NCBI GenBank assembly: GCA_033584155.1
Contig: CP138355.1
Coordinates: 1 to 64,000 of the forward strand
Source: Candidatus Electrothrix scaldis
GTDB lineage: Bacteria > Desulfobacterota > Desulfobulbia > Desulfobulbales > Desulfobulbaceae
Reading direction: 5' to 3'
DNA length: 64,000 bases
A program made the position numbers and the translations under genes. This document shows positions 1-64,000 of the stretch, one piece after another; position 1 is the first letter of the stretch, and the number at the start of each line of letters is the position of its first letter. Under the pieces are notes generated by a model. That model searched no databases. It was not told the origin of the DNA and saw only the letters and a list, made by a program, of their open reading frames with translations.

Positions 1-143
1 CCAGTAAACTCGTTTTCAGTTAAAAGATGGTCACTCCAGAAAAAACAATACAATAAGGTAGCTACCACTTCAGCAACGCAACCCCCTTAAAACACCTTAA
101 TTAAATACTCATTAACCCCTCACGCAATTCAAACACAAGCTTT

Positions 144-1475
144 ATGCTCTGGGATACCGTTAAGAATTCTTTATCCACTTCACTTTCCGAGAGTGAGTAC
201 AGCCTATGGATCAGACCACTGTCCTGCATACAGGAAGACGACAAGGTTCTGAAAATTTCCTGCCCGGATCGTTTTTTCTGCGCCTGGGTGAAAGAGCGCT
301 ACTTGGGGATCATAGAAACAAACCTGAAGACAATTACCCATAATCCCCCTGCGGTCTCGCTGACGGTGTCAACGGCAGCGCCAGCTCCCCAGCAGGAAGC
401 AAACGGCTCTGGCCAATTGCGCCTCCCAGGGATGGACACCTTCAAGTCCACCGTCCGATCCCTGCACCCGGCCTATACCTTTGACCAATTCATGGTCGGT
501 GAATCAAATATGCTGGCACGTTCGGCCTGCAATGCCATTGCCTCGGCAGACTACACCTTTGGCAATAACCTGTTCATGACCTCGGGTACCGGTTTAGGAA
601 AAAGCCATCTCACCCAGGCCGTGGTGCATCAGGTGATGCAGAGCGCACCAGGAACCCGCATGCATTATCTGACAGCTCAGCAATTCTCCGCAGAAATGGT
701 CAAGAACCTACGCAGTAACAGCATGCAGCAATTCTCCCAACGTTTCATCCACGGTTGTGACCTCTTGCTCGTTGAAGATGTACATACCCTGGCAGGAAAG
801 ACAAAAACCCAGGAAGAGCTGAACAATGTCCTTGATTACCTGATAAAATCTGGCAAGCGGGTCATTATGACCTCTGCCGTACCGGCACGGGATATCAAGG
901 GACTGGATGAGGACTTTCGTTCCCGCATGACCTCGGGCTTAATTACCGATATCGAGGCCCCGGAATACAAGACACGGGTTTCTATTATTCGCCATAAGGC
1001 TGCCCACAGCAAACTAAACCTCCAGGAAGAGCATGTTCATTTTCTTGCGGACAAACTGCAAGGGGATATTCGCCGGATTGAAAGTGCCCTGATGGGCATC
1101 AAGGCCAAGGCCAGCATGTATAATGCCCCCCCTGACATGAACATCGTGCGAAGCGTACTGGAGGGATTCGGGGAGCTACAGCAGCAGATGCAGTTGAATG
1201 GCAGAGCCATTCGCGATGTCATTTCCAGCCAATACAAGATCTCAGTAGACGAGCTGACCTCACGCTCCCGCAAACGTGCTGTTTCCTTTCCCCGCCAGAT
1301 CGCCATGTATCTGACCAGGAAATATACCGAAGAATCCTTAGCGGACATCGGCAACCTCTACAATCGGGACCACTCCACGGTGCTGTACGCGATCAAGGTT
1401 ATTAACCGGGATATCGCGCAAAAAAATACCGTGCGCCAGCAGGTGGAGATGCTCAAGGACAAGCTGCAGAAATAA
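144..1475 (+). CDS. dnaA: Chromosomal replication initiator DnaA
   Basis: Binds origin DNA and opens it for replisome loading. The 443-residue protein has the full DnaA order: N-terminal domain I (about 1-70), a short linker, the AAA+ core and a C-terminal DNA-binding domain. Walker A is SGTGLGKSHL (147-156). Walker B reads LLLVED (about 207-212), where most DnaA proteins have I/V-D-D. The arginine-finger region is FRSRMTSGL, versus the usual LRSRF-type sequence. The domain IV signature YNRDHSTVLYAIK is intact near the C terminus. The ATG at 144 gives a normal N terminus, but no clear Shine-Dalgarno is visible. The next gene is a transporter, not dnaN, so the usual dnaA-dnaN-recF layout is absent. 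A near-match to a DnaA box (TTATCCACT) lies just inside the gene at about 171. The family call is secure. Whether it is the sole DnaA or a paralogue cannot be told from this window. Confidence 0.95.
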   Translation: MLWDTVKNSLSTSLSESEYSLWIRPLSCIQEDDKVLKISCPDRFFCAWVKERYLGIIETNLKTITHNPPAVSLTVSTAAPAPQQEANGSGQLRLPGMDTFKSTVRSLHPAYTFDQFMVGESNMLARSACNAIASADYTFGNNLFMTSGTGLGKSHLTQAVVHQVMQSAPGTRMHYLTAQQFSAEMVKNLRSNSMQQFSQRFIHGCDLLLVEDVHTLAGKTKTQEELNNVLDYLIKSGKRVIMTSAVPARDIKGLDEDFRSRMTSGLITDIEAPEYKTRVSIIRHKAAHSKLNLQEEHVHFLADKLQGDIRRIESALMGIKAKASMYNAPPDMNIVRSVLEGFGELQQQMQLNGRAIRDVISSQYKISVDELTSRSRKRAVSFPRQIAMYLTRKYTEESLADIGNLYNRDHSTVLYAIKVINRDIAQKNTVRQQVEMLKDKLQK

Positions 1476-1725
1476 CAGATCACGATCCATCGGGGGGCAA
1501 CAAAGGCAAGCCTGTTTTCGCCCCCTTTCCTGCCATTCTGCCACACCTCTGCCACACCTCTGCTCCACAGATTTTCCAGGCGGCCAAAAGACTCCGCAGT
1601 ATGTACGTATCACCCCTTGTTTCCTTCCGGGTTATCTGTTATTCTTCTGGCACAGGATGAGTCCCTCGCCTGTCCGGCAATTCTGCCAAACCGTTTCCTA
1701 AGGTCCAGCGTCTTACTGTCCTGCT
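1476..1725. other. Intergenic region with three short direct repeats
   Basis: Between dnaA and the transporter gene. It contains two adjacent copies of TCTGCCACACC (1537-1547, 1548-1558) and a partial third copy (TCTGCTCCAC, 1559-1568). No RNA gene or convincing ORF is seen. The repeats might bind a regulator, but nothing in the sequence proves that. Confidence 0.4.
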
Positions 1726-2868
1726 ATGCATAACGAAATGCCACAACAAAAAGAGACCGCATACTCCCCGGAGGATGGAACGAACTCACGCTATTTCACC
1801 GTGGTCTTCCTTATCTCTGTGCTCCTGCTCGGCCTGGTGCTCTCGCCCTTCTGGCAACTCCTTATTCTGGCCTTTTTGCTGGCAGGGATCTTCCGCCCCA
1901 TTTATAACTGGCTGAGCAAATGGGTTTCTCCCTGGATGGCCTCCACCTTAACCTGTGTCCTTATCGCCCTTATCGTTTTTATTCCCTTAACCTTTTGTAT
2001 CGGTGCGCTCTCCTCAGAGGCCCTGAGTATCTATCAACTGGGAAGGGACAGTAATGTGCTGCTCAAAATGCAGCAGTTTATCCAGAACAGTAAATGGATT
2101 GTCCATAGCCAAGAGACCCTTCTCGGCTTCGGTATCGATTTTCAGCCATCAGACATTACGGAGATATTTTCAGCACTCAGCAAGGATGCCGGGCTCTTCA
2201 TTTACGGCAAGGCCTCTGTCTGGGCCGCAAATATCATGAGCTTTGTGCTCCAGTTCTGTTTTCTGATCCTGATGATCTATTTCCTCCTGATTGAGATGGA
2301 TCGCCTGATTCATTTCATCACCTGCCTGTCGCCACTCCCTGAAGTGCAGAACTCTCTGCTCTTGAAAAAATTCCTTGACATCTCGGGGGTTATCCTGGTG
2401 GGAAACGGAATCAGCGGGGTGTTCCAAGGGGTAATGGGGGGCATTCTCTTTGCAATGCTGGGAATCAAATCACCAGTGCTGTGGACAGGGGTGATGGCGA
2501 TACTGGCCTTTCTCCCCATCTTTGGTATCGGCCTGGTGCTGATCCCCGCCTCTGCCATTCTCTTCCTTAATGGAGCAACAGGCCAGGCCGCAATAACCTT
2601 TATCTTTTACATCGTGCTTTCCTTTAGCGTGGAGTACCTGCTCAAGCCCAAATTTGTCGGTGATCAGGTCAAGATGCATACCCTGTTGGTCTTTCTTGCC
2701 ATCCTGGGTGGGATGTCCGTGTTCGGGGTTCTTGGTATTATTTACGGCCCCCTGATTGTTACCGCCTTTCAAACCCTCTCTGATATCTACCTGAAAGAGC
2801 AGCGGTCTGCCGCAAAGACGCCTCTTATCACCGCTGAAGTAGCTGAAGAGCAAGCACCCAACCATTAG
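1726..2868 (+). CDS. AI-2E family (YdiK/PerM-type) transporter
   Basis: Integral inner-membrane protein of 380 residues. It shows the family pattern of an N-terminal pair of hydrophobic helices (about 26-75), a central soluble stretch, and a C-terminal group of helices containing GVFQGVMGGILFAMLGIKSPVLWTG-like and FVGDQVKMHTLLVFLAILGGM-like segments. Both are typical of the AI-2E/UPF0118 family. Members export small molecules, and in some species act on quorum signals or on Na+/H+ exchange. The substrate cannot be inferred here. The start ATG at 1726 is one of two close candidates: a second ATG lies five codons on. The gene stands alone after dnaA, 250 bases downstream, and is followed by a weak GC-rich hairpin. 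Confidence 0.85.
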   Translation: MHNEMPQQKETAYSPEDGTNSRYFTVVFLISVLLLGLVLSPFWQLLILAFLLAGIFRPIYNWLSKWVSPWMASTLTCVLIALIVFIPLTFCIGALSSEALSIYQLGRDSNVLLKMQQFIQNSKWIVHSQETLLGFGIDFQPSDITEIFSALSKDAGLFIYGKASVWAANIMSFVLQFCFLILMIYFLLIEMDRLIHFITCLSPLPEVQNSLLLKKFLDISGVILVGNGISGVFQGVMGGILFAMLGIKSPVLWTGVMAILAFLPIFGIGLVLIPASAILFLNGATGQAAITFIFYIVLSFSVEYLLKPKFVGDQVKMHTLLVFLAILGGMSVFGVLGIIYGPLIVTAFQTLSDIYLKEQRSAAKTPLITAEVAEEQAPNH

Positions 2869-2886
2869 ACCTCCTCCACAACTAAC

Positions 2887-2908
2887 AGAGGCCGCAGGCC
2901 TTTCTTTC
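2887..2908 (+). terminator. Weak hairpin after AI-2E gene
   Basis: AGGCC-GCA-GGCCT (2889-2901) followed by TTCTTTC. The 5-bp stem and short interrupted T tract make this a weak intrinsic terminator candidate, placed about 20 bases after the stop codon. Confidence 0.4.
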
Positions 2909-2975
2909 GTAGCGTTTCTGATCTCTGCTCCTCCAGAGGGGTATCCTGCAAATGCATGGTTGCGGCCTGATCCTG

Positions 2976-3201
2976 ACGAGTGTCACCGTCCAACGATCAG
3001 CATGCTCACCGTTCGATCCCCAGCATGCTCACCGTTCGATCCCCAGCATGCTCACCGTCCAACCCTCAGCATGCTCATCGTTCGATCCTCACGAGTGTCA
3101 GCGTCCGACGATCAGTATGCCTTCCGCAAGACAAAAGGCATAGGCTTTGCTTTCCAAAAGGCAGAGGGTTTGTCTTCCAAAAGGGTACCCTTTTGATTCT
3201 C
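2976..3201. repeat. 23-bp periodic repeat array, two sub-families
   Basis: Six head-to-tail units of exactly 23 bp run from 2976 to 3113, most starting AGCATGCTCACCGTTCGATC. The first and last units instead start ACGAGTGTCA. After a 19-base spacer, three more 23-bp units with a different core (starting AAAAGG) run from 3133 to 3201. Because 23 is not a multiple of three, all three plus-strand frames stay open over the array. The predicted peptides are therefore a by-product of the repeats, not evidence of a gene. Confidence 0.85.
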
Positions 3202-3650
3202 AAAAAATCGACATTTATCAACGTCTGTATTTATCCTTTTGGTAAGGAATACTCTTTTTTTGTCGAAGAGGGCGCCTGTGCCAGTCAGGGAGCTTGAGAC
3301 GAACGCAGCGAATCCCGCCGGGGGAGTACCTTGGGGTTCGCAAACCACCCATGCGGGATAATCCTGACTCCGGTCAGATAGTTTACGATTGCGAGGCTTC
3401 GTGTGCAGGGGAACTGGTGGAACGTGGGAGCGTCGTTCTCCCCGAGTCGCCTGTCTTGCCTTTTGAGTTTGCAATGGTAATCGATTACAGTATGATACGG
3501 GGAAAGGAGCAGGCGAAGCGTGATAAGTGGAAAAGGTTTCCTTTTTTTCGCCTTAATATCGCAATAAGCGGAAAACACCGCAACCTATTACAGTCAAGAG
3601 CATGGAAAGTTTCCTCTTATTAACACTGTTAGCAGGCACGAGGGAAATCA
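3202..3650. other. Region with no recognisable gene
   Basis: About 450 bases between the repeat array and the RraB-like gene. Short ORFs exist on both strands, including one at 3294-3623 on the plus strand. None has a ribosome binding site or recognisable protein features. The stretch 3295-3460 is GC-rich and could be a decayed mobile-element or RNA segment, but no family could be assigned. Confidence 0.4.
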
Positions 3651-4073
3651 ATGACAGATCAGGATCCACAGCAAACTTGGGAAGACTACTACCGAAGAAA
3701 GAGGTCAGAAAGACTGGCTGAGGCAGAGATACTTTGGGACCAGATGGAAAGTGCGGGCGTGAATGAAGTAACTGTGCTTGCACTTGATTTTGTCCACTTC
3801 GGACGCAACGAGAATGATGCCAGAGACTTATCGGTTCAGTTGTCAGAACATTACAGTGTTGCGGTAGAACCAGCGGATCAGGAAGGATATTTTTTTGTTA
3901 GGGGTACTACTAGACCTGAAGGAATTACACTCACTAAAGAACAACATACGGGGTGGGTGGAGTTTATGTGTGACGTAGCACAATCGTATGCCTGCGTTTT
4001 CTCAACGTGGTCACTTGAAGCCCCAAAACTTTCAAAGACCTTTCCTAGTGAGGATGTTGAAAGTGCCTGCTAA
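3651..4073 (+). CDS. RraB-like (ribonuclease E inhibitor family) protein
   Basis: A 140-residue protein. After a charged N terminus (about 1-38) it shows an RraB-like domain: VTVLALDFVHFGRNENDARDLS (about 39-60), then a beta/alpha segment, ending in VAQSYACVFSTWSLEA. This last part corresponds to the family's usual ending with a small polar loop and a Trp-x-x-E/x. RraB proteins bind RNase E and modulate mRNA decay; that role is family knowledge, not shown here. The start ATG has GAGGGAAA just upstream. Its TAA stop lies inside the attC-like site at 4069-4153, as is typical of integron cassettes. Alternative: an unrelated small alpha/beta protein. Confidence 0.55.
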   Translation: MTDQDPQQTWEDYYRRKRSERLAEAEILWDQMESAGVNEVTVLALDFVHFGRNENDARDLSVQLSEHYSVAVEPADQEGYFFVRGTTRPEGITLTKEQHTGWVEFMCDVAQSYACVFSTWSLEAPKLSKTFPSEDVESAC

Positions 4074-4153
4074 CTCATCACTGGACGGGACCGCGAGCAA
4101 CTCAGCCGCCTTTTTCAAGCGCTGTGGCGCGGCCCGTCAGTTCAAACGTTATA
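4069..4153. repeat. attC-like integron recombination site
   Basis: Imperfect palindrome with attC layout. The outer TAAC (4071-4074) pairs with GTTA (4149-4152). The inner ACTGGACGGG-A-CCGCG pairs with CGCGG-CCCGTC-AGT and leaves unpaired single bases on one side, the extrahelical-base pattern used by integron integrases. The centre is a variable loop of about 35 bases. It starts at the stop codon of the preceding gene and ends 9 bases before the next ATG. The outer boxes deviate from the strict RYYYAAC/GTTRRRY consensus. Confidence 0.6.
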
Positions 4154-4161
4154 ATTCAAAA

Positions 4162-4635
4162 ATGACTGACAAAGAACCATTAACATCAAAAACAAGCAAC
4201 TATATTTTTATCGGAATCGGTTTGGTAATTTCTGTACTAATCATTTTGTTCTTAACTCCGATGTTCGTATCAATGATAATTGCTTTATTCCAGCCTGAAA
4301 CTTTGGATTCATCAAAAATATTGGGCATGATACTAATAGGCTTAATATTATTGCTTCTTCCAATACACCTTCTTTCAATAGTGTTCAGAATAAAACATAT
4401 TCATACTTGCAAAACAGGATTGTATTTCAACGGTCAATCAGCCACATGGAATGAGATTAATAATATCAAAATTTTTCTTGGTAATTCTGGTCGATTTACA
4501 GTCGAATACAACGCTGGAAATAAATCGAATAAAGTATTTGGTTCCCTGCTTACATTTAAAAGGAAAGCTATCATCAAAACTTTACAAAAAATTGCGACAG
4601 AAAATAACATCCCCATATCAAAATGGTGGTTGTAA
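4162..4635 (+). CDS. Hypothetical membrane protein (cassette-like)
   Basis: A 157-residue protein of unknown function. Two strong hydrophobic segments sit at about residues 12-43 and 52-78. They are followed by a soluble C-terminal domain with a WNEINNIKIF strand and a basic segment (FKRKAIIKTLQKIA), resembling small proteins with a pleckstrin-like or DUF-type cytoplasmic domain. The frame stays open upstream to 3988, but that part overlaps the RraB-like gene and the attC-like site. The ATG at 4162, nine bases after the attC-like site, is the sensible start. There is no ribosome binding site, which is common in integron cassettes. AT content is clearly higher than in the neighbouring housekeeping genes, suggesting horizontal origin. 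Confidence 0.6.
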   Translation: MTDKEPLTSKTSNYIFIGIGLVISVLIILFLTPMFVSMIIALFQPETLDSSKILGMILIGLILLLLPIHLLSIVFRIKHIHTCKTGLYFNGQSATWNEINNIKIFLGNSGRFTVEYNAGNKSNKVFGSLLTFKRKAIIKTLQKIATENNIPISKWWL

Positions 4636-4643
4636 TTAAATTA

Positions 4644-4838
4644 TAACAACTGCTTCCAGCCGACGCTCGTACCTCGCGCGGCTGAAACACACTTGGCCAT
4701 CAATTTTATGAAAGCATCTACAACTATTGAAACACCACTGCGCGCAATCCTTACCTTTGAAAATTTACCGGAATCTTCAAGTGGTACTTTGCAGGGCAGC
4801 TCTCATCGTGGTATTTGCCGCTCAACTTCACGTTATGT
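4644..4838. other. Remnant attC-like half sites between two cassette-like genes
   Basis: After the stop at 4635, TATAACAACTGCTTCCAGCCG pairs internally with CGCGGCTGAA (AGCCG/CGGCT stem near 4660-4690, one unpaired C). A second attC-style right end, GCCGCTCAACTTCACGTTATG, lies at about 4818-4838. No single complete palindrome joins them, so this may be a fused or decayed pair of sites. No credible gene lies between them. Confidence 0.35.
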
Positions 4839-5206
4839 TTTCGATGGATATGAAGAACCAATTCACAGAACAGGAAAAAGCCTTTTTTAAACTGTATCGA
4901 AACAGTGATTCCATATTAAAAAGAATTTTAATTGGGTTAAGCCTATTATTATTTTTTGGTCTCTTGTTAGATGCTTTAAACGGCTTTATGATTCTAAGAA
5001 ATTCCAAATCTGTTCTTCATGGTATTGTTGGTTTGCTCATACTCACGGTCATATACATCACTGGCGAAGGTTTAACTGGCAAGGTGGCTGCCAAAGATAG
5101 TGTTGATCATCCGTTATATAAAAGGATTTATCATTTATTTTTGCTTCTTCTCGTAACAACTTCGTTTACAGGGGTTTGTTTTTTAGTTTTCAATCTTATG
5201 TGGTAG
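4835..5206 (+). CDS. Hypothetical small membrane protein (cassette-like)
   Basis: Encodes about 123 residues with three predicted membrane helices (about residues 28-50, 60-82 and 97-122) and a charged N terminus. No family recognised. The frame is open back to 4727, but the GTTATG right end of an attC-like sequence overlaps the ATG at 4835, which makes that the natural cassette start. ATGs at 4844 and 4850 are alternatives. A 7-bp perfect hairpin (GGTGCAT-AACC-ATGCACC, 5215-5232) lies just after the stop and may be another degraded recombination site. AT-rich relative to flanking genes, like the previous gene. Confidence 0.55.
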   Translation: MFSMDMKNQFTEQEKAFFKLYRNSDSILKRILIGLSLLLFFGLLLDALNGFMILRNSKSVLHGIVGLLILTVIYITGEGLTGKVAAKDSVDHPLYKRIYHLFLLLLVTTSFTGVCFLVFNLMW

Positions 5207-5375
5207 CCTTATGCGGTGCATAACCATGCACCATTTTCGGTATGGAACCGTACCCTGCCCGGCTGCCGCATTCATCTTGCCCCGCTTTCCCGCATCAGGT
5301 AATATCCTATTAAGTGTTTCAGGGACGTTCTATCAATCTGTTCAGCAATCAGAAAGTTATCAGGGAGAGCACATA

Positions 5376-5603
5376 ATGCCGCAATGCACAATAACTATAC
5401 CGGAGCGTTTACAGCTCAATGTACGGGAGACTAAGAGGTTTCTGGCTGCAAAGATGTATGAGGCAGGGAAACTGTCCCTGGGTCAGGCTGCTGAACTTGC
5501 CGGACTTTCCACAAGGGCCTTTGCAGAGATTCTGGCGGATTATAATGTCTCGCTGATCAATTATCCTCCGGCGGATATCCTGCGCGATGCGGCACAGTTC
5601 TGA
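5376..5603 (+). CDS. UPF0175 family antitoxin
   Basis: A 75-residue protein with the UPF0175 pattern: a beta-rich N terminus (TITIPERLQLN), then LAAKMYEAGKLSLGQAAELAGLS, a helix-turn-helix-like core, ending in NYPPADILRDAAQF. UPF0175 proteins are usually the antitoxin partner of DUF3368/PIN toxins and bind their own promoter. The frame opens at 5211, but the ATG at 5376 has GGGAGAG six bases upstream and gives the family's normal length. The gene overlaps the toxin gene by 17 bases, consistent with translational coupling. Confidence 0.85.
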   Translation: MPQCTITIPERLQLNVRETKRFLAAKMYEAGKLSLGQAAELAGLSTRAFAEILADYNVSLINYPPADILRDAAQF

Positions 5604-6051
5604 AATTATCATTTCCGACACCAGTTGTCTGATTCTTCTTGGCAAGATTGATGAAATTGACGTGCTACACCGTCTTTGCGAAAGAGTTTATATCACTCCG
5701 ACGATAAAAGAGGAATACGGTGAGGCTCTGCCGGACTGGATAAAGATCAAGGCACCTCAGAACACACGGTACCAGAATTTACTGGAAATGGATCTTGATG
5801 CCGGTGAAGCAAGTGCCATCGCCTTGTCTCTGGAAACTGATCGGTCCATCCTGATCATTGACGATCTCAAGGGCAGAAAGATTGCAAAACGACTTCATCT
5901 CAAATACTCAGGAACCCTCGGCCTCCTCCTTCAGGCGAAACGGGCCGGGATATTACCGGCACTTCGCCCTGTTGTCGTCAAAATCAGAGAGACAAACTTC
6001 AGATTCAGCGAGGCACTTCTGGACTCTCTTCTCGAACAGGCAGGAGAGTGA
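5587..6051 (+). CDS. DUF3368 PIN-domain toxin
   Basis: A 154-residue PIN-like ribonuclease toxin. It begins with IIISDTSCLILLGKID, where the first acidic residue D of the PIN active site sits in ISDTS. It continues with LDAGEASAIALSLE (second acidic pair, E/D) and ILIIDDLKGRKIAKRLHLKYSGTLGLL, the DUF3368 signature with the D-D of the active site. Paired with the overlapping UPF0175 antitoxin gene upstream, it forms a type II toxin-antitoxin system. All expected acidic positions are present, so it looks intact. The M16 peptidase gene is convergent, with stop codons 66 bases apart. Confidence 0.88.
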   Translation: MRHSSEIIISDTSCLILLGKIDEIDVLHRLCERVYITPTIKEEYGEALPDWIKIKAPQNTRYQNLLEMDLDAGEASAIALSLETDRSILIIDDLKGRKIAKRLHLKYSGTLGLLLQAKRAGILPALRPVVVKIRETNFRFSEALLDSLLEQAGE

Positions 6052-6116
6052 CCTCCACCAGCATCAGCACCGCATGGGTACTGATGCTGACACCGGTTTT
6101 CAACTCTTCATCCACA

Positions 6117-9041
6117 TTACAGCCCAAGGATATCATCAAAGAGCTCAGCATGGGCCTTGATCTTCTCGCCACTGCCAATCGTTGCCCGAACGCCCTTGCT
6201 GCTGAGGTTCTCCAACAACGAGGCATAGGAACGCATATCCTCCACCTCCGTATCAATCACCCGACCAATCCGCTCCTGCTTATACTCCGGTGTAATCGCG
6301 CAAAGGTACTCATTTCGGGCCGCAAGCCCCTGCACTGCCGGGGACTGGAGTGGGTTCAAGGTACCGTAGGTCCCGATGATGAGCTGATCCAGCTTTTCCC
6401 GGCTGAGCTCCAGCTTGCTCACTGCATCGGCAATGGCATCATAGGCGGCATAGGTCTTGCTTACCTGGGGATCACGATAGCTGACCAGGGCAACATTACC
6501 TGTCAGTTGATGGAGCTGGACAAAACAGCCATAGGCACCACCCAGCTGCCGGACCGTATTCCAGAGGTAATCACGAGACAACCAGGTCTTGAGTACCTCA
6601 AAATCGCCTCGATATTGCTCCAGCTCAGTAAACAGGCTGCATCCCTGCACGTTATAGACCACATCAGCAGAGGTGGTGAAGGCTTGATTGGCAGGGAATG
6701 GAGGAAACTCTACATCCTCAAATGAAGGTCGGGTTCCCTTCAGAGAAGCACGCAAGGTCTTTGTGCTTTCCTGGATCGTCCCAATATCCTGAAGCGAACC
6801 TGTCACAGCGACCTTGAGATATTCGGGCTGAAAGACCTGAGAGCGCAGGGTTTCAAGACGGGCAAGAAAGGCATCTTCCTGCTCATCATAAGCAGCAACC
6901 AGTTCCTTCAGCTTCAGGTATGAGGTCACGCCGTGGACATGCTCGTTGATCATCCCGGATCGACTCAGCTGGGCCAAGACCCTGGAGGCAGCCAGATTAT
7001 AGCCCTCGCTCTGGACCGTATGCTCTGCCCAGGTGAACTCCCGCAGGACAATTTCCCTGATGCGCTGCCGATTGGTCAAATCCAGATCCGCAAAGACCTC
7101 AGTAACCAACTCCAGGGCCTTAGGCAGATAATTGGACAGAGCCTTCACCTGAATCCAGAGGACAGGTTGCAGGGTTTCCGGTGCATTCATATGCTGATAG
7201 GTAGCAAAGGAATGACTGAAGCCCCCGGTACAGATATTGATATCCTTGGCAAAACGCATATAGTCACGGGAGCCGGTACCGATCTCCGTGGCAATGGTGG
7301 CAAAAAGGTCAAGCCAGGGCAACAGCTCCACAGAAATGGCCGAGCAATCCAAACCGATCTGCACATAAGCAATGGCATTGGTGTCCAGCTCATTGGCAAT
7401 GCAGGTCACTTCATTATAATCCGCGACCTTTGCCCGGAGGAAATCAGGTTTCCGGTCCAGATCCTGGCGGGAGAGGCGAGGCAGCAGGGCCAGGGTTTCC
7501 TCGGAATTCGGGGTCTGCTGGAGCTGCATGAGTTCCTGGGTATTGGCAATCAGGGCTGCTGTCTTTTCCTGATCAAGGGTCTGCTCATAGGCAGCCAGGC
7601 GCTGCTGCTCTTTCTCCGCAGTCCGGGCTGCCTTTTCCGGGTCCGGGGACAGGGTCACCGCAACAAAGGCAGAATTCTCCAGGAGCTCCTTACGGATAAG
7701 CTCTTCAAAATACTTTTCTTCCAGGGCCTTTTTTCGAATCGAGGCAAAAAGATCCTCAATGGCCAGGGCCTCAAAGGGATCAGAACCATGCTTCAGGGCA
7801 GGCAGGGACTTACTGATGAGATCCAGGCCTCGCTGGGCCTTGGTCAGGTCCTCCCGAAAGGCGAACTCATACTTATTCAACTCCGACAGGACCAGATCCC
7901 GGTCAATCCCCTGTTCAACAATCTCACTTAGGGTCTGGCGATACAATTCAAGAAAACTATCCCGCTTATCAGGCTCAGAACCGGCCAGATAGGTCATCAT
8001 AAAGGTCTTATAACAGGAATCCGCAAGAAAGAGCCCGCCGAAATCCCGGCACAGGCCAGCCTCGACAATGGCCTTTTTCAAGGGAGAGGCATCAGAATTA
8101 TAGAGAATATTGGCAATAATCTGAAAGGCGGTATTCTGCTGCCGATCAAGTACCGTGCCCACGGCTGTGCCCACAGCCAGATAGGTCTTGCCGCTTAGGT
8201 CGCTGCCTGGCTGCACAGCATAACCATCCTCGATAAAGACCGGCTCCGAGATATCCTCGCCTGGGACAATCTCGGCCTTGGCACCAGGGGCATCGTAAGA
8301 GGAAAGGAAGTTGTCCTGGACCGCAGCCAGCTCCTGCTCCAGCTCTGCATCACCATAGAAAAAGAGCATTCCGTTGGAAGGATGGTAATGCTTGCGATGG
8401 AACGCAACAAATTGCTCATAGGTCAGATCAGGAATCACGGAAGGATCACCGCCAGACTCATGGGCATAGGTGGAGCCGGGCATCAGGCCGCCAAAGGTAT
8501 GGTGGAAAATGGAGCGAATGGGATCGGAAAAGGCCCCTTTCATCTCGTTCAGCACCACGCCCTGGAGTTCCAACGGGGCGTCTTCGGACTCCTTATGATA
8601 ATGCCAGCCTTCCTGCTCAAAGGTGCTGCGCGGAATCAATGGGTTCAGGACCACATCGCAATAGACATCCATGATATTAAAATATTCCGTCACATTGCGA
8701 CTGGCAAAGGGGTACCAGGTGGTGTCGGAACCGGTCATAGCATTGAGGAAGGTGGTCAAGCCACCCTTATTGATCTCCCCGAACACATCATGGACCGGAT
8801 ATTTTTTCGATCCCATAAGTACGGCATGCTCCAGGATATGGGCAACACCAGTGGAATCCTCCGGCACGGTCTGAAAGGTGAAGCAGAAGGTCTTATTGGG
8901 ATCCGCGTTCTTTATGGCCAGGGCTGGCGTGCCGAGAACCTCGTGCTCAAAGAGATAGACATCGGAATGAATATCAGCAACATGCTCTTTTCTTCGCAGG
9001 ATGAATCCGTGGTAGATGGAACCGGGAGTGAAATCTGTCAT
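6117..9041 (-). CDS. M16C family zinc metallopeptidase (presequence-protease type)
   Basis: A 974-residue protease of the insulinase/pitrilysin superfamily. The inverted zinc motif HxxEH is intact as H68-I-L-E71-H72 (VAHILEHAVLMGSKKYP), with the downstream glutamate expected in the LQGVVLNEMKGAF stretch. Length and architecture match the PreP/SYPC subgroup: an active N-terminal M16 domain, the M16C-associated middle region (about 470-700), and a second, inactive M16-like half. Such enzymes degrade unfolded peptides of about 10-65 residues. No signal peptide is seen, so it is probably cytoplasmic. It is followed on the same strand by nothing co-oriented, and dtd lies upstream with 69 bases between. 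Confidence 0.93.
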   Translation of the reverse strand: MTDFTPGSIYHGFILRRKEHVADIHSDVYLFEHEVLGTPALAIKNADPNKTFCFTFQTVPEDSTGVAHILEHAVLMGSKKYPVHDVFGEINKGGLTTFLNAMTGSDTTWYPFASRNVTEYFNIMDVYCDVVLNPLIPRSTFEQEGWHYHKESEDAPLELQGVVLNEMKGAFSDPIRSIFHHTFGGLMPGSTYAHESGGDPSVIPDLTYEQFVAFHRKHYHPSNGMLFFYGDAELEQELAAVQDNFLSSYDAPGAKAEIVPGEDISEPVFIEDGYAVQPGSDLSGKTYLAVGTAVGTVLDRQQNTAFQIIANILYNSDASPLKKAIVEAGLCRDFGGLFLADSCYKTFMMTYLAGSEPDKRDSFLELYRQTLSEIVEQGIDRDLVLSELNKYEFAFREDLTKAQRGLDLISKSLPALKHGSDPFEALAIEDLFASIRKKALEEKYFEELIRKELLENSAFVAVTLSPDPEKAARTAEKEQQRLAAYEQTLDQEKTAALIANTQELMQLQQTPNSEETLALLPRLSRQDLDRKPDFLRAKVADYNEVTCIANELDTNAIAYVQIGLDCSAISVELLPWLDLFATIATEIGTGSRDYMRFAKDINICTGGFSHSFATYQHMNAPETLQPVLWIQVKALSNYLPKALELVTEVFADLDLTNRQRIREIVLREFTWAEHTVQSEGYNLAASRVLAQLSRSGMINEHVHGVTSYLKLKELVAAYDEQEDAFLARLETLRSQVFQPEYLKVAVTGSLQDIGTIQESTKTLRASLKGTRPSFEDVEFPPFPANQAFTTSADVVYNVQGCSLFTELEQYRGDFEVLKTWLSRDYLWNTVRQLGGAYGCFVQLHQLTGNVALVSYRDPQVSKTYAAYDAIADAVSKLELSREKLDQLIIGTYGTLNPLQSPAVQGLAARNEYLCAITPEYKQERIGRVIDTEVEDMRSYASLLENLSSKGVRATIGSGEKIKAHAELFDDILGL

Positions 9042-9110
9042 ATGAGATCGTGTTCGGGTTGAATTGACGGGTACCGGGTAAGACCGGAAAAAAGCAACAG
9101 GTGCATTTTC

Positions 9111-9560
9111 CTAAAATTTCTTGTGAGAATCAAGCAGAATAGTGACCGGCCCGGAATTAACCAGGCTCACGTCCATCATGGCCTGAAATTCTCCGGTGGC
9201 AGTGGTGATGCCGGAATCGGCAATGACTTGAATAAACTCTTCGTACATTCGGCGAGCCTTGTCCGGGGGTGCGGCCTCAGACCAGGAGGGCCGCCGGCCT
9301 TTGCGGCAGTCGGCCAGTAGGGTGAATTGGGAAACGATGAGCATGGAACCGCCGGTATCTGTGAGGGAGTGGTTCATCTTGCCCTCCTCGTCCTCAAAGA
9401 TGCGCAGGTTGACGATCTTGTCGGCCAGCCAGGTGATGTCCTTTGGTTCATCGTCCTTATGCACGCCCAGAAGGACCAGCAGGCCTTCGCCGATGGCCCC
9501 GGTTTGTCGGTCATCTACTGTTACTTTGGCGGATGTTACTCTTTGGATTACTGCTCGCAT
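9111..9560 (-). CDS. dtd: D-aminoacyl-tRNA deacylase
   Basis: Hydrolyses D-aminoacyl-tRNA to recycle tRNA and prevent D-residue misincorporation. The 149-residue length is exact for the family. The two diagnostic motifs are present: SQFTL([12 protein letters not shown]) around residues 78-95, with the catalytic-region Ser-Gln-Phe-Thr, and the Gly-cisPro-type segment NSGPVT(ILLDS) near the C terminus. The start [15 protein letters not shown] is canonical. It shares direction with the M16 peptidase gene downstream. Confidence 0.96.
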
Positions 9561-9590
9561 ATTATTACCGACAATATTTATTTGATAACG

Positions 9591-9944
9591 TTATTCTTTT
9601 AACGATCCATGCAAAGGCAAGGCAACAGGAACCATGAATTTCACCCTACTGGCTGATTGATTTGAATGTTTACTCTCTCCCTGTGAGCCAAGATTAAATA
9701 TTCCAGCAACAACACTAACGTTACCTTTGGTTCCCGTACCATCTTCTGCTGTAATCAAAACATCGAAATCAACAGCAACAACAGGAAGGTTATCTTTTGT
9801 TTTCGCAATTACCGATTTATGCTCTGGCTTGTTATACGTATACGGACAAACCCTACCGCCTTTACCGTCAACACGCGATTGAGCGTCAGCAATGCCTTCA
9901 ACAAGCTGAGTCAGAGTTTCTGAAATGAAGTCTTTCAGTTCCAT
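9591..9944 (-). CDS. Conserved small hypothetical protein (Trypco2-like pattern)
   Basis: A 117-residue protein. It begins MELKDFISETLTQLVEGIADAQ, continues with VVAVDFDVLITAEDG, and ends with SRVKFMVPVALP. This helix followed by paired beta strands resembles small cytosolic proteins grouped as trypsin-co-occurring domain 2, but the match is from memory and uncertain. A TTG three codons upstream (9953) is an alternative start. The ATG at 9944 is preferred because the family pattern starts there. It lies just downstream of another hypothetical gene on the same strand, at the left edge of the accessory island, and could be part of the island's defence content. Confidence 0.5.
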   Translation of the reverse strand: MELKDFISETLTQLVEGIADAQSRVDGKGGRVCPYTYNKPEHKSVIAKTKDNLPVVAVDFDVLITAEDGTGTKGNVSVVAGIFNLGSQGESKHSNQSASRVKFMVPVALPLHGSLKE

Positions 9945-9974
9945 AACGGACAATGTTTATTTTTTATAAAAAAA

Positions 9975-10484
9975 TTATTTATCTCTATCTGGATCAAAAT
10001 CCCATATCATATCTTGTATATTGCCAAAATCATATGTTGGCTTCAATTTTTCATCTATTTGAAAGAGCCCCCAATCACTTTCTATTCCCTCTTCAAAAAC
10101 AATTCCACCATCAATAAGAGAACTTATTGATCCCAAAACATCATATTGATATTCTCTAATAATTATTAAAAGATCCTTAGGGTCTACGCCCTGTTCTTTC
10201 ACCCTAACAAGAGCCGCCAATAACTCTGGCACGTCAGGATCAAGCATTTTTGAATGCAACCCTGTCTTTCCCATATACCTCTCATGTGCTTCTATATGGT
10301 CATCAAGCCAATTTTTATTGTCTTTTCTAAGTATTGCAGAAAAACACTCTCGCATAAAGACCACCTTTGATAACATAGGAGTAGGGGTTCTATACGCATC
10401 CGCCTCGTTAACGTAATAATCAATATCTTCGATACCACAATCAGCCAAAACCTTTCTCAATTTTTCTTCATCAAAATTTTTCAC
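9975..10484 (-). CDS. Hypothetical cytosolic protein
   Basis: A 169-residue acidic protein with no recognised family. It is mostly helical, with FMRECFSAILRKDNKNWLDDHIEAHERYM and LLAALVRVKEQGVDPKDLLIIIREYQYDVL as the strongest helical stretches. The frame opens 16 codons earlier, but GTG at 10484 is preceded by GGGAGAG at good spacing, which decides the start. Low GC compared with dtd and rsmE, consistent with transferred DNA. It lies between the Trypco2-like gene and the first decayed copy of the rsmE 3' end. Confidence 0.6.
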   Translation of the reverse strand: MKNFDEEKLRKVLADCGIEDIDYYVNEADAYRTPTPMLSKVVFMRECFSAILRKDNKNWLDDHIEAHERYMGKTGLHSKMLDPDVPELLAALVRVKEQGVDPKDLLIIIREYQYDVLGSISSLIDGGIVFEEGIESDWGLFQIDEKLKPTYDFGNIQDMIWDFDPDRDK

Positions 10485-10536
10485 TAATCTCTCCCTGGAA
10501 CACAATCTCCTAAATATCAATATTACCAACATCCTG

Positions 10537-10625
10537 CTATACCAGCGCCATCGCAGCCAAGGCAGCAGTCTCCGCCTGCAGGATACGCAGGCCCCAAAGA
10601 GATAGTTGTAAACTCGACCTCTCCC
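10537..10625 (-). pseudogene. Decayed copy of the rsmE 3' end (copy a)
   Basis: Minus-strand translation gives E-V-E-F-T-T-I-S-L-G-P and then, in another frame, RILQAETAALAAMAL before a stop. This matches the C-terminal EVGFATVSLGPRILRAETAALAAVVL of the intact rsmE at 20198-20932 with a frameshift at the Pro. Only about 30 codons survive, so it is a non-functional fragment. Confidence 0.75.
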
Positions 10626-10647
10626 GCAAACATATCTCTCGTATTTT

Positions 10648-10734
10648 TTAGAATCCAGTAACCAAGAGACGTTTTATGAATATTACAAGAACAACACCCA
10701 CGATAATCAGCCTGTCAACTTGTTCTTTTCTCAA
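10648..10734 (-). pseudogene. Internally deleted copy of the caspase-like gene
   Basis: A 28-codon frame. It starts at the same TTG context as the intact gene at 12228-13055 with MRKEQVDRLIIVGVVLVI, then jumps to IKRLLVTGF and a stop, equivalent to the last residues (AKRLLVSGF) of the intact copy. About 245 codons are missing, with both ends preserved in frame. It follows the HAD fragment exactly as the intact gene follows the intact HAD gene. Confidence 0.7.
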
Positions 10735-11020
10735 TATTCTTTAACTCTTCGCGCACTATTCTGGTCCAATCATCATCTGACGGCGTAATAATGATTGCAT
10801 GACAGCCTTGGAGTTCGCACTCGATTTGTACCCCCGGAAGATCATCAATCAGCACAGAAATACCAAAAAGCGCCGGGGCCTTACTGAAGTCAGAAAACTT
10901 ACTCCCCGCAACGCGATTATCATGAACCTGTTTATTCACAATACCAGCAAGTTTGATTCCCCACAAAGAAAACCACGTTTTCAGGTAAAGGGTTCCTCGT
11001 AACGAGGTCGTATAGACCAA
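10715..11020 (-). pseudogene. 3' fragment of HAD-type phosphatase gene
   Basis: The frame from YTTSLRGTLYLKTWFSLWG to EELKNIEKRTS is over 90% identical to the C-terminal two thirds of the intact HAD gene at 13036-13503. The first ~54 codons, including the catalytic DLDDT motif, are replaced by the 3' end of the unrelated gene at 11024-11974. It is therefore a broken copy, inactive as a phosphatase. It keeps the 20-base overlap with the start of the following (deleted) gene. Confidence 0.8.
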
Positions 11021-11023
11021 AAC

Positions 11024-11974
11024 TTAATCATAGATATCAACATTATACATGGCACCAGAAGTAGACAGATAGAGGTACGGGGCATACATCTCACCCAATG
11101 TTTGATCTGAAAGAGCTGAAAGGGCAATGCTTTCCTCTATGGCCTCACTGTATTCACTATCCAATTCTTGTGGTGGCACATCCCCTTTTCTGTTTTTTGT
11201 TCTTTCAATCTCCTTTTTGGACCTCTTGAGAATATCTTTAATTAACAAAAATTCTTCATCTTTATCTTTTGCTCGACGCCTCAGATAATGGGGACTGGAT
11301 TTTTCTCCGGGAATAATTTCGGTATCGATTGCCAGAGCATGCTCAATTATCTCAAGAACTTCATCGTCAGGATAGTTTCTTAATGCCGTATAGCTTGCTG
11401 CTCTGGTAATGACTGAATCCGAAGATACGCCTGCAATAATTTCTTGGCGGATATCTGGATTTTTAAACACCCTCATACCTGATAGATGAAAAATTGCCTC
11501 GTCGTCATTTCCATTCTTTTTTAAATAGTTCAAGTATGATACAGCAGCTTGAAATGCTAACGACGAATCTTGGTAAAGAATAAGATTATATAATTTCCTT
11601 TGTACTCTTTCATCTGAAACAAGGTACAAATATTTTTCAAATAACCTCGTAAAATCTTTACCTTTTAATCCTTTCAGCAGGGTAAGAGCGGATGTTTTTT
11701 TTCTAAATCCTCTATTCACTAACTTATCTAATAATGTTTTTGCATCGCTTGGTGTAGCAATTTCATAAAATCGATCTTTAACACTGTGCGGAAAGGAACC
11801 TACCAATTTTTCATACAGAAATAGCTTCATTAAAAAGGCAGACTCTTCACTTGTTCCTTTCACAGCGTTCCATTGAGCAGTGGCTTCCTCCTTGGTAATT
11901 GAAAAAGACGGTTCAGAAAATGATAAAAAACATAACGTAATTGCAACGGTAATTCCGACTACTCGCAAACTCAT
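11024..11974 (-). CDS. Secreted helical-repeat (HEAT-like) hypothetical protein
   Basis: About 316 residues. An N-terminal hydrophobic stretch (MSLRVVGITVAITLCFLSF, then SEPSFS) looks like a signal peptide. The rest is a series of paired amphipathic helices such as ALTLLKGLKGKDFTRLFEKYL, RKLYNLILYQDSSLAFQAAV and ITRAASYTALRNYPDDEVLEII. The last resembles a HEAT repeat. A conserved function cannot be assigned. The frame opens at a TTG at 12052, which would add 26 mostly hydrophobic residues; neither start has a good ribosome binding site. The low-GC gene sits between two decayed rsmE copies, and its stop abuts the breakpoint of the HAD fragment by three bases. It thus appears to have arrived by recombination that truncated that gene. 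Confidence 0.55.
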   Translation of the reverse strand: MSLRVVGITVAITLCFLSFSEPSFSITKEEATAQWNAVKGTSEESAFLMKLFLYEKLVGSFPHSVKDRFYEIATPSDAKTLLDKLVNRGFRKKTSALTLLKGLKGKDFTRLFEKYLYLVSDERVQRKLYNLILYQDSSLAFQAAVSYLNYLKKNGNDDEAIFHLSGMRVFKNPDIRQEIIAGVSSDSVITRAASYTALRNYPDDEVLEIIEHALAIDTEIIPGEKSSPHYLRRRAKDKDEEFLLIKDILKRSKKEIERTKNRKGDVPPQELDSEYSEAIEESIALSALSDQTLGEMYAPYLYLSTSGAMYNVDIYD

Positions 11975-12089
11975 AACTATATTATTGATTTTAAAGAATA
12001 TTTTTCCACCGCACATAATGCAAAACACGCCTACCACTCCGAGAAAAATCAAGCTGATTTTACTTGCTTTAACAAAAGGTTCCTTGCCC

Positions 12090-12190
12090 CGCTACTGAAC
12101 CAACATCACCGTTAGCCAAGGCAGTTGTCTCCGCCCGCAGGATACGCAGCCCCAGCAAGGTCGTTACAAACCTACCTCCTCTACATAGAC
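12090..12190 (-). pseudogene. Decayed copy of the rsmE 3' end (copy b)
   Basis: The plus-strand bases GCCAAGGCAG...TCTCCGCCCGCAGGATACGCAG...CC match the rsmE 3' end at 20250-20330. In the minus-strand frame the readable part is LRILRAETTALA, with single-base deletions breaking the frame before it. Copy b directly follows the intact caspase-like gene. Confidence 0.75.
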
Positions 12191-12227
12191 AACCTATCGA
12201 AAAGACAAAAAATACCCCAAGCTGAGC

Positions 12228-13055
12228 TCAAAAGCCTGAAACCAAGAGACGCTTTGCAGCGTTGATGCCACATTTTTGATACTTATGATAGGAAACCGCC
12301 GCTCGCTGGCGAATCTGTTCTGGAGTCTCGCGGGCAATCCACCCTTCAAGGGCACTCTCAAGCGTATATGCTTCAGGAGCCATGAACCCTGTTGTCCATA
12401 AAAGCGGATTTGCTCCTGAATGCGCAAGGGGAACAGCGAAATACTTCTGACTGAGACAAGCCAAAATAATTGCATCACGGTGTAACCTATTCTGCTGGCG
12501 CGGGTATCGGGATAAAGAGAAGTCCATCAAACCGTCATGCCCCACATACGCCAGTAGCTGCGCGCCTCCATACACATCAATTTCACGAGACGGTTCGCCT
12601 TTGCCGACAATTATCTTGTCACGCAGAGCACCTGATGCAGCATCCAGGAAATCAACAATTGCCTGTTTAATCTTGCGGCCTTGATAAGCATCAGCCACAA
12701 GATAGACATTCGGTTGTTCTTTATGACGAAAGATGCATCTCTCCAGCACTGCCGCGTCCTTCTGCTGGAGATGAGGCGGTTTAACAACTGTTGAAACTAA
12801 CTGCCAACGAGGGCTCTTTTTCAGGAATGTTTTAACCCCATACAGAGCTCCCCAATACAGATTATTCCCCGGGTCGTCACCGTTTCCCAGAGCAGGAGGC
12901 ACGGGCACAATCCCCTGATGCACATTATCACACAAAGCGACAAATACATGAATAACCCGCTGAGTTTCATCCGCAAATAGCTTTTTCGGAATATTTGTGA
13001 GTATTACAAGAACAACACCCACGATAATCAGCCTGTCAACTTGTTCTTTTCTCAA
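12228..13055 (-). CDS. Caspase-like (clan CD) protein, membrane-anchored or secreted
   Basis: A 275-residue protein of no named family that I can recall. A hydrophobic segment at about 9-20 looks like a signal or anchor. The rest suggests a caspase/C13 fold: HVFVALCDNVHQGIVPVP at 36-53, YVGHDGLMDF (candidate catalytic His173) and AIILACLSQKYF (candidate catalytic Cys200). These are followed by LLWTTGFMAPEAYTLESALEGW, a usual position for the post-catalytic strand and helix. The TTG start at 13055 overlaps the end of the HAD gene by 20 bases, implying coupled translation. Its last codons are followed by a decayed rsmE end. A second copy with an internal deletion lies at 10648-10734. The caspase assignment rests on motifs only; structure prediction would settle it. 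Confidence 0.6.
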   Translation of the reverse strand: MRKEQVDRLIIVGVVLVILTNIPKKLFADETQRVIHVFVALCDNVHQGIVPVPPALGNGDDPGNNLYWGALYGVKTFLKKSPRWQLVSTVVKPPHLQQKDAAVLERCIFRHKEQPNVYLVADAYQGRKIKQAIVDFLDAASGALRDKIIVGKGEPSREIDVYGGAQLLAYVGHDGLMDFSLSRYPRQQNRLHRDAIILACLSQKYFAVPLAHSGANPLLWTTGFMAPEAYTLESALEGWIARETPEQIRQRAAVSYHKYQKCGINAAKRLLVSGF

Positions 13056-13503
13056 TATTCTTTAACTCTTCGCGCACTATTCTGGTCCAATCATCATCTG
13101 ACGGTGCAATGATAATTGCGTGGCTGCCTTGGTGCTCACACTCGATTTGTACCCCCGGAAGATCATCAATCAGCACAGAAATACCAAAAAGCGCCGGGGC
13201 CTTACTGAAGTCAGAAAACTTGCTTCCTACAACGCGCTTATCATGAACCTGTTTATTCACAATACCAGCAAGTTTGATCCCCCACAAAGAAAACCACGTT
13301 TTCAGATAGAGCGTCCCTCGTAACGAGGTCGTATAGATCCAAACTTCATGCTCTGCTGCAAGCCCTTGCAATAGCTCAACGGCACCTGTCCGTAGCTTCT
13401 CTTTGTAGGCCAGCCCCAGCGGAAAGCCCAACCTTCGGCTCCCCGATGAAAACGGCTGCCTTGTCGGGATCAAGGTGTCATCCAAGTCGAAAGCGATTTT
13501 CAT
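13036..13503 (-). CDS. HAD-superfamily phosphatase-like protein
   Basis: A 155-residue HAD hydrolase core. It starts MKIAFDLDDTLIPTR (motif I, D7 and D9), has motif II in WIYTTSLRG, and a motif IV-like acidic pair in VLIDDLPG. There is no large cap insertion, so it may act on an exposed or macromolecular substrate. The start ATG is canonical, beginning directly at motif I. It overlaps the caspase-like gene by 20 bases. A 3' fragment of the same gene is at 10715-11020, and its first 29 codons recur in a chimera at 17838-18092. The gene pair has therefore existed in several copies. Confidence 0.8.
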   Translation of the reverse strand: MKIAFDLDDTLIPTRQPFSSGSRRLGFPLGLAYKEKLRTGAVELLQGLAAEHEVWIYTTSLRGTLYLKTWFSLWGIKLAGIVNKQVHDKRVVGSKFSDFSKAPALFGISVLIDDLPGVQIECEHQGSHAIIIAPSDDDWTRIVREELKNIEKRTS

Positions 13504-13557
13504 CTAGCGATCAAAAATAACTCCTTGCAATCGATATTATTACTGAAAAATCTATTT

Positions 13558-13587
13558 TTATCCATGCGGCCCCAAAAACCGATCACC
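13558..13587 (-). pseudogene. Cut-off 3' tail of the PstI-type endonuclease gene
   Basis: In the minus-strand frame these bases encode GDRFLGPHG and a TAA stop. Joined across the IS element they restore ...HFNGDRFLGPHG, the standard C-terminal sequence of BsuBI/PstI endonucleases. This shows the gene once ran uninterrupted to 13558. Confidence 0.85.
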
Positions 13588-13592
13588 ATTAA

Positions 13593-15266
13593 CCTAAATC
13601 CTGCAATTGATCTTTTTGGCTCAAATGACTAACCATTTGGTGTTGTAGAAAACCAAAAATTCTGAAAATAGTTATCAGTTGATAGTAAAAAACACCGAAA
13701 AGTGCTGTTTCCAGATAAGCAGATGCCTCTTTAAGGCTGATCAAGTAGAATATTTTGCCCCACAAGACGCACTAATCCTGTTGATGGAAAAAAATATTTC
13801 AAAAAAAGAGGTAGTAGTGCTGGTCAGTACAGCCCCACCGCCACCCAGTCATCCCACTGAGTGGAATACAGCATTCGTTCGGGAACAAATAGCTTTTGCT
13901 GCCGTCCACCAGTAGTATACTTCCCAGCCACCCGAACGAGAAATGTACGAATTGTACCTGGCTCCCAGCGACGTAATACAGCATTACCGCTCAATAAAGC
14001 CATCCATCGTATCGTGTTGTATGCCAGAATAGCAGTTTGAAACAACACACTATTTGCCCAGAAATCTTCTGTCTTGATATGTACCAACGCAGTCTGGTTT
14101 TTTGCTTCCTCAATCCAGGTTTCACAAGTTGCTCGTTGGCCGTATCGTTTGTGGACCTGCCATGGATCAGCAATCTCACTGACCACATAACAGAAGTAAT
14201 CGAACTCCTTCATCTCAAACAGGGTCGCTGGTTTTGCCGGGTCAGCCGGTTTCTCTCTGCGGACCGCAACAAAGAGTCGGGTCGAAGACCAGGTCGTACA
14301 TTTATGAAAAAAGATACATTGTTCCCAACCGGCCTGCCCGGGGACCGGCTCCCAGGATTGTTTGGACAGAAGGGTGACCAGCCCCTTGAGCTTAACCTTG
14401 ATCAGGTAACTATGACCATACTGATCCAAAAGATCAAGCAGGGCACCAACAAAAAAACCGCTGTCGCCCCTGAACAAAATCCGGGTTCCATTGGGAAGGT
14501 GTGCCAGAAGTTGCTTGGTAAACTCGACAATACCATTACTTGTATAGGCATTGCCGCATCGAAGCCACCCTTGCAATATCTCTTTGCTTTCAGCGCAAAA
14601 TGCAAGCAGAGGATGATACGATTTTGCACCGCGTTTATGTGGATTAAACCCTTTGGCCGCTCCTTGCTGAGAACCGTATACCGTCTTTTCTGTGGAATCC
14701 ACATCAACAACCAGACAGTGGGCTGCACCGACTTTACTTTTCCCGGATCGCAATCCCTTACGCCACATGCGAGCACGCAACCGATGATTAAGAACTTCCA
14801 GGTTATTGATATGACGATAGCTGAATGTTCGAAAAAGGCGGCCAAAGGTTGTTTCGTCCGGGATTAACCGCCATCCTGCTATCCGGCAAAGTACGCTATC
14901 TGCCCAGACTGTTGCAATATTGCTGATAGAACGAGCTCCGCCGATAATAGCTATCAAAGGGAGAAATATTATATCAACTGCATCATAAGTGGCGGTGGCT
15001 CCGCGTTGATGTTCTAAAGTTTCCTGGATAAGCTGGCCAACATTATGTTTTTGCAGGAACTTTACGGCAGGAATCAAGCCTGCCTGTGCTGTAACCCCTT
15101 TTGCTCCTTTATTAATTTGTATTTTTTTGGGCGAGACTCGGGCAGATCGTTTATTCTGTTTAGACTTCATAAAAATAGTGACCCTCTTCTGTAGTAATTT
15201 TACCTTTAACATATTGAGGATTATACTATTTTTACGATACCCTTTCAACTAATTGCAGGATTTAGG
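13593..15266 (-). mobile_element. IS1380-family insertion sequence, complete
   Basis: A 1674-bp element bounded by perfect 16-bp terminal inverted repeats CCTAAATCCTGCAATT (13593-13608 and, inverted, 15251-15266). They begin with CCTA as in other IS1380-family elements. A 5-bp target duplication ATTAA flanks it (13588-13592 and 15267-15271). It carries one transposase gene on the minus strand and lies within the last ten codons of the PstI-type endonuclease gene. The perfect repeats and intact transposase indicate a recent insertion. Confidence 0.92.
13824..15170 (-). CDS. IS1380-family transposase
   Basis: A 448-residue DDE transposase. The catalytic segments visible are LVVDVDSTEKTVYGSQQGA (first Asp), FRGDSGFF (second Asp) and TCETWIEEAKNQ (Glu), in the order and spacing of IS1380 transposases. 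They are joined by the family's KSYHPLLAFCAES and WLRCGNAYTSNGIVEF blocks. The frame is open 26 codons further up to a TTG. The ATG at 15170 starting MKSKQNKRSA is preferred, although no clear ribosome binding site is present. No frameshift is seen, so the protein should be active. Confidence 0.9.
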   Translation of the reverse strand: MKSKQNKRSARVSPKKIQINKGAKGVTAQAGLIPAVKFLQKHNVGQLIQETLEHQRGATATYDAVDIIFLPLIAIIGGARSISNIATVWADSVLCRIAGWRLIPDETTFGRLFRTFSYRHINNLEVLNHRLRARMWRKGLRSGKSKVGAAHCLVVDVDSTEKTVYGSQQGAAKGFNPHKRGAKSYHPLLAFCAESKEILQGWLRCGNAYTSNGIVEFTKQLLAHLPNGTRILFRGDSGFFVGALLDLLDQYGHSYLIKVKLKGLVTLLSKQSWEPVPGQAGWEQCIFFHKCTTWSSTRLFVAVRREKPADPAKPATLFEMKEFDYFCYVVSEIADPWQVHKRYGQRATCETWIEEAKNQTALVHIKTEDFWANSVLFQTAILAYNTIRWMALLSGNAVLRRWEPGTIRTFLVRVAGKYTTGGRQQKLFVPERMLYSTQWDDWVAVGLY

Positions 15267-16214
15267 ATTAAAATGAATCATATGGTCTGGATTATCGGCA
15301 ATCCACACTTCAGTTTCCCAGGCAATGTCAGCAGCGTTCTTGCGGAACTCTGCACAATCAGGAAAGGCCGTGACATAAACAAGCCCGACTGTGCAATCTT
15401 TAAAAAGCTGTTCAAGCTCGATCCATCGCTTAGGTGAAATAGGCCCATGACTCGTAACAGCTTCGATCAAAAACAACCATTTCCGATTCTCATCATAGAC
15501 GATTACATCAGGCAACTTATCATGGGATAGAGATGGGACACCCAGCGACTCCAGGTAATCAGACTCCAAGAACATCAGTTTTCCGCCCTCGTTGCGACTA
15601 CTTGCGGTATCACCTATATATAAAAGTCGACCGCCGGAACCAACAAAGCGCGAACAAAACTCATGGACGATATCTGCTTGAAGTTGATTATGTTTTCCCG
15701 GAGAAAGTTTCACAATCTCACCGTTTGGTAGAGAAACAGGAATCTTGTGCTTTTCAAGAGCCCGTTCATACTGTGCTGTAAGCTCCGGCACAGCATTTTT
15801 GTATTCCTGGACTTTAACCTCCCAATCCCCCCTCGGATATTCGGCAAGTATATCCAAAATCGGCTGATTTAATGAATAGTTGTTATCCTTACTGTTGGTT
15901 GGTCTTGTTGGATCATCGCGATTACGATCAACGACTCGGGCTTGTTCAAATTGGTGGAGGGTTTGGCGGCGAATCGTCTCCCGACTGTTCGGCTTATAGT
16001 CCATTCCGTATTCATTACGGATAAATTCCATAATCGTTACCGTCGGCAGCAGAGGAGCGCTCGCGACATTCCAGTTATCTGATGGCCTGATATTAGCCAG
16101 TGCCAGAAATACCCATCCCGAACGATCATTACACTGTGCCTTTGGTAACCCCAATGCGGTCAGCAAGGTCTTGGCCTGTTCAAGCTTTTCTTTCTGCTTT
16201 TTCGTGAATTTCAA
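15249..16214 (-). CDS. BsuBI/PstI-family restriction endonuclease, C terminus altered by IS
   Basis: Type II endonuclease of the BsuBI/PstI family, which cuts CTGCAG in characterised members. The 321-residue frame has an N-terminal helical region ([23 protein letters not shown]) and a C-terminal nuclease domain with [30 protein letters not shown], which holds the D...E-A-V catalytic signature, and [18 protein letters not shown]. After HFN the protein ends PKSCN, and these five residues are read from the IS1380 terminal repeat. The native ending GDRFLGPHG lies beyond the IS. Only nine residues are replaced, so activity may or may not remain. The TTG start is supported by GGAG eight bases upstream, inside the end of the methyltransferase gene. 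Confidence 0.88.
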
Positions 16215-16217
16215 ATA

Positions 16218-17765
16218 TTACTCCTTCGTAACAGTGCGCATTACTCCAAGAACAGCATCGACAATGGCATCAATTTCACAAGGATTAATTGCCGTCTTTA
16301 TCTCTTGTACCTGTTTCCCGATTTCCTTCACCTGTTTCCGTGTTGGAAATTTCATCACTCTAATTTCAGTAGCATTTACCTGCGTATTCCCCGAAATACA
16401 CCTGAAATATTTATCCATAAAGGAAGAGTTAAAAACTGCTGCAAGACCATAAGCTTCAGGGACTGTGAGTTTCTCTTCTGATAGGCCTATATAATTTATC
16501 TTATTCCCGAAACCAATTACTCTGCAATCATGAGCATTTTCAAAGTGAACTCCGGAAACTAATCGGCGTTTTTCATCTTTTGATGAAAAACGTTTTAACA
16601 AAACAAACGTCCCGTTTTTCATCGTATGTTTTTCATGCCCTTCATCAAGAATGAGCGACACGTCTTTTTTATGATTACCCGTCCATATTGCTGTTAACGG
16701 AGTAACATTATGAGGACGATAAAGCGGTACGGAATGCGGCAGGTTCGTTTTCTCCGAAATATATTTCCGAGCTCTATGCTCGACGACTCGACCTGTCGAA
16801 ATGAAATAACCAGCACGCTCAAAAGTAGTTGGAAGAGTTTCAGCTAGCCGTAATATATCAGCTTCATTGGATGACTCAGGGATACGGATAATTCGTTGGT
16901 CATTTGAAGGATCAATAATAAGCTCAGAAGGATATTGCTCTTCATCTGTGTTTTTAATATTGGCATCGCAATCACTTGAACGAACAGTAACTCTTTTTTG
17001 CTTTTTTCCTTTAATGAAACGACAAATAATATTTTCCTGAAGTACTGCGGAATGTTTATCTCTGAACACCTTGTCGCGGTGTTTGAAAATATGTATCAGG
17101 TCGAGTGCTGATTCTGTCAATAAATATGACCGAAACCCCTTAAAATATAATCCATTCGTAAAGCTGCGTGGTGTAATCGTTATCATCTGACCTCCTTCCT
17201 TCATACACGCCATAACAATGGCCATGAAGGAAGCATAAATATTCGGATCACCATGATAGAGATCAGCAGCAGCCTTTGCATAAGGCGACTTTGTCACACT
17301 ATACTTAAAGTATGGAGGATTAATAACAGAAATATCAAAATCACGAGATAGTGGATCTTTATCCGGGCGTGCAAGAACAAAATCTTCGCAACGTATTTCA
17401 AAGCTGAATAATCTGTTTTGTCGGTTAAAGGTATCCTGCACGATCATTAAGGTTTGCTCTAGGTTCGGCAGGGCTTCACAATCCACTTCATAGAGCGTTG
17501 CGTGAACTGTTTTGTAACCAAGGTCTAAACACCGTAAGGCGGCTGAAACCGTGAGTATGCCTGTCCCGGCCCCGGCATCTAATATGCGTACAACTTTGGA
17601 TTTGCTCTTCGACTTACTTATCAAAGAAGCCATATACTCAGACACAACGGAGCCTGTAAAGAACTGCCCTAACGCTTTACGATCATCTAAAGACTTTTTT
17701 TGTAAAAATTCAGCCTGAAGACCGGCAATATTATCTTTCGGCTCAAAGAGCGATTGCTGATACAA
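16218..17765 (-). CDS. Type II N6-adenine DNA methyltransferase (PstI/BsuBI type)
   Basis: A 515-residue methyltransferase that protects the site cut by the adjacent endonuclease. SAM-binding motif I is ILDAGAGTGILTVSAA (about 60-75) and catalytic motif IV is INPPYFKYSV (about 131-140). A target-recognition region follows, with VVEHRARKYISEKTNLPHSVPLYRPHNVTP. Order and length match the Eco57I/PstI-like gamma class. The start is a TTG with GAGGGAAAA upstream; no earlier in-frame ATG exists. It lies three bases upstream of the endonuclease gene, forming an M-then-R operon. Because the endonuclease tail is damaged, this may now act as an orphan methylase. Confidence 0.9.
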   Translation of the reverse strand: MYQQSLFEPKDNIAGLQAEFLQKKSLDDRKALGQFFTGSVVSEYMASLISKSKSKSKVVRILDAGAGTGILTVSAALRCLDLGYKTVHATLYEVDCEALPNLEQTLMIVQDTFNRQNRLFSFEIRCEDFVLARPDKDPLSRDFDISVINPPYFKYSVTKSPYAKAAADLYHGDPNIYASFMAIVMACMKEGGQMITITPRSFTNGLYFKGFRSYLLTESALDLIHIFKHRDKVFRDKHSAVLQENIICRFIKGKKQKRVTVRSSDCDANIKNTDEEQYPSELIIDPSNDQRIIRIPESSNEADILRLAETLPTTFERAGYFISTGRVVEHRARKYISEKTNLPHSVPLYRPHNVTPLTAIWTGNHKKDVSLILDEGHEKHTMKNGTFVLLKRFSSKDEKRRLVSGVHFENAHDCRVIGFGNKINYIGLSEEKLTVPEAYGLAAVFNSSFMDKYFRCISGNTQVNATEIRVMKFPTRKQVKEIGKQVQEIKTAINPCEIDAIVDAVLGVMRTVTKE

Positions 17766-17837
17766 AGTTTTCCCTCTATCTCACATCATTTTCTAGTCGT
17801 TAGTTCCCGCCCTCAAAGAGGAAGTGAAAATGCTTTT

Positions 17838-18092
17838 TTAACGCAACGCGAGATTCCCCATCTCCTGCTGCGCCAGCACCACCGCAGCCAAGGCAGCAGT
17901 TTCCGCCCGCAAGATACGCGGCCCCAGCGAGACCGTTGCAAAGCCGACCTCCTCTGCATAGGCAACCTCATCAGGATGAAATCCATCTTCCGGTCCGATC
18001 AGCACCAGTGGGAACCCCAACCTTCGGCTCCCCGATGAGAACGTCTTCCTTGTTGGGATCAAGGTATCATCCAAGTCAAATGCGATTTTCAT
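17838..18092 (-). pseudogene. In-frame chimera: HAD N terminus joined to RsmE C terminus (copy c)
   Basis: An 84-codon open frame. The first 29 codons (MKIAFDLDDTLIPTR... RRLGFPL) match the HAD gene at 13036-13503. From VLIGPEDGFHPDEVAYAEE to the end it matches the last ~55 residues of RsmE, including LGPRILRAETAALAAVVLAQQ. The junction falls in a shared CTGGTGCTG-like stretch. It has neither a full HAD active site nor a full SPOUT domain, though it keeps the RsmE SAM-binding knot sequence. Treated as a deletion product, possibly still translated. Confidence 0.8.
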
Positions 18093-18223
18093 TCTCAACT
18101 CAAACCAATCAGTTGCATACAATACATAAAAACATATTGACCTAAAAATGCAACATGCTGTATAAGGTTTTATGTGTAATGTTGTTGAAGGTTTTATCGA
18201 TCATTATGGTTACCGGAAAAATT

Positions 18224-19291
18224 ATGGAAAATTATCTCACTATCAGTCAAGCTGCCAAGAAAATCGGAGTGAGCACCGAAACATTAAGAAGATGGGACAA
18301 AAGCGGCAAGTTCCCTTCTCAAAGACACCCGATGAATAATTATCGCGTCTACAATGAAGAGCAAATTGCATTTGTGCTCAAAGAGCTGGAAAATCAATAT
18401 ATAACAGATTACGCAAACTCTTTGCAATATCAAATAAAACCTTTATTCAAGACTAAGTTAGGCAAACTCTATAAGGAGGATGCAATAATTTTTCTAAAAA
18501 CCCTTGAGACCTCGTCTGTTCAGCTTATTTTTGCCGATCCTCCCTATAACATCAAAAAGGCAGAGTGGGATACGTTTGAGTCACAAAAGGAATATGTTGA
18601 CTGGAGCATGCAATGGATAAGAGAAGCACATCGTGTTCTTGCGCCGAACGGCAGCTTGTATATATGCGGCTTTTCAGAAATACTTGCTGATATAAAATGG
18701 GCTGCCAGCAGTCTTTTCAAAGGGTGCAAATGGCTCGTCTGGTACTACCGCAACAAGGCCAACTTAGCGAATGACTGGGGTCGTTCGCATGAGAGTTTAT
18801 TGCATTTCCGGAAAAGCAAAAAAACTATTTTCAACGTTGATGAAGTACGGATTCCCTATAATGCCCATACCCTAAAATATCCGCACCACCCGCAGGCCGA
18901 AAGTTCACAATACGGTAATGGAAAAAAATATGTCTGGACACCGCATCCCAAAGGAGCAAAGCCCAAAGATGTCTTTGAAATACCGACGTTGACAAATAAC
19001 TCGTGGGAGCGGGAAAAACATCCAACGCAAAAACCCATAGAGCTGGTAAAAAAATGTGTGCTTGCATCTTCAAATCCTAACGACTTAGTCGTAGACCCTT
19101 TTGGCGGTTCCGGCACCACCTATGCTGTTGCCGAAGCTTTTCAGCGAAAATGGCTCGGCACTGAAAAAGAAAAAGAATATTGCAAGACCATCAAAAAAAG
19201 ACTCCAGGATACATGTCATCTGAAACGGATTGCCGACAACGGGGAAGAAGCAGAGGTTATTGAGCGTCGGAGAAAGTTACGGGGCCAGTAA
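18224..19291 (+). CDS. DNA methyltransferase with N-terminal MerR-type HTH
   Basis: About 355 residues. The first ~50 form a MerR/excisionase-type helix-turn-helix (YLTISQAAKKIGVSTETLRRWDKSGKFPSQ, then NNYRVYNEEQI). A beta-class amino-methyltransferase follows, with catalytic motif DPPYNIKKAEW early and the SAM-binding FxGxG motif late (VVDPFGGSGTTYAVA). This gives N6-adenine or N4-cytosine methylation. Start candidates are the ATG at 18206 and the one at 18224; the second begins the HTH directly. The frame opens at 18155. It converges on and overlaps by 15 bases with the putative partner endonuclease gene. The HTH could let it control its own or the endonuclease's expression, as in R-M controllers; that is inference. 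Confidence 0.87.
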   Translation: MENYLTISQAAKKIGVSTETLRRWDKSGKFPSQRHPMNNYRVYNEEQIAFVLKELENQYITDYANSLQYQIKPLFKTKLGKLYKEDAIIFLKTLETSSVQLIFADPPYNIKKAEWDTFESQKEYVDWSMQWIREAHRVLAPNGSLYICGFSEILADIKWAASSLFKGCKWLVWYYRNKANLANDWGRSHESLLHFRKSKKTIFNVDEVRIPYNAHTLKYPHHPQAESSQYGNGKKYVWTPHPKGAKPKDVFEIPTLTNNSWEREKHPTQKPIELVKKCVLASSNPNDLVVDPFGGSGTTYAVAEAFQRKWLGTEKEKEYCKTIKKRLQDTCHLKRIADNGEEAEVIERRRKLRGQ

Positions 19292-20164
19292 TTTCCAGAT
19301 GTCCTCGGTAATAAACTGAGAAAAGGGGAAAATATGCTGATTGTACGGTGAGTTCTTTGTGATGGGCGGCGGATCAACAAAGTAGACACCTTCCAATTCT
19401 GTGAGGAACTTTGTGTATACCATGAATAAACCGGATACGAATGTATAACTGATTTTATCAGCCTGCTTTCTTTGAACATCATTCAGGAAAATACCGATAA
19501 CCTTGACAGGATGCCCTGCGAATTTTTGCATGAGCAGTTTGTCGAGAAAGATTTTCCCCATCCTGTCTTTCGATGTTGTCTTGAGAGAAACGATTATCTC
19601 CTTGTCATCTATGAATTTCGTTTCGGATTGTACTGAATTATGGGGAGAAAGAATAATATCTGTTTCGCAGGAATACATTTTTTCTCCTTGCTCAGAGGGA
19701 TAAGGGATTTTAAAAACAACATTGTCGTTTTGTATCCCCAATTCCGTCACAACGAGTCGAATGAGTTCCTCAAACCTATTGCCGACATGTTTTCGAGAGC
19801 TGTTCGGATTGCAGAGAAAATCCATTCCAACACCGATTGCTTGCTGTATGGTGTAGACAACAGAGTTAATGATGCGATGCTCTTCTGACGTGACAGAAGC
19901 CCCTGCCTTGATTTCCCTCAGAACTGAAAGAAACTTCCTGTATTCTTCATCAAAGACATCAGCTTCCAGGATAAACAGCTTTTCATTGATTGGACGGGCA
20001 AATTTTGATGTGCCAGCCACGACAGAAGAGAGGATAACATAGTCTCTTGTTACGGTTCTTTCAGAAACAATATCAGGCAAGTGCCCCAGAACTCTCTTAG
20101 TGACACCTGAGAATTCCTCCAGACTCTTCTTAGGCGTTTGCAGATCTTGTGATAATGGTTTCAT
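19277..20164 (-). CDS. Putative type II restriction endonuclease (PD-(D/E)XK-like)
   Basis: A 295-residue protein next to and convergent with the HTH-methyltransferase. A nuclease-like core is visible as SCETDIILSPHNS followed, about 20 residues on, by EIIVSLKTTSKDRMGKIFLDK, giving D...(S/T)xK-type spacing of a PD-(D/E)XK site. The rest is helical with no other family marks. The location and motif support the cognate endonuclease of the second R-M system, with unknown recognition sequence. The start ATG at 20164 lies 34 bases after the rsmE stop. No frameshift is seen. Confidence 0.7.
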   Translation of the reverse strand: MKPLSQDLQTPKKSLEEFSGVTKRVLGHLPDIVSERTVTRDYVILSSVVAGTSKFARPINEKLFILEADVFDEEYRKFLSVLREIKAGASVTSEEHRIINSVVYTIQQAIGVGMDFLCNPNSSRKHVGNRFEELIRLVVTELGIQNDNVVFKIPYPSEQGEKMYSCETDIILSPHNSVQSETKFIDDKEIIVSLKTTSKDRMGKIFLDKLLMQKFAGHPVKVIGIFLNDVQRKQADKISYTFVSGLFMVYTKFLTELEGVYFVDPPPITKNSPYNQHIFPFSQFITEDIWKLLAP

Positions 20165-20197
20165 AACGATTGCTTATTTTTTGTACTTCTGAACAAA

Positions 20198-20932
20198 TTA
20201 CCTGACCGGAAAGACGGCGAAATTCCCCATCCCCTGCTGCGCAAGCACCACCGCAGCCAAGGCAGCGGTTTCCGCCCGCAGGATACGCGGCCCCAGCGAG
20301 ACCGTTGCAAATCCGACCTCCTCGGCATAGGCCACCTCATCAGGATGAAAACCACCCTCCGGCCCGATCAACACCAGCACCGGCTGCCCGTTGCCCAAAT
20401 CAAGAGCAGAAAAAGGCGTCCCCGTCTCGTTCTCCCAAGGCATGACCCTATGCCCCTCTTCCGGGAAGGAAATTTCTTTCAGGGCAACCGGCGCACAGAT
20501 CTGCATAGGAATCGGCCTGCGGCATTGCTTACAGGCCTCCAGCATAATCCGCTGCCAGCGTTCGAGCTGCTGCCCAGCCTTGCCCGAATTTTCGCAGTAG
20601 CGGGTAATCACCGGGAGAAAGGTGTGGACACCGAGTTCCGTGGCCTTTTGCACTAACAGGTCCATCTTTTTCCCCTTCAGCACGGCCTGGGCCAGGGTCA
20701 GGGAAACGCCATCGTTGGAGGCATCCTGCCGGGACAGCACCTGAAAGACCACCTCTTTCGCACTGATCCGGGTGATCTCCCCGGAAACCACGGCTCCTTT
20801 GCCATCGAAAAGCTCGGCCCTGTCACCAACCTGCATCCGCAGGACATTACGGATATGATGGGCCTCAGGCCCGGTGACCAGGACCAGCTCTTCCTCTTCC
20901 TGGACCACCGGATCATAAAAAAAACGTCGCAT
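20198..20932 (-). CDS. rsmE: 16S rRNA (uracil1498-N3)-methyltransferase
   Basis: SPOUT-family methyltransferase that modifies U1498 of 16S rRNA. The 244 residues start MRRFFYDP, the normal RsmE opening. They include the PUA-like N-terminal domain (LVTGPEAHHIRNVLRMQVGD), the SPOUT signature ALVLIGPEGGFHPDE-type loop (here PVLVLIGPEGGF) and the knot LGPRILRAETAALAAVV. The frame is open a further 34 codons upstream, but that Lys/Glu-rich extension is the antisense-free overlap with the preceding gene's basic tail, so 20932 is chosen. Its 3' end borders the accessory island and is repeated, in decayed form, three times within it. Confidence 0.95.
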   Translation of the reverse strand: MRRFFYDPVVQEEEELVLVTGPEAHHIRNVLRMQVGDRAELFDGKGAVVSGEITRISAKEVVFQVLSRQDASNDGVSLTLAQAVLKGKKMDLLVQKATELGVHTFLPVITRYCENSGKAGQQLERWQRIMLEACKQCRRPIPMQICAPVALKEISFPEEGHRVMPWENETGTPFSALDLGNGQPVLVLIGPEGGFHPDEVAYAEEVGFATVSLGPRILRAETAALAAVVLAQQGMGNFAVFPVR

Positions 20933-20940
20933 AAAAAAGC

Positions 20941-21513
20941 TTATTTCCTTTTTGAACCTTTTTTCTTCGACCCTTTCTTCCTTTTCGACCCCTTCCTCTT
21001 TTTCGATCCCTTCTTTTTTGATCCTTTGGACCACCCTTGTTCAACATAGTGAACGATAATGGTGGGGATCTCATTTCGGAGAATCAGAAAAAATCTGGAA
21101 CCGGGATAAATCTCATACGAGTTAAAAATAGCCTGCCACCCTCTGGAGTGGTGTTCTCTATAGCGCTGAAGAACCCGTTTGAGAGGGGCGCCAGTCATAT
21201 GAGAAAATTGCAACACAAGCAGGACATCAGCAGGGGACATCCGGCGCTTATGAATCAAGCGCCTAACTCTCTGCGCAGGTACCTGATAGGCATTGCAGAG
21301 ATCCGTGATATAGACATCTAGTCGTACTTCGCTGACAGTGTTTAACTTTGTCAGGAACTGATCAAACTGAACATCGCCGGTGTTCATGACAACGGTGTTA
21401 ACAGTATTAACGGTGTTGACCGTAACATTATTCGTGACTCGGGTTTGATTTGCCTGAGCAGAAAACACGCTAAAGATACAGAGCGACAGGGTGAACAACA
21501 CAATTTTTTTCAT
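20941..21513 (-). CDS. Secreted hypothetical protein with Lys-rich repeat tail
   Basis: A 190-residue protein. It has a signal peptide (MKKIVLFTLSLCIFSVFSAQA), a low-complexity stretch with repeated N-T-V triplets (about 24-45), and a helical middle domain around VSEVRLDVYITDLCNAYQV and RRLIHKRRMSPADVLLVLQFS. It ends in an extreme C-terminal tail of about 27 residues built from G-S-K/R-K repeats. The basic tail could bind nucleic acid, lipopolysaccharide or cell wall; the sequence does not say which. The tail-coding DNA is a purine-rich repeat that may vary in length by slippage. The stop lies eight bases before rsmE, so the two may be cotranscribed. Confidence 0.65.
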   Translation of the reverse strand: MKKIVLFTLSLCIFSVFSAQANQTRVTNNVTVNTVNTVNTVVMNTGDVQFDQFLTKLNTVSEVRLDVYITDLCNAYQVPAQRVRRLIHKRRMSPADVLLVLQFSHMTGAPLKRVLQRYREHHSRGWQAIFNSYEIYPGSRFFLILRNEIPTIIVHYVEQGWSKGSKKKGSKKRKGSKRKKGSKKKGSKRK

Positions 21514-21654
21514 TAGAATGACTCCTGAAGAATAAAAGTAAGGAAAAGAAAAAAAAGCCCCTTATGACGAGACACCATCCCTAAACATCCCTAAAGGGAG
21601 AGGGCTTCAGCACAGCAACTTTTTTTCTCCACCTCTCCAAAATAGAACACAAAA

Positions 21655-22176
21655 TCACTGTCCGCCGCGAACTAGGCGGACCGCATAGTTAAAGCCGCAG
21701 GGGTAGATGTTGGAAAGGCCATTAGAGAAAATGACTCCCCACGCGCCACCCGAATTGCCAGCATCCAGAGACTCGGACCAGAGAGCTGAACTCGGCGTAT
21801 TTGGGAAACGGGTAAGATTAATTGCAGGATCAGAGCATTGCTCCTCGACGATGGAGTGCAGCTCGTCGATATTAGGCAGCCGCCAGTCCTTGTAGCCAGC
21901 AAAACCGCCCTTGGCATTGATTGCACCAGGCTGCTGCAAAGCCCCCTGCCATGTGAAGTTACTTGGTGAGCTGGTCTTGCAGTTATCTTTCTCAGCCCCT
22001 TCAAGACATTGCTTCCACATCAGGCCGGTTTTACTGTCCGTGATTGTGCCATCAAGGTTGTCAATCAGCTGACTGTCCGGGGTTGAGGCCGGAATGGACG
22101 TCGGTTTGCAAATCTGAGTAGCATGGGTGGTTGCGACGAAAAACATGCAGCAGAGTATCAAGAAAAATACTCGCAT
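21655..22176 (-). CDS. Secreted DUF1566 (Lcl C-terminal) domain protein
   Basis: A 173-residue protein with a signal peptide (MRVFFLILCCMFFVATTHA). A DUF1566 domain begins at NLDGTITDSKTGLMWKQC and contains the diagnostic GYKDWRLPNIDELHSIVE, ending with NYAVRLVRGGQ. Such domains occur in surface or fimbria-related proteins and often carry disulphides; several Cys are present here. The frame extends 16 codons upstream to 22224, but the ATG at 22176 gives a clean signal peptide. Stands alone on the minus strand between yajC and the Lys-tail gene. Confidence 0.82.
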   Translation of the reverse strand: MRVFFLILCCMFFVATTHATQICKPTSIPASTPDSQLIDNLDGTITDSKTGLMWKQCLEGAEKDNCKTSSPSNFTWQGALQQPGAINAKGGFAGYKDWRLPNIDELHSIVEEQCSDPAINLTRFPNTPSSALWSESLDAGNSGGAWGVIFSNGLSNIYPCGFNYAVRLVRGGQ

Positions 22177-22533
22177 AATATGGCTCCTGGTTGAAAGAAA
22201 AAGGGGGAAGTATGGTTGTTGCAATAGTGCCGCGACGTAGATCGCGTTTCAGATCCCCCTGCGTGCGCACTATCACCTTGCGGATTGAACAACGAAATAT
22301 CTGACTACTGCTGAAGCAATGCCGGGGCAGGCGGTCGGTCAAAGGAGAAACTGCACGGGCTGTCTATTTGGGCACTGGGGAAGACGCAGTGAAAAGAACG
22401 CTGCCTAAGATTGGCAGACTGGCAAACGACAGAACTTTGGTGTACTGTTTTCGCGTTCCCTCCTCCTTATGTGACAACATAAATGCCGAACTGCCAGAAA
22501 ATATTACCCTAGCCAACAATATAAAACAACGAA

Positions 22534-22583
22534 CAAAAAAACCGCAGCCCTGTATCCCTACAGAAACTGCGGCTTTTCTTTTC
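22534..22583. terminator. Intrinsic terminator downstream of yajC
   Basis: Stem CCGCAG (22542-22547) / CTGCGG (22567-22572) with an inner CTGTA/TACAG hairpin. On the minus strand it is followed by at least seven T's, suiting termination of yajC. A T-rich tract on the other side makes it potentially bidirectional. Confidence 0.8.
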
Positions 22584-22622
22584 TTCATACCCTATGAAGA
22601 TGCATCAACACCCGCCGATGCC

Positions 22623-22964
22623 TCACCCTTTTTTCGCTGGGGCGGCCTGCTTGTCTTCCACCGGGGGAATGGGAGCAATATAGCCGCGATGGACCTTGAT
22701 CCGGACCCCGTCCGTGATCTCCAGGGTCACGGCGCTGTCGGTCAGGCCAGTGATTTGCCCGTGGACACCGCCTCCGGTCATCACCTTATCCCCTTTTTTC
22801 AGGTTGGTGAGAAAATCCTGCTGCTCCTTGGCCTTCTTTTGCTGCGGACGAATAAGCAGAAAATAAAAAACAATAAAGATCAGGATGAGCGGGATAAACT
22901 GGGCAATACCTCCTCCAGCTGGTCCTGCGGCTCCTGCTCCCTGTGCGTAGGCAACTCCAATCAT
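22623..22964 (-). CDS. yajC: Preprotein translocase accessory subunit YajC
   Basis: A 113-residue Sec accessory protein that associates with SecDF in the inner membrane. It has one N-terminal membrane helix (IAQFIPLILIFIVFYFLLIRPQ, about 20-41) and the family core QQKKAKEQQDFLTNLKKGDKVMTGGG and I-TGLTDSAVTLEITDGVRIKVHRGYIA. A Gly/Ala-rich N terminus precedes the helix. It lies downstream of tgt on the same strand, the common tgt-yajC order. A gap of about 210 bases separates them. Confidence 0.95.
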   Translation of the reverse strand: MIGVAYAQGAGAAGPAGGGIAQFIPLILIFIVFYFLLIRPQQKKAKEQQDFLTNLKKGDKVMTGGGVHGQITGLTDSAVTLEITDGVRIKVHRGYIAPIPPVEDKQAAPAKKG

Positions 22965-23171
22965 GGAAATAAATCCTCCAAAGATAATTCTTCTCGTGGT
23001 TACATGAAAGTGTCGGGAGAAAAATTCATTCGATCCTCCCGATAAACTTTCATTTTTTATTGTTCCGACCCAGAGGACCGGAATAGGTATTTATATAAAA
23101 GTATGGGCGCCTCCCTTGAGTTACCCAATCTAACTTCCACTTTTTCCCACCCAGGAAGGGCGAAATGCATA

Positions 23172-24359
<1,188 letters not shown>

Positions 24360-24363
24360 TTAG

Positions 24364-24415
24364 CCTGTGCAGGGGAATGCGTCAATAGAAAAAGAATTTC
24401 TTATTCCTGCACAGG
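24364..24415. promoter_or_regulatory. Inverted repeat between tgt and the TPR gene
   Basis: CCTGTGCAGG (24364-24373) and CCTGCACAGG (24406-24415) pair over ten bases, with AAT/ATT extending the stem inward across a 2-base bulge. It lies in the divergent region upstream of tgt (minus) and the TPR gene (plus). Could be an operator or a leader hairpin; no factor can be named. Confidence 0.45.
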
Positions 24416-24549
24416 AGGACTGATATATCTGTATTTTTCTAATTTTTCCAAATAAAATACATCCCCAATAAGCCGGATTCCGACCTGCTTTAAAAGCAAG
24501 ATAAACGGCTTGCTCGGAATCTTTCCCAAAGTCGAGGAGGGATTACACT

Positions 24550-25785
24550 GTGTCGCAATATACTGTTCAGCTGTCACCCAAGGCATTTACCCAGCGCTTG
24601 GTTGTGCAAAAGAAAAAATTTACCCAGGCAGTGACAACTGCTATGGAGCAACACGATGAAAGCAAACGGGAAAGACTCCAGCTTATGGTTGTCAGCCTGA
24701 CTGAGTCCCTGACCTTTATTAAACAAGGCTATAAGCAAGAGGTGACCTGTCGTAAGGGTGCCCTCATGGCCCTGAATAAAATGCAGAAAATGCTGGGGCC
24801 AGCCCTTTACAAACGGGCCGCAGAAAGCGTGTGTGTCAAGGACAGCACCTTGGACGCGGAGCAAATCCTTGACAAGGTGATCGGCAAGGGAGGAAAGGGT
24901 GGGGCCTTTGCCGCCTTTCACAGTGGCCGTCTGGCAGAGTGCCGCATGGATTTTCCCCGGGCAATGGTCCGCTTTGATAAGGCTGTGGAGCTGGATGGCG
25001 CTAATCCCCATTATCTTCAGGCAGCCGGTTTGCTGGCCCGCAAAATGTATCAGCATAAAAAATCCCTGATACGCTTTATGGCCCTGGAGAAGCTACTGGT
25101 CCGGATGGGCAAAGACTCAGTGGAACTGGCCATAGCCCGCAGAGAGGTCGCCTACAGTGCCGCCCTGTTCAGCCAGCATGCACAGGCTGATGCCTATTAT
25201 AAAAAGGCTATGGCAAGCCTGACAAAACTCGCTGGCAAAGATCATCCTGAAATGGGGATTTGCTGGTATCAGGTCGGGCTGCTCAAGGAAAGCCAGGGAC
25301 TTTATGAAGAGGCTGAGGAACCCTATAAAAAGGCGCTAACCATAATGGGTAAGGCTGGTGACGATATAACATTAGCCGGTATCCTGGATAAATTAGCCCG
25401 GTTACATATGGAGCTGGAAGGTGAACCCGATGCCATCCCCTTGTTCGAACGCCTTTTAAAAATCAAGAAAAACTCCCCAGCCCCTGACTTGGCCGGAATC
25501 ATTATCATCTGTAATAATATCGGTGAGGCCTATCGGATCTGTGGCAAGTACGAGGAATCAGAAAAATATTACAAGCAGGCCCTGATTGTGACGCAAAAGT
25601 TGCGGGGCAAGGCCCATCCGGCGGTAGGGAGTATCTATCAGGAACTGGCCAAACTCTGTGAACGGCAGCGAAAGCCGGATGAGGTGAAGAAATATAATGA
25701 GATGGCAGCTGCAATCTTCCAACGGGTCCTGGAGGAGCAGGAGGCCGCTGCCGGAGGTGATAACGAGGGACGTCTGACCTTATAA
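24550..25785 (+). CDS. Tetratricopeptide-repeat protein
   Basis: A 411-residue protein. The N-terminal third is a helical region with no known motif. From about residue 120 it is built of TPR units (for example GRLAECRMDFPRAMVRFDKAVELD, AAYYKKAMASL-like and YEEAEEPYKKALTIM), including kinesin-light-chain-like repeats with ICNNIGEAYRICGKYEESEKYYKQAL. It probably scaffolds protein interactions in the cytoplasm; no signal peptide is seen. The start is GTG at 24550, supported by AGGAGGG eight bases upstream. It is divergent from tgt and is followed by a strong hairpin. Confidence 0.85.
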   Translation: MSQYTVQLSPKAFTQRLVVQKKKFTQAVTTAMEQHDESKRERLQLMVVSLTESLTFIKQGYKQEVTCRKGALMALNKMQKMLGPALYKRAAESVCVKDSTLDAEQILDKVIGKGGKGGAFAAFHSGRLAECRMDFPRAMVRFDKAVELDGANPHYLQAAGLLARKMYQHKKSLIRFMALEKLLVRMGKDSVELAIARREVAYSAALFSQHAQADAYYKKAMASLTKLAGKDHPEMGICWYQVGLLKESQGLYEEAEEPYKKALTIMGKAGDDITLAGILDKLARLHMELEGEPDAIPLFERLLKIKKNSPAPDLAGIIIICNNIGEAYRICGKYEESEKYYKQALIVTQKLRGKAHPAVGSIYQELAKLCERQRKPDEVKKYNEMAAAIFQRVLEEQEAAAGGDNEGRLTL

Positions 25786-25799
25786 AAAGGCTTGGTGAC

Positions 25800-25824
25800 T
25801 AACCCGGCCTTTCAGACCGGGTTA
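25800..25824. terminator. Strong hairpin between convergent genes
   Basis: TAACCCGG (25800-25807) pairs perfectly with CCGGGTTA (25817-25824) across a 9-base loop, between the TPR gene and the convergent zinc-ribbon gene. No T tract follows on either strand, so this may be a transcript-end stabiliser rather than a classic terminator. Confidence 0.5.
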
Positions 25825-25862
25825 TGTACTCCCTTCGGGGCGACTCTCACACACTGGAAAAA

Positions 25863-26186
25863 TTAATCCACGTCCTCCATTGGCTTGCCACAGCAAACCG
25901 GCACAGAGTCACCGGGCTTGAGGTGAGAGTACTTATTACAAACCCGGCAAACAACTGTGCATTCTTCCTGCACCTTATCATCGGTATACACGGTCTTTGC
26001 AGAAATACCCTCTACGACAAAACGAGCAACATTGCTCTTGGTCGGGATATATTCACCAATAGGTTCCATCCGTTTATTATCCGCAATACAATCCACTAAC
26101 AGACGCCAGAGAACCTCCATATCAGCAGTTTCCTGCGGGTTTTCCATCGTGAACTCAACAACATTTTTATCGATTGCAATCTTCAT
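25863..26186 (-). CDS. Small protein with desulforedoxin-like zinc/iron ribbon
   Basis: A 107-residue protein. The N-terminal two thirds (MKIAIDKNVVEFTMENPQET...) have no recognised family. The end, VCRVCNKYSHLKPGDSVPVCCGKPM, has a C-x2-C ... C-C pattern like the desulforedoxin/rubredoxin-type metal site of superoxide reductases. It may bind Fe or Zn and act as an electron-transfer or redox-sensor protein. The frame extends to 26255, but ATG 26186 has GGAGATG-type ribosome binding sequence just upstream. It lies downstream of the flavodiiron gene and near other oxygen-defence genes, which supports a redox role. Confidence 0.7.
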   Translation of the reverse strand: MKIAIDKNVVEFTMENPQETADMEVLWRLLVDCIADNKRMEPIGEYIPTKSNVARFVVEGISAKTVYTDDKVQEECTVVCRVCNKYSHLKPGDSVPVCCGKPMEDVD

Positions 26187-26340
26187 GGGACATCTCCTCT
26201 GCTGTGGTGAATAGAGCATCCATCCCGCTCCTCTGAAGCGGGACAACAAAAACATGCACGTTAATCAATCGAATCCGCAGGAGTCACCCGGCATTTTCAT
26301 ACCTTTCATGCTTTCATGCCTTTCATATCAAAGGCGATGA

Positions 26341-27561
26341 TCAGATAACTTCCTCAACCTCTTTACCTTCCCGAATATCAAGCAGGGCCTGACCTACAGT
26401 ATGCCCCAGCTCTATACATTCTTTCAGGTGCTCGTGTTCCGGTACATACTGCACCTTCAAGCCTTTATGAACCAAGGTGAAGTTCATTTCCTTCATGGCT
26501 GTATTCATCAACTTAACAGCCTCACCGGACCAACCGAATGAACCAAATGCAGCGCCGATCTTATTGGTTGGACGCAACCCGCGCATGTACATCAAAAAAC
26601 CGGCCATTCTCGGCAACATACCATTATTCAGAGTCGGACATCCCAGGATAATAGCACTGGCTTCAAGCACATCACACATGACATTACTGCGGTGATTCAC
26701 CTGAAGGTTCAGGAGCTTATAATTAACTCCCTTATCCAGCAGCCCTGCTGCAATAGACTTAGCCATCATCTCGGTAGAATGCCACATGCTGTCATAGATA
26801 ACCAGAGCCTTGCCGTTGCCCTCGTTTACACACCAACGGGAGTAGGCCTCCATAATCTTGCCGGGGTTTGTCCGCCAGACCACACCATGATCCGGGGCGA
26901 TCATCTTGATGGGAAGCTGCATATCCTTAACCTGCTGAATCAGCTTTTTCACCAGCGGGGAGTACAGGGTCAGGATATTGGCATAGTATTTTGTTGCCTC
27001 ATACATCAGCACATCCTGATTCACCTCATCATCAAAGCGCTCGCTGGTGGCAAGATGCTCACCAAAGGCATCACTGGAAAAAAGGATCTGATCCTCTTTT
27101 ATATAGGTGAACATGGAGTCCGGCCAGTGCAGCATACGGGTTTCCACAAAGTTCAGGGTCTTTTCACCGAGACTCAGCTCTTCGCCTGGGGTGACAACAT
27201 GATAGGGCCAATCTGCCTGGTGAAAATGCTTCATCAGGGCCTTATGTCCCATCTTGGAACAGATAACCTTTTCCGGCTCGATTTCCCGAATTACTTCAGG
27301 AAGGACCCCGGAGTGATCCATTTCCACATGGTTAACAACCATGTAGTCAATCTTTTTCGGATCAATGATATTGCGGATACGGTGCATCAGCTCACGACGA
27401 TAGCCCTCTTTTACCGTATCAATCAACGTTACCTTTTCGTCAATAATCAAATAGGCATTATAGGTGGTACCACGTTCGGTGGAATAGCCGTGAAAGTCTC
27501 TGGTCATCCAATCAATAGCACCAACCCAGTATACATTTTTTGCGAGTTCAACGGGATTCAC
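26341..27561 (-). CDS. FprA-type flavodiiron protein (O2/NO reductase)
   Basis: A 406-residue A-type flavoprotein. The N-terminal metallo-beta-lactamase-like domain holds the diiron ligands HVEMDHSG, the later LLFSSDAFGEH region and IAPDHGVVWR. The C-terminal flavodoxin domain begins near KALVIYDSMWHSTEMMAKSIA, an FMN-binding loop. Reduces O2 to water or NO to N2O using electrons from rubredoxin, whose gene lies next to it at 27841-27999. Length is exact for class A. Cytoplasmic. Confidence 0.95.
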   Translation of the reverse strand: MNPVELAKNVYWVGAIDWMTRDFHGYSTERGTTYNAYLIIDEKVTLIDTVKEGYRRELMHRIRNIIDPKKIDYMVVNHVEMDHSGVLPEVIREIEPEKVICSKMGHKALMKHFHQADWPYHVVTPGEELSLGEKTLNFVETRMLHWPDSMFTYIKEDQILFSSDAFGEHLATSERFDDEVNQDVLMYEATKYYANILTLYSPLVKKLIQQVKDMQLPIKMIAPDHGVVWRTNPGKIMEAYSRWCVNEGNGKALVIYDSMWHSTEMMAKSIAAGLLDKGVNYKLLNLQVNHRSNVMCDVLEASAIILGCPTLNNGMLPRMAGFLMYMRGLRPTNKIGAAFGSFGWSGEAVKLMNTAMKEMNFTLVHKGLKVQYVPEHEHLKECIELGHTVGQALLDIREGKEVEEVI

Positions 27562-27840
27562 AGGTCAATTCTCCTTTTAAATATTGGCATATACTCTATT
27601 AAAGTTTCTCAAATTTTAAGGTCAGACATAGGACATTATGCCTGTCCCTTTATAACCATTTATTTTCTATTTCTCAAATTTCTAAACTTCGTTTGATAAA
27701 AATAAGGACAGAATAAGGGAAAGATACGTTTGAGATTTTCTTGTACTCCAGCGGCAAGAATACGTGCTACTTTTTTGCTGGCTTGGGAAGGATTACTCTA
27801 CCCAAGCCAAACAAGGTCGGGATGGTCTGCAAAAAAAGGA

Positions 27841-27999
27841 TTATGCTACTTCAAAAGCACCCTTGTCAGCGCCACAAACCGGGCAAATCCACTCTTCCGG
27901 CACCTGATCCCAAGGAGTACCTGCCGCAACACCATTATCAGGATCCCCTACCTCTGGATCATAATCATACCCACAGACATCACACGTATACTTATCCAT
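27841..27999 (-). CDS. Rubredoxin
   Basis: A 52-residue protein. It reads [20 protein letters not shown], then [23 protein letters not shown], with both C-x2-C-G knuckles (YTCDVCGY and WICPVCGA) that bind a single iron. It donates electrons to the flavodiiron protein encoded downstream on the same strand and possibly to the superoxide reductase and rubrerythrin. AGGGGATTTCA precedes the ATG. Confidence 0.96.
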
Positions 28000-28052
28000 T
28001 GAAATCCCCTCTACTTATTAAAGAAATCCACCGAATATTCAGTGCACCCTCA

Positions 28053-28430
28053 TTATGATTTCCACAGTCCATGCAGATTACAATAAGCCCGTGCAGTGAC
28101 CGCCTCTGCATCTGTGCAGAAAACAGCCTCAGGAGCATCTCCCGGATTCAGATCCACCCGATACACCGCAGAACCCGTCACCAGCTCAATCCACTCTATC
28201 CAGTGTTTTTCTTCCATAGGATGTGCTACAGAACCGACAGTCACCTTATAGCCACTGTCTGTCTTTTCCAGAACAGGAATATGTTTCTCCTGAGCCGCAT
28301 CAACAGTATTCTCCGTCATTAACTCCATAGGCTGACCGCAACATACCAATTCACCGGCACCGGTATGCAGCACCTGAACGATGTTACCGCATAAGGGACA
28401 TTTATAGACTTCGTTCTTTTTGGTCATCAT
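28053..28430 (-). CDS. dfx: Desulfoferrodoxin (superoxide reductase)
   Basis: A 125-residue superoxide reductase with both iron sites. The N-terminal desulforedoxin centre has [13 protein letters not shown] and ELVCCGQPM. The catalytic Fe(His)4Cys centre includes [27 protein letters not shown] and a C-terminal [11 protein letters not shown]. The E-K-H-x-P motif at the active site is present. Reduces superoxide to H2O2 without making O2. The ATG at 28430, or the next codon, gives the normal N terminus, with GGAGG-like sequence upstream. Sits between rubredoxin and peroxiredoxin genes. Confidence 0.96.
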
Positions 28431-28537
28431 TATCCTCCGTTTTATACTGTTCGCTTTACTGTTAGCTACGGGATAGCAGGAAGACCTACCGCCTTCCTGC
28501 CGACATACACTATGACGCTCTATACTCCGACTGAGGA

Positions 28538-29131
28538 TCAACTCGCGTTTTTACTCAGATATTCGGCAACGCCCTCTGCTGTCGGGGTCATGGCATCTTC
28601 GCCTTCCTTCCAGTTGGCCGGACAGACATCGCCGTGGACTTCATGGAAAATCAGGGCATCAACCATTCGAAGCGCCTCTTCAACAGAACGGCCAAGGGGT
28701 AAATCATTGACAACAGCGTGCCGTACAACACCTTCCTTGTCAATTAGAAAAGTTCCGCGCAGGGCAACGCCCATATCCAGAAGCACTCCGTATTGACGAG
28801 ATATTGTTTTGTCCAGGTCCGCAACCAAAGGATACTGAACTTCACCAATACCACCATTATTAATCGGGGTATTTCTCCATGCCCAATGACTGAATTGAGA
28901 GTCAATAGAAACGCCGATAACCTCACAATTCTTTTCACGAAATTTTGCTAAGGCCTTATCAAAAGCAATAATTTCCGAGGGACAGACAAAGGTAAAATCG
29001 AGAGGGTAAAAGAAAAGGACAACGTATTTACCACGGTAATCGGAAAGTTTGAAATCTTCCTTAAATGAGCCATCGCCCATAACCGCAGTTGCTGTAAAAT
29101 CAGGGGCCTGCTTAGTAACTAATCTACACAT
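28538..29131 (-). CDS. 2-Cys peroxiredoxin (AhpC/Prx1 type)
   Basis: A 197-residue thiol peroxidase that reduces H2O2 and organic hydroperoxides. The peroxidatic Cys lies in [17 protein letters not shown] (about residue 50) and the resolving Cys in [12 protein letters not shown] near the C terminus. The typical HWAWRNTP motif of Prx1-type enzymes is present. Acts after superoxide reductase, which produces H2O2. It has its own upstream region of about 270 bases, so it may begin a transcript running into the desulfoferrodoxin gene. Confidence 0.95.
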
Positions 29132-29227
29132 TATACAACCCTCCTTTATGGCGTATGTATTTCTTCTCCAAGAAATCAGGATGTATTATAGACACTGTTT
29201 GTCATACAAGTCAACCTGAACCCGGAG

Positions 29228-29301
29228 TTTTTTATCAATATCTCCTTGAAAAGCGCGCTCTTCAGCGCTCCCCAAGGAGATATTATCAACAAAAAAAACA
29301 G
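29228..29301. repeat. Long inverted repeat between peroxiredoxin and rubrerythrin genes
   Basis: ATATCTCCTTG (29238-29248) and CAAGGAGATAT (29273-29283) form a perfect 11-bp stem. The arms extend outward with TTTTTTATCA and TATCAACAAAAAA and inward with a GAGCGC/GCGCTC-rich loop. A-tracts, not T-tracts, follow the stem on the minus strand, so it is not a standard terminator for rubrerythrin. May be a small palindromic element or operator. Confidence 0.5.
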
Positions 29302-29400
29302 TCCTGTTGAAAGAACAGAGAAATAAAATTTTCTATTTCCCTTTATCGAACGGCAAGTTTCGGCACCATGAAGATTTTTCTCTCCATTGCGCCCATCCTC

Positions 29401-29976
29401 TTACCAATTTTCAGAAAGGAGCTCAAAATAGCTTTGTGGGTGGGAACAGGCTGCACATTTCTGTGGAGCCTCTTGGCTCTCTTGTAAAAAACCGCATTTT
29501 GTACAGTACCAAGTCACTGTCTCGCTACGCTTAAAGACTTTTCCTTCTTTCAGATTGGCGATAAAAGTCCGGTACTGTTTTGCATGCTGCTTCTCTGCTC
29601 TGGCAATGGCCATAAAGATATCAGCAATAGAGGAAAAGCCTTCCTCCTTGGCAATTTTGGCAAAATCTGGATACATCTCCATATATTCATGCTCTTCCCC
29701 GGCAGCTGCTGATTCCAGGTTTTCCATTGTCGTGCCAAGGGCTCCGGCAGGAAAGGAGGCCTGCACTTCAACCTCTCCGCCCTCAAGCAGCTTAAACAAA
29801 GTTTTGGCGTGGGCACGCTCCTGCTCAGCTGTTCTATCAAAAATATTGGCAATCTGCACCAAACCTTCTTTTCTGGCCACTTTGGCCGCATATGAATAAC
29901 GGTTCCTGGCCTGGGATTCTCCAGCAAATGCGGTCAGAATATTCTTCTCTGTCTGGGAACCTTGTAATGCAGTCAT
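29401..29976 (-). CDS. rbr: Rubrerythrin
   Basis: A 191-residue peroxide-scavenging diiron protein. The N-terminal ferritin-like four-helix domain holds the E-x2-H style ligands in AFAGESQARNRY, FDRTAEQERAHA and ARAEKQHAKQYR. The C-terminal rubredoxin-like domain has TWYCTKCGFL and PQKCAACSHPQSYF. Reduces H2O2 with electrons from rubredoxin. It lies directly downstream of the Fur-family regulator gene (21 bases), a classic PerR-rubrerythrin arrangement. Confidence 0.96.
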   Translation of the reverse strand: MTALQGSQTEKNILTAFAGESQARNRYSYAAKVARKEGLVQIANIFDRTAEQERAHAKTLFKLLEGGEVEVQASFPAGALGTTMENLESAAAGEEHEYMEMYPDFAKIAKEEGFSSIADIFMAIARAEKQHAKQYRTFIANLKEGKVFKRSETVTWYCTKCGFLQESQEAPQKCAACSHPQSYFELLSENW

Positions 29977-29997
29977 GGTTTGATTATCTCCTTTTAG

Positions 29998-30657
29998 TTA
30001 TAATGCTGCTTTTCCAGCTTCTGTTATTTCGTATTTGCAGCGCACTGGGCTTGTTACAAAACCCTTCTTTTTCAAGGCAGTCAGCTGACAACTGATCTGC
30101 TTAGGATCCATAGAGGTTGCAGCAGCAATATCCTTATTGGCACAGACTTCATCCGACTTTACCAATGCCTCAAGGACTTTTCGTTGCTTATCACTCAATC
30201 CTGCTTTTTTACAGGAGCTCTTTCCACATCCTCCTTCACAATCTCCCTTATTTGCCTGCTTCTTTTTATTCTTGGCCTGACACTTCGGACAAACACCGAA
30301 AAATTCCACACGGCAACCGGAAATCTTGTATCCTTGGCTTTCCTCTTCTTTTAAAGTGATCAAGCGCCGCTGATCAAACTTAATATCATCAACACGACGA
30401 CATTGCACACAAAAAATATGGTCGTGCTGCTCAATTTCTTTATCAAATCTCTTTTGACGCCCGCTGATTTCCAGTTTCCTGATCATTCCTGCTTCAGATA
30501 GGATCTCAAGATTCCTATATACGGTCGCCAAACTAATGCGCGGCAATTTTTTCTTGATTCGCTCATACAGCGCGTCAGCAGTTGGATGATTATGGCAATT
30601 TCCAAGCTCTTCAAGAATCAATTCACGTTGATGGGTCATTCGTAAGATATCTTTCAT
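29998..30657 (-). CDS. Fur/PerR-family regulator with extra C-terminal winged-helix
   Basis: A 219-residue protein, about 80 longer than usual. Residues 1-135 are a normal Fur-family unit: MTHQRELILEELGNCHNHPTADALYERIKKKLPRIS DNA-binding helices with ATVYRNLEIL, the regulatory metal site HDHIFCVQCRRVDDI, and the structural zinc site with VEFFGVCPKCQAK. A Lys/Cys-rich linker follows (about 137-155, KGDCEGGCGKSSCKK). The last ~65 residues (LSDKQRKVLEALVKSDEVCANKDIAAATSMDPKQISCQLTALKKKGFV) look like a second winged helix-turn-helix. Probably a peroxide or metal sensor controlling the downstream rubrerythrin and the cluster. The fusion is unusual. Confidence 0.88.
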   Translation of the reverse strand: MKDILRMTHQRELILEELGNCHNHPTADALYERIKKKLPRISLATVYRNLEILSEAGMIRKLEISGRQKRFDKEIEQHDHIFCVQCRRVDDIKFDQRRLITLKEEESQGYKISGCRVEFFGVCPKCQAKNKKKQANKGDCEGGCGKSSCKKAGLSDKQRKVLEALVKSDEVCANKDIAAATSMDPKQISCQLTALKKKGFVTSPVRCKYEITEAGKAAL

Positions 30658-30904
30658 CGGATCACCTGCTGTTAGTTATTATTATTTTCTTAAGGTAATT
30701 AAGAATTATTCCTGTGTCAAGAGTAATATTCAATCTACAGGACATTTCACAAGATGACCCGCAAAAAACAATTAAGCTACAACAGCATGATAACTCCAGA
30801 CAAATAACAAGAGCGGATGATAGACCAACAACGGTATATCTACAAGAAAAAATATTTCTCTGCGGACAAAGAAAGAAGAAGAAGTTCTACGGGCAGGACG
30901 CCCA

Positions 30905-30946
30905 AAAAAGATGAGTCAAGAGTGCAAGGACATGCATTCTTGACTC
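30905..30946 (-). terminator. Intrinsic terminator after the cold-shock gene
   Basis: GAGTCAAGA (30913-30921) pairs with TCTTGACTC (30938-30946). Read on the minus strand, the stem is followed by ATCTTTTTT. A second smaller hairpin (30951-30975) sits between it and the stop codon of the cold-shock gene. Confidence 0.75.
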
Positions 30947-30993
30947 AGGAAAGCCTTCCCGAAAAGGAAGCTTTTCATCTTGAAAGCAGGATA

Positions 30994-31194
30994 CTACTGA
31001 GCAGTAACATTTTCTGCGGCAGGCCCTTTGGCACCGTCAACGACATCGAAACTTACCCGCTGACCTTCCTGCAAACTTCTGAATCCATCGGCTCGAATTG
31101 CAGAGTGATGAACAAACACATCTGATCCACCATCTTGCTCAATAAAACCGAAACCCTTAGAATCATTAAACCATTTAACTGTCCCTTCTGCCAT
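30994..31194 (-). CDS. Cold-shock domain protein
   Basis: A 66-residue single-domain CSD protein that binds single-stranded RNA/DNA and melts RNA structure. It has both RNP motifs, KGFGFIEQ (RNP1) and DVFVHHSAI (RNP2), and ends in AENVTAQ. The frame opens 13 codons upstream, but ATG 31194 ([10 protein letters not shown]) is the family start and AAGGAGTATCACA lies just upstream. Likely monocistronic, with a terminator after it and about 300 bases of AT-rich leader/promoter DNA before it. Confidence 0.95.
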
Positions 31195-31502
31195 TGTGAT
31201 ACTCCTTGCTACGCGGTTTCCTTGCGAAACCATTTAAAAAAAACGGATTCCTTTTACGAAGTCCTTGGTGCAGCCTGCAATCCAGCCTGCGGTTTACAAT
31301 GTCTTTCTACAGCCAACGCCGCAAAATTATCAGTACCGATGTCTTATCATATATAAGCTGGCAAAAAAAAAGACAAGCATTATTTTTACGTAACCAACCA
31401 AAAACACTCGAAAGATCCTACGGTTTTCACGAATTTTCTTTGTGCCACAAGAAGATTTCAACACTCCTAAAAAAGAAAAAAATGGCATTTTTTCGAAACA
31501 GC
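31195..31502. other. Intergenic region upstream of the cold-shock gene
   Basis: About 300 AT-rich bases with one direct repeat of CAGCCTGC (near 31275-31300). Cold-shock genes often have long structured leaders; none could be defined here. No convincing ORF seen. Confidence 0.35.
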
Positions 31503-34500
31503 TCAGTCCCTGTCCATCTGATTCACCCTCCGGGCAGCGGCTGGTTCCACCGCCTCACGCTCCAGCCAGATACCGGTTTGCAGCCGACCGATCACTCTGC
31601 GCCCGTCATTGACAATAGCCAAGAGGCTGGGAATAAGTACCAAGGTCAGGACTGTTGAGCCAACAACCCCGCCAGCCAGCGATAAGGCCATAGGAATAAG
31701 AAACTGGGCCTGCATGTCGGTCTCCAGGATCAATGGAGCCAAACCGCCCACCGTCGAAACGGAGGTGAGGAGAATGGCCCGAAAACGACGCGCACCTCCC
31801 TTGGTCACCGCATTGAAAAAGGACATACCTTCGGCAAGGTTCTCATTAATGCGCTCAATCAGGACGATGGCATCATTCACCACCACCCCGGTGAGAGCGA
31901 CCATACCGAACATGGACATCATAGAAAGATCATAGCCCAGCGCGAGGTGGGAGAGAATCGCCCCGATAATACCGAAGGGGATACTCACCAGAATAACCAG
32001 GGGCTGGATATAGGAACGAAAGATCGTGGCCACGATGACAAAGATACCCAGTATCGCCAGAGGGACAGTCACCTTGAGCGGAGCGAATGACTCCCGCATA
32101 TTCTTCTTTTCCCCTTGGCTGGAAACATGCAGGCCGGGGAACTGCTCCTCAAGCTGGCGGGAGAAAACAGCGAGATCAGCAAAGACCTCCTGGGCATTGG
32201 CCCTCTTGGAGTCAACATCCGCAGTCACCGCGACCCGGCGCATGCCGTCGGTGCGGGTGATGGTGGAGAAGCCCGGTCCGAAGGCCATATCCGCAACCGA
32301 GAGCAGAGGGACTTCCTGACCAGCAGAGGTACGGATGCGCATCTGCTGAAAATCAGTCACTCTGCTTCGTTCGTCCTGCGTATAACGCACCTTTACCCGG
32401 ATATCGTCCTCGCCCCGCTGCACCCGAAAGGCCTCTCTTCCGTAGAAACCAGCATTGACCTGTCTGGCCAAATCCTCTACAGTCAGCCCCAATGCCCTGG
32501 CTTCCGGCTTCAGGGTCAGACGAAATTCATTCTTCCCCGGAGAATTATCAGAACGTATCTGAATCACGCCACTATACCTGCGTAATTTATCCTGGAGCTG
32601 TTCAGAGGCAGCAATGATATCCTCCATCCTGTTTCCCTGTATCCAAAACTCCAGCTCAGCACCACCAGGCCCGTGCGACTCACCTTCAAAGGTCAAGGAC
32701 TTTGCTCCGGGCAGAGAACCTATTTCCTCCTCCCAGGCAATCAGGAGATCGTTGGAATGCACACCCCGCTCTTCTGCCGGGAGCATGATGAACTGAACCG
32801 AGCCCAGATGTGAGCCCTTTTGCCCCCGTTGCTGTGAACTCAGACTTTGGCCAATCAGGACCATCCGCTGCTCAACAAGCGGCTTTCCACTCACCGTTTT
32901 GGTCCGTCCAGACACCTGTAGAAAGGCCTGTTCAATCTTTTGTAAGGCCTGATGAGTAACATCCACAGGCGTTCCTTCGGGAAAAGAGAGGTTAGCTGTT
33001 GCCACAAAGCTATCTGTTTTTGGAAAAACCTGAAACTTCACCAATCCTCCCTTCACAAGCCCCACAGCCAGCAAGAGCGTAGCAATAGAAATGGCGAAAA
33101 ATATATATCGCCAGGTCAATGCCCAAGAGAGAAAGGGAAGGTAAATTCGCTGAATGAATAAATCAAGTGCTGCCTGCACCGTCCTCTGAAGCAAGTGCAG
33201 AGGATTCCATTTTTGGACAGGGCGATTCAGATCAGGAAGATGACTCAGGTGTGCGGGCAAAAGAAAGAGACTCTCCCAGAGAGAAACCAGCAAACTAGCA
33301 ATAACAACTGTTGGCAGGATCTCGATAAACTTCCCCATAACTCCACCGACAAAGGCCAGCGGGATAAAGGCCACGACTGTGGTCGTTATTGCAGCAAGCA
33401 CCGGCATAGCTACCTCGGCCACGCCTTCAACCGCAGCTCGTAGAGGCCCCTGTCCTTTTCTCCGGTGAACGTAGATAGCCTCGCCCACCACGATGGCGTC
33501 ATCTACCACAATACCGAGCACCATGATAACTCCGAACAGGGAAATCATGTTCATGGTCTCGCCCATGTACCAGAGGATAAACATGGCCCCGGACAGAGAG
33601 ATAGGAATCCCCATGCCGCTCCAGAAGGCCAGACGCAGGTCAAGAAACAGCCAGAGCAGACAGAACACCAGGATTAACCCCACCATCCCGTTCCTTGTCA
33701 GCAGGTTGATGCGGGCCCGCAGGGCAGTGGTATTGTCATAGAATTTCTCCAGATGTACGCCCGCTGGCAGTTGAGCCTGCTTCTCATCCACATACTGCTG
33801 CACAGTATCTGCAATGTGAATAGAATCTTCTTCCTCGGTTTTAAAGACCATAACAAAGGCTGCTGGCTCACCGTTGACCTCCGAAATAATCGGGTCTTCG
33901 GTAAAGCCATCGCGGATGGTTGCCAGCTGCCCCAACCTGAGCAGCCGCCCAGAATCATTTGCCAGCACCACGATCTCGGCAAGCTCCTCTCCGGTGTACT
34001 TCCGCCCCACGGTACGGAGCCGAATCTCCTCTTCTTCCGTGCGCAGGGTTCCACCATGCAGATTAATGCTGGATCGACGTACCGCCTCGGAGACCTGACT
34101 AAAGGTCAGGCCATAGCGACGGAGCTGCTCTTCAGAGACCTCTATGGAAATCTCGTAATCCCTGGTTCCGAAGGTATCCACCTGAGAAATGCCATCCAGG
34201 GAGCGGATCTCATCCTTCAGACGTTCTGCTTCTGCCTTGAGCTGTTTCTCCGACATCTCACCGGATAAGGCCAGCAGCACCACAGGATTGCGCATGGTGA
34301 CCTCGGTGACCACCGGTTTTTCTGCATCAAGCGGAAAGGTGGAGATGGCATCGACATTAGACTTCACATCATCAAGGACTTCACTCATGTCACTCCCTTC
34401 CAGCACATCGACCAAGGCTGTGCCGATATTTTCAGCCGAAGTGGTGGTAATCTGCTTGATGCCCTCAATGCCCTCCAGGGCCTCCTCAATTTTGAGGACA

Positions 34501-34691
34501 ATACCCTCCTCCACCTCTTCTGGATCAGCACCAGGATAGGCGACCTGGATGAGGATTTTATCAACGGAAAACTCGGGAAAATTCTCTCTCCGCATAGACG
34601 AGAGGGCCATAGCTCCGCCCACCATGATCATGAGCAGGACAATATTGGCAAAGACCGTGTTATTTGCAAAGGCGGCAAGAAGCTTTTTCAT
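31503..34691 (-). CDS. RND-family efflux transporter, inner-membrane pump
   Basis: A 1062-residue AcrB/MexB-superfamily permease. It starts MKKLLAAFANNTVFANIVLLMIM and has a porter domain with EEVEEGIVLKIEEALEGIEGI. The two membrane halves each have a GxxxD proton-relay region, for example SLFGVIMVLGIVVDDAIVVGEAI and MFGMVALTGVVVNDAIVLIERIN. Length and symmetry are complete. Exports hydrophobic compounds using the proton gradient. It overlaps the adaptor gene by four bases (ATGA), so the two are one operon. No outer-membrane factor gene is adjacent. Confidence 0.95.
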   Translation of the reverse strand: MKKLLAAFANNTVFANIVLLMIMVGGAMALSSMRRENFPEFSVDKILIQVAYPGADPEEVEEGIVLKIEEALEGIEGIKQITTTSAENIGTALVDVLEGSDMSEVLDDVKSNVDAISTFPLDAEKPVVTEVTMRNPVVLLALSGEMSEKQLKAEAERLKDEIRSLDGISQVDTFGTRDYEISIEVSEEQLRRYGLTFSQVSEAVRRSSINLHGGTLRTEEEEIRLRTVGRKYTGEELAEIVVLANDSGRLLRLGQLATIRDGFTEDPIISEVNGEPAAFVMVFKTEEEDSIHIADTVQQYVDEKQAQLPAGVHLEKFYDNTTALRARINLLTRNGMVGLILVFCLLWLFLDLRLAFWSGMGIPISLSGAMFILWYMGETMNMISLFGVIMVLGIVVDDAIVVGEAIYVHRRKGQGPLRAAVEGVAEVAMPVLAAITTTVVAFIPLAFVGGVMGKFIEILPTVVIASLLVSLWESLFLLPAHLSHLPDLNRPVQKWNPLHLLQRTVQAALDLFIQRIYLPFLSWALTWRYIFFAISIATLLLAVGLVKGGLVKFQVFPKTDSFVATANLSFPEGTPVDVTHQALQKIEQAFLQVSGRTKTVSGKPLVEQRMVLIGQSLSSQQRGQKGSHLGSVQFIMLPAEERGVHSNDLLIAWEEEIGSLPGAKSLTFEGESHGPGGAELEFWIQGNRMEDIIAASEQLQDKLRRYSGVIQIRSDNSPGKNEFRLTLKPEARALGLTVEDLARQVNAGFYGREAFRVQRGEDDIRVKVRYTQDERSRVTDFQQMRIRTSAGQEVPLLSVADMAFGPGFSTITRTDGMRRVAVTADVDSKRANAQEVFADLAVFSRQLEEQFPGLHVSSQGEKKNMRESFAPLKVTVPLAILGIFVIVATIFRSYIQPLVILVSIPFGIIGAILSHLALGYDLSMMSMFGMVALTGVVVNDAIVLIERINENLAEGMSFFNAVTKGGARRFRAILLTSVSTVGGLAPLILETDMQAQFLIPMALSLAGGVVGSTVLTLVLIPSLLAIVNDGRRVIGRLQTGIWLEREAVEPAAARRVNQMDRD

Positions 34692-35908
34692 TCTTCTCCT
34701 GCCTCCTTTTGAACTGACTGAAGGACAGGTTGAACCGACTCGGGAGGCTCAAGGATATTGACCAAACTGTTTTCCAGAGGATTTTCCAAACGGGTAACGA
34801 TAACCTGCTCGCCTTCTTCCAGACCATCTGTCACATAGGTCGTGCCCTGCTCTGTTCGCGCTACCTCCACCTTGCGAGTGTGCAGACGGCCATCCTCAAC
34901 AACATAGACAGTCTGTTCAAAGCTCACTGCGGCCCTTGGGAGGGCAAAGGCCCTTTCCAAAGCATGGCCTTCAATATCCACCCGGCAAAACATCCCCTGC
35001 ACCAGAGGGAAGGCAGAGCCTTTTTCCGGCTGCAAACGAATCGCCACTGTCAGGCTTCTGGTCTGAGCATCAAAACGGACCACTCGATCAAGAAGACCGT
35101 GAGCACACACGCTTTCCCGTTCCGTCCAGATAACTGTACAATCTGTTTTCTCTGGGAGTCCAAACCAGGATTGACCATCATTCTTGGCCTGAAAACGGAG
35201 CCATTGCACCGCATCACGGCTATCCAAAGGCACCTGTACTTCAAGATCACTGTCATCGGTAAGGGTGAGGAGATTTTTACCCACAGTCACGTACTCGCCT
35301 TGGTCCACAAAGAGTTCCGTGATACGACCAGTAAAGGGGGCACGAATCACACAGCGGGAAAGCTGAAGCTTTGCCTGATCTATAGTTTTTTTGATCTGGA
35401 TGATCTGATTATTTATGGCGTTGACGGCCTGCTCACCCTTTTCCACAGTAGACTGGGTCCCTACCTTTTTCTTGGAGTAGAGATTACTGACCCGCGCATA
35501 TTCCTTCCGGGCAAGCTCAAGGTCGCGAACCAGACTCTTCAGACGGGCCTGGGCACTTTCCAGGTCCAAACGAAAATCCTGTTCATTAATCTTATACAGG
35601 ATCTCATCTTTCTGGATAATCGCTCCGACCTGGAGATCCTTATGGGCAAAGAGAACACGCCCACCGACTTCAGCAGGCAAGGTTACCTCGGTGCGCGAGA
35701 CCACCTCCCCATAGCCGGAAACGACAATCGGAACCGTTTTCGCCTGGACCTGAACCACCCGAACCGGTAGTGCGGGCTCCTTTCTCTCCACCTTTTGCGG
35801 TGCTTTCTTCATTCCCTTGAGCTTCTTCATACCGATGAACCCACCGGCAAGAATCAGCAGACAGAGAACAATCCGCACGAAAAATAAAGCTATTTTTTTC
35901 ATTTTCAT
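34688..35908 (-). CDS. RND periplasmic adaptor (membrane fusion protein)
   Basis: A 406-residue HlyD/AcrA-like adaptor. N-terminal membrane anchor (IALFFVRIVLCLLILAGGFIGM), then a barrel-sandwich domain beginning VVSGYGEVVSRTEVTLPAEVGGRV and closing CVIRAPFTGRITELFVDQGEYV. A helical hairpin (LELARKEYARVSNLYSKKKVG) lies between them, with a beta-barrel domain after. Bridges the pump to an outer-membrane channel. No lipobox Cys is obvious. Start ATG 35908 has AAAAGGCATATGAAA-type context with a weak ribosome binding site. Confidence 0.93.
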   Translation of the reverse strand: MKMKKIALFFVRIVLCLLILAGGFIGMKKLKGMKKAPQKVERKEPALPVRVVQVQAKTVPIVVSGYGEVVSRTEVTLPAEVGGRVLFAHKDLQVGAIIQKDEILYKINEQDFRLDLESAQARLKSLVRDLELARKEYARVSNLYSKKKVGTQSTVEKGEQAVNAINNQIIQIKKTIDQAKLQLSRCVIRAPFTGRITELFVDQGEYVTVGKNLLTLTDDSDLEVQVPLDSRDAVQWLRFQAKNDGQSWFGLPEKTDCTVIWTERESVCAHGLLDRVVRFDAQTRSLTVAIRLQPEKGSAFPLVQGMFCRVDIEGHALERAFALPRAAVSFEQTVYVVEDGRLHTRKVEVARTEQGTTYVTDGLEEGEQVIVTRLENPLENSLVNILEPPESVQPVLQSVQKEAGEE

Positions 35909-36063
35909 ATGCCTTTTTTCTCTCCAAAGGAGTCTCTAACATCACTGGGTAGCTGTCTTTTTGCGCTGGCTCCACCATACCTAAAATATGCATAAACAAC
36001 AACGGACGGAAAGGATTTCTCCAGCCGACGCGCTTCTTTCTCCAACAATATTCACACAGATCC

Positions 36064-36093
36064 CTATTGACAATCAGGTTTCGGCACTGTTAC
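36064..36093 (+). promoter_or_regulatory. Repeated promoter-like motif, copy 1
   Basis: TATTGACAATCAGGTTTC then GGCACTGTTAC, containing a perfect -35 hexamer TTGACA. Lies about 65 bases before the next start codon. Two more copies occur at 36821-36849 and 53186-53214, each upstream of a short plus-strand gene. Conservation over some 29 positions at three loci suggests a shared regulator or a mobile promoter unit. Confidence 0.6.
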
Positions 36094-36158
36094 CTTCCTT
36101 TAATGATCAGTGATATTAAACCCTTCCCTTACAAAACACCTTAAAGAGAGAAGACAAG

Positions 36159-36731
36159 ATGCCACCACTACAATACGTTAGCCGCCTTAACAGGACATTC
36201 TATCTTCACGAAGGCGTAACAAAAACCGGGAAACCTCGTTATTACCTCTCACTGAAAAACGAAGGAAAGCTCCTTGACATGATGCCGGAAGGCTTCGAGA
36301 TCTATGAGAACCCCGATGGACAGGTTTACTGTCGGAAGGTACCTAAAAAGATCATTACCGACGAGGAAGTCGCTATCGTGGAGCAAGGCATGAAGCGCTT
36401 CTCAAAGGTCGAGTATTATACAATCGATGTACGACAAAAAACAATCTCTGTATTCATATCGAATCAGGATACAGACCGCCTTCTGGAGATTATCAGCCCC
36501 GGAAGAGAGCAAGAAGAAGCCCGAAGTATCCTGATGCAAGCCATCAGCTATTCACCGTATATGGAGTTTGTCTTGACCGATGACAAGGAACGTCTGTTTA
36601 CAGTTCGAAGGTATTGTTTCCTGGGATCAGTGGATGATTGGATCGATATCGGGGAGCCGGGCGGGCTTGATGAGCTGGTGGAAGAGTATGTTCGACATTT
36701 AGGTGAAGACTCATACTACGATTTGTATTAG
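36159..36731 (+). CDS. Conserved hypothetical protein
   Basis: A 190-residue soluble protein. It begins MPPLQYVSRLNRTFYLHEGVTKTGKPRYYLSL, a beta-rich opening in which K-T-G-K-P-R-Y looks nucleic-acid- or substrate-binding, continues with a central mixed region and ends in an acidic C terminus (GGLDELVEEYVRHLGEDSYYDLY). I do not recognise a named domain, but similar small proteins occur sporadically in many bacteria. GAGAGAAGA precedes the ATG at 36159. Driven by copy 1 of the repeated promoter-like motif. Confidence 0.65.
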   Translation: MPPLQYVSRLNRTFYLHEGVTKTGKPRYYLSLKNEGKLLDMMPEGFEIYENPDGQVYCRKVPKKIITDEEVAIVEQGMKRFSKVEYYTIDVRQKTISVFISNQDTDRLLEIISPGREQEEARSILMQAISYSPYMEFVLTDDKERLFTVRRYCFLGSVDDWIDIGEPGGLDELVEEYVRHLGEDSYYDLY

Positions 36732-36820
36732 CATGCTCTGGCATTGATCGGAACAGAAAGCTTGTTCGGGGAAATGGTGGTGAGCTTATAGTATTCCCAA
36801 GGGGGGGGCATGCAACGCTC

Positions 36821-36849
36821 TGTTGACAATCAGGTTTCATCGCTGTTAC
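36821..36849 (+). promoter_or_regulatory. Repeated promoter-like motif, copy 2
   Basis: TGTTGACAATCAGGTTTCAT then CGCTGTTAC, differing from copy 1 at only four of 29 positions. Located about 55 bases before the next gene. Confidence 0.6.
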
Positions 36850-36902
36850 TGTGCAAATGAATAATATGTTTATGCTTGATAATTATGTTTTCAGGAAAGA
36901 GT

Positions 36903-37301
36903 ATGATTACAGATATGGAACGAAGGAACACTAAGGACAGATTAAATCAAGAAACATTACCCGATTACTGGCGAGGCTACTTCCGTTATCGAGATAATGC
37001 TAATGAATTGTATCAATTAGCTCAAGAAAGTTTAGAGAGAGAAGTTGAAAACGCGAGAGGGCGAGATCGGCCTTTTATTGACTCTCAGCAGTCAATTGGA
37101 CGTATTCTAAATGAATTTAGTAGCCAACATCAATTCCATCGTCAATTCAGGGAGCAATTGCCTGATTTACACTCAAACCTAATCCTTGGCATGCATCTTT
37201 ATGATATCATGATCAATGACGAGGATACTTGGATATACACAGAGACACAGCATCGTGGACATCTCTTTCCGCATGCAACTTACTTTATACCGAAAAATTA
37301 G
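36903..37301 (+). CDS. Hypothetical protein
   Basis: A 132-residue soluble, charged protein of unknown family. Helical N-terminal half (LPDYWRGYFRYRDNANELYQLAQESLEREVENARG), then LNEFSSQHQFHRQFREQLPDLH, and a short C-terminal beta part. The frame opens nine codons earlier at a TTG, and another ATG lies at 36885. ATG 36903 is favoured because AGGAAAG lies just upstream. Follows copy 2 of the repeated promoter-like motif. Confidence 0.55.
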   Translation: MITDMERRNTKDRLNQETLPDYWRGYFRYRDNANELYQLAQESLEREVENARGRDRPFIDSQQSIGRILNEFSSQHQFHRQFREQLPDLHSNLILGMHLYDIMINDEDTWIYTETQHRGHLFPHATYFIPKN

Positions 37302-37414
37302 AAGATAACCCTTCATTGGTATCGAATCAAAAAACCGGTCGATATAGTTCGACCATTATCCCTCTCCCCCAAAAAAAACATTATCACAATCTCCCATCCC
37401 CTCATCTCCCCCGC

Positions 37415-37540
37415 TACCATACAGGTAAGCCCCAAGGACTTACCCAGGTAAGTCTCTCAGTACCATACAGGTAAGTCCCCAAGACATACCCAGGTAAGTC
37501 TGCCAGTACCATATAGGTAAGTCCCGGAGACATACCCGTA
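37415..37540. repeat. 46-bp tandem repeats containing GGTAAG/CTTACC palindromes
   Basis: Two full units of exactly 46 bp (37415-37460, 37461-37506) and a partial third. Each has TACCATACAGGTAAG near its start and an inverted TTACC 12-15 bases on, so every unit can form a hairpin. Both strands carry spurious ORFs through it. It lies in a 400-base gene-free stretch. Confidence 0.8.
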
Positions 37541-37629
37541 TGACACCGGCTGCTCACCCCTGTTCCGCTCTCCCGCCCGCCGCGATCCGTACTCTTCAGC
37601 AGCAATATGCAATAATTGCCGCTATTTTC

Positions 37630-37658
37630 TTGACAAAGACCATTCCACTCCGTATGGT
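37630..37658 (+). promoter_or_regulatory. Sigma70-like promoter for the DUF4469-type gene
   Basis: TTGACA (37630-37635), 17-base spacer, TATGGT (37653-37658), about 60 bases before the start codon. The -35 is perfect and the -10 is moderate. Confidence 0.5.
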
Positions 37659-37716
37659 GATCAATCAGACAAATTATCAAGGAGCATCAATATCTTAAAG
37701 CCCAAAGGAGGACAGT

Positions 37717-38793
37717 ATGGCACCTATTCAGTATCGGATTGAGCCCAATCCCATGACCACACCCGGATCCTACAAACTCCGCTTCATTCCTCAAGGGATC
37801 AACGGCTACGACGAAGTTGCCCAGGCAGTTGCCTTGAAGAACCCCAACTGGCCCGCAGACATGGTCAAGGCTATACTCAAGGCCGGTAATGAGGAAATTC
37901 AGGACATGAACACCAACGGATTCCAGGTCACCTACGAAGACGCCTTCACCATTCGTCCTACCTTCCATGCCCGTCTGGACAGCCCGGACGACCCGCTACC
38001 GCCGATGGATGAACTCCTGCGGATCAAGGTCTCGGCCTCGCGTCCCCTTGTCAAGGCAGTGCAGCAGGACGCGCATCTGGAACGGGTGGAACCAAAAGAA
38101 AAGGCCCCGGTTATCCTGTCCGCCGAAGACACCAATCTGGAGCTGAACGATGTGTTGAATCCCTCTGGCGTACTCCGCCTCAACGGGACCAATCTCCTCT
38201 TTGACCGGAAAGATGCGGACTGCGGCTGTCTCATCGAAGGAACCCGCAGCGGCGAGGCCCGGCAGAACCAGTTCGCCTCCATCTCCAACACCGAGGTTCT
38301 GCTGGTGCCGCACATCCCGGCCCAGGACGCACCGTGGAACAACGAATACACCCTCTCCCTGAGCACCCGCTACACCAAGCACGGCTCGATACGCACCGGC
38401 ACCTACAGTCGCAGGCTGCGCTCGCCCCTGGACCTGAATGGCTTCAGCGCCAATAATCCACAGGAGGTCGGTATCCTGACCGGCAATGCCCCGGCCCCGT
38501 ATGTGGTGGCTACTTCCGCCGAAATGACGGCGACTGAACAGATCCGTATCCAGGCCGTCTTTAATCTGACCGACAACCGCCTTACGCTGAGTTTGCAGGC
38601 TATGGAACAACGCGGTATTGCAGGCGATCCGGTCACCGTGCCCGGCAACGGCACCTACACCCTGCCCGGCTTCAGCGGTTCCGCCGTCACCAGCCTGACC
38701 GTGCGGGTGGATAATTACACTGATCTTGCATCCCTGATCCGCAGCAGCTATAACGGCAGGATGGTGGATATTTTGGACCTTACTGTTGCTTAG
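37717..38793 (+). CDS. DUF4469-type protein with N-terminal HU-like domain
   Basis: A 358-residue protein. The N-terminal ~100 residues (YRIEPNPMTTPGSYKLRF, ALKNPNWPADMVKAILKAGNEEI and ITNGF-like strands) resemble the HU/IHF-like DNA-binding domain often joined to DUF4469. The middle and C terminus form two beta-sandwich-like regions: one starts VILSAEDTNLELNDVLNPSGVLRLNGTNLLFD, and the C-terminal one contains GTYTLPGFSGSAVTSLTVRVDNYTDLASLI. AAGGAGGACAG precedes the ATG. Function unknown; such proteins may be nucleoid-associated or phage-derived. Its 3' end is found again in decayed form at 39838-40026 and 42843-42904. Confidence 0.75.
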   Translation: MAPIQYRIEPNPMTTPGSYKLRFIPQGINGYDEVAQAVALKNPNWPADMVKAILKAGNEEIQDMNTNGFQVTYEDAFTIRPTFHARLDSPDDPLPPMDELLRIKVSASRPLVKAVQQDAHLERVEPKEKAPVILSAEDTNLELNDVLNPSGVLRLNGTNLLFDRKDADCGCLIEGTRSGEARQNQFASISNTEVLLVPHIPAQDAPWNNEYTLSLSTRYTKHGSIRTGTYSRRLRSPLDLNGFSANNPQEVGILTGNAPAPYVVATSAEMTATEQIRIQAVFNLTDNRLTLSLQAMEQRGIAGDPVTVPGNGTYTLPGFSGSAVTSLTVRVDNYTDLASLIRSSYNGRMVDILDLTVA

Positions 38794-38834
38794 TTAAGCA
38801 ACGCTTCTTTAACTCAACAAAACAGGAGACAACA

Positions 38835-39785
38835 ATGAAATCGACTTTGATTTCCCTTGCACTTACTCTCGGTTGCTGCACCCTTGCTTTTGCAGCACCG
38901 CCGGGCAATGTGATGCCGAGCAGTGAGCGCCCTATCGTTCGTCCTGCTCGGGATGGCCTTATGACGCTATCTCAACTTTTTAAATGCGGTCCGGGGTTTA
39001 CCACCTATTCGGTAAAATCGTCAAGCGGTGTCAGCGGGGACGGGGTACGTTGCGTGAAATTCCACAACACCCAAACAATTGACGGAAAACTTACCGGTGT
39101 CTACTGGTACGGGGAAGGACAATGGAATGGCAAGACATATCGTCATATCGGCTATACTTATCCGTTTGCATTCTGTCCTGATGCCGGAGGAAATTGTCCG
39201 CCTCAATATCGTTCTTATGCGGCAGATATTTCAGGCAACGGTGAGAATTCAGGAGGCGAATTCAGTAACCTTACGCTGACATCTCTGGACGGCAATGCGC
39301 GTATCCGCGTAACTGGCGGTTGGAATGAAGAATGGATTCGGGAGCCGAGCGGACATACAGCCACATACAGCAGTAAATTGAAGCCTGTCACAACTTGCGG
39401 CCCACATTTTAGCAAGGCATCTGTTGCTGATATCAATGGTTCTACAGCTGGTGGAACAGGTGTACGTTGCTTGGCAAGCGGTCCTGATGGCTTTTTCGGT
39501 TTTATCTGGTATGGGGAAGGGCAATGGAACGGAAAGAAGTACCGTCACCTGGGTTTTACCAACAATTTTTCAAACCAAGGTTCAGGCAAAGCTACTGCGG
39601 CGGATATCTGCAATAACTCGGCCTTCTTCTGCGGCCAAACAGCAGCAGGAGGACTGAATATCAAACAGGATCCGACAGCATGTGATGCGAACAACAAGTT
39701 CAAAATGAACTATGTTGTCACCGGCAACTGGAAGGAACGCTGGAATGGTACGGACTCGGTTGAATGTCCTTCTGTGATAAGATAA
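38835..39785 (+). CDS. Secreted protein of two tandem homologous domains
   Basis: A 316-residue protein with a signal peptide (MKSTLISLALTLGCCTLAFA). Two similar halves follow. The first reads FKCGPGFTTYSVKS, GDGVRCVKF, then GVYWYGEGQWNGKTYRHIGYT. The second reads VTTCGPHFSKASV, GTGVRCLAS, then GFIWYGEGQWNGKKYRHLGFT. Each half ends in a GGWNEEWIRE- or TGNWKERWNG-type strand. Paired Cys in each half suggest disulphides. No known family was recognised. AGGAGACA precedes the ATG. Lies between the DUF4469-type gene and the first copy of that gene's 3' end, as if inserted there. Confidence 0.75.
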   Translation: MKSTLISLALTLGCCTLAFAAPPGNVMPSSERPIVRPARDGLMTLSQLFKCGPGFTTYSVKSSSGVSGDGVRCVKFHNTQTIDGKLTGVYWYGEGQWNGKTYRHIGYTYPFAFCPDAGGNCPPQYRSYAADISGNGENSGGEFSNLTLTSLDGNARIRVTGGWNEEWIREPSGHTATYSSKLKPVTTCGPHFSKASVADINGSTAGGTGVRCLASGPDGFFGFIWYGEGQWNGKKYRHLGFTNNFSNQGSGKATAADICNNSAFFCGQTAAGGLNIKQDPTACDANNKFKMNYVVTGNWKERWNGTDSVECPSVIR

Positions 39786-39837
39786 CAACATAAAGAAGCA
39801 CGGCAGCTCAGGTCTTAGACGAAACTGGGCTGCCTAC

Positions 39838-40026
39838 ATTCTCTTTCTCAACACCCATTACACTGAACACGGCTTAATACGCAACGGCACCTATACCCTG
39901 CCCGGCCTCAGTGGTTCCGCCGTCACCAGCCTGACCGTGCGGGTGGATAACTACGCCGACCTCGTTTCCCTGATCCGCAGCGGCTATCACGGCAGGATGG
40001 TGGATATTCTGGTGATGGGGATGTAG
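39838..40026 (+). pseudogene. Internally deleted 3' copy of the DUF4469-type gene (copy 1)
   Basis: The frame reads LNTHYTEHGLIRNGTYTLPG, then SGSAVTSLTVRVDNYADL, then GRMVDILVMGM and a stop. It joins sequence equivalent to 38360-38400 of the intact gene directly to that from about 38650. The junction is at CGGCACCTAC, present at both points in the intact gene, so deletion between short direct repeats explains it. No start codon or ribosome binding site. Confidence 0.8.
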
Positions 40027-40271
40027 GGATACCTTCCATCTTTCCTTTCATAACAAACAAACTCCTTCCACATGGAAGGCCTTATAGAAACTTTTACCTG
40101 CTTTATTCAGCACATCAATTTTAACAAACACGAGGTATTGAACTCCCCATTCGCTCATTTTAAATTTGGAAAAATTAATTCTGAATCGGGCTTGTAAAAT
40201 TTCAAACAGACCCTATTTTGGTATGAGATTGAGTTGAAACTCCTTTTTCTATAATCATAAATGACACTGAA

Positions 40272-42274
40272 ATGATAGCGAATTTGACATCAGAAGAGCA
40301 AGGCGTTTTCGACAAAGACAAACTTCAAATCATCACAGAGCGAGTGGATGATATCCCTCTGCTTATAGCACAAATGATCAGGATGGGCCTTCGGGAAATC
40401 ATCGACAGGCATATTCCTCAACATGGAAATCAGAGACAACTCAGCTGGGGATGGACCACCGTCATATGGATGGCCTATATCATAACTGAAGGGGATCATC
40501 GCAAAGTCTCGATGAGTGAGTATGTCCAGGAAATGCAACACACATTGAGCTTTTTGGCGGATCAGCCGGTAGTGCCACTAGATTTCAGTGATGACCGTTT
40601 GGCCCATCTTCTCAGACATTTAAGCAATAACACATGCTGGTCAAAGATAGAAGCGGATCTCAATCAACAGACGATAGAGGTATATAATCTGGAGCCGGAA
40701 ACAATCCGATGTGATGCAACTACAGTTTCTGCAGATCAAGAAATCACGGAAGATGGATTGGTACAATTCGGTCACAGCAAAGACAATGCCAAGTTACCAC
40801 AAATAAAATTGATGAGTGCTGCTCTGGATCCTCTGGGAATGCCATTGGCTTCTGATGTTGTTTCCGGTGAAAAGGCAGACGACGGTCTCTATATTCCCTT
40901 GATAGCCCGGGTCAATGAGAGCCTTGAAAAATCCGGATTATTGTTCTCAGGTGATTGCAAAATGAGTGCATTGGAGACTCGGGCTTACTTGGTCTCTTCC
41001 GGGCAGCACTATTTGTGCCCCTTGCCGTTGACCGGTAAAACTTCTCATGAAATAACTGATTGGATTAATACAGGTATTGCCAAAGATCAAGAAGATGATT
41101 TGGTCTCTGTTTTCAGAGAAAATTATAAGGGCGAATTGATTTTTGCAGCTAAAGGCTATGAGTTTAATCGTACTGAGGTTTTTGAAAAAGACGTCGAAAA
41201 AATGGAATGGGATGAACGTGTTTTGGTTGTCCATTCCCCTGCCCATGCCAAGCAACAAACTGCGGGACTTGAGGCTCGACTGGTAAAAGCCCAAGAAAAA
41301 ATTGAAGCATTGACTCCTCCGCGAGGGCGGGGCAGGCGTCAGATAAGCGATGAAGCAGAACTGCTTGCGGCTGTCACTAAAATAACAGAAGCTCAAAGGG
41401 TTGATGGGTTACTGAACATTCAATACGAAAAACAGATCGAGCAGAAAACAAAATATGTTGGCAGAGGCAGGGGGGCAGCCAATAGAGAAAAAGTCACTTT
41501 CGAAACAGTCCGTTATCAAATCACCTCTATTGAAAAGAACCAAGAGGCCATTGCAGAGCAAAGCACTCGGTTTGGTTGGAAAGCATTTGGGTGCGGCTCT
41601 TCTGTTTTGATGTTAACATATTTATAATATATCAATTGTAGATTTCAAATTGAGTGTTATTCGCTCGAACTGCTCTACTTTTAATCCGGTAAAAATAGAC
41701 CCCATAATTACCACCACATTAACAGGAGCAGTTTAGACAAATAGCACTTAAAGTGAAATGAAGTATTGGCACTTTTTCAATACCCTAGCTTTGATTTAGA
41801 AGAGCCGCACCCAAAGCATTTGTGACTGAGCTCGCTGCGGATAAACTGTCATTGCACGATGCTGTACTGTCATACCGAAATGAATATCGGGTTGAATGCA
41901 TTTTCGGAAGACTAAAAAGTCGACTCAATATCGCTCCGTTATTTGTTCGAAAAGACGATCAAATTCAAGGTATGACCTACTTGTTGACCTTGTGTGTCAG
42001 GGTTATGACGTTGATAGAGTTTGTTGTTCGGCGTTCATTGAAGGAAGAAAAAACCGGGCTGTCTGGTATGCATCCTGAGAACCGAAAAAAAATTACTGAT
42101 AAACCGTCCGCAGAGAGGATTCTGAAGGCTTTTTCAAGAATTAATCTCACCATTATTTTTGATCAAGCAAGGAATGTTGTTGTTCGCTCACTAAAACCAT
42201 TGTCGAATTTACAAATAGAAATAATACAAAGGCTAGAGTTGGATACATTTGTTTATTATGGTCTTGAAAATTAA
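40272..42274 (+). pseudogene. IS1634-family transposase split by a MITE
   Basis: The N-terminal part (40272-41627) has the DDE first segment IRCDATTVSADQEITEDGLVQFGHSKDN and GDCKMSALETRAYLVSSGQHYLCPL. The C-terminal part (41822-42274) has EYRVECIFGRLKSRLNIAPLFVRKDDQIQGM with the catalytic Glu. Removing 41589-41812 plus one 9-base target copy restores ...TRFGWKAF-VTELAADKLSLHDAV... in one frame. Together they would give a normal transposase of about 590 residues. As it stands, the first part ends with residues read from the MITE. Confidence 0.9.
41589..41812. mobile_element. 224-bp MITE with 15-bp TIRs and 9-bp target duplication
   Basis: Ends are perfect inverted repeats GGGTGCGGCTCTTCT / AGAAGAGCCGCACCC. 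The flanking target duplication is AAAGCATTT (41580-41588 and 41813-41821). No ORF inside of useful length. Its insertion splits the IS1634 transposase gene. The mobilising transposase is not in this window; a 9-bp duplication and these ends would identify the parent element. Confidence 0.93.
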
Positions 42275-42312
42275 AAATACTCTATTTCAAATGAGCGAAT
42301 GGGGAGATTGAA

Positions 42313-42744
42313 ATGATAAAAAAATTATCGACTGCCCTGATCGGAGCACTGTTCTTTACAGCAATTGCTTTCTCTGAAAACGACGGACAAGCATCAAGCA
42401 AGGACACCAATCAACCTACAGTGGAAAGCCAAGGCGAATTATTACCCTATAGCGACTCTTGGCAAATTAAATTCAGCAAACCCATGTCAGCGGATACGGT
42501 TATCATTGGGAACGTCAACCTTTATATCGTAGGAGCTTCAGCTGGAAGTCTTGGGAACAAAAACCTTGCAAATGATATATTAGAAGCATGTGGATGGAGC
42601 TATGAGACAAAAACAAACCTATTGACGATCCGGTGCGCAGAACATGTTCCAGAATGCGCGTCCTGTGCCTTAGAATTGGAGTTTACGGACAAGATAAAAG
42701 ATGCCGATGGCAATAAGCTCATTCCTAATATATTTGAACTATAG
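42313..42744 (+). CDS. Secreted protein with Ig-like (Big_5-like) domain
   Basis: A 143-residue protein with a signal peptide (MIKKLSTALIGALFFTAIAFS). One beta-sandwich-like domain opens with WQIKFSKPMSADTVIIGNVNLYIV, the pattern of bacterial Ig-like domain 5, and ends ELEFTDKIKDADGNKLIPN. Four Cys lie in the second half (AEHVPECASCALELE). Its ribosome binding site GGGGAG is formed by the right end of the IS1634-type element, so the insertion may have replaced its native upstream region. Followed by the second decayed copy of the DUF4469-type 3' end. Confidence 0.65.
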   Translation: MIKKLSTALIGALFFTAIAFSENDGQASSKDTNQPTVESQGELLPYSDSWQIKFSKPMSADTVIIGNVNLYIVGASAGSLGNKNLANDILEACGWSYETKTNLLTIRCAEHVPECASCALELEFTDKIKDADGNKLIPNIFEL

Positions 42745-42842
42745 TACTCCACAGCCCCATTGATAACCGTTTCGCATTCCTTTTGCACATTGTGATAGGA
42801 ATTCTTACAGCAAAGCGGGAATAACTACGATGATCTATCTCA

Positions 42843-42904
42843 TGTCACTGATCTGCAGTAACTATAACGGCAGGATGGTGGATATTCTGGATGTGGGGAT
42901 GAAG
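42843..42904 (+). pseudogene. Decayed 3' copy of the DUF4469-type gene (copy 2)
   Basis: Reads SLICSNYNGRMVDILDVGM in one frame, matching SLIRSSYNGRMVDILDLTV of the intact gene and, at its last residues, MVDIL-x-x-GM of copy 1. Copies 1 and 2 share an ending different from the intact gene, so they may come from a lost paralogue. Confidence 0.7.
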
Positions 42905-43159
42905 AAAAGGGAGAAGGTACTGGATTCCCAACCCCTTCACACTGAGTTCTTTTTACCCAGCCAAAGAAAGCAACTGCTCCCTTCTGATACAACACAAAAA
43001 GAAAAAGCAACATCCGTCACCCTCCCTTCAACAATCCATCCTCTACAAAAACAGCACATCACACCTATAATACGAAAGATTATCAATAACAAAAATATTA
43101 CACCCCATTTTTCCATCCTCCACTCTCTCCCCGCGTTCTTTCTGTTGCCACAAAAAAAC
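42905..43159. other. Gene-free A/C-rich stretch
   Basis: About 250 bases with short ORFs on both strands but no ribosome binding sites or protein features. Nothing further is recognised before the promoter-like element at 43160. Confidence 0.4.
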
Positions 43160-43189
43160 TTGACTTTTTTACCCACCATCCCTGATTAT
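43160..43189 (+). promoter_or_regulatory. Promoter upstream of the GEMM-like leader
   Basis: TTGACT (43160-43165), 18-base spacer and GATTAT (43184-43189), about 60 bases before the riboswitch-like RNA. Moderate match to a sigma70 promoter. Confidence 0.45.
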
Positions 43190-43248
43190 ATAAACATGGG
43201 TTGAACTTGCATTCTCAATAAGCCCCTTGCTTTTCAATCGAAATAAAA

Positions 43249-43328
43249 AGCAGATAAAGCCACAGCCGTCGTGAGACGGTGTCGGAAAGCCACGGATCTC
43301 TGGGGAGGAGACCGCCGGGTTGCCACCT
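43249..43328 (+). ncRNA. Probable c-di-GMP-I (GEMM) riboswitch aptamer
   Basis: The RNA would have a hairpin GCCGTC-GTGA-GACGGT (43265-43280) closed by a GNRA tetraloop, as in GEMM P2. The conserved AAAGCCACGG core follows (43286-43295). Then comes a P3 stem CGG-A-TCTC / GAGA-CCG (43293-43314), and CGCCGGGTTGCC after it, matching the GEMM 3' consensus CCGGGTTGCC. The 5' side GCAGATAAAGCC stands where the GCAAACC element is expected, with substitutions. Likely controls the PhnD-like gene through a long leader (about 315 bases). Confidence 0.6.
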
Positions 43329-43646
43329 TGTACATCTATCTGAACATGTCGAATACAACCTCAATATATAAGGATATATGCCCGTCCCAATATCTGGACA
43401 GAGGACAACTGACCCTTTCAGCTTGAATTTTTCCTCCCTCGCCCGTTCAAGCCGAACGAACACAAGGCGACCGTTGGCCTTACGGCTCAAACAAATGAAG
43501 ATAACAACATATTTTTATTCTTTACTGGAAGGAACCCAGAGCTGACCTGAGGACTATGCTATCTTAAGCCAAAGAGAATAAGCCACCCTTCAGGTGGTAG
43601 CGCTCAAAGACGGAGTCATTTTCAGAAGAAAAAAAAGGAGGGAGTT
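43329..43646 (+). other. Long structured leader before the PhnD-like gene
   Basis: Contains possible hairpins AAGGCGACCGTTGGCCTT (around 43460-43480) and AGCCACCCTTCAGGTGGT (around 43592-43611), then AAAGGAGGGAG before the ATG. The second hairpin and a pairing CCTGA/TCAGG around it could form the expression platform of the riboswitch. No ORF of note on the plus strand. Confidence 0.4.
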
Positions 43647-44549
43647 ATGATAAAAAAGCTTTTGGCAGCACTCACCCTGCTGCTCTTCTTCATCGTACCA
43701 AGCTTTGCCGCACAAAAAAGCACGAACGGCGCAGTGAGAATAGGCATTCTTTCCTGGAACGGCCCGCTGGGCTTTAAGAAAAGCTGGGAAGGCATTGAAA
43801 AATATCTTAGTAAAGAGATCGGAAGACCCTTTGAGCTGGTGCCCCTGGAGTTCAAAGAAGTTCTGCCCGCAGTACGCCAGGGCACAGTGGAATTTTTCAC
43901 TGCTGACCCATCGATGTTCATCAGCGCCAAGACAAAGTACGGAGCTGAGGAAATCCTGACCATGAAGCTTATTAATGCGGATTCTGTGGGTGCGGTCATC
44001 TTTACAAAAAAAGACAACGACAAGGTAAGCCAGCTCCCCGACCTGAGGGGAAAAAAGTTCGGTGCCTTACACCGCTGGTCCTTCGGAGGCTGGCAGATGG
44101 CGGAAAAAGAATTCCGTGATGCCGGTATTGACCCCTACCCTTTTCTTCACACCCTCCGTTTTTTTGACAAACCCGATGCAGTGGTGCGGGCCGTCCTGAG
44201 CGGACAGGTCGACGCGGGTACTATCCCGGCCAGTATTCTGGAACGAATGGCCCGGACAGGAGCGATAAAAATGCGGGATGTAAAATTCCTCAACCAAAAA
44301 GATTACCCTGATTTCCCCTATGCCTGTTCCACCGAGCTTTACCCTGGTTTCCCCCTAGCCAAAACAGCCGCTGTCGGGCATACCCTGGCCCACGAGGTCG
44401 CCGATGCGCTCAAGGCGCTCAAGCCTGGAGACAAAATCCTGAAAGCCGCCCGGATCACAGGTTGGGTTGATCCGCTTGACTATACAGATTTAGAGGTCGT
44501 TCAATCACAGCTCAGAGGCGGTGGCTATACGGGACGACGACCGCATTAA
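43647..44549 (+). CDS. PhnD-like phosphate/phosphonate ABC substrate-binding protein
   Basis: A 300-residue periplasmic binding protein. Signal peptide MIKKLLAALTLLLFFIVPSFA, then VRIGILSWNGPLGFKKSWEGIEKYLSKEIGRPFELVPLEFKEVLPAVRQGTVEFFTADPSMF. This is the PhnD/PhoR-like opening of the phosphonate-binding family. Later segments LPDLRGKKFGALHRWSFGGW and VLSGQVDAGTIPASILERMA also match. No permease or ATPase gene is next to it, so it may be a sensor-type or orphan binding protein, a role several PhnD-like proteins play with signalling partners. It lies behind the GEMM-like leader and immediately before a large membrane-anchored protein. Confidence 0.85.
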   Translation: MIKKLLAALTLLLFFIVPSFAAQKSTNGAVRIGILSWNGPLGFKKSWEGIEKYLSKEIGRPFELVPLEFKEVLPAVRQGTVEFFTADPSMFISAKTKYGAEEILTMKLINADSVGAVIFTKKDNDKVSQLPDLRGKKFGALHRWSFGGWQMAEKEFRDAGIDPYPFLHTLRFFDKPDAVVRAVLSGQVDAGTIPASILERMARTGAIKMRDVKFLNQKDYPDFPYACSTELYPGFPLAKTAAVGHTLAHEVADALKALKPGDKILKAARITGWVDPLDYTDLEVVQSQLRGGGYTGRRPH

Positions 44550-44561
44550 TCAGGTGTTGCC

Positions 44562-47500
44562 ATGAAGTACCAGTTATTTTCATCCGGACGCTTACTTGCC
44601 GGATCTGAAGAAAAAGAGAGCATCGCTCGGATTCAGCGCATAACCAAGCTTTCAGCGGAGCAAATCAGGAAATCGCTACTCAATGGCAAGCCGAAAAAAC
44701 TGCTCGCTTCCGATGATAAAGAAAAAATAAAAAGAGCTGCCCTGGCTTTTCACAAAGCGGGCCTGGAAGTGAAGGTCCAAATCAGCCAAGCCCCTGCCCA
44801 CGCTCCCCCGGCAGAGGCGAAAAAAAATGACGACCCCGGTAACATCGCGCCGAATAAAGAAAAAGGCCCACCCGAGAAGGTACGGATCGACACTGTACCG
44901 CGTTCAGCTGCTTCCAACCGCACAAAGAAAAAAAGATCTTATGCTCGCTGCCTCCTCTCCTTTCTCCTTTTCCTGATCATCCTGGTCGGCGGAGCAAGTG
45001 GCTATGCCTGGTACTGGCTGCACCGTCCCCTGCCCGCAGGTGTTCTTGCTGCGGAGCAGGCCCTGTTTGATGGCAATCTGATCATCGCAGGCCTGATTGA
45101 TGTGAAAAAACTCACTCTGCTGGAGCGCTACTGGTTTGGCGAACTGGATCCTCAGGCCCTGCCTTTGGAGACCCGTCAACAAGGACTGCTCAATAATCTT
45201 CTCTCCGGCCCTCCGAAGTTTCGGGAAAATCTGAGCCATATATTCTACGCCACCAGCATGCCTCCAGGTCAGGAACAGGGGACCCAGATACTCCTTCTGA
45301 CCGGAAAATTCGACGCGCAAACTTTGCTTAAGACGCTGGGAAAATCTTTTAAGACCGAACAAATCGATACAAAGCGCTGGCAGCTCACTCCGTTATCCCC
45401 AGCTGATTCAAGCGCCGCCAACGCCGCCTGTGCGGACAAGACACCACAAAATACGGAGACCGCTTCCAAGCAACTCTATATCCACATTACCCCGGACCGC
45501 GTCATGTTCTTCAGCGATCTTCCCTATGCTGAGCATATCTGGGATCGCCTTGCTTCTGGGCAGCAGGCCGAACAGGACCCCAGCCGCTGGCAACATTACC
45601 GGCAAGGAAAATTCATCAGCTTTATGCTGATCAGACCGGGCCAGACGGGCAAGGCCATCGGCGGGATACCGGGTCTCATGGCGCAGGGCGCGCTGACCAA
45701 CACACCGCAGGTTCAGGAGATTGCTCTGGGACTGGAAGCCGATCCTCGTAAAGGAGGCCTCAATACCAATCTCCATGTAAACAGCAAGGATGCAATCTGG
45801 AATGCCTCCACCGCAACTGGCATACAACAAAAAATAAACGCACTGCAACAAGACACGCGTTCCACCACGCCAACTTTGGCAGCTGTTCTTGCCCGGATCA
45901 AACCAAGCAGTGGCAGCAATGGTCTGGATATTGATGTCCGGGTGGACTCTCAGCTTCTGGATGACCTCACCACTGTGCTGCAAGAAGGCATCAACAGCAT
46001 TTTTATGGGGATGTCGGGAGGAAATACCAATGGAGGAGAAAACGCTGAACAAATCAACGAGAAGCCAGCCACGTATCAGAACATCGACCTGAAGACATTG
46101 CCGGATTATCGTAACGACGCCTTCCAATCCGAGCCGCCCCTGTTTATTGATGGTCCTTTTGCCGTGGATCTCAAATCCATCTCCCCTGATAAAGCCGGGA
46201 TAATGAATCTCAAGCTTGAAGGCAAAGTCCAGCTCCCTGAAAACACCGATGATGGCTTCAATAACAGAGGAAAGCTCACCATGCAGATTCTCTCTGTCCA
46301 GGATACTTCGGGGCAGGAACTGCTCAGGGATGAACATTGCATGAGTCGTAGCGAGCTCTCCGGCCTTAGTCCCAACCATGAGCCGGAGAGCAATATGATC
46401 TCTTGGCAGGATCAAAGCAGAGTTCAGAAACATGTCCGGCTCAAAGCAGATACCCCTGTTGAGCAGCTGCATAAGATCACTGGCCAGCTCAGCTTTTCCG
46501 TCCCTACCCGAGTACGCAAAATCTCCGTTCCTCTTCGGGCTGGAGAGGTTGTCGAGCAGGCAGGACTCCGCTTTTATCTCAACAGCATCAAAAAGAATGC
46601 TATCACTTACCAGATTTCAGGGAACACCAGCCGTTTACTGGAAATCAGGGGGCTGAATAAAGCGGGCCAGGTGCTTCAACAGGGCTGGCTCATGGGTGAC
46701 CAAAACAAAGGGCGGGCCACGCAAAATTTTTCTGGCCAGATAGAAGGATTGGAGATCTTTATTGCAGAGAATTTCTTTGAGAAAAAGAGCAAATTTGCGC
46801 TGAGCAACCTTTTCCAAGCCAAGGCCGCAGACAAAAAAGGCAAGGAGCCTGCTTGGTTTGCGCCCGAAAAAATCAACCTGAAAGACTGGAATGCCTATAA
46901 AAAACTCAACCTGAAGAAACTCCTCATCAATCCTGAAAAGGATTGGTATCTCAGCAACAAACAGACCAAGCCTATTGCTGAGGGCAGCTGGTCACCAATC
47001 CGCCTCTTCATCACCCATACTCCGAAAGAATGGGGCAATAACCCCATAGCGCATCTCTATTTCCCGCAGCTGCAAGACCTGCCAGGAGTGCTCTCAGGAC
47101 TCAGCTCCCGGATTGCGGTGCCTGCGCCCAAGAAAGGGCCCAAACTGCGATATCATCAGACCAGCTATTGGTATAATTCAACAACGGGCGAGATCCTCCA
47201 GAAACATCTTGTACAAGGCAAGCCCTTTGCCCTGAACAGCTTTCCCCTGATAACCGGCCTTGCGGAGAAGCAGAAACTTGACCGACTCAAGGGCGAACTC
47301 ATTTTTCGCCTCCCGCAGAAGACCCATGTGGAACAATTCGCTCTGAAGGAGCTCTGGGCAGGCCAGAGCAAGGAAGGCATTACCGTGACCCTCACAGAGG
47401 TAGGCAGGGGAACATTTCCCGGCTACAGCCTAAAGGTAGAAGGAGCCCTTGAAAAGCTGGTCAACCTGCACGGGATTGGAGCAGATGGTGAACGAGTACT

Positions 47501-47651
47501 TGCCTCACCGATTAACTTCCAGGAAAGTGGATATTGGACGATGACTCTGCCCTTTGGCCGAGGCATAAAAAATATCGAATTGGTGATTGCTACTGAACAG
47601 AAAGTCTTGCACTACCCTTTTGATTTCAAGGCCAAGTATCCGAAAGAATAG
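44562..47651 (+). CDS. Large membrane-anchored periplasmic protein, unknown function
   Basis: A 1029-residue protein. The N-terminal ~75 residues form a small cytoplasmic alpha/beta domain (MKYQLFSSGRLLAGSEEKESIARIQ, SAEQIRKSLLNGKPKKLLASDDKEKIKRAALAFHKAGLEVKV). A charged linker follows. One membrane helix (LLSFLLFLIILVGGASGYAWYW, about 130-152) and about 870 extracytoplasmic residues with no recognised family complete it. The outer part has repeated beta segments, such as KISVPLRAGEVVEQAGLRFYLNSIKKNAITY and VEQFALKELWAGQSKEGITVTLTEV, suggesting duplicated beta-sandwich units. It starts 12 bases after the PhnD-like gene, so the two probably form an operon. Confidence 0.7.
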   Translation: MKYQLFSSGRLLAGSEEKESIARIQRITKLSAEQIRKSLLNGKPKKLLASDDKEKIKRAALAFHKAGLEVKVQISQAPAHAPPAEAKKNDDPGNIAPNKEKGPPEKVRIDTVPRSAASNRTKKKRSYARCLLSFLLFLIILVGGASGYAWYWLHRPLPAGVLAAEQALFDGNLIIAGLIDVKKLTLLERYWFGELDPQALPLETRQQGLLNNLLSGPPKFRENLSHIFYATSMPPGQEQGTQILLLTGKFDAQTLLKTLGKSFKTEQIDTKRWQLTPLSPADSSAANAACADKTPQNTETASKQLYIHITPDRVMFFSDLPYAEHIWDRLASGQQAEQDPSRWQHYRQGKFISFMLIRPGQTGKAIGGIPGLMAQGALTNTPQVQEIALGLEADPRKGGLNTNLHVNSKDAIWNASTATGIQQKINALQQDTRSTTPTLAAVLARIKPSSGSNGLDIDVRVDSQLLDDLTTVLQEGINSIFMGMSGGNTNGGENAEQINEKPATYQNIDLKTLPDYRNDAFQSEPPLFIDGPFAVDLKSISPDKAGIMNLKLEGKVQLPENTDDGFNNRGKLTMQILSVQDTSGQELLRDEHCMSRSELSGLSPNHEPESNMISWQDQSRVQKHVRLKADTPVEQLHKITGQLSFSVPTRVRKISVPLRAGEVVEQAGLRFYLNSIKKNAITYQISGNTSRLLEIRGLNKAGQVLQQGWLMGDQNKGRATQNFSGQIEGLEIFIAENFFEKKSKFALSNLFQAKAADKKGKEPAWFAPEKINLKDWNAYKKLNLKKLLINPEKDWYLSNKQTKPIAEGSWSPIRLFITHTPKEWGNNPIAHLYFPQLQDLPGVLSGLSSRIAVPAPKKGPKLRYHQTSYWYNSTTGEILQKHLVQGKPFALNSFPLITGLAEKQKLDRLKGELIFRLPQKTHVEQFALKELWAGQSKEGITVTLTEVGRGTFPGYSLKVEGALEKLVNLHGIGADGERVLASPINFQESGYWTMTLPFGRGIKNIELVIATEQKVLHYPFDFKAKYPKE

Positions 47652-47669
47652 GGGGCGTTTGGCGAATGC

Positions 47670-48698
47670 CTATTGGGCCGGATTCTCGCGCAGCCATTCC
47701 TTTAATCTGCGAAACGCCTGCTCTTCCAGATCTGCACAGATCCTCATTCTCTCGGCCATAGCCGGGTAGGTATCATCGGCAGTTCCCCGGCCCTTACAGA
47801 TCCTGGCGGCCATCACGGCAAACTGCCGCCAGCGATCTCCTGCCTCGGTAAAAAGGCTTGCGGCCTCAAGCAAGGCCTGATCCTGAAGCAGCTTACCGCT
47901 CTCCTGGAGAAAAGCTGCATACATAAAGCGAAAGCCACCACCACCAGTACCTATTTCCTCCTGCATCCGCACAGTATGACCGAGATGCAGTTCTGCGCTC
48001 TCCTTGCCCAGACGTTCCGGCCAACGCTCCAGCCTACCGGCCAAAAAGCGTATTCCTCGCACTCCTATCAATGGAAAAGGACTGCCGAGCATCATGCGGC
48101 AAACCGAATGAATCCCCTGCCGAATAAGGGCTGGCATATCCAAATGCTTTGGGGCCTGGCTGAGATAGTACATCTTGCCTTTCGGGGCTAAGGCACCGGC
48201 AGCAAATCGAGCCCGGGCTAAATCCACAGCAGGACAGCGCACCGACTGGGGAAAGACCGGATCACTGATCAGATAGTCATCCCCTTCTTTACCATAGACC
48301 ACCAGGTTATGGGCATTGAAGTGAAAACGCAAGGCCCTGGGAAAATAGGGTAGCCAATAGACACCGGTCTGCAAGCCAACCGGGATGGAGTCAGCCAAGG
48401 CCGCATCCAGTTCCGCCATTGCCTGCTCCTGACTTCTGAAGCGTTTTTCAAACATCCTGACACCGGGAACCTTGCTCAAACGCTTGAGGATATGACCAGC
48501 CGCAGCACGATAGGTCACCAGCGGCAAGCCATTCAGGCGAATAAAAGGGAAATAGCCGAAGAATAGCCCGCCACCAATTCCGAAGGTCATGGCCTCGGAA
48601 AGCTTGATACCGTGCCAGTTCAGGAGGTTCGCAGCTGCACCGCTTTCGCAATGGGCGGACTGGGTATGAGGAAAATCAATCAATAACTTGGCTTGCAT
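47670..48698 (-). CDS. BtrH N-terminal domain / DUF4872 protein
   Basis: A 342-residue protein. The N terminus has the BtrH_N pattern: HCESGAAANLLNWHGIKLSEAMTFGIGGGLFFGY with the putative catalytic Cys at about 17, and later FHFNAHNLVVYGKEGDDYLISDPVFPQ with a His-Asp pair. The rest matches DUF4872. BtrH is an acyltransferase-like papain-fold enzyme in butirosin synthesis; relatives are found in peptide and amide-forming clusters. Its real substrate here is unknown. It is downstream of a helix-turn-helix-like small gene and a PagL-like gene on the same strand, suggesting a three-gene unit. Confidence 0.8.
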   Translation of the reverse strand: MQAKLLIDFPHTQSAHCESGAAANLLNWHGIKLSEAMTFGIGGGLFFGYFPFIRLNGLPLVTYRAAAGHILKRLSKVPGVRMFEKRFRSQEQAMAELDAALADSIPVGLQTGVYWLPYFPRALRFHFNAHNLVVYGKEGDDYLISDPVFPQSVRCPAVDLARARFAAGALAPKGKMYYLSQAPKHLDMPALIRQGIHSVCRMMLGSPFPLIGVRGIRFLAGRLERWPERLGKESAELHLGHTVRMQEEIGTGGGGFRFMYAAFLQESGKLLQDQALLEAASLFTEAGDRWRQFAVMAARICKGRGTADDTYPAMAERMRICADLEEQAFRRLKEWLRENPAQ

Positions 48699-48752
48699 AG
48701 ACTTTTTCTTTTCAGGAATGGAGCAGCGGAGGTCTGCTGGTTCTCTTCTGGC

Positions 48753-49184
48753 TCAAAGGGATGACAGCTGCTTATAAACCGGCTCTTTGAGAAGCCCCTG
48801 GGCCAGATCTTCAGAGGAGACAAGAAAGACCTTGGCATACTTATCAAGGGTTTTCGGTCCCAGGCGACGAAAGATGAAGGGAATAAGATGGAGGCGAACA
48901 AGGCAACGGGCCTGTCCAGTATACTGAGCCAGAAGGCCTGTGTCCATCTGATTAGCAACCATATAATAATGCAGGCAGCTCACCCGTCCTTGGGCTATCC
49001 GTTCCTTGGAGGCGGCAATATGCTGCTCTATTTCCACCCAGGCCTGACGATTCACCACATTGACTGGTTGCCAGACAGAGCCGGAGAGCAATTCCTGCTC
49101 GCCCTGCTCATCCGCAACATAACTGACCGTATGCAGGCCGCCGGTAACGCTTTCTTCTTCTGTGTCGTTCCATTCCTGCTTCAT
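48753..49184 (-). CDS. Hypothetical protein with HTH-like C-terminal half
   Basis: A 143-residue protein. After a variable N terminus, WQPVNVVNRQAWVEIEQHIAASKERIAQGRVSCLHYYMVANQMDTGLLAQYTGQARCLVRLHLIPFIFRRLGP forms a helical block. Its middle (MDTGLLAQYTGQARCLVRLHL) resembles a helix-turn-helix unit of the Cro/transcriptional-regulator type. I recall similar genes beside BtrH-like genes, but no named family. Stop and start spacing link it to both neighbours: its ATG touches the stop of the PagL-like gene and it ends 54 bases before the BtrH-like gene. Confidence 0.6.
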   Translation of the reverse strand: MKQEWNDTEEESVTGGLHTVSYVADEQGEQELLSGSVWQPVNVVNRQAWVEIEQHIAASKERIAQGRVSCLHYYMVANQMDTGLLAQYTGQARCLVRLHLIPFIFRRLGPKTLDKYAKVFLVSSEDLAQGLLKEPVYKQLSSL

Positions 49185-49793
49185 TCAGAAGGTCACTCCC
49201 ACCAAGAGCTTAAAGGCGTTGAGGGGATCATTAGGCTCTTCGCTGCCGTTATTGGAGATGTGGTGGTAGCGTGATTCCATGAGCAGTTTCCGATCACCTT
49301 TCCAGGCATACTCCAGCCCAAGACCGAATTGATAATTCCCGTTCAGGTCGGCCCCCATACCGGGAATATCAGCAAAATTATAGACCGGCCCGCCGCCGCC
49401 AAACAGGTAGGGCTGCCAGACAGGGTCTGCGGTAAAGGTGTAGGCACCCAGGAAGTTGATGCCCAACATTACCGATTCGTCAGGGCTGACCACCAGAGAG
49501 AGCGGCACTTCGAGAAAGATGGAGTGAAAGCCCTTGTACCAGCCGGAACCCATCTCATCAATGATCCGATGATTATAGCGGGGGATCAGCTCCAAGGTCG
49601 TTACCCGCTCTTCGGTCTCTCCCCAGCCTGGTACGGATTGCCCATAGCCACCAAGGAACACCCGACTATCCCCGGAAAAATCGAAAGGATCAACCAATTC
49701 TGCGGCATCGGCCCCTCCCGCACCCAAGAACATTGTGACAACAAGGCAACACAGAACAGACAAGGGACGAAGGAACTGCATATATTTTTTCAT
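49185..49793 (-). CDS. PagL-like acyloxyacyl hydrolase (lipid A 3-O-deacylase family)
   Basis: Outer-membrane beta-barrel of about 202 residues. It has a signal peptide (MKKYMQFLRPLSVLCCLVVTMFLGAGGADA) and alternating aromatic strands. The PagL active-site signature occurs near the C terminus: RYHHISNNGSEEPNDPLNAFKLLVGVTF, with His, Ser and a downstream Glu/Asn. Such enzymes trim lipid A and change LPS immunogenicity or permeability. The frame extends 27 codons further upstream without family sense; ATG 49793 begins the signal peptide. Confidence 0.75.
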   Translation of the reverse strand: MKKYMQFLRPLSVLCCLVVTMFLGAGGADAAELVDPFDFSGDSRVFLGGYGQSVPGWGETEERVTTLELIPRYNHRIIDEMGSGWYKGFHSIFLEVPLSLVVSPDESVMLGINFLGAYTFTADPVWQPYLFGGGGPVYNFADIPGMGADLNGNYQFGLGLEYAWKGDRKLLMESRYHHISNNGSEEPNDPLNAFKLLVGVTF

Positions 49794-49890
49794 AACAGTC
49801 TCTGGCAAAATGGGGTGGCAGAAAAAAGACGTTGACCGAACTGACTTCGATCTTAGCATAGCAACATTATTCAAAACAGCGACAAAAAAG

Positions 49891-50712
49891 TCAACAAGCT
49901 CCCAAGGGACCTGCTTCCTTTTCCACCTGCATCACCGGCCTCTGCAAGGCCTCTTCCATCGGAATCACCCTGCATTTACCCGTCAAACGCTGAAATAACA
50001 GATCGAATTCCGTACATAACAAGGCACTCTCTTTCTTCTGAAAGGTCGGGAGGTCGTGAAGCATGATAATATCCCCCGGACGAACTTTGCGCATAATTTT
50101 ATCTGCAAGCCCGACAATCTGGCGATTACCCCGATCAAGGGCCCGGCAGCTGTAATTCACCGCAAGCAGCCCTTCCTGCTCCAGTACCTTTTTCAGGCGT
50201 GGTCCGGTAATGCCGACCGGCGGACGAAACAACAAGGGACGAACTCCGGCGCGAACCAGTACCTTCTGGGTTCTGTGCAGATCCTCCTGAATACTCTCCG
50301 TACTGCGTAGCATGAGAAAATAATCATGATCCCAGCTATGATTCGCGATGCTGTGGCCTGCGGCCAGAATCTGAGCAATCAGCTCAGGATGCTCAGCAGC
50401 TTTTTTTCCGATAACAAAAAAGGTTGCAGGTAAAGCATAGCGGGCAAGGAGGTCCAGCAGGATGGGGGTGAATTCCGGGGAGGGGCCATCATCAAAGGTC
50501 AGGACAATGCCTTCCGTTCCTGGCTTTGCCCTGCTGATAACAGGTAGGAAAAAACTGATTCCCGGAAAGAATGGCGCAAGGAAGCAGAGGAGCAGGAAGA
50601 GCGATAAAGGGAGAAGGGCCAGGGGTGGAGTAATAAAAAAGCAGAGCACAGCCGACAACAAAGCGGCAATGCCGATTTTTTCGGCCTTACAAAGCTTAGC
50701 AGGAATCAACAT
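49891..50712 (-). CDS. Polysaccharide deacetylase (NodB homology) family protein
   Basis: A 273-residue protein. Two N-terminal hydrophobic segments (about 9-60) may anchor it in the inner membrane. The NodB domain starts at GIVLTFDDGPSPEFTPILLDLLARYALPATFFVIG (motif 1, catalytic Asp-Asp) and continues with AAGHSIANHSWDHDYFLM (motif 2, metal-binding HS-x-x-D-H) and LLFRPPVGI (motif 3). Removes acetyl or acyl groups from cell-wall or surface sugars. It stands alone, between the PagL-like unit and the two-CW gene, both also on the minus strand. Confidence 0.9.
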   Translation of the reverse strand: MLIPAKLCKAEKIGIAALLSAVLCFFITPPLALLPLSLFLLLCFLAPFFPGISFFLPVISRAKPGTEGIVLTFDDGPSPEFTPILLDLLARYALPATFFVIGKKAAEHPELIAQILAAGHSIANHSWDHDYFLMLRSTESIQEDLHRTQKVLVRAGVRPLLFRPPVGITGPRLKKVLEQEGLLAVNYSCRALDRGNRQIVGLADKIMRKVRPGDIIMLHDLPTFQKKESALLCTEFDLLFQRLTGKCRVIPMEEALQRPVMQVEKEAGPLGAC

Positions 50713-50772
50713 CGGCTGTTACGGAAGTATATCAATACGGGAAACTGGAAAAATATCAACAGCGAGGCAAGA

Positions 50773-50808
50773 CAAAAAAAACCGGGCTACGTGATCACAC
50801 GCGCCCGG
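50773..50808 (-). terminator. Intrinsic terminator after the two-CW gene
   Basis: CCGGGC (50782-50787) pairs with GCCCGG (50803-50808) across a loop containing the palindrome GTGATCAC. Followed on the minus strand by eight T's. Located 25 bases downstream of the two-CW gene stop. Confidence 0.85.
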
Positions 50809-50832
50809 CAGATTAAAAACCAAAGAGAAAGA

Positions 50833-51111
50833 CTATACAACAACAAGCAGCTCTGTATCTTCTTCTACCATCTGGTAAAAGTCACATTCACGACATTTAT
50901 TAAATTCTTCTATCACGCAGCCGAAGGTTCCCTCGGAAAGATATGCTGAGGCCACAACCCAACAGCAACGCCCTCCGTTCTTGCCACCATGAATCCCATC
51001 AGCTCGCTCATCAAGTGCGGCGGGGCATACTCCAAGGAGTACGGAATTTCTACCACCCAGCTCTCTGCCGCAGTCTTTAAACTCCCAGCAGTTTACATGT
51101 TCCCTGTCCAT
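50833..51111 (-). CDS. Two-CW domain protein
   Basis: A 92-residue small protein with the two-CW pattern: VNCWEFKDCGRE near the start, NGGRCCWVVASAY in the middle and a late CRECDFYQMVEED. The spaced C-W pairs and Cys residues suggest a metal site or disulphides. These proteins are frequent in Deltaproteobacteria, where they are often linked to signalling or redox proteins, but their function is not known. Starts with ATG preceded by GGAGGGTAATTT. Followed by a strong terminator. Confidence 0.85.
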   Translation of the reverse strand: MDREHVNCWEFKDCGRELGGRNSVLLGVCPAALDERADGIHGGKNGGRCCWVVASAYLSEGTFGCVIEEFNKCRECDFYQMVEEDTELLVVV

Positions 51112-51364
51112 AAATTACCCTCCCTGCCGAAAGCGAAAAAATTATCGAGTTAAATCAAGTTCAAAAAAACATACCGTTCGTTATTTACAGTATAATTATT
51201 TGTACTAAATTTTGCAAGCAAAAAGCTTTCGACAACCTTCTTTTCTTCGTGCCACAATGTATTATATCCACTTGATACATGGTATTTATTGAACAACCAG
51301 AACGCACACGCACTCCCATGCGACCTGGGAAGAAAAAAAAACACCCACCATCCAGTTCAAAAGT
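51112..51364. other. Intergenic region before the SulP transporter gene
   Basis: About 250 AT-rich bases on the downstream side of the SulP gene. A T-tract is visible on the minus strand but no clear hairpin. No gene recognised. Confidence 0.3.
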
Positions 51365-52942
51365 TTACACAGGTGAGTAATCTTCAAAGCCATCCACAGC
51401 AACAGTGTACTCAGGGTCTTCAATGATATCGACCTGAATAAGCTTATCTGCCTTATGGATGAGCTTACGACAATCAGGACTCAGGTGCTGCAAACTGATG
51501 TTTTTGCCAGCCTGCTCATATTTCTGGGCCAATTTATTAATGGCTTCAATTCCGGAATGGTCGGCAACCCGGGATTCCTTAAAATCGATGATGACCTCAT
51601 CAGGGTCGTTTTCCACATCAAACTTACTGTTGAACATCTGGACCGAACCAAAGAAGAGTGGCCCGAATATCTCATAATGTTTGACCCCGTTTTCATCAAT
51701 ACGCTTTCGCGCCCGAATGCGAATGGCATTCTCCCAGGCAAAAACCAAGGCTGAAACAACAACCCCGGCAAGGACAGCAATGGCCAGATCAAAAACCACG
51801 GTTAAGACGGTGACCAGGAGGATAACCAGGGCATCGGACAGAGGAATCTTATCAAGAACCCCAAAGGTGCTCCAGGCAAAGGTTCCAAGAACAACCATAA
51901 ACATCAGGCCAACCAAGGCTGCCACCGGAATCATCCCGATATATGTGGAACCAAAGAGGATAAACATAAGCAGGGATAAGGCTGCCACAATTCCAGATAA
52001 GCGCCCCCGCCCACCGGATTTAATATTAATGATGCTCTGGCCGATCATGGCGCAACCGCCCATGCCACCCAGAAAGCCGTTCACCATATTTGCTACCCCC
52101 TGAGCAATGCTTTCCTTATTGGCATTGCCATGCGTATTGGTCAGTTCATCAATAAGATTCAAGGTCATCAGGGATTCAATCAAACCAACAGAGGCAATAA
52201 TTGCCGCATAAGGAAAGATAAAATAAAGCGTTTCCAGGCTGAAAGGCACAGCCGGAACATGGAACACCGGTAAGCCAGCCTTAATCCCCTCACCACCTTT
52301 TGCCTGGACAAAGGAAAGGACCGTCTCAGTCTCAATTCCGGTAAAAATAACCAGCAAGGCCACCGTAATGATAGCCACCAAGGCGGCTGGCACCTTAGTC
52401 GTGAACTTGGGCAGGAGATAAAGTATAGCCATAGTAAGGCCAACAAGCCCCAACATGGTATAGAGAGGAGTGCCCTGCATCCACGCACCGCCCGCCTTAA
52501 ACATCTCCAGCTGGGCAAGGAAGATAACGATGGCCAGGCCATTGACAAAGCCCATCATAACTGGATGCGGGATCAGGCGAACAAATTTGCCAAAGCGAAA
52601 AATACCAGCCAGCATCTGGAGCACACCAACAAGCAGCAGGGTGACAAAGAGGTATTGCAAGCCAGCGCCCTCCCCTCCCATTTCAGTACCTGTTTTGACT
52701 AAGGAGACCATTACAACGGCGGTGGCACCGGTTGCACCGGAGATCATCCCTGGGCGACCTCCGATCACGGAGGTTACCAGGCCCATCATAAAGGCCCCGT
52801 ACAGCCCAACAATCGGCGATATACCGGCAATAAAGGCAAAGGCGACGGCCTCCGGGACGAGGGCGATAGCGACCGTCAATCCAGAAAGGACATCGTCTTT
52901 TATTGAACCTCTTTTATGCTCTATGAACTTAAATCTCTTCAT
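51365..52942 (-). CDS. SulP-family anion transporter with STAS domain
   Basis: A 525-residue inner-membrane transporter. The N terminus has KDDVLSGLTVAIALVPEAVAFAFIAGISPIVGLYGAFMMG, the SulP signature region. Ten or more helices follow (including GGMGGCAMIGQSIINIKSGGRGRLSGIVAALSLL), ending in a cytoplasmic STAS domain (about 420-525, EVIIDFKESRVADHSGIEAINKL). SulP proteins carry sulphate, bicarbonate or other anions; a sulphur-cycling host would make sulphate or bicarbonate plausible, but the sequence does not decide. Single-gene transcript. Confidence 0.92.
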   Translation of the reverse strand: MKRFKFIEHKRGSIKDDVLSGLTVAIALVPEAVAFAFIAGISPIVGLYGAFMMGLVTSVIGGRPGMISGATGATAVVMVSLVKTGTEMGGEGAGLQYLFVTLLLVGVLQMLAGIFRFGKFVRLIPHPVMMGFVNGLAIVIFLAQLEMFKAGGAWMQGTPLYTMLGLVGLTMAILYLLPKFTTKVPAALVAIITVALLVIFTGIETETVLSFVQAKGGEGIKAGLPVFHVPAVPFSLETLYFIFPYAAIIASVGLIESLMTLNLIDELTNTHGNANKESIAQGVANMVNGFLGGMGGCAMIGQSIINIKSGGRGRLSGIVAALSLLMFILFGSTYIGMIPVAALVGLMFMVVLGTFAWSTFGVLDKIPLSDALVILLVTVLTVVFDLAIAVLAGVVVSALVFAWENAIRIRARKRIDENGVKHYEIFGPLFFGSVQMFNSKFDVENDPDEVIIDFKESRVADHSGIEAINKLAQKYEQAGKNISLQHLSPDCRKLIHKADKLIQVDIIEDPEYTVAVDGFEDYSPV

Positions 52943-53289
52943 CTTTCTTTACATCCATCTCCTTCATGCGTCATATAAGCATAGACCGGCATAAACAAGC
53001 TGAACCACTCCTGTGTTTTGGGTTTTTAAAAATACAAAAATTGTAACATCGGCGTAAAGGGGCTGTTTATAGCATTTATTCGCCCTCAAGGGAATGATTC
53101 TTTTTGGTGATAGGGGGAGATTTCCGGCAAAAGGGGCACAATGGGGGATCTGGGAGTTTTGATCAGAGGAGGGAAAGCAACTGGCTGTTGACAATAAGGT
53201 TTATTCACTGTTACTCTACGGAAAGTAATCTATGTCCCTTCTAACATATAGAACAATAAGCAATTAAACATTTTTCATAGACCACATCA
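52943..53289. other. Divergent intergenic region with promoter motif copy 3
   Basis: A 350-base region between the SulP gene (minus) and the membrane-protein gene (plus). It holds the third copy of the repeated promoter-like motif at 53186-53214 and no gene. The rest shows no further structure. Confidence 0.4.
53186..53214 (+). promoter_or_regulatory. Repeated promoter-like motif, copy 3
   Basis: TGTTGACAATAAGGTTTATT then CACTGTTAC. It matches copies 1 and 2 (36064-36093, 36821-36849) at about 23 of 29 positions, including TTGACAAT and CTGTTAC. About 75 bases before the ATG at 53290. Confidence 0.6.
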
Positions 53290-53748
53290 ATGCTCAACAT
53301 ACTCTTATTCCTCAGCGCCTTTATCGTTCTAGTCTCCGGTTTTGTTATCTTTTATGGTTATACTTACAGAAAATGGGCATCAAAGCAGTCCATTATTGGC
53401 ACATGGAAGTTTACAGGACAAGATTTTTCAGTGACTTATCAGTTCGTTGAGGAAAATAAAGACGGTGGATTATTTTACAGATTACACGAAGGTAAAGAAA
53501 ATCGATTTCGAGTCTTTGGCAGATGGCTATTACAGGACTATAGTAATTTAAAATTATTACCATTATCTTCTGAACTACCAGAGCGATTCATAATAGGTGA
53601 GGAGCACCCAGCTAAATTACACTTCATTATCGACCAAGAGAATAAAATAACCATTTCTGAAGGAAATCAAAACTTTAACATGGAAAAAATTGAGAGAGAT
53701 ATAAAAGAGGAGTTTGATTCTCCAGCTAAGAAAGAAATGAATAACTAA
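53290..53748 (+). CDS. Membrane-anchored hypothetical protein
   Basis: A 152-residue protein with one N-terminal membrane helix (LLFLSAFIVLVSGFVIFYGYT) and a lipocalin-like soluble domain: GTWKFTGQDFSVTYQFVEE, RFRVFGRWLLQDYSNLKLLPL and KLHFIIDQENKITI strands. The pattern looks like the 'GTW' lipocalin-related family that binds small hydrophobic molecules, but the match is weak. It follows copy 3 of the repeated promoter-like motif, making it the third short gene with this upstream sequence. Low GC. Confidence 0.55.
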   Translation: MLNILLFLSAFIVLVSGFVIFYGYTYRKWASKQSIIGTWKFTGQDFSVTYQFVEENKDGGLFYRLHEGKENRFRVFGRWLLQDYSNLKLLPLSSELPERFIIGEEHPAKLHFIIDQENKITISEGNQNFNMEKIERDIKEEFDSPAKKEMNN

Positions 53749-53842
53749 ATGCAACATCATTCGTTTTTTATTTACTGGACGCGCGACAAAAATAAAATTA
53801 ATTTAATAATATTAAATCATTCTCCATCCCTCCCCTTCTTAA

Positions 53843-54868
53843 TTACCCTATCCCCTTCCTTGCCTCAACAGGCGTCTTCCCGGACCAACGCTTAAAGGCC
53901 TTTCGGAAGCCCCGGTCACTCTCAAAACCCAGCCGAAAGGATACCTCATCAATACTGAGGCTCTTATCCGCCAGCATCCCCATTGCATTCACATAGCGCA
54001 CCTCCCCCAACAGATTCGCTGGCGTAACCCCCTCCGGCATACGCCGCCGTAAGGTGCAGGTGCTCATCCCCATACTCCGGGCCAAACCATCCACTGAATA
54101 ATCCCCCTTCATCGCATTACACATGGCTACCCGGCGGATATCCGCAAGACCATCGGCCCGGTCCAAACCGAGCTCCTGGCGAAGGCGTTGCAGCCGCTGC
54201 TCCAGCGACGAACGCATCTCCTGCCCCCCTCTCTTATTGGAGCGCTTCTTCAGTTCCTGGCTACTGAACACCAGCGCATTAAATTCCGCCCCAAAACTCA
54301 CAGGCACACCGAAAAATTCCCTATAGGTGGCAACTGGCCCACGAGCCCTATGGCGGAACTGAACCCGAGTCAATAAGCCCTCACCAAAACATTCCCGAGT
54401 GATTCGCGCCCCGATACCGAGCCCGATTTCTGCACTCATTCCCTGATCCACATCGCTCAGGGGTTGGCGGGTACGAAAAAAGGTCTCTTGCGAACCGGAA
54501 ATAGCCCTGATCTCAAGGCGATCAGCAAAGAGATCGCAATGATTGACAAAAATATCCAGCATGCTCTGTGCATCAGGCGCACGTAGAAAGAGCTGTCCTG
54601 GCGTACCGAAATAGGACATCGGGGCAACCCGCGCCAATTCCAGCGCCACGTTCCGTTCCGGGAACTTTCTGATCAGCATCTGGAAAAATTTTTCAAAAAA
54701 TTCTTCCGGCAGGTAATTTTCAGGATCAATAAGTCGACCGGGGTCGATATTTGTTTCCTTACTAATGTATTCGACAGACAAACCAAGATACGCAGCAAAA
54801 AAAACAGTAACGGTCCCCATACTGCTGAGGATGCGGTATTCCTGAGGTATTTCACGGGGAGACGGCAT
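53843..54868 (-). CDS. AraC-family transcriptional regulator
   Basis: A 341-residue regulator. The N-terminal ~200 residues match the arabinose-binding-like sensor domain found in OruR/ArgR-type AraC proteins (ALELARVAPMSYFGTPGQLFLRAPDAQSMLDIF). The C-terminal ~100 residues form the AraC double helix-turn-helix, with DGLARSMGMSTCTLRRRMPEG and MLADKSLSIDEVSFRLGFESDRGFRKAFKRWSGKTPVEARK. The last part is the canonical second HTH with GF-x-S-x-x-x-F-R-R-AFKRW. No adjacent operon on its strand; the target is unknown. Confidence 0.92.
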   Translation of the reverse strand: MPSPREIPQEYRILSSMGTVTVFFAAYLGLSVEYISKETNIDPGRLIDPENYLPEEFFEKFFQMLIRKFPERNVALELARVAPMSYFGTPGQLFLRAPDAQSMLDIFVNHCDLFADRLEIRAISGSQETFFRTRQPLSDVDQGMSAEIGLGIGARITRECFGEGLLTRVQFRHRARGPVATYREFFGVPVSFGAEFNALVFSSQELKKRSNKRGGQEMRSSLEQRLQRLRQELGLDRADGLADIRRVAMCNAMKGDYSVDGLARSMGMSTCTLRRRMPEGVTPANLLGEVRYVNAMGMLADKSLSIDEVSFRLGFESDRGFRKAFKRWSGKTPVEARKGIG

Positions 54869-55154
54869 ACATTTTCCCTCACAAATAATCTGATATCTCT
54901 CTCCTTCTTCCCTTGACGAGAAAGTTCCGCTTTTTGCAGCTTCAGATCATAGAAAATGACCACAAAATCACGTAATCTTTAAATATAGAGAGAAGAAAGA
55001 ACAAATTAATCAAGACGACTTCCGGGATATTTTTCCAGCAAAAGGAAAAGAACGGCCCGAAAAAATAACAAGACAATACGTCATTATACCAGACAGTTTT
55101 TCAATTGATGATCTGAAAATTTCATCAGGAAAAACAAAACAGGGAGGATACGCT

Positions 55155-55295
55155 ATGATTTCCCGAGATGCTGTACGAATATTAATGCTTAGCCCACTCT
55201 ATTTCCATCTTAATGCCCGGCAACGCCTCAACCTTGTAAGAGAATACAGCCTGGCTATGAATAGTTTTTCTCTGACCACAGAAAAAAAAACATGA
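55155..55295 (+). CDS. Conserved-looking 46-residue small protein
   Basis: A small ORF, MISRDAVRILMLSPLYFHLN then ARQRLNLVREYSLAMNSFSLTTEKKT. AGGGAGG lies seven bases before the ATG, a strong ribosome binding site. The amphipathic N-terminal half, RILMLSPLYF, resembles small conserved proteins I recall in anaerobic Deltaproteobacteria near radical-SAM-type genes; no database check is possible here. It lies about 95 bases before the radical-SAM-like/CAP fusion gene on the same strand and could be a precursor peptide or partner of it. Confidence 0.6.
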   Translation: MISRDAVRILMLSPLYFHLNARQRLNLVREYSLAMNSFSLTTEKKT

Positions 55296-55389
55296 CCATA
55301 AGACATTAATTTTTCCCCATGAGGACATGGACGAAGGAAAAAATTAAACAACGCTTTCATAGATGAGCAAGTAAAAAAAGGAGGTCACT

Positions 55390-56601
55390 ATGAATTCAAG
55401 CCCTGAAATATCCCTTATTGACCTATTCCTGACATTGCCCTGTACATGCACAAACAGTACACTGGAGGTAAACAGTAATCCGCGCAGGATGTCTCCCCGC
55501 ACCCTGGACCGGGCCATTGACTGGATTGCCGGACATGCCACACAGAATGTACAGCTTGTTTTTCGGGGCAGCGAGGATCCTTCTCTGACCCTGGACCTGA
55601 TAGAACGAGCAGCCTCCCGCTGCCAAAAATGGGAGATCTGTCATCCGGTACATTTCACGCTCACTCTCGTCATCCATTCCCTGGACCTTGACGAGCAACT
55701 TGCCGCCCAACTTGCGGCCTGGAATGTGGAATATCTGTTTTCCTGTGATGAATATGACTCAAGTCACCAGAGGACACGGGACGACAAACGCATTGATAAC
55801 CTGGTTGATGTTATGGACAGTCACATTATGCAGACTCGGCTTTCTATCAATCCAGAAGGAAAGGTATTTACCTGCCCGCCCATGACCTTCCTGCCCAAAC
55901 AGGACAGGCTTTTGCTCGGTGAACTCGGCGATGTATTCAAGTGGGATGATATTGAGAAGAACCTAAAGACTTTTCAAGAGGAACTGGAGGAGGAACTACA
56001 GGAGGGGAAAAATAAGGAAGAGGCAACAAGCTGCCAACATTTGAGAAAAAAATCTCCCCTGGCTATGGGGGCAATCGGAGTGCTCTGCGTTCTGTTGTCT
56101 TTACCGCTGTCTTTACCGATAAGCACGACAGTGGCTGAAGTAAGGCCCCATGGCGTCGACTCTGTTGCCATGACGATCGCTCATAATCAATGGCGCGTGC
56201 AGGTTGATGCCCCTGCCCTGATCTGGTCTGACACCTTGGCAACCAGTGCCCTGAATTGGTCCGAACAGCTGGCAGCAGATGGTTGCCTGATGAAACACAG
56301 CACCGGCGGCAGCTATGGAGAAAATATCTATTGGGCAAGCCCTCTGTCCTTCTCTGATGGAACAAGGATCGTGCAGGGAATAAAGGACCAGGATGTGGTT
56401 GACGCCTGGGGAAGTGAGATCACCTTTTACGACTATGCATCAAACAGCTGCAAGGGCGGCGTCTGCGGCCATTACACCCAAATGGTTTGGAAGGACACGC
56501 GAGAGGTGGGTTGCGGAATGACAGTGTGCGGCGACCAGGAACAGATCTGGGTCTGCCAGTATTCCCCTGCCGGAAATATGATGGGGCAAAGGCCGTATTA
56601 A
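55390..56601 (+). CDS. Degenerate radical-SAM/SPASM-like region fused via membrane helix to CAP domain
   Basis: A 403-residue, three-part protein. Residues 1-185 follow radical-SAM order: LFLTLPCTCTNSTLEVN in the place of the Fe-S motif, MSPRTLDRAIDWI, VQLVFRGSEDPSL in place of the GGEP loop, YLFSCDEYDSSHQRTRDD like the SxDG segment, and RLSINPEGKVFTCPPM like a SPASM strand. The C-x3-C-x2-C cluster is missing, so catalysis by the usual mechanism is unlikely. A membrane helix at about 226-246 leads to an extracytoplasmic CAP/SCP domain with H303, GENIYWAS, and GHYTQMVWKDTREVGCG. AAGGAGGTCAC precedes the ATG. This combination is new to me. The CAP domain may bind sterol-like ligands or the cell wall. 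Confidence 0.8.
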   Translation: MNSSPEISLIDLFLTLPCTCTNSTLEVNSNPRRMSPRTLDRAIDWIAGHATQNVQLVFRGSEDPSLTLDLIERAASRCQKWEICHPVHFTLTLVIHSLDLDEQLAAQLAAWNVEYLFSCDEYDSSHQRTRDDKRIDNLVDVMDSHIMQTRLSINPEGKVFTCPPMTFLPKQDRLLLGELGDVFKWDDIEKNLKTFQEELEEELQEGKNKEEATSCQHLRKKSPLAMGAIGVLCVLLSLPLSLPISTTVAEVRPHGVDSVAMTIAHNQWRVQVDAPALIWSDTLATSALNWSEQLAADGCLMKHSTGGSYGENIYWASPLSFSDGTRIVQGIKDQDVVDAWGSEITFYDYASNSCKGGVCGHYTQMVWKDTREVGCGMTVCGDQEQIWVCQYSPAGNMMGQRPY

Positions 56602-56638
56602 ATTCGGGAAGGAAGACAAGGACACTTTTTCACGAAGC

Positions 56639-58048
56639 TCAGAAATATATCCCTTTGACTCCCTCCTCCTGCTCTTCATGATAACCGGCCAAAATGCGCT
56701 TAGCCATTTCCCAGGCCTGTTTATGCATATCATTAATCCCGATCCCCTGCCAGCCAAAGCCACAGAGATGCAAATTTTTATGCGTGTCCAGCACCTGCCG
56801 CCGCCAGTCCAGCAGCGCAGGATATCCCTCTTCTAATTGGGGAATACCATAGTTAGGACGCAGGACCCGACTGAATACCGGTGGCTCAGGCAGATCCATA
56901 AGCTGCTTCAGATCCTCATAGACCTTTTCCACCAATTCCTCATCGCTCAAGTCAAGCCGCTCAGGATGCCTGCGCCCGCCAACCAGGGCCTCCATAAGGG
57001 CATGCCCTTCAGGTGCCCTTCCTGGAAACATATGTGAAGAAAATAAGGCTCCCAGGGCAAAACGATGTTCTTGCTCCGGGGCAAGATAGCCAAAGCCAAA
57101 GGGGATATCGGCCTTATCGGTAAAACCAAGGGCTACAGTGGCGATTCGAGCCTCAGGAATCTGGGCACAAGGAGGAGCAGGGAGCTCGCTCCCTTCAAGC
57201 AACTTCAAGCAGCTATTCACCGGCAGGGCAATAATCAGGTGACGAGCATGCAACTCCAGCTGGCCGGTTCTTACCAACCAGCCCTTATCGACCTGGACTA
57301 TAGAACGGGCTGCGGTCCGATACATAATTTCCTGATTAGGAATCAGCTTGGCAGCCATTGCCTGTGGCAGACGCGCCATTCCCGCCTTAAAGCTGGTCAT
57401 GGAAGGCAGTCCTTTTTTCTTCCCACTCTCTTTGCCACGTTCCTTACGGGCTGCCCACAGCTTCCGCACCGCCCCTTTCAACACCGAGCCGTGCGCCTGC
57501 TCTAAATTATGCAGACCAGGCATAACCGCTTCCAGCTTCAGCCGTTCAATATCACCGGCATAGGTCCCGGTAAAAACAGCATCGGCAAAAGGCAGCAAGG
57601 ATTTACCAAAACGATGCTCCATCCATTGCGCCACCGTAGGTTCATCCGTAAGAGGCCTTTTCCAGAGATCAGCAAGAACCCGGAGCTTGGCCGTCCAGGG
57701 CACCAGAGGCGCCTTAAGAATTTTTCCTGGACTCTGGGGAATGAGCTGCAGTTTTCCATCCAGACAGATATAACGAACAAACTCCGATAAAGGGGCCTTC
57801 TCAACCTCCTCAACCAGACCGGCCTCATGGACGAGGACCCGGCTTTCCAGGGCATTGTCGAGGAATCCATGTGCCCCGCCCTCAGCAAGATAGCCCTCCT
57901 CAATATGCGATCGGACAGCACCTCCGGGATGATCTCCCTGTTCGATAATCAGTAAAGAGATATTCGGCTCTTTATGTTTCAGAAAGGTAGCAGCTGCCAG
58001 CCCGGACAGACCGGCACCGATAATTAAGACATCAGCAGATGATTGCAT
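56639..58048 (-). CDS. hemG: Protoporphyrinogen oxidase (HemY type)
   Basis: A 469-residue FAD flavoprotein that oxidises protoporphyrinogen IX to protoporphyrin IX in haem synthesis. The N terminus has the dinucleotide-binding VLIIGAGLSGLAAATFL and IIEQGDHPGGAVRS. The C terminus has HLCGFGWQGIGINDMHKQA with the FAD-binding GxGI element. The family-typical central block (MTSFKAGMARLPQAMAAKL) is present. Oxygen-dependent-type enzyme, though anaerobes can use other acceptors. Stands alone on the minus strand, convergent with the CAP-fusion gene. Confidence 0.92.
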   Translation of the reverse strand: MQSSADVLIIGAGLSGLAAATFLKHKEPNISLLIIEQGDHPGGAVRSHIEEGYLAEGGAHGFLDNALESRVLVHEAGLVEEVEKAPLSEFVRYICLDGKLQLIPQSPGKILKAPLVPWTAKLRVLADLWKRPLTDEPTVAQWMEHRFGKSLLPFADAVFTGTYAGDIERLKLEAVMPGLHNLEQAHGSVLKGAVRKLWAARKERGKESGKKKGLPSMTSFKAGMARLPQAMAAKLIPNQEIMYRTAARSIVQVDKGWLVRTGQLELHARHLIIALPVNSCLKLLEGSELPAPPCAQIPEARIATVALGFTDKADIPFGFGYLAPEQEHRFALGALFSSHMFPGRAPEGHALMEALVGGRRHPERLDLSDEELVEKVYEDLKQLMDLPEPPVFSRVLRPNYGIPQLEEGYPALLDWRRQVLDTHKNLHLCGFGWQGIGINDMHKQAWEMAKRILAGYHEEQEEGVKGIYF

Positions 58049-58201
58049 AATGATGGACCATAAAGCTATTCTTGCTCGTGATTCATATATTCACGATAAT
58101 ATTGACACGGATGATATGCAGGACAAGATCAAAACATTATACCAGGGTCTATGAAAGGTCAAGGAGGAACCTGAAACAGCTCAGGAGTCCAGAGACAATA
58201 T

Positions 58202-60895
58202 CTACTCCTCTCCTTCTCCCGTTTCCCCTTCCTTACCCTTACTCTTACCCAAAGCCTTCCAGACACTGGCAGACAATTTATTCCTGAGCACTGGCTTCAT
58301 TAAATACTCTTTAACACCAAGGGCCTTGGCCTTTTCCTCGTTCATCATCTCACTGAAACCGGTGCATAAAATAATGGGCAAATCCGGTCGTTGCTCCAAA
58401 ATCTTTTTTGCCAGCTCTATTCCGGTCATCTTAGGCATAGCCATATCAGTGATAATAAGGTCAAAGTCTTCTGGCTGTTGACTAAAAAGCTCCCAGGCCG
58501 CAAGACTGTCTGTTTCCGTGGTCACCGTATAGCCAAGCTGCATCAACATATAGCGGGTAATATCGACAACGGCCTGTTCATCATCAACGACAAGGATATG
58601 CTCTGTTCCTCGTTCTCCTCGGCTCGCCCCAAGAGACAGACTATCCTCCTGCTCATTTTTTTCATGGAAACGAGGAAAATAGATCCGAAAAGTAGTCCCC
58701 TGTTCTGACTCAGAGTAGACAGATATCGCCCCCTTATGTTCGCAGACAATAGCATGCACTGTGGCAAGGCCCAATCCTGTTCCGCCCTGTTCCTTTTTGG
58801 TTGTAAAATAGGGCTCATAAATTTTCTCTATGAATTCCGGAGCGATTCCGCAGCCGGTATCACTTACCTCCAGCATAATATATGGCCCAGGCCGTAATCC
58901 ATAGACTATATCTTCAGCAGTCAGGACAAGGGGACGCATGGCAACGCCTAAGGTTCCGCCGGTTTCCATCATGGCCTGATAGGCATTGGTACAGAGATTA
59001 ACCACCACCTGATGGATCTGGGTAGGATCAGCCATGATCTTGCCGCAAGAATTATCAATGCACTGCTTAATCTCAATAGAAGCCGGGATAGAGGAGCGAA
59101 GGAGCTTTAAGGCCTCTTTAACGATAAGATGTGGTTCCACTGGCTGCAGTGTTTGATCAGCTTGCCTGCTGAAGCCGAGAATCTGCTGGACCAAGTCTCT
59201 TGCCCGAAGCGCAGCATTGTATATCTGCTGGGCCTGAAAGCTCTCCACCGAGCCCTCAGACAGGCTTTCGCTCAATATTTCTGCATAGCCCATAATGGGA
59301 GACAGAATATTATTAAAGTCATGGGCAATGCCACCGGCAAGGGTACCGATCGCCTCCATTTTCTGGGCCTGACGGATTTTGGACTCCAGCAGTTTTTGCT
59401 CGGAAATATTCTTGGCAAAGCAAACAACGGCCGTCACCGCACCGGCCTCATCAAAAAGAGGGGCTGAAGATACCAAAAAGAAATTTGCATGCTCATTATC
59501 CTGGTGTTTTATCTGGCAGGATAATGTTTTTTTCTCCTGTATGGATCGGAGAGCTGGACAGCCATCACAGGGAAAAGAGGCCTCACGGAAGATCTCAAAA
59601 CAATGCATTCCTACAAGTCCCCCAGGCTCGGCATTGAAAAACTGCTCCGCTGCTCTGTTCGCGCGCAATACCCGCAGGGTGGGATCGAGGAAAAAGATTA
59701 TTTCATTAATCGCATCAAAGGTCCGTTGCCATTCATCACGGGCCTGGGCAATCAGCCGTACAGCCTCCTTTCTCTCACTAATATCCCGAACATTTATTAT
59801 CCGGCGTTCTTTCTTTCCATCACTACCAGCAACAAAGGTTATATTCACCTCGACAGGAAAACTCTCCCCGGTTTTGCGGGTATGGCGGGTCTCAAAAATA
59901 TGCGATTCATCGCCTTCAAGTACTTGCAGCTGCTCTGTAATTGCATCCTGCAAATCTTCCTCAACCAGACTGAGATAGGGTTTACCCACCAATTCATCAG
60001 GTTGGAAGCTATGTATTCCGGCAAAAGCCGGATTCAGTACATCCAGAGAAAATCCTCCTGACTTACTCAGAGCAAGGCCGCATTGAGCATGTTCAAAAAC
60101 ATCAGCCCATCTTTCCAGCTCTGCCTCATGTTCCATTCTTTCCTGGAGTCGGCTCTGCATTTTTCTGAGGAAAAAATAGAAAACAGGGAGCAACACCAGC
60201 CAAAGCAGGGCATACACCCAACACATCTGTCGGATCACCTCATTACTGGATTGCTGAAAAGACGCTAAAGGCAAAGAGATTCCTACTCCGCCACGAATAT
60301 CCCCTTCCTTATACCCCTGCTTGGCATGACATTTCAGGCAATCAACCTGCGCAATCATAGGGCGCATAAGACGCAGATAGGGCTGCCCTTCTATCTCTGT
60401 ATACTCAAGAACCTCCTTAACGCCCTGCTCAAAGGCTTGCAGCGCCTTTGTCTCCCAGGCATCGGGTGCATTCTCTGGGTTCAAATATTGCAAACTGGTA
60501 ATACGTCCTTTCACCCCGTACAACTCCTCAAACTGATTCATCATCTGATGCAGCATATAAGCTGGGTTCATCAGGGTGAGCTTTTTACCGGAAGGCGTCG
60601 TAATATCCCTTTCTGGAATATGGCTCAGGTTCGGATTTGGCGGAGTGTCCTCCGTGACAGGCACATAAACGCCTCCATGCGAAGAAGCCCAAAAACGAAA
60701 GGCCTGATCCTTATTAAAATGGGACCGCGCCTCATTCTCTACCAATTCTGTGAGCTGGCGGCGCTCCACATGGATGCTCCAGGCCAGAGACAGGGCAATC
60801 AGGCCTGTCCAAAGCATGAGACCTGAGAGGCCTAAAAGATACAATGTCTTATAAGGGGATGATTGCATATCGACTATTGGACTCTTACTGACCAT
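58202..60895 (-). CDS. Hybrid histidine kinase with haem-motif sensor and receiver domain
   Basis: An 897-residue membrane sensor. N-terminal membrane helix (about 14-36), then a periplasmic Tll0287/DUF3365-like domain with a c-type haem motif CLKCH (about 190), fitting redox or gas sensing. A second helix (about 222-240) follows. Two PAS domains (about 262-505) lead to a HisKA domain with IAHDFNNILSPIMGYAEIL, an HATPase with GGTGLGLATVHAIV, and a C-terminal receiver with HILVVDDEQAVVDI and ITDMAMPKMTG. No cognate regulator or target gene is adjacent, so the partner is probably elsewhere. Confidence 0.9.
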   Translation of the reverse strand: MVSKSPIVDMQSSPYKTLYLLGLSGLMLWTGLIALSLAWSIHVERRQLTELVENEARSHFNKDQAFRFWASSHGGVYVPVTEDTPPNPNLSHIPERDITTPSGKKLTLMNPAYMLHQMMNQFEELYGVKGRITSLQYLNPENAPDAWETKALQAFEQGVKEVLEYTEIEGQPYLRLMRPMIAQVDCLKCHAKQGYKEGDIRGGVGISLPLASFQQSSNEVIRQMCWVYALLWLVLLPVFYFFLRKMQSRLQERMEHEAELERWADVFEHAQCGLALSKSGGFSLDVLNPAFAGIHSFQPDELVGKPYLSLVEEDLQDAITEQLQVLEGDESHIFETRHTRKTGESFPVEVNITFVAGSDGKKERRIINVRDISERKEAVRLIAQARDEWQRTFDAINEIIFFLDPTLRVLRANRAAEQFFNAEPGGLVGMHCFEIFREASFPCDGCPALRSIQEKKTLSCQIKHQDNEHANFFLVSSAPLFDEAGAVTAVVCFAKNISEQKLLESKIRQAQKMEAIGTLAGGIAHDFNNILSPIMGYAEILSESLSEGSVESFQAQQIYNAALRARDLVQQILGFSRQADQTLQPVEPHLIVKEALKLLRSSIPASIEIKQCIDNSCGKIMADPTQIHQVVVNLCTNAYQAMMETGGTLGVAMRPLVLTAEDIVYGLRPGPYIMLEVSDTGCGIAPEFIEKIYEPYFTTKKEQGGTGLGLATVHAIVCEHKGAISVYSESEQGTTFRIYFPRFHEKNEQEDSLSLGASRGERGTEHILVVDDEQAVVDITRYMLMQLGYTVTTETDSLAAWELFSQQPEDFDLIITDMAMPKMTGIELAKKILEQRPDLPIILCTGFSEMMNEEKAKALGVKEYLMKPVLRNKLSASVWKALGKSKGKEGETGEGEE

Positions 60896-61009
60896 GCCGG
60901 ATTATAAAAAATATTCTTTTTCCATACACTTCATTACCAGAAGGAGACAAGCAAAAAGTGCGCTCGCCCTGGCGCCCGTAACCAGTCCCTTCCCACGCCT
61001 ATCAGTATC

Positions 61010-61037
61010 TTGACAGCAGGCTAATCATGCTTACTAT
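61010..61037 (+). promoter_or_regulatory. Promoter of htpG
   Basis: TTGACA (61010-61015), 16-base spacer, TACTAT (61032-61037), about 95 bases before the start codon. Good sigma70 match; a heat-shock sigma32 site was not evident. Confidence 0.55.
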
Positions 61038-61130
61038 TGGGTTTTATCAGAGAAATAATAGTTGTATCTAACCATAAAAATCAGAAACCGTGAACCATTA
61101 AAAAAATACTCTATCAGAAGGTTACCCATC

Positions 61131-63011
61131 ATGAGTACACAGGTTGAAACCAAACAATTTCAGGCAGAGACCCGCAAGGTTCTCGACATCGTCATCAATT
61201 CCCTTTACACCGAGCGCGACATCTTTGTCCGCGAGCTGGTTTCCAACGCCTCAGATGCCTTGGAAAAATTCCGCCACCTTTCCCTCACAGAGCAACCGGA
61301 ATTTGATGCCCACGTCCCGTTGGAAATCAATATCGACTGTGATGATAAGAAACACACCCTGACTATTACCGATACCGGTATCGGCATGACAGCCCAGGAA
61401 CTAGAGGAAAACCTGGGAACCATCGCCCATTCCGGTTCTGGAAAATTCGTGGAAGAATTGGCAGAAGCCGCTAAAAAGGATGTCAGCCTGATCGGTCAAT
61501 TTGGCGTGGGTTTTTATTCTGCCTTTATGGCAGCAAAAACAGTTACCGTACAAACCCGTTCCTGGGACGGCAGCGAGGGTCATGAGTGGCACTCTGACGG
61601 CAACGGTACCTATAGCATCCAGCCCTGCGAAGGTTTGCACCGGGGAACCAAAATTATCATTGAGCTAAAAGACGATGCAGAAGAGTACGGGCAAAAGTTT
61701 ACCTTAGAGCGCATCATTAAACAATATTCCACCTTTATTCCCTTTCCAGTAAAAGTGGAAGGAAATAAAGTTAATACTGTAGAAGCGATCTGGAGCCGCT
61801 CCAAAAGCGAGATCACTGAAGAAGAATACAACGAATTCTATAAGTTCGTTGGCAATGCCTATGATGAGCCCATTCATCGTCTCCATTTTTCTGCTGATGC
61901 ACCGCTGGCCATCAATGCCCTGCTCTTTGTTCCCAAAGAAAATTTCGAAACCCTGGGCATGGGTCGCATGGAACCGGGCGTGAACCTCTACTGCCAGAAG
62001 GTACTAATTGATCAGCACAGCAAAAATATTCTGCCCGAGTGGTTGCGTTTTATCAAGGGTGTGGTGGATTCCGAAGATTTGCCGCTGAATATCTCCCGTC
62101 AGTCGCTCCAGGATAACGCCCTGGTCATGAAACTGCGCAAAGTTATCACCAAACGCTTCCTCAAGTACATGGCAGAGGAAGCAAAAAAAGACAACGACAA
62201 GTATCTGGAGTTTTGGAAGACCTTTGGTTTTTTCCTCAAAGAGGGCGTCACCTCAGATTTTGAATATCAGAAAGAGTTGTCAGCACTGTTGCGCTTTGAA
62301 TCATCTGCCACCGAGGCAGGTAACATGACCTCTTTACAGGAATATGTGGACCGAATGAAAGAGGGGCAAGACGAGATCTACTACATCAACGGTCCCAGCA
62401 GGGGCGCCATCGAGAATGGTCCCTATGTAGAGATGTTCAAAAAACGGGATATTGAGATCCTCTACACCTTAGAGCCTATTGATGACTTTGTTCTCTCACA
62501 CTTAGGCGAGTTTGAGGGTAAGAAACTTCTTTCTGCTGACCGGGCTGACCTTCGCTTGCCGGAAAGCACCGAGAAAAACGATGAGACCCAGGATGACGCA
62601 GGTGAGGAGAAACTGGCAGAGGCTGTCCAGACTTCACTCTGTAAATGGATGAAGGAGGTTCTGGGCGATAAGGTCAAGGAAGTAAAATCATCCACCCGCC
62701 TGGTGGATAGCCCGGCCATGATCGTTAATGCCGACGCCTACATGACCTCCTCAATGGAGCGTATCCTGGCGGCCCAAGGCAAGAGCGGAAAGGATAATCC
62801 GATGATGACCGGAAAAAAAGAAATGGAAATCAACCCGGCCAGCTCATTGATCAAGAAGATGGCAGATCTGCGGAGCAAGGATCAGGACTTTGCCAAGGAG
62901 ATAGCAGAACAGATCTATGATAATGCTATGATTCAAGCTGGATTAGTTATTGATCCACAGGAGATGGTGAACCGCAACTATCGCATCCTGGAGCGGATGT
63001 CAGGGCAGTAA
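61131..63011 (+). CDS. htpG: Chaperone HtpG (Hsp90)
   Basis: A 626-residue Hsp90 homologue. The N-terminal ATPase domain has ETRKVLDIVINSLYTERDIFVRELVSNASDALEKFR, DTGIGMT and VGQFGVGFYSAFM, the Bergerat ATP-binding fold. The middle domain has LPLNISRQSLQDN, and the dimerising C-terminal domain ends in the usual helical region. Folds client proteins under stress. The frame opens at 61062, but ATG 61131 (MSTQVETKQF) has AGAAGG upstream and begins the family pattern. Followed by a strong terminator. Confidence 0.97.
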   Translation: MSTQVETKQFQAETRKVLDIVINSLYTERDIFVRELVSNASDALEKFRHLSLTEQPEFDAHVPLEINIDCDDKKHTLTITDTGIGMTAQELEENLGTIAHSGSGKFVEELAEAAKKDVSLIGQFGVGFYSAFMAAKTVTVQTRSWDGSEGHEWHSDGNGTYSIQPCEGLHRGTKIIIELKDDAEEYGQKFTLERIIKQYSTFIPFPVKVEGNKVNTVEAIWSRSKSEITEEEYNEFYKFVGNAYDEPIHRLHFSADAPLAINALLFVPKENFETLGMGRMEPGVNLYCQKVLIDQHSKNILPEWLRFIKGVVDSEDLPLNISRQSLQDNALVMKLRKVITKRFLKYMAEEAKKDNDKYLEFWKTFGFFLKEGVTSDFEYQKELSALLRFESSATEAGNMTSLQEYVDRMKEGQDEIYYINGPSRGAIENGPYVEMFKKRDIEILYTLEPIDDFVLSHLGEFEGKKLLSADRADLRLPESTEKNDETQDDAGEEKLAEAVQTSLCKWMKEVLGDKVKEVKSSTRLVDSPAMIVNADAYMTSSMERILAAQGKSGKDNPMMTGKKEMEINPASSLIKKMADLRSKDQDFAKEIAEQIYDNAMIQAGLVIDPQEMVNRNYRILERMSGQ

Positions 63012-63028
63012 GAAAGATATCAACCAAG

Positions 63029-63064
63029 AAGGGCACAGCAGAAATGCCGTGCCCTTTTCCTTTT
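63029..63064 (+). terminator. Intrinsic terminator after htpG
   Basis: GGGCAC (63031-63036) pairs with GTGCCC (63049-63054), followed by TTTTCCTTTT. Stem is extended by flanking A/T pairs. Located 20 bases after the htpG stop codon. Confidence 0.85.
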
Positions 63065-63075
63065 GCGACTGTTTT

Positions 63076-63645
63076 TTACGCCCACAACACCGATAAATCA
63101 AAACTAATTTCTGTAAAGGGCGGTAATGAAACGCTCTGGTCATCCTGCAAGGTTTTGAGCAACACCCATTTATTTCCTGATGATTCGGGTTGCAGTTGAT
63201 AGGCCTCCAAGGTTTGCAGATCCGGATCAACCAACCACAGATACTGCACTCCGTAATGGGCATATAAAGGCATCTTCACAGCTCGATCCGTCTTACCGGT
63301 TGAGGGAGAAAGCACCTCGCAGACCCAATCCGGTACACATTCAAACCAGGCGGTTTGCGGCAGTTCCGGCATGCGCGCGCGTTGCCAACCCGCCAGATCA
63401 GGAACCATTACATCGACATCCAGATGAAGCTCTGGTTCGTCAAGAATCCACCAACCTCCGGGACCACCTTGTCCGTGATCATAGGGAGTGACAATCTTTC
63501 CTCCCAATGAGGAAGATGCCCTTGCATGGCGGGGAGCCGGTCTTGGATGGGTTTCTAAAACTCCGTTCAGGATCTCACCCACAATATTTTCAGGCAGGCT
63601 CAACAAATCTTCGTAGACTGCGTAGCGCTTTGCTGCTTCTCCCAT
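63076..63645 (-). CDS. Uma2-family (DUF820) endonuclease-like protein
   Basis: A 189-residue PD-(D/E)XK-fold protein of the Uma2 family. Visible family segments are YEDLLSLPENIVGEILNGVLETHPRPAPRHA, LDVDVMVPDLAGWQRARMP (Asp positions) and CVPDWVCEVLSPSTGKTDRAVKMPLYAHYGVQYLWLVDPD, which carries the E-V-L-S-P catalytic pattern. Function is uncertain; many Uma2 proteins are tied to toxin-like or stress roles and spread by transfer. The ATG at 63645 is preceded by GGAGG-like sequence. Convergent with htpG. Confidence 0.9.
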   Translation of the reverse strand: MGEAAKRYAVYEDLLSLPENIVGEILNGVLETHPRPAPRHARASSSLGGKIVTPYDHGQGGPGGWWILDEPELHLDVDVMVPDLAGWQRARMPELPQTAWFECVPDWVCEVLSPSTGKTDRAVKMPLYAHYGVQYLWLVDPDLQTLEAYQLQPESSGNKWVLLKTLQDDQSVSLPPFTEISFDLSVLWA

Positions 63646-63717
63646 AAGGTAAGACCTCCTTATTATGAATACACGATACGGACAGATCTAATTTATACCA
63701 GGCAGATTCACCCAAAG

Positions 63718-64000
63718 TCAGGCGGCCACTTTCATATATTGTTTTTTTGCCAACAATGCCGCCCTCCGTATATAATACTTTGTTACACCGAGATTGACAA
63801 TAAGCTGCGATTTGATCCGGAAAAAAGGGTGCTGAAGGTCAACCACTGTATCATTATTGAAAATACGTTGTACACGTCCTAAAATCTGGCTCAAGGGCAC
63901 CGGGCTATCAAAATATGCGCAGGCATCACCTTTGGTCTGCACATACCATTCATTATGAATACAATATTTTCTGCACATCCGATGAACAAGAGGATTGCCG
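63718..64000 (-). CDS. Partial gene at window edge, function unknown
   Basis: The frame is open from the right edge of the window to a stop at 63718. It would read GNPLVHR before the first internal ATG at 63978, so the true start likely lies outside the window. The visible part, MCRKYCIHNEWYVQTKGDACAYFDSPVPLSQ, then LGRVQRIFNNDTVVDLQHPFF, is not a family I can name. The IHNEWYVQ and late basic helix (YYIRRAALLAKKQYM) hint at a nucleic-acid-binding or integrase-type C terminus, but this is a guess. Confidence 0.45.
   Translation of the reverse strand, partial: GNPLVHRMCRKYCIHNEWYVQTKGDACAYFDSPVPLSQILGRVQRIFNNDTVVDLQHPFFRIKSQLIVNLGVTKYYIRRAALLAKKQYMKVAA

Follow-up and report, generated by a model that had tools for sequence, protein, structure and literature searches.

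Two kinds of described protein stand closest to the locus reported here. One is that of the radical SAM/SPASM maturases, with PapB (NCBIfam NF047865) and the solved enzyme 5wgg, which we take to be CteB; the other is that of the CAP/SCP-PR1 proteins (PF00188), whose superfamily has the cavity residues His/Glu/Glu/His. At this locus a single gene for 403 residues combines a decayed part of the former with a complete domain of the latter, and a small gene for a 46-residue protein lies just upstream. In the literature searched, no paper linked Electrothrix with radical SAM or cable bacteria with a CAP domain, and the motif strings of the small protein were absent; the papers on inactive radical SAM proteins and on CAP/radical SAM fusions held nothing on the subject in their titles and the openings of their abstracts.

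Gene content at the hemG 3' end

The window (the whole stretch of DNA analysed, 64,000 nucleotides) lies in the genome of Ca. Electrothrix scaldis, which, like Ca. E. aarhusensis, is a cable bacterium. The window genome (G000), assembled as one contig, has 5,089,909 bases; strain GW3-3 of Ca. E. scaldis is described as having a closed genome of 5 089 909 bp (PMC10926707). Two other genomes recur below, namely that of a sister species (G005) and that of Ca. Electrothrix aarhusensis MCF (G004), of the same genus. The locus has the following features.

53843-54868, minus strand: gene for a divergent AraC-type regulator (Arabinose_bd and HTH_18 in Pfam), linked in the three island genomes
55141-55147, plus strand: strong Shine-Dalgarno sequence AGGGAGG of the microprotein gene, read in the sequence
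55155-55295, plus strand: small ORF for the 46-residue microprotein, of a family spread over the Desulfobacterota (in 71 of 96 related genomes and 32 of 297 from the phylum)
55380-55384, plus strand: strong Shine-Dalgarno sequence GGAGG of the fusion gene, read in the sequence
55390-56601, plus strand: ORF of the fusion gene, 403 residues, with a 95% identical fusion in the sister genome
55390-55992, plus strand: radical SAM/SPASM remnant, residues 1-201, from the alignment to the intact enzyme
55660-55803, plus strand: hypervariable patch, residues 91-138, from the comparison of the window genome with the sister genome
56065-56136, plus strand: hydrophobic, signal-peptide-like segment, residues 226-249, read in the sequence; stand-alone CAP paralogues begin likewise
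56179-56562, plus strand: CAP domain (PF00188), residues 264-391, from Pfam and a PDB alignment
56639-58048, minus strand: hemG-like gene, the syntenic anchor, with the island at its 3' end

The original prediction had proposed a two-gene system, made up of a small protein and a fusion of a radical-SAM/SPASM-like region, a single membrane helix and an extracytoplasmic CAP domain. Both ORFs, each with a strong Shine-Dalgarno sequence before it, are where they had been placed, and the order of radical SAM/SPASM part, hydrophobic segment and CAP domain holds. The stretch AAAAAAAGGAGGTCACTATG, at the Shine-Dalgarno sequence of the fusion gene, recurs in E. aarhusensis, where the intact radical SAM gene follows it. 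Promoter-like and terminator-like sites occur at chance level and none delimits a transcription unit at the locus; the gap between the small ORF and the fusion gene (55296-55389) yielded no terminator-like site. The gene at 56639-58048 is called hemG-like here from the look of its sequence.

The radical SAM gene, the adjoining small ORF and the AraC gene co-occur in the window genome, the sister genome and E. aarhusensis. Four other genomes (G001, G002, G003 and G007) have hemG with no radical SAM gene, small ORF or AraC gene in the stretches read, and G006 gave no hemG match. The AraC gene of G003 is located elsewhere, about 41 kb from hemG, and the small ORF was not seen beside it. Just behind AraC, the final 65-70 bases of hemG are found a second time in E. 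aarhusensis (L066:5499-5568), and in G003 two copies of the hemG tail flank AraC and its neighbour (L129:2877-3046 and 5135-5271; the window tail is at 56639-56812). These duplicated tails around AraC cassettes suggest that cassettes enter at the hemG 3' end, and the hemG tail may be a hot spot of insertion. At the window island no such repeat of the hemG tail was found, and the surrounding region (52900-58100) has no direct or inverted repeats of at least 20 bases.

Radical SAM ancestry of the N-terminal part

At the same site, between the hemG-like and AraC genes, Ca. E. aarhusensis has a relative of the 46-residue ORF, an intact radical SAM enzyme of 348 residues and a 225-residue ORF, in this order. 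The enzyme, which is encoded on MTKO01000034.1, has the cluster motif CNCKCSYC, a GGE motif and a SPASM end; it matches PF04055 in Pfam (E = 9.3e-15) and, among PDB sequences, the solved relative 5wgg (E = 5.3e-24), and its best NCBIfam model is PapB (193.8 bits, under the cut-off of 340). The window protein is homologous to it (42% identity over 211 columns, E = 2e-46, with a second match over the start of SPASM), which establishes the radical SAM ancestry of its N-terminal part. Residues 1-146 of the window protein pair with residues 1-146 of the intact enzyme, and 149-201 with about 247-299; since these two parts map about 100 residues apart, the N-terminal 201 residues are what is left of a radical SAM/SPASM protein after an internal deletion, in which about 100 middle (barrel) residues were lost. 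As for the catalytic motifs, the C-x3-C-x2-C cluster is represented only by C18, the other positions being N22 and L25; GGE has been lost (GSE, with GGEPT changed to GSEDPS); and of the SPASM C-terminal cysteine clusters, which the intact gene has as CIDCNLREKCIGGC, none is left, the window protein keeping only the part that precedes them.

Both the missing cluster and a catalytically dead radical SAM protein had been predicted, and the comparison with the intact syntenic enzyme bears them out. The proposed radical SAM/SPASM region stands as a matter of ancestry by homology, but only a fragment of SPASM is left and Pfam sees none of it: neither the whole window protein nor its first 224 residues matched PF04055 at E <= 10. 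NCBIfam gave weak matches of the window protein to PapB (2.3e-6), HxsB (3.2e-6) and CcpM (9e-4), and the remnant itself had no match among PDB sequences at E <= 1. The AF2 model of the fusion, made with two sequences as input, is poor (mean pLDDT 39.6); strands and helices alternate in it only over residues 36-117.

In its intact or its decayed form, this radical SAM gene was found in three of the 96 relatives, namely the window genome, the sister genome and E. aarhusensis (E <= 1e-25), and among 395 genomes of the phylum only in the window genome (E <= 1e-28, with up to five candidates scored per genome). A scan of contigs for close relatives, which may omit the window's own and near genomes, gave the enzyme only in E. 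aarhusensis. In what was searched the enzyme is confined to the genus Electrothrix, and it looks as though it may be an acquired accessory gene. Between E. scaldis and E. aarhusensis the amino acid identity is 56% for the remnant (first 146 residues), 86% for hemG and 79% for AraC. In E. scaldis and the sister species an in-frame CAP sequence replaces the 3' end of the enzyme gene and the next gene of E. aarhusensis; because a related species has the intact homologue at this very site, the change is traceable and testable. The 225-residue ORF, which immediately follows the intact radical SAM gene (L066:2145-2822, minus strand), has no homologue in any of the 56 other genomes searched (57 in all), and is absent from the window genome.

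Between the window genome and the sister genome, replacement changes number 20 and silent ones 18 over the whole remnant (dN/dS = 0.31), a ratio about five times those of its neighbours hemG (0.061) and AraC (0.055). The patch at residues 91-138 holds 28 of these 38 changes, with a pS of 0.34 against 0.07 elsewhere in the remnant, and contains two 1-nt indels that cancel each other's effect on the frame. Compared with hemG, the ratio of the remnant differs when the patch is included (Fisher p = 0.003), and shows no significant difference without it (p = 0.39). Outside the patch there are three replacement and seven silent changes (p = 0.0018 for dN/dS < 1), a test on 10 changes from two genomes with the patch removed by eye. 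As the remnant looks conserved outside the patch, it is probably a retained part of the protein and not junk, and it is probably kept there under purifying selection, although the evidence is modest and the numbers are small. On the DNA level the patch (55660-55803) is a tract of 150 bp with about 20% divergence, within an otherwise almost identical stretch of 1.8 kb; it looks like the outcome of recombination with a divergent copy, or of rapid evolution.

The same figures bear on a different view of the gene, according to which it is a transitional pseudogene: residues 1-201 would be a functionless leader, translated and in frame only for the sake of CAP synthesis, or translation would begin inside the gene and yield a CAP protein with a signal peptide of its own. 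The loss of the catalytic motifs, the high dN/dS of the whole remnant and the mutual compensation of the two indels fit this view, as do an in-frame TTG at residue 218 and an in-frame ATG at residue 226, where the hydrophobic segment begins. However, the low ratio of replacement to silent changes outside the patch argues against it, and so does the strong Shine-Dalgarno sequence at residue 1, no clear one being visible before residue 218 or 226. We regard a transitional pseudogene as rather unlikely, but as an explanation to be taken seriously.

The CAP part and its export segment

Pfam recognizes only CAP in the window protein (PF00188, residues 264-391, E = 3.3e-21, 76.8 bits against a cut-off of 21.1). 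The domain is complete, its nearest PDB relatives are PR-1 (9lyt) and Pry1 (5ete), and its H, E, E and H align with PR-1 chain 9lyt. By sequence comparison no source was found for the CAP part, the closest paralogue, which is in the same genome, being 64% identical. Apart from the fusions, the displayed CAP ORFs of the order are short, with N-termini that read by eye like those of secreted proteins (signal peptide) or lipoproteins; the display covers 32 of 33 loci, including the two fusions (L041 had no motif ORF, and L060 and one ORF of L044 are incomplete).

The hydrophobic segment, RKKSPLAMGAIGVLCVLLSLPLSLPISTTVA (about residues 226-245), has RKK before it and TTVA after it. Because it resembles the signal peptides of the CAP paralogues, the 'membrane helix' of the original prediction is probably the CAP gene's own putative export signal. 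A hydrophobic segment does exist at that place, but judged by eye and against the paralogues it looks like a type I signal peptide, which corrects the description as a single membrane helix.

The fusion exists in only two of the 96 genomes, the window genome and its sister. An artefact of assembly or annotation could produce so narrow a distribution, but the sister genome has the same fusion on one contig, with a 95% identical protein and a length that differs by 12 bases without a change of frame, and an artefact is therefore scarcely credible. A second fusion seemed to be present in G078 (residues 168-403, in a 412-residue frame with a TGA); it proved to be an independent CAP gene that has a start of its own, and the ORF preceding it is unrelated to the remnant. 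A candidate for the junction at 56038, where 14 of 15 bases match the end of the intact enzyme gene, was also rejected, since 19 of 200 shuffles reach its score; at the protein level it is worse still (631 of 1000 shuffles).

Over residues 202-403 the two genomes differ by two silent and two replacement changes in 199 codons (131 silent sites), and this very low silent divergence would allow a recent exchange of the CAP-side part. The stretch 54751-55350, over half of which is non-coding, has one difference in 600 bases, and the flanking genes differ by about 9% at silent sites. For both stretches, either recent exchange or strong constraint is possible.

The reading that we favour, and consider somewhat probable, is that of a chimeric CAP protein, exported or anchored, with a non-catalytic cytoplasmic N-terminus, encoded beside the hemG 3' end. 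In the two fusion genomes the radical SAM/SPASM peptide-maturase-like gene of the island is reduced to a remnant, with loss of two cluster cysteines, GGE and about 100 barrel residues, and a CAP gene stands in frame in place of its 3' end. The working end of the protein would be the CAP domain, which would cross the inner membrane by means of its own signal-peptide-like segment and either stay anchored or be cut after about residue 249. The remnant would remain in the cytoplasm, with no cluster binding and no SAM chemistry, and may be held as an N-terminal domain by purifying selection outside the patch, perhaps as an anchor or a binding platform. The microprotein would act on its own and may share the transcript.

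The microprotein family and comparison with known systems

The small ORF had been predicted to be real, and judged from its conservation it is a genuine gene; the microprotein family to which it belongs is an independent one. Relatives were found in 71 of 96 related genomes (E <= 0.01) and in 32 of 297 genomes of the phylum, 25 of them outside the order (E <= 0.001), the own genome being included in both counts. The window genome has four family places, one of them with an internal TAA stop. The consensus is MxxRxAIRILMLSPIYFRLxxxQRLxLVREYC, and most of the aligned rows have an SD-like stretch upstream. In alignment A1 ten positions are invariant over 20 members, a number that leans on the motif-based selection of the rows (20 of 29, nine near-duplicates being omitted, and four of 33 loci giving no row). 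Members of about 40-50 residues include the window ORF (55155-55295) and those at L005, L012, L094, L100 and L101; the sequence of the family is conserved and its gene neighbourhood is not.

In its AF2 model (mean pLDDT 77.8, pTM 0.48) the microprotein forms two helices with a short turn helix between them. Against PDB structures the best Foldseek E-value (3.9) and the best VIA Z (3.7) were not meaningful, and the best match to PDB sequences had an E-value of 0.41. Pfam and PHROGs gave no match, and NCBIfam one match at chance level (E = 0.14). An origin from a phage or plasmid was rejected, as plasmids and phages had no match at E <= 0.01; among viral contigs 23 stretches matched the pattern and none encoded a microprotein relative. 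A likeness to the first helices of cyclic-nucleotide-binding domains was supported by no search.

The genes around the family differ from place to place: a TPP enzyme and a glycosyltransferase within the genus, and also NadA, SelB and adenylate kinase. PilZ genes adjoin or lie near members in two lineages (L022:1666-2028 and L101:317-748), and a third match is under the Pfam cut-off. The neighbours were scanned at 73 loci, made up of 63 from the window genome, the relatives and the phylum (some places twice) and 10 others, including the CAP locus L068; flanks were mostly 1.5 kb, and contig ends cut L024, L028, L031, L032 and L110 among others. The enzyme stands beside the microprotein only at the orthologous site of the window genome, the sister genome and E. 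aarhusensis, the scan being one that misses more distant pairings and radical SAM genes without C-x3-C-x2-C; elsewhere there was one match at E = 0.045 (L099). Frames of at least 100 residues with C-x3-C-x2-C occur at four loci, two of which (L009 and L066) are the E. aarhusensis enzyme, while those at L013 and L122 do not match it.

The original prediction has the 46-residue protein, or another peptide, bound in the cytoplasm by the dead maturase domain, with display or sensing outside through CAP. We consider this improbable, and are just as doubtful of an AraC-controlled pair in which a non-catalytic cytoplasmic binding domain on a membrane-anchored CAP protein, with the microprotein or another peptide as ligand, forms an inside-to-outside sensor or display. 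In favour of such a system, the small ORF lies directly upstream on the same strand in all three genomes with the radical SAM gene, so the fusions do neighbour it and the prediction does not fall on that point; the gap between the two genes has no terminator-like site, and the small protein is identical in the window and sister genomes, with one silent change. On the other hand, the family stands without the enzyme at the other scanned loci and is present in many genomes in which the enzyme was not found. Within the flanks scanned, mostly of 1.5 kb, the microprotein is paired with a maturase only at this one site, and a two-gene system is left unsupported.

The idea of the small protein as the peptide of the maturase fares no better. 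At the radical SAM locus the copies read REYS, with Ser at a position that is Cys (REYC) in 17 of the 20 A1 rows. The window copy lacks any cysteine on which thioether chemistry could act, and in the E. aarhusensis copy the only one is at position 5. Moreover, the E. aarhusensis copy ends early, at 32 residues with TAG, although its maturase is intact. A thioether RiPP precursor was accordingly rejected, given a window copy without cysteine and a family independent of this enzyme.

The locus thus holds a radical SAM enzyme stripped of its chemistry, part of whose sequence is seemingly still under selection, and it brings out an uncharacterized microprotein family across the Desulfobacterota that is unnamed in the libraries used. 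Copies at this locus share the family core MxxRxAIRILMLSPIYFRLxxxQRLxLVREY, and differ from most A1 rows by REYS and from the family elsewhere by the adjoining radical SAM gene. In comparison with the PapB-like and 5wgg maturases, residues 1-201 of the window protein descend from such an enzyme, but two cluster cysteines, GGE, the middle of the barrel and the SPASM end have been lost; even the intact homologue of E. aarhusensis is under the 340-bit cut-off for PapB. With the CAP/SCP-PR1 proteins the window protein shares a complete CAP domain. The other displayed CAP ORFs of the order are short and of the secreted type, whereas in the window protein about 225 residues of remnant and linker precede the signal-like segment.
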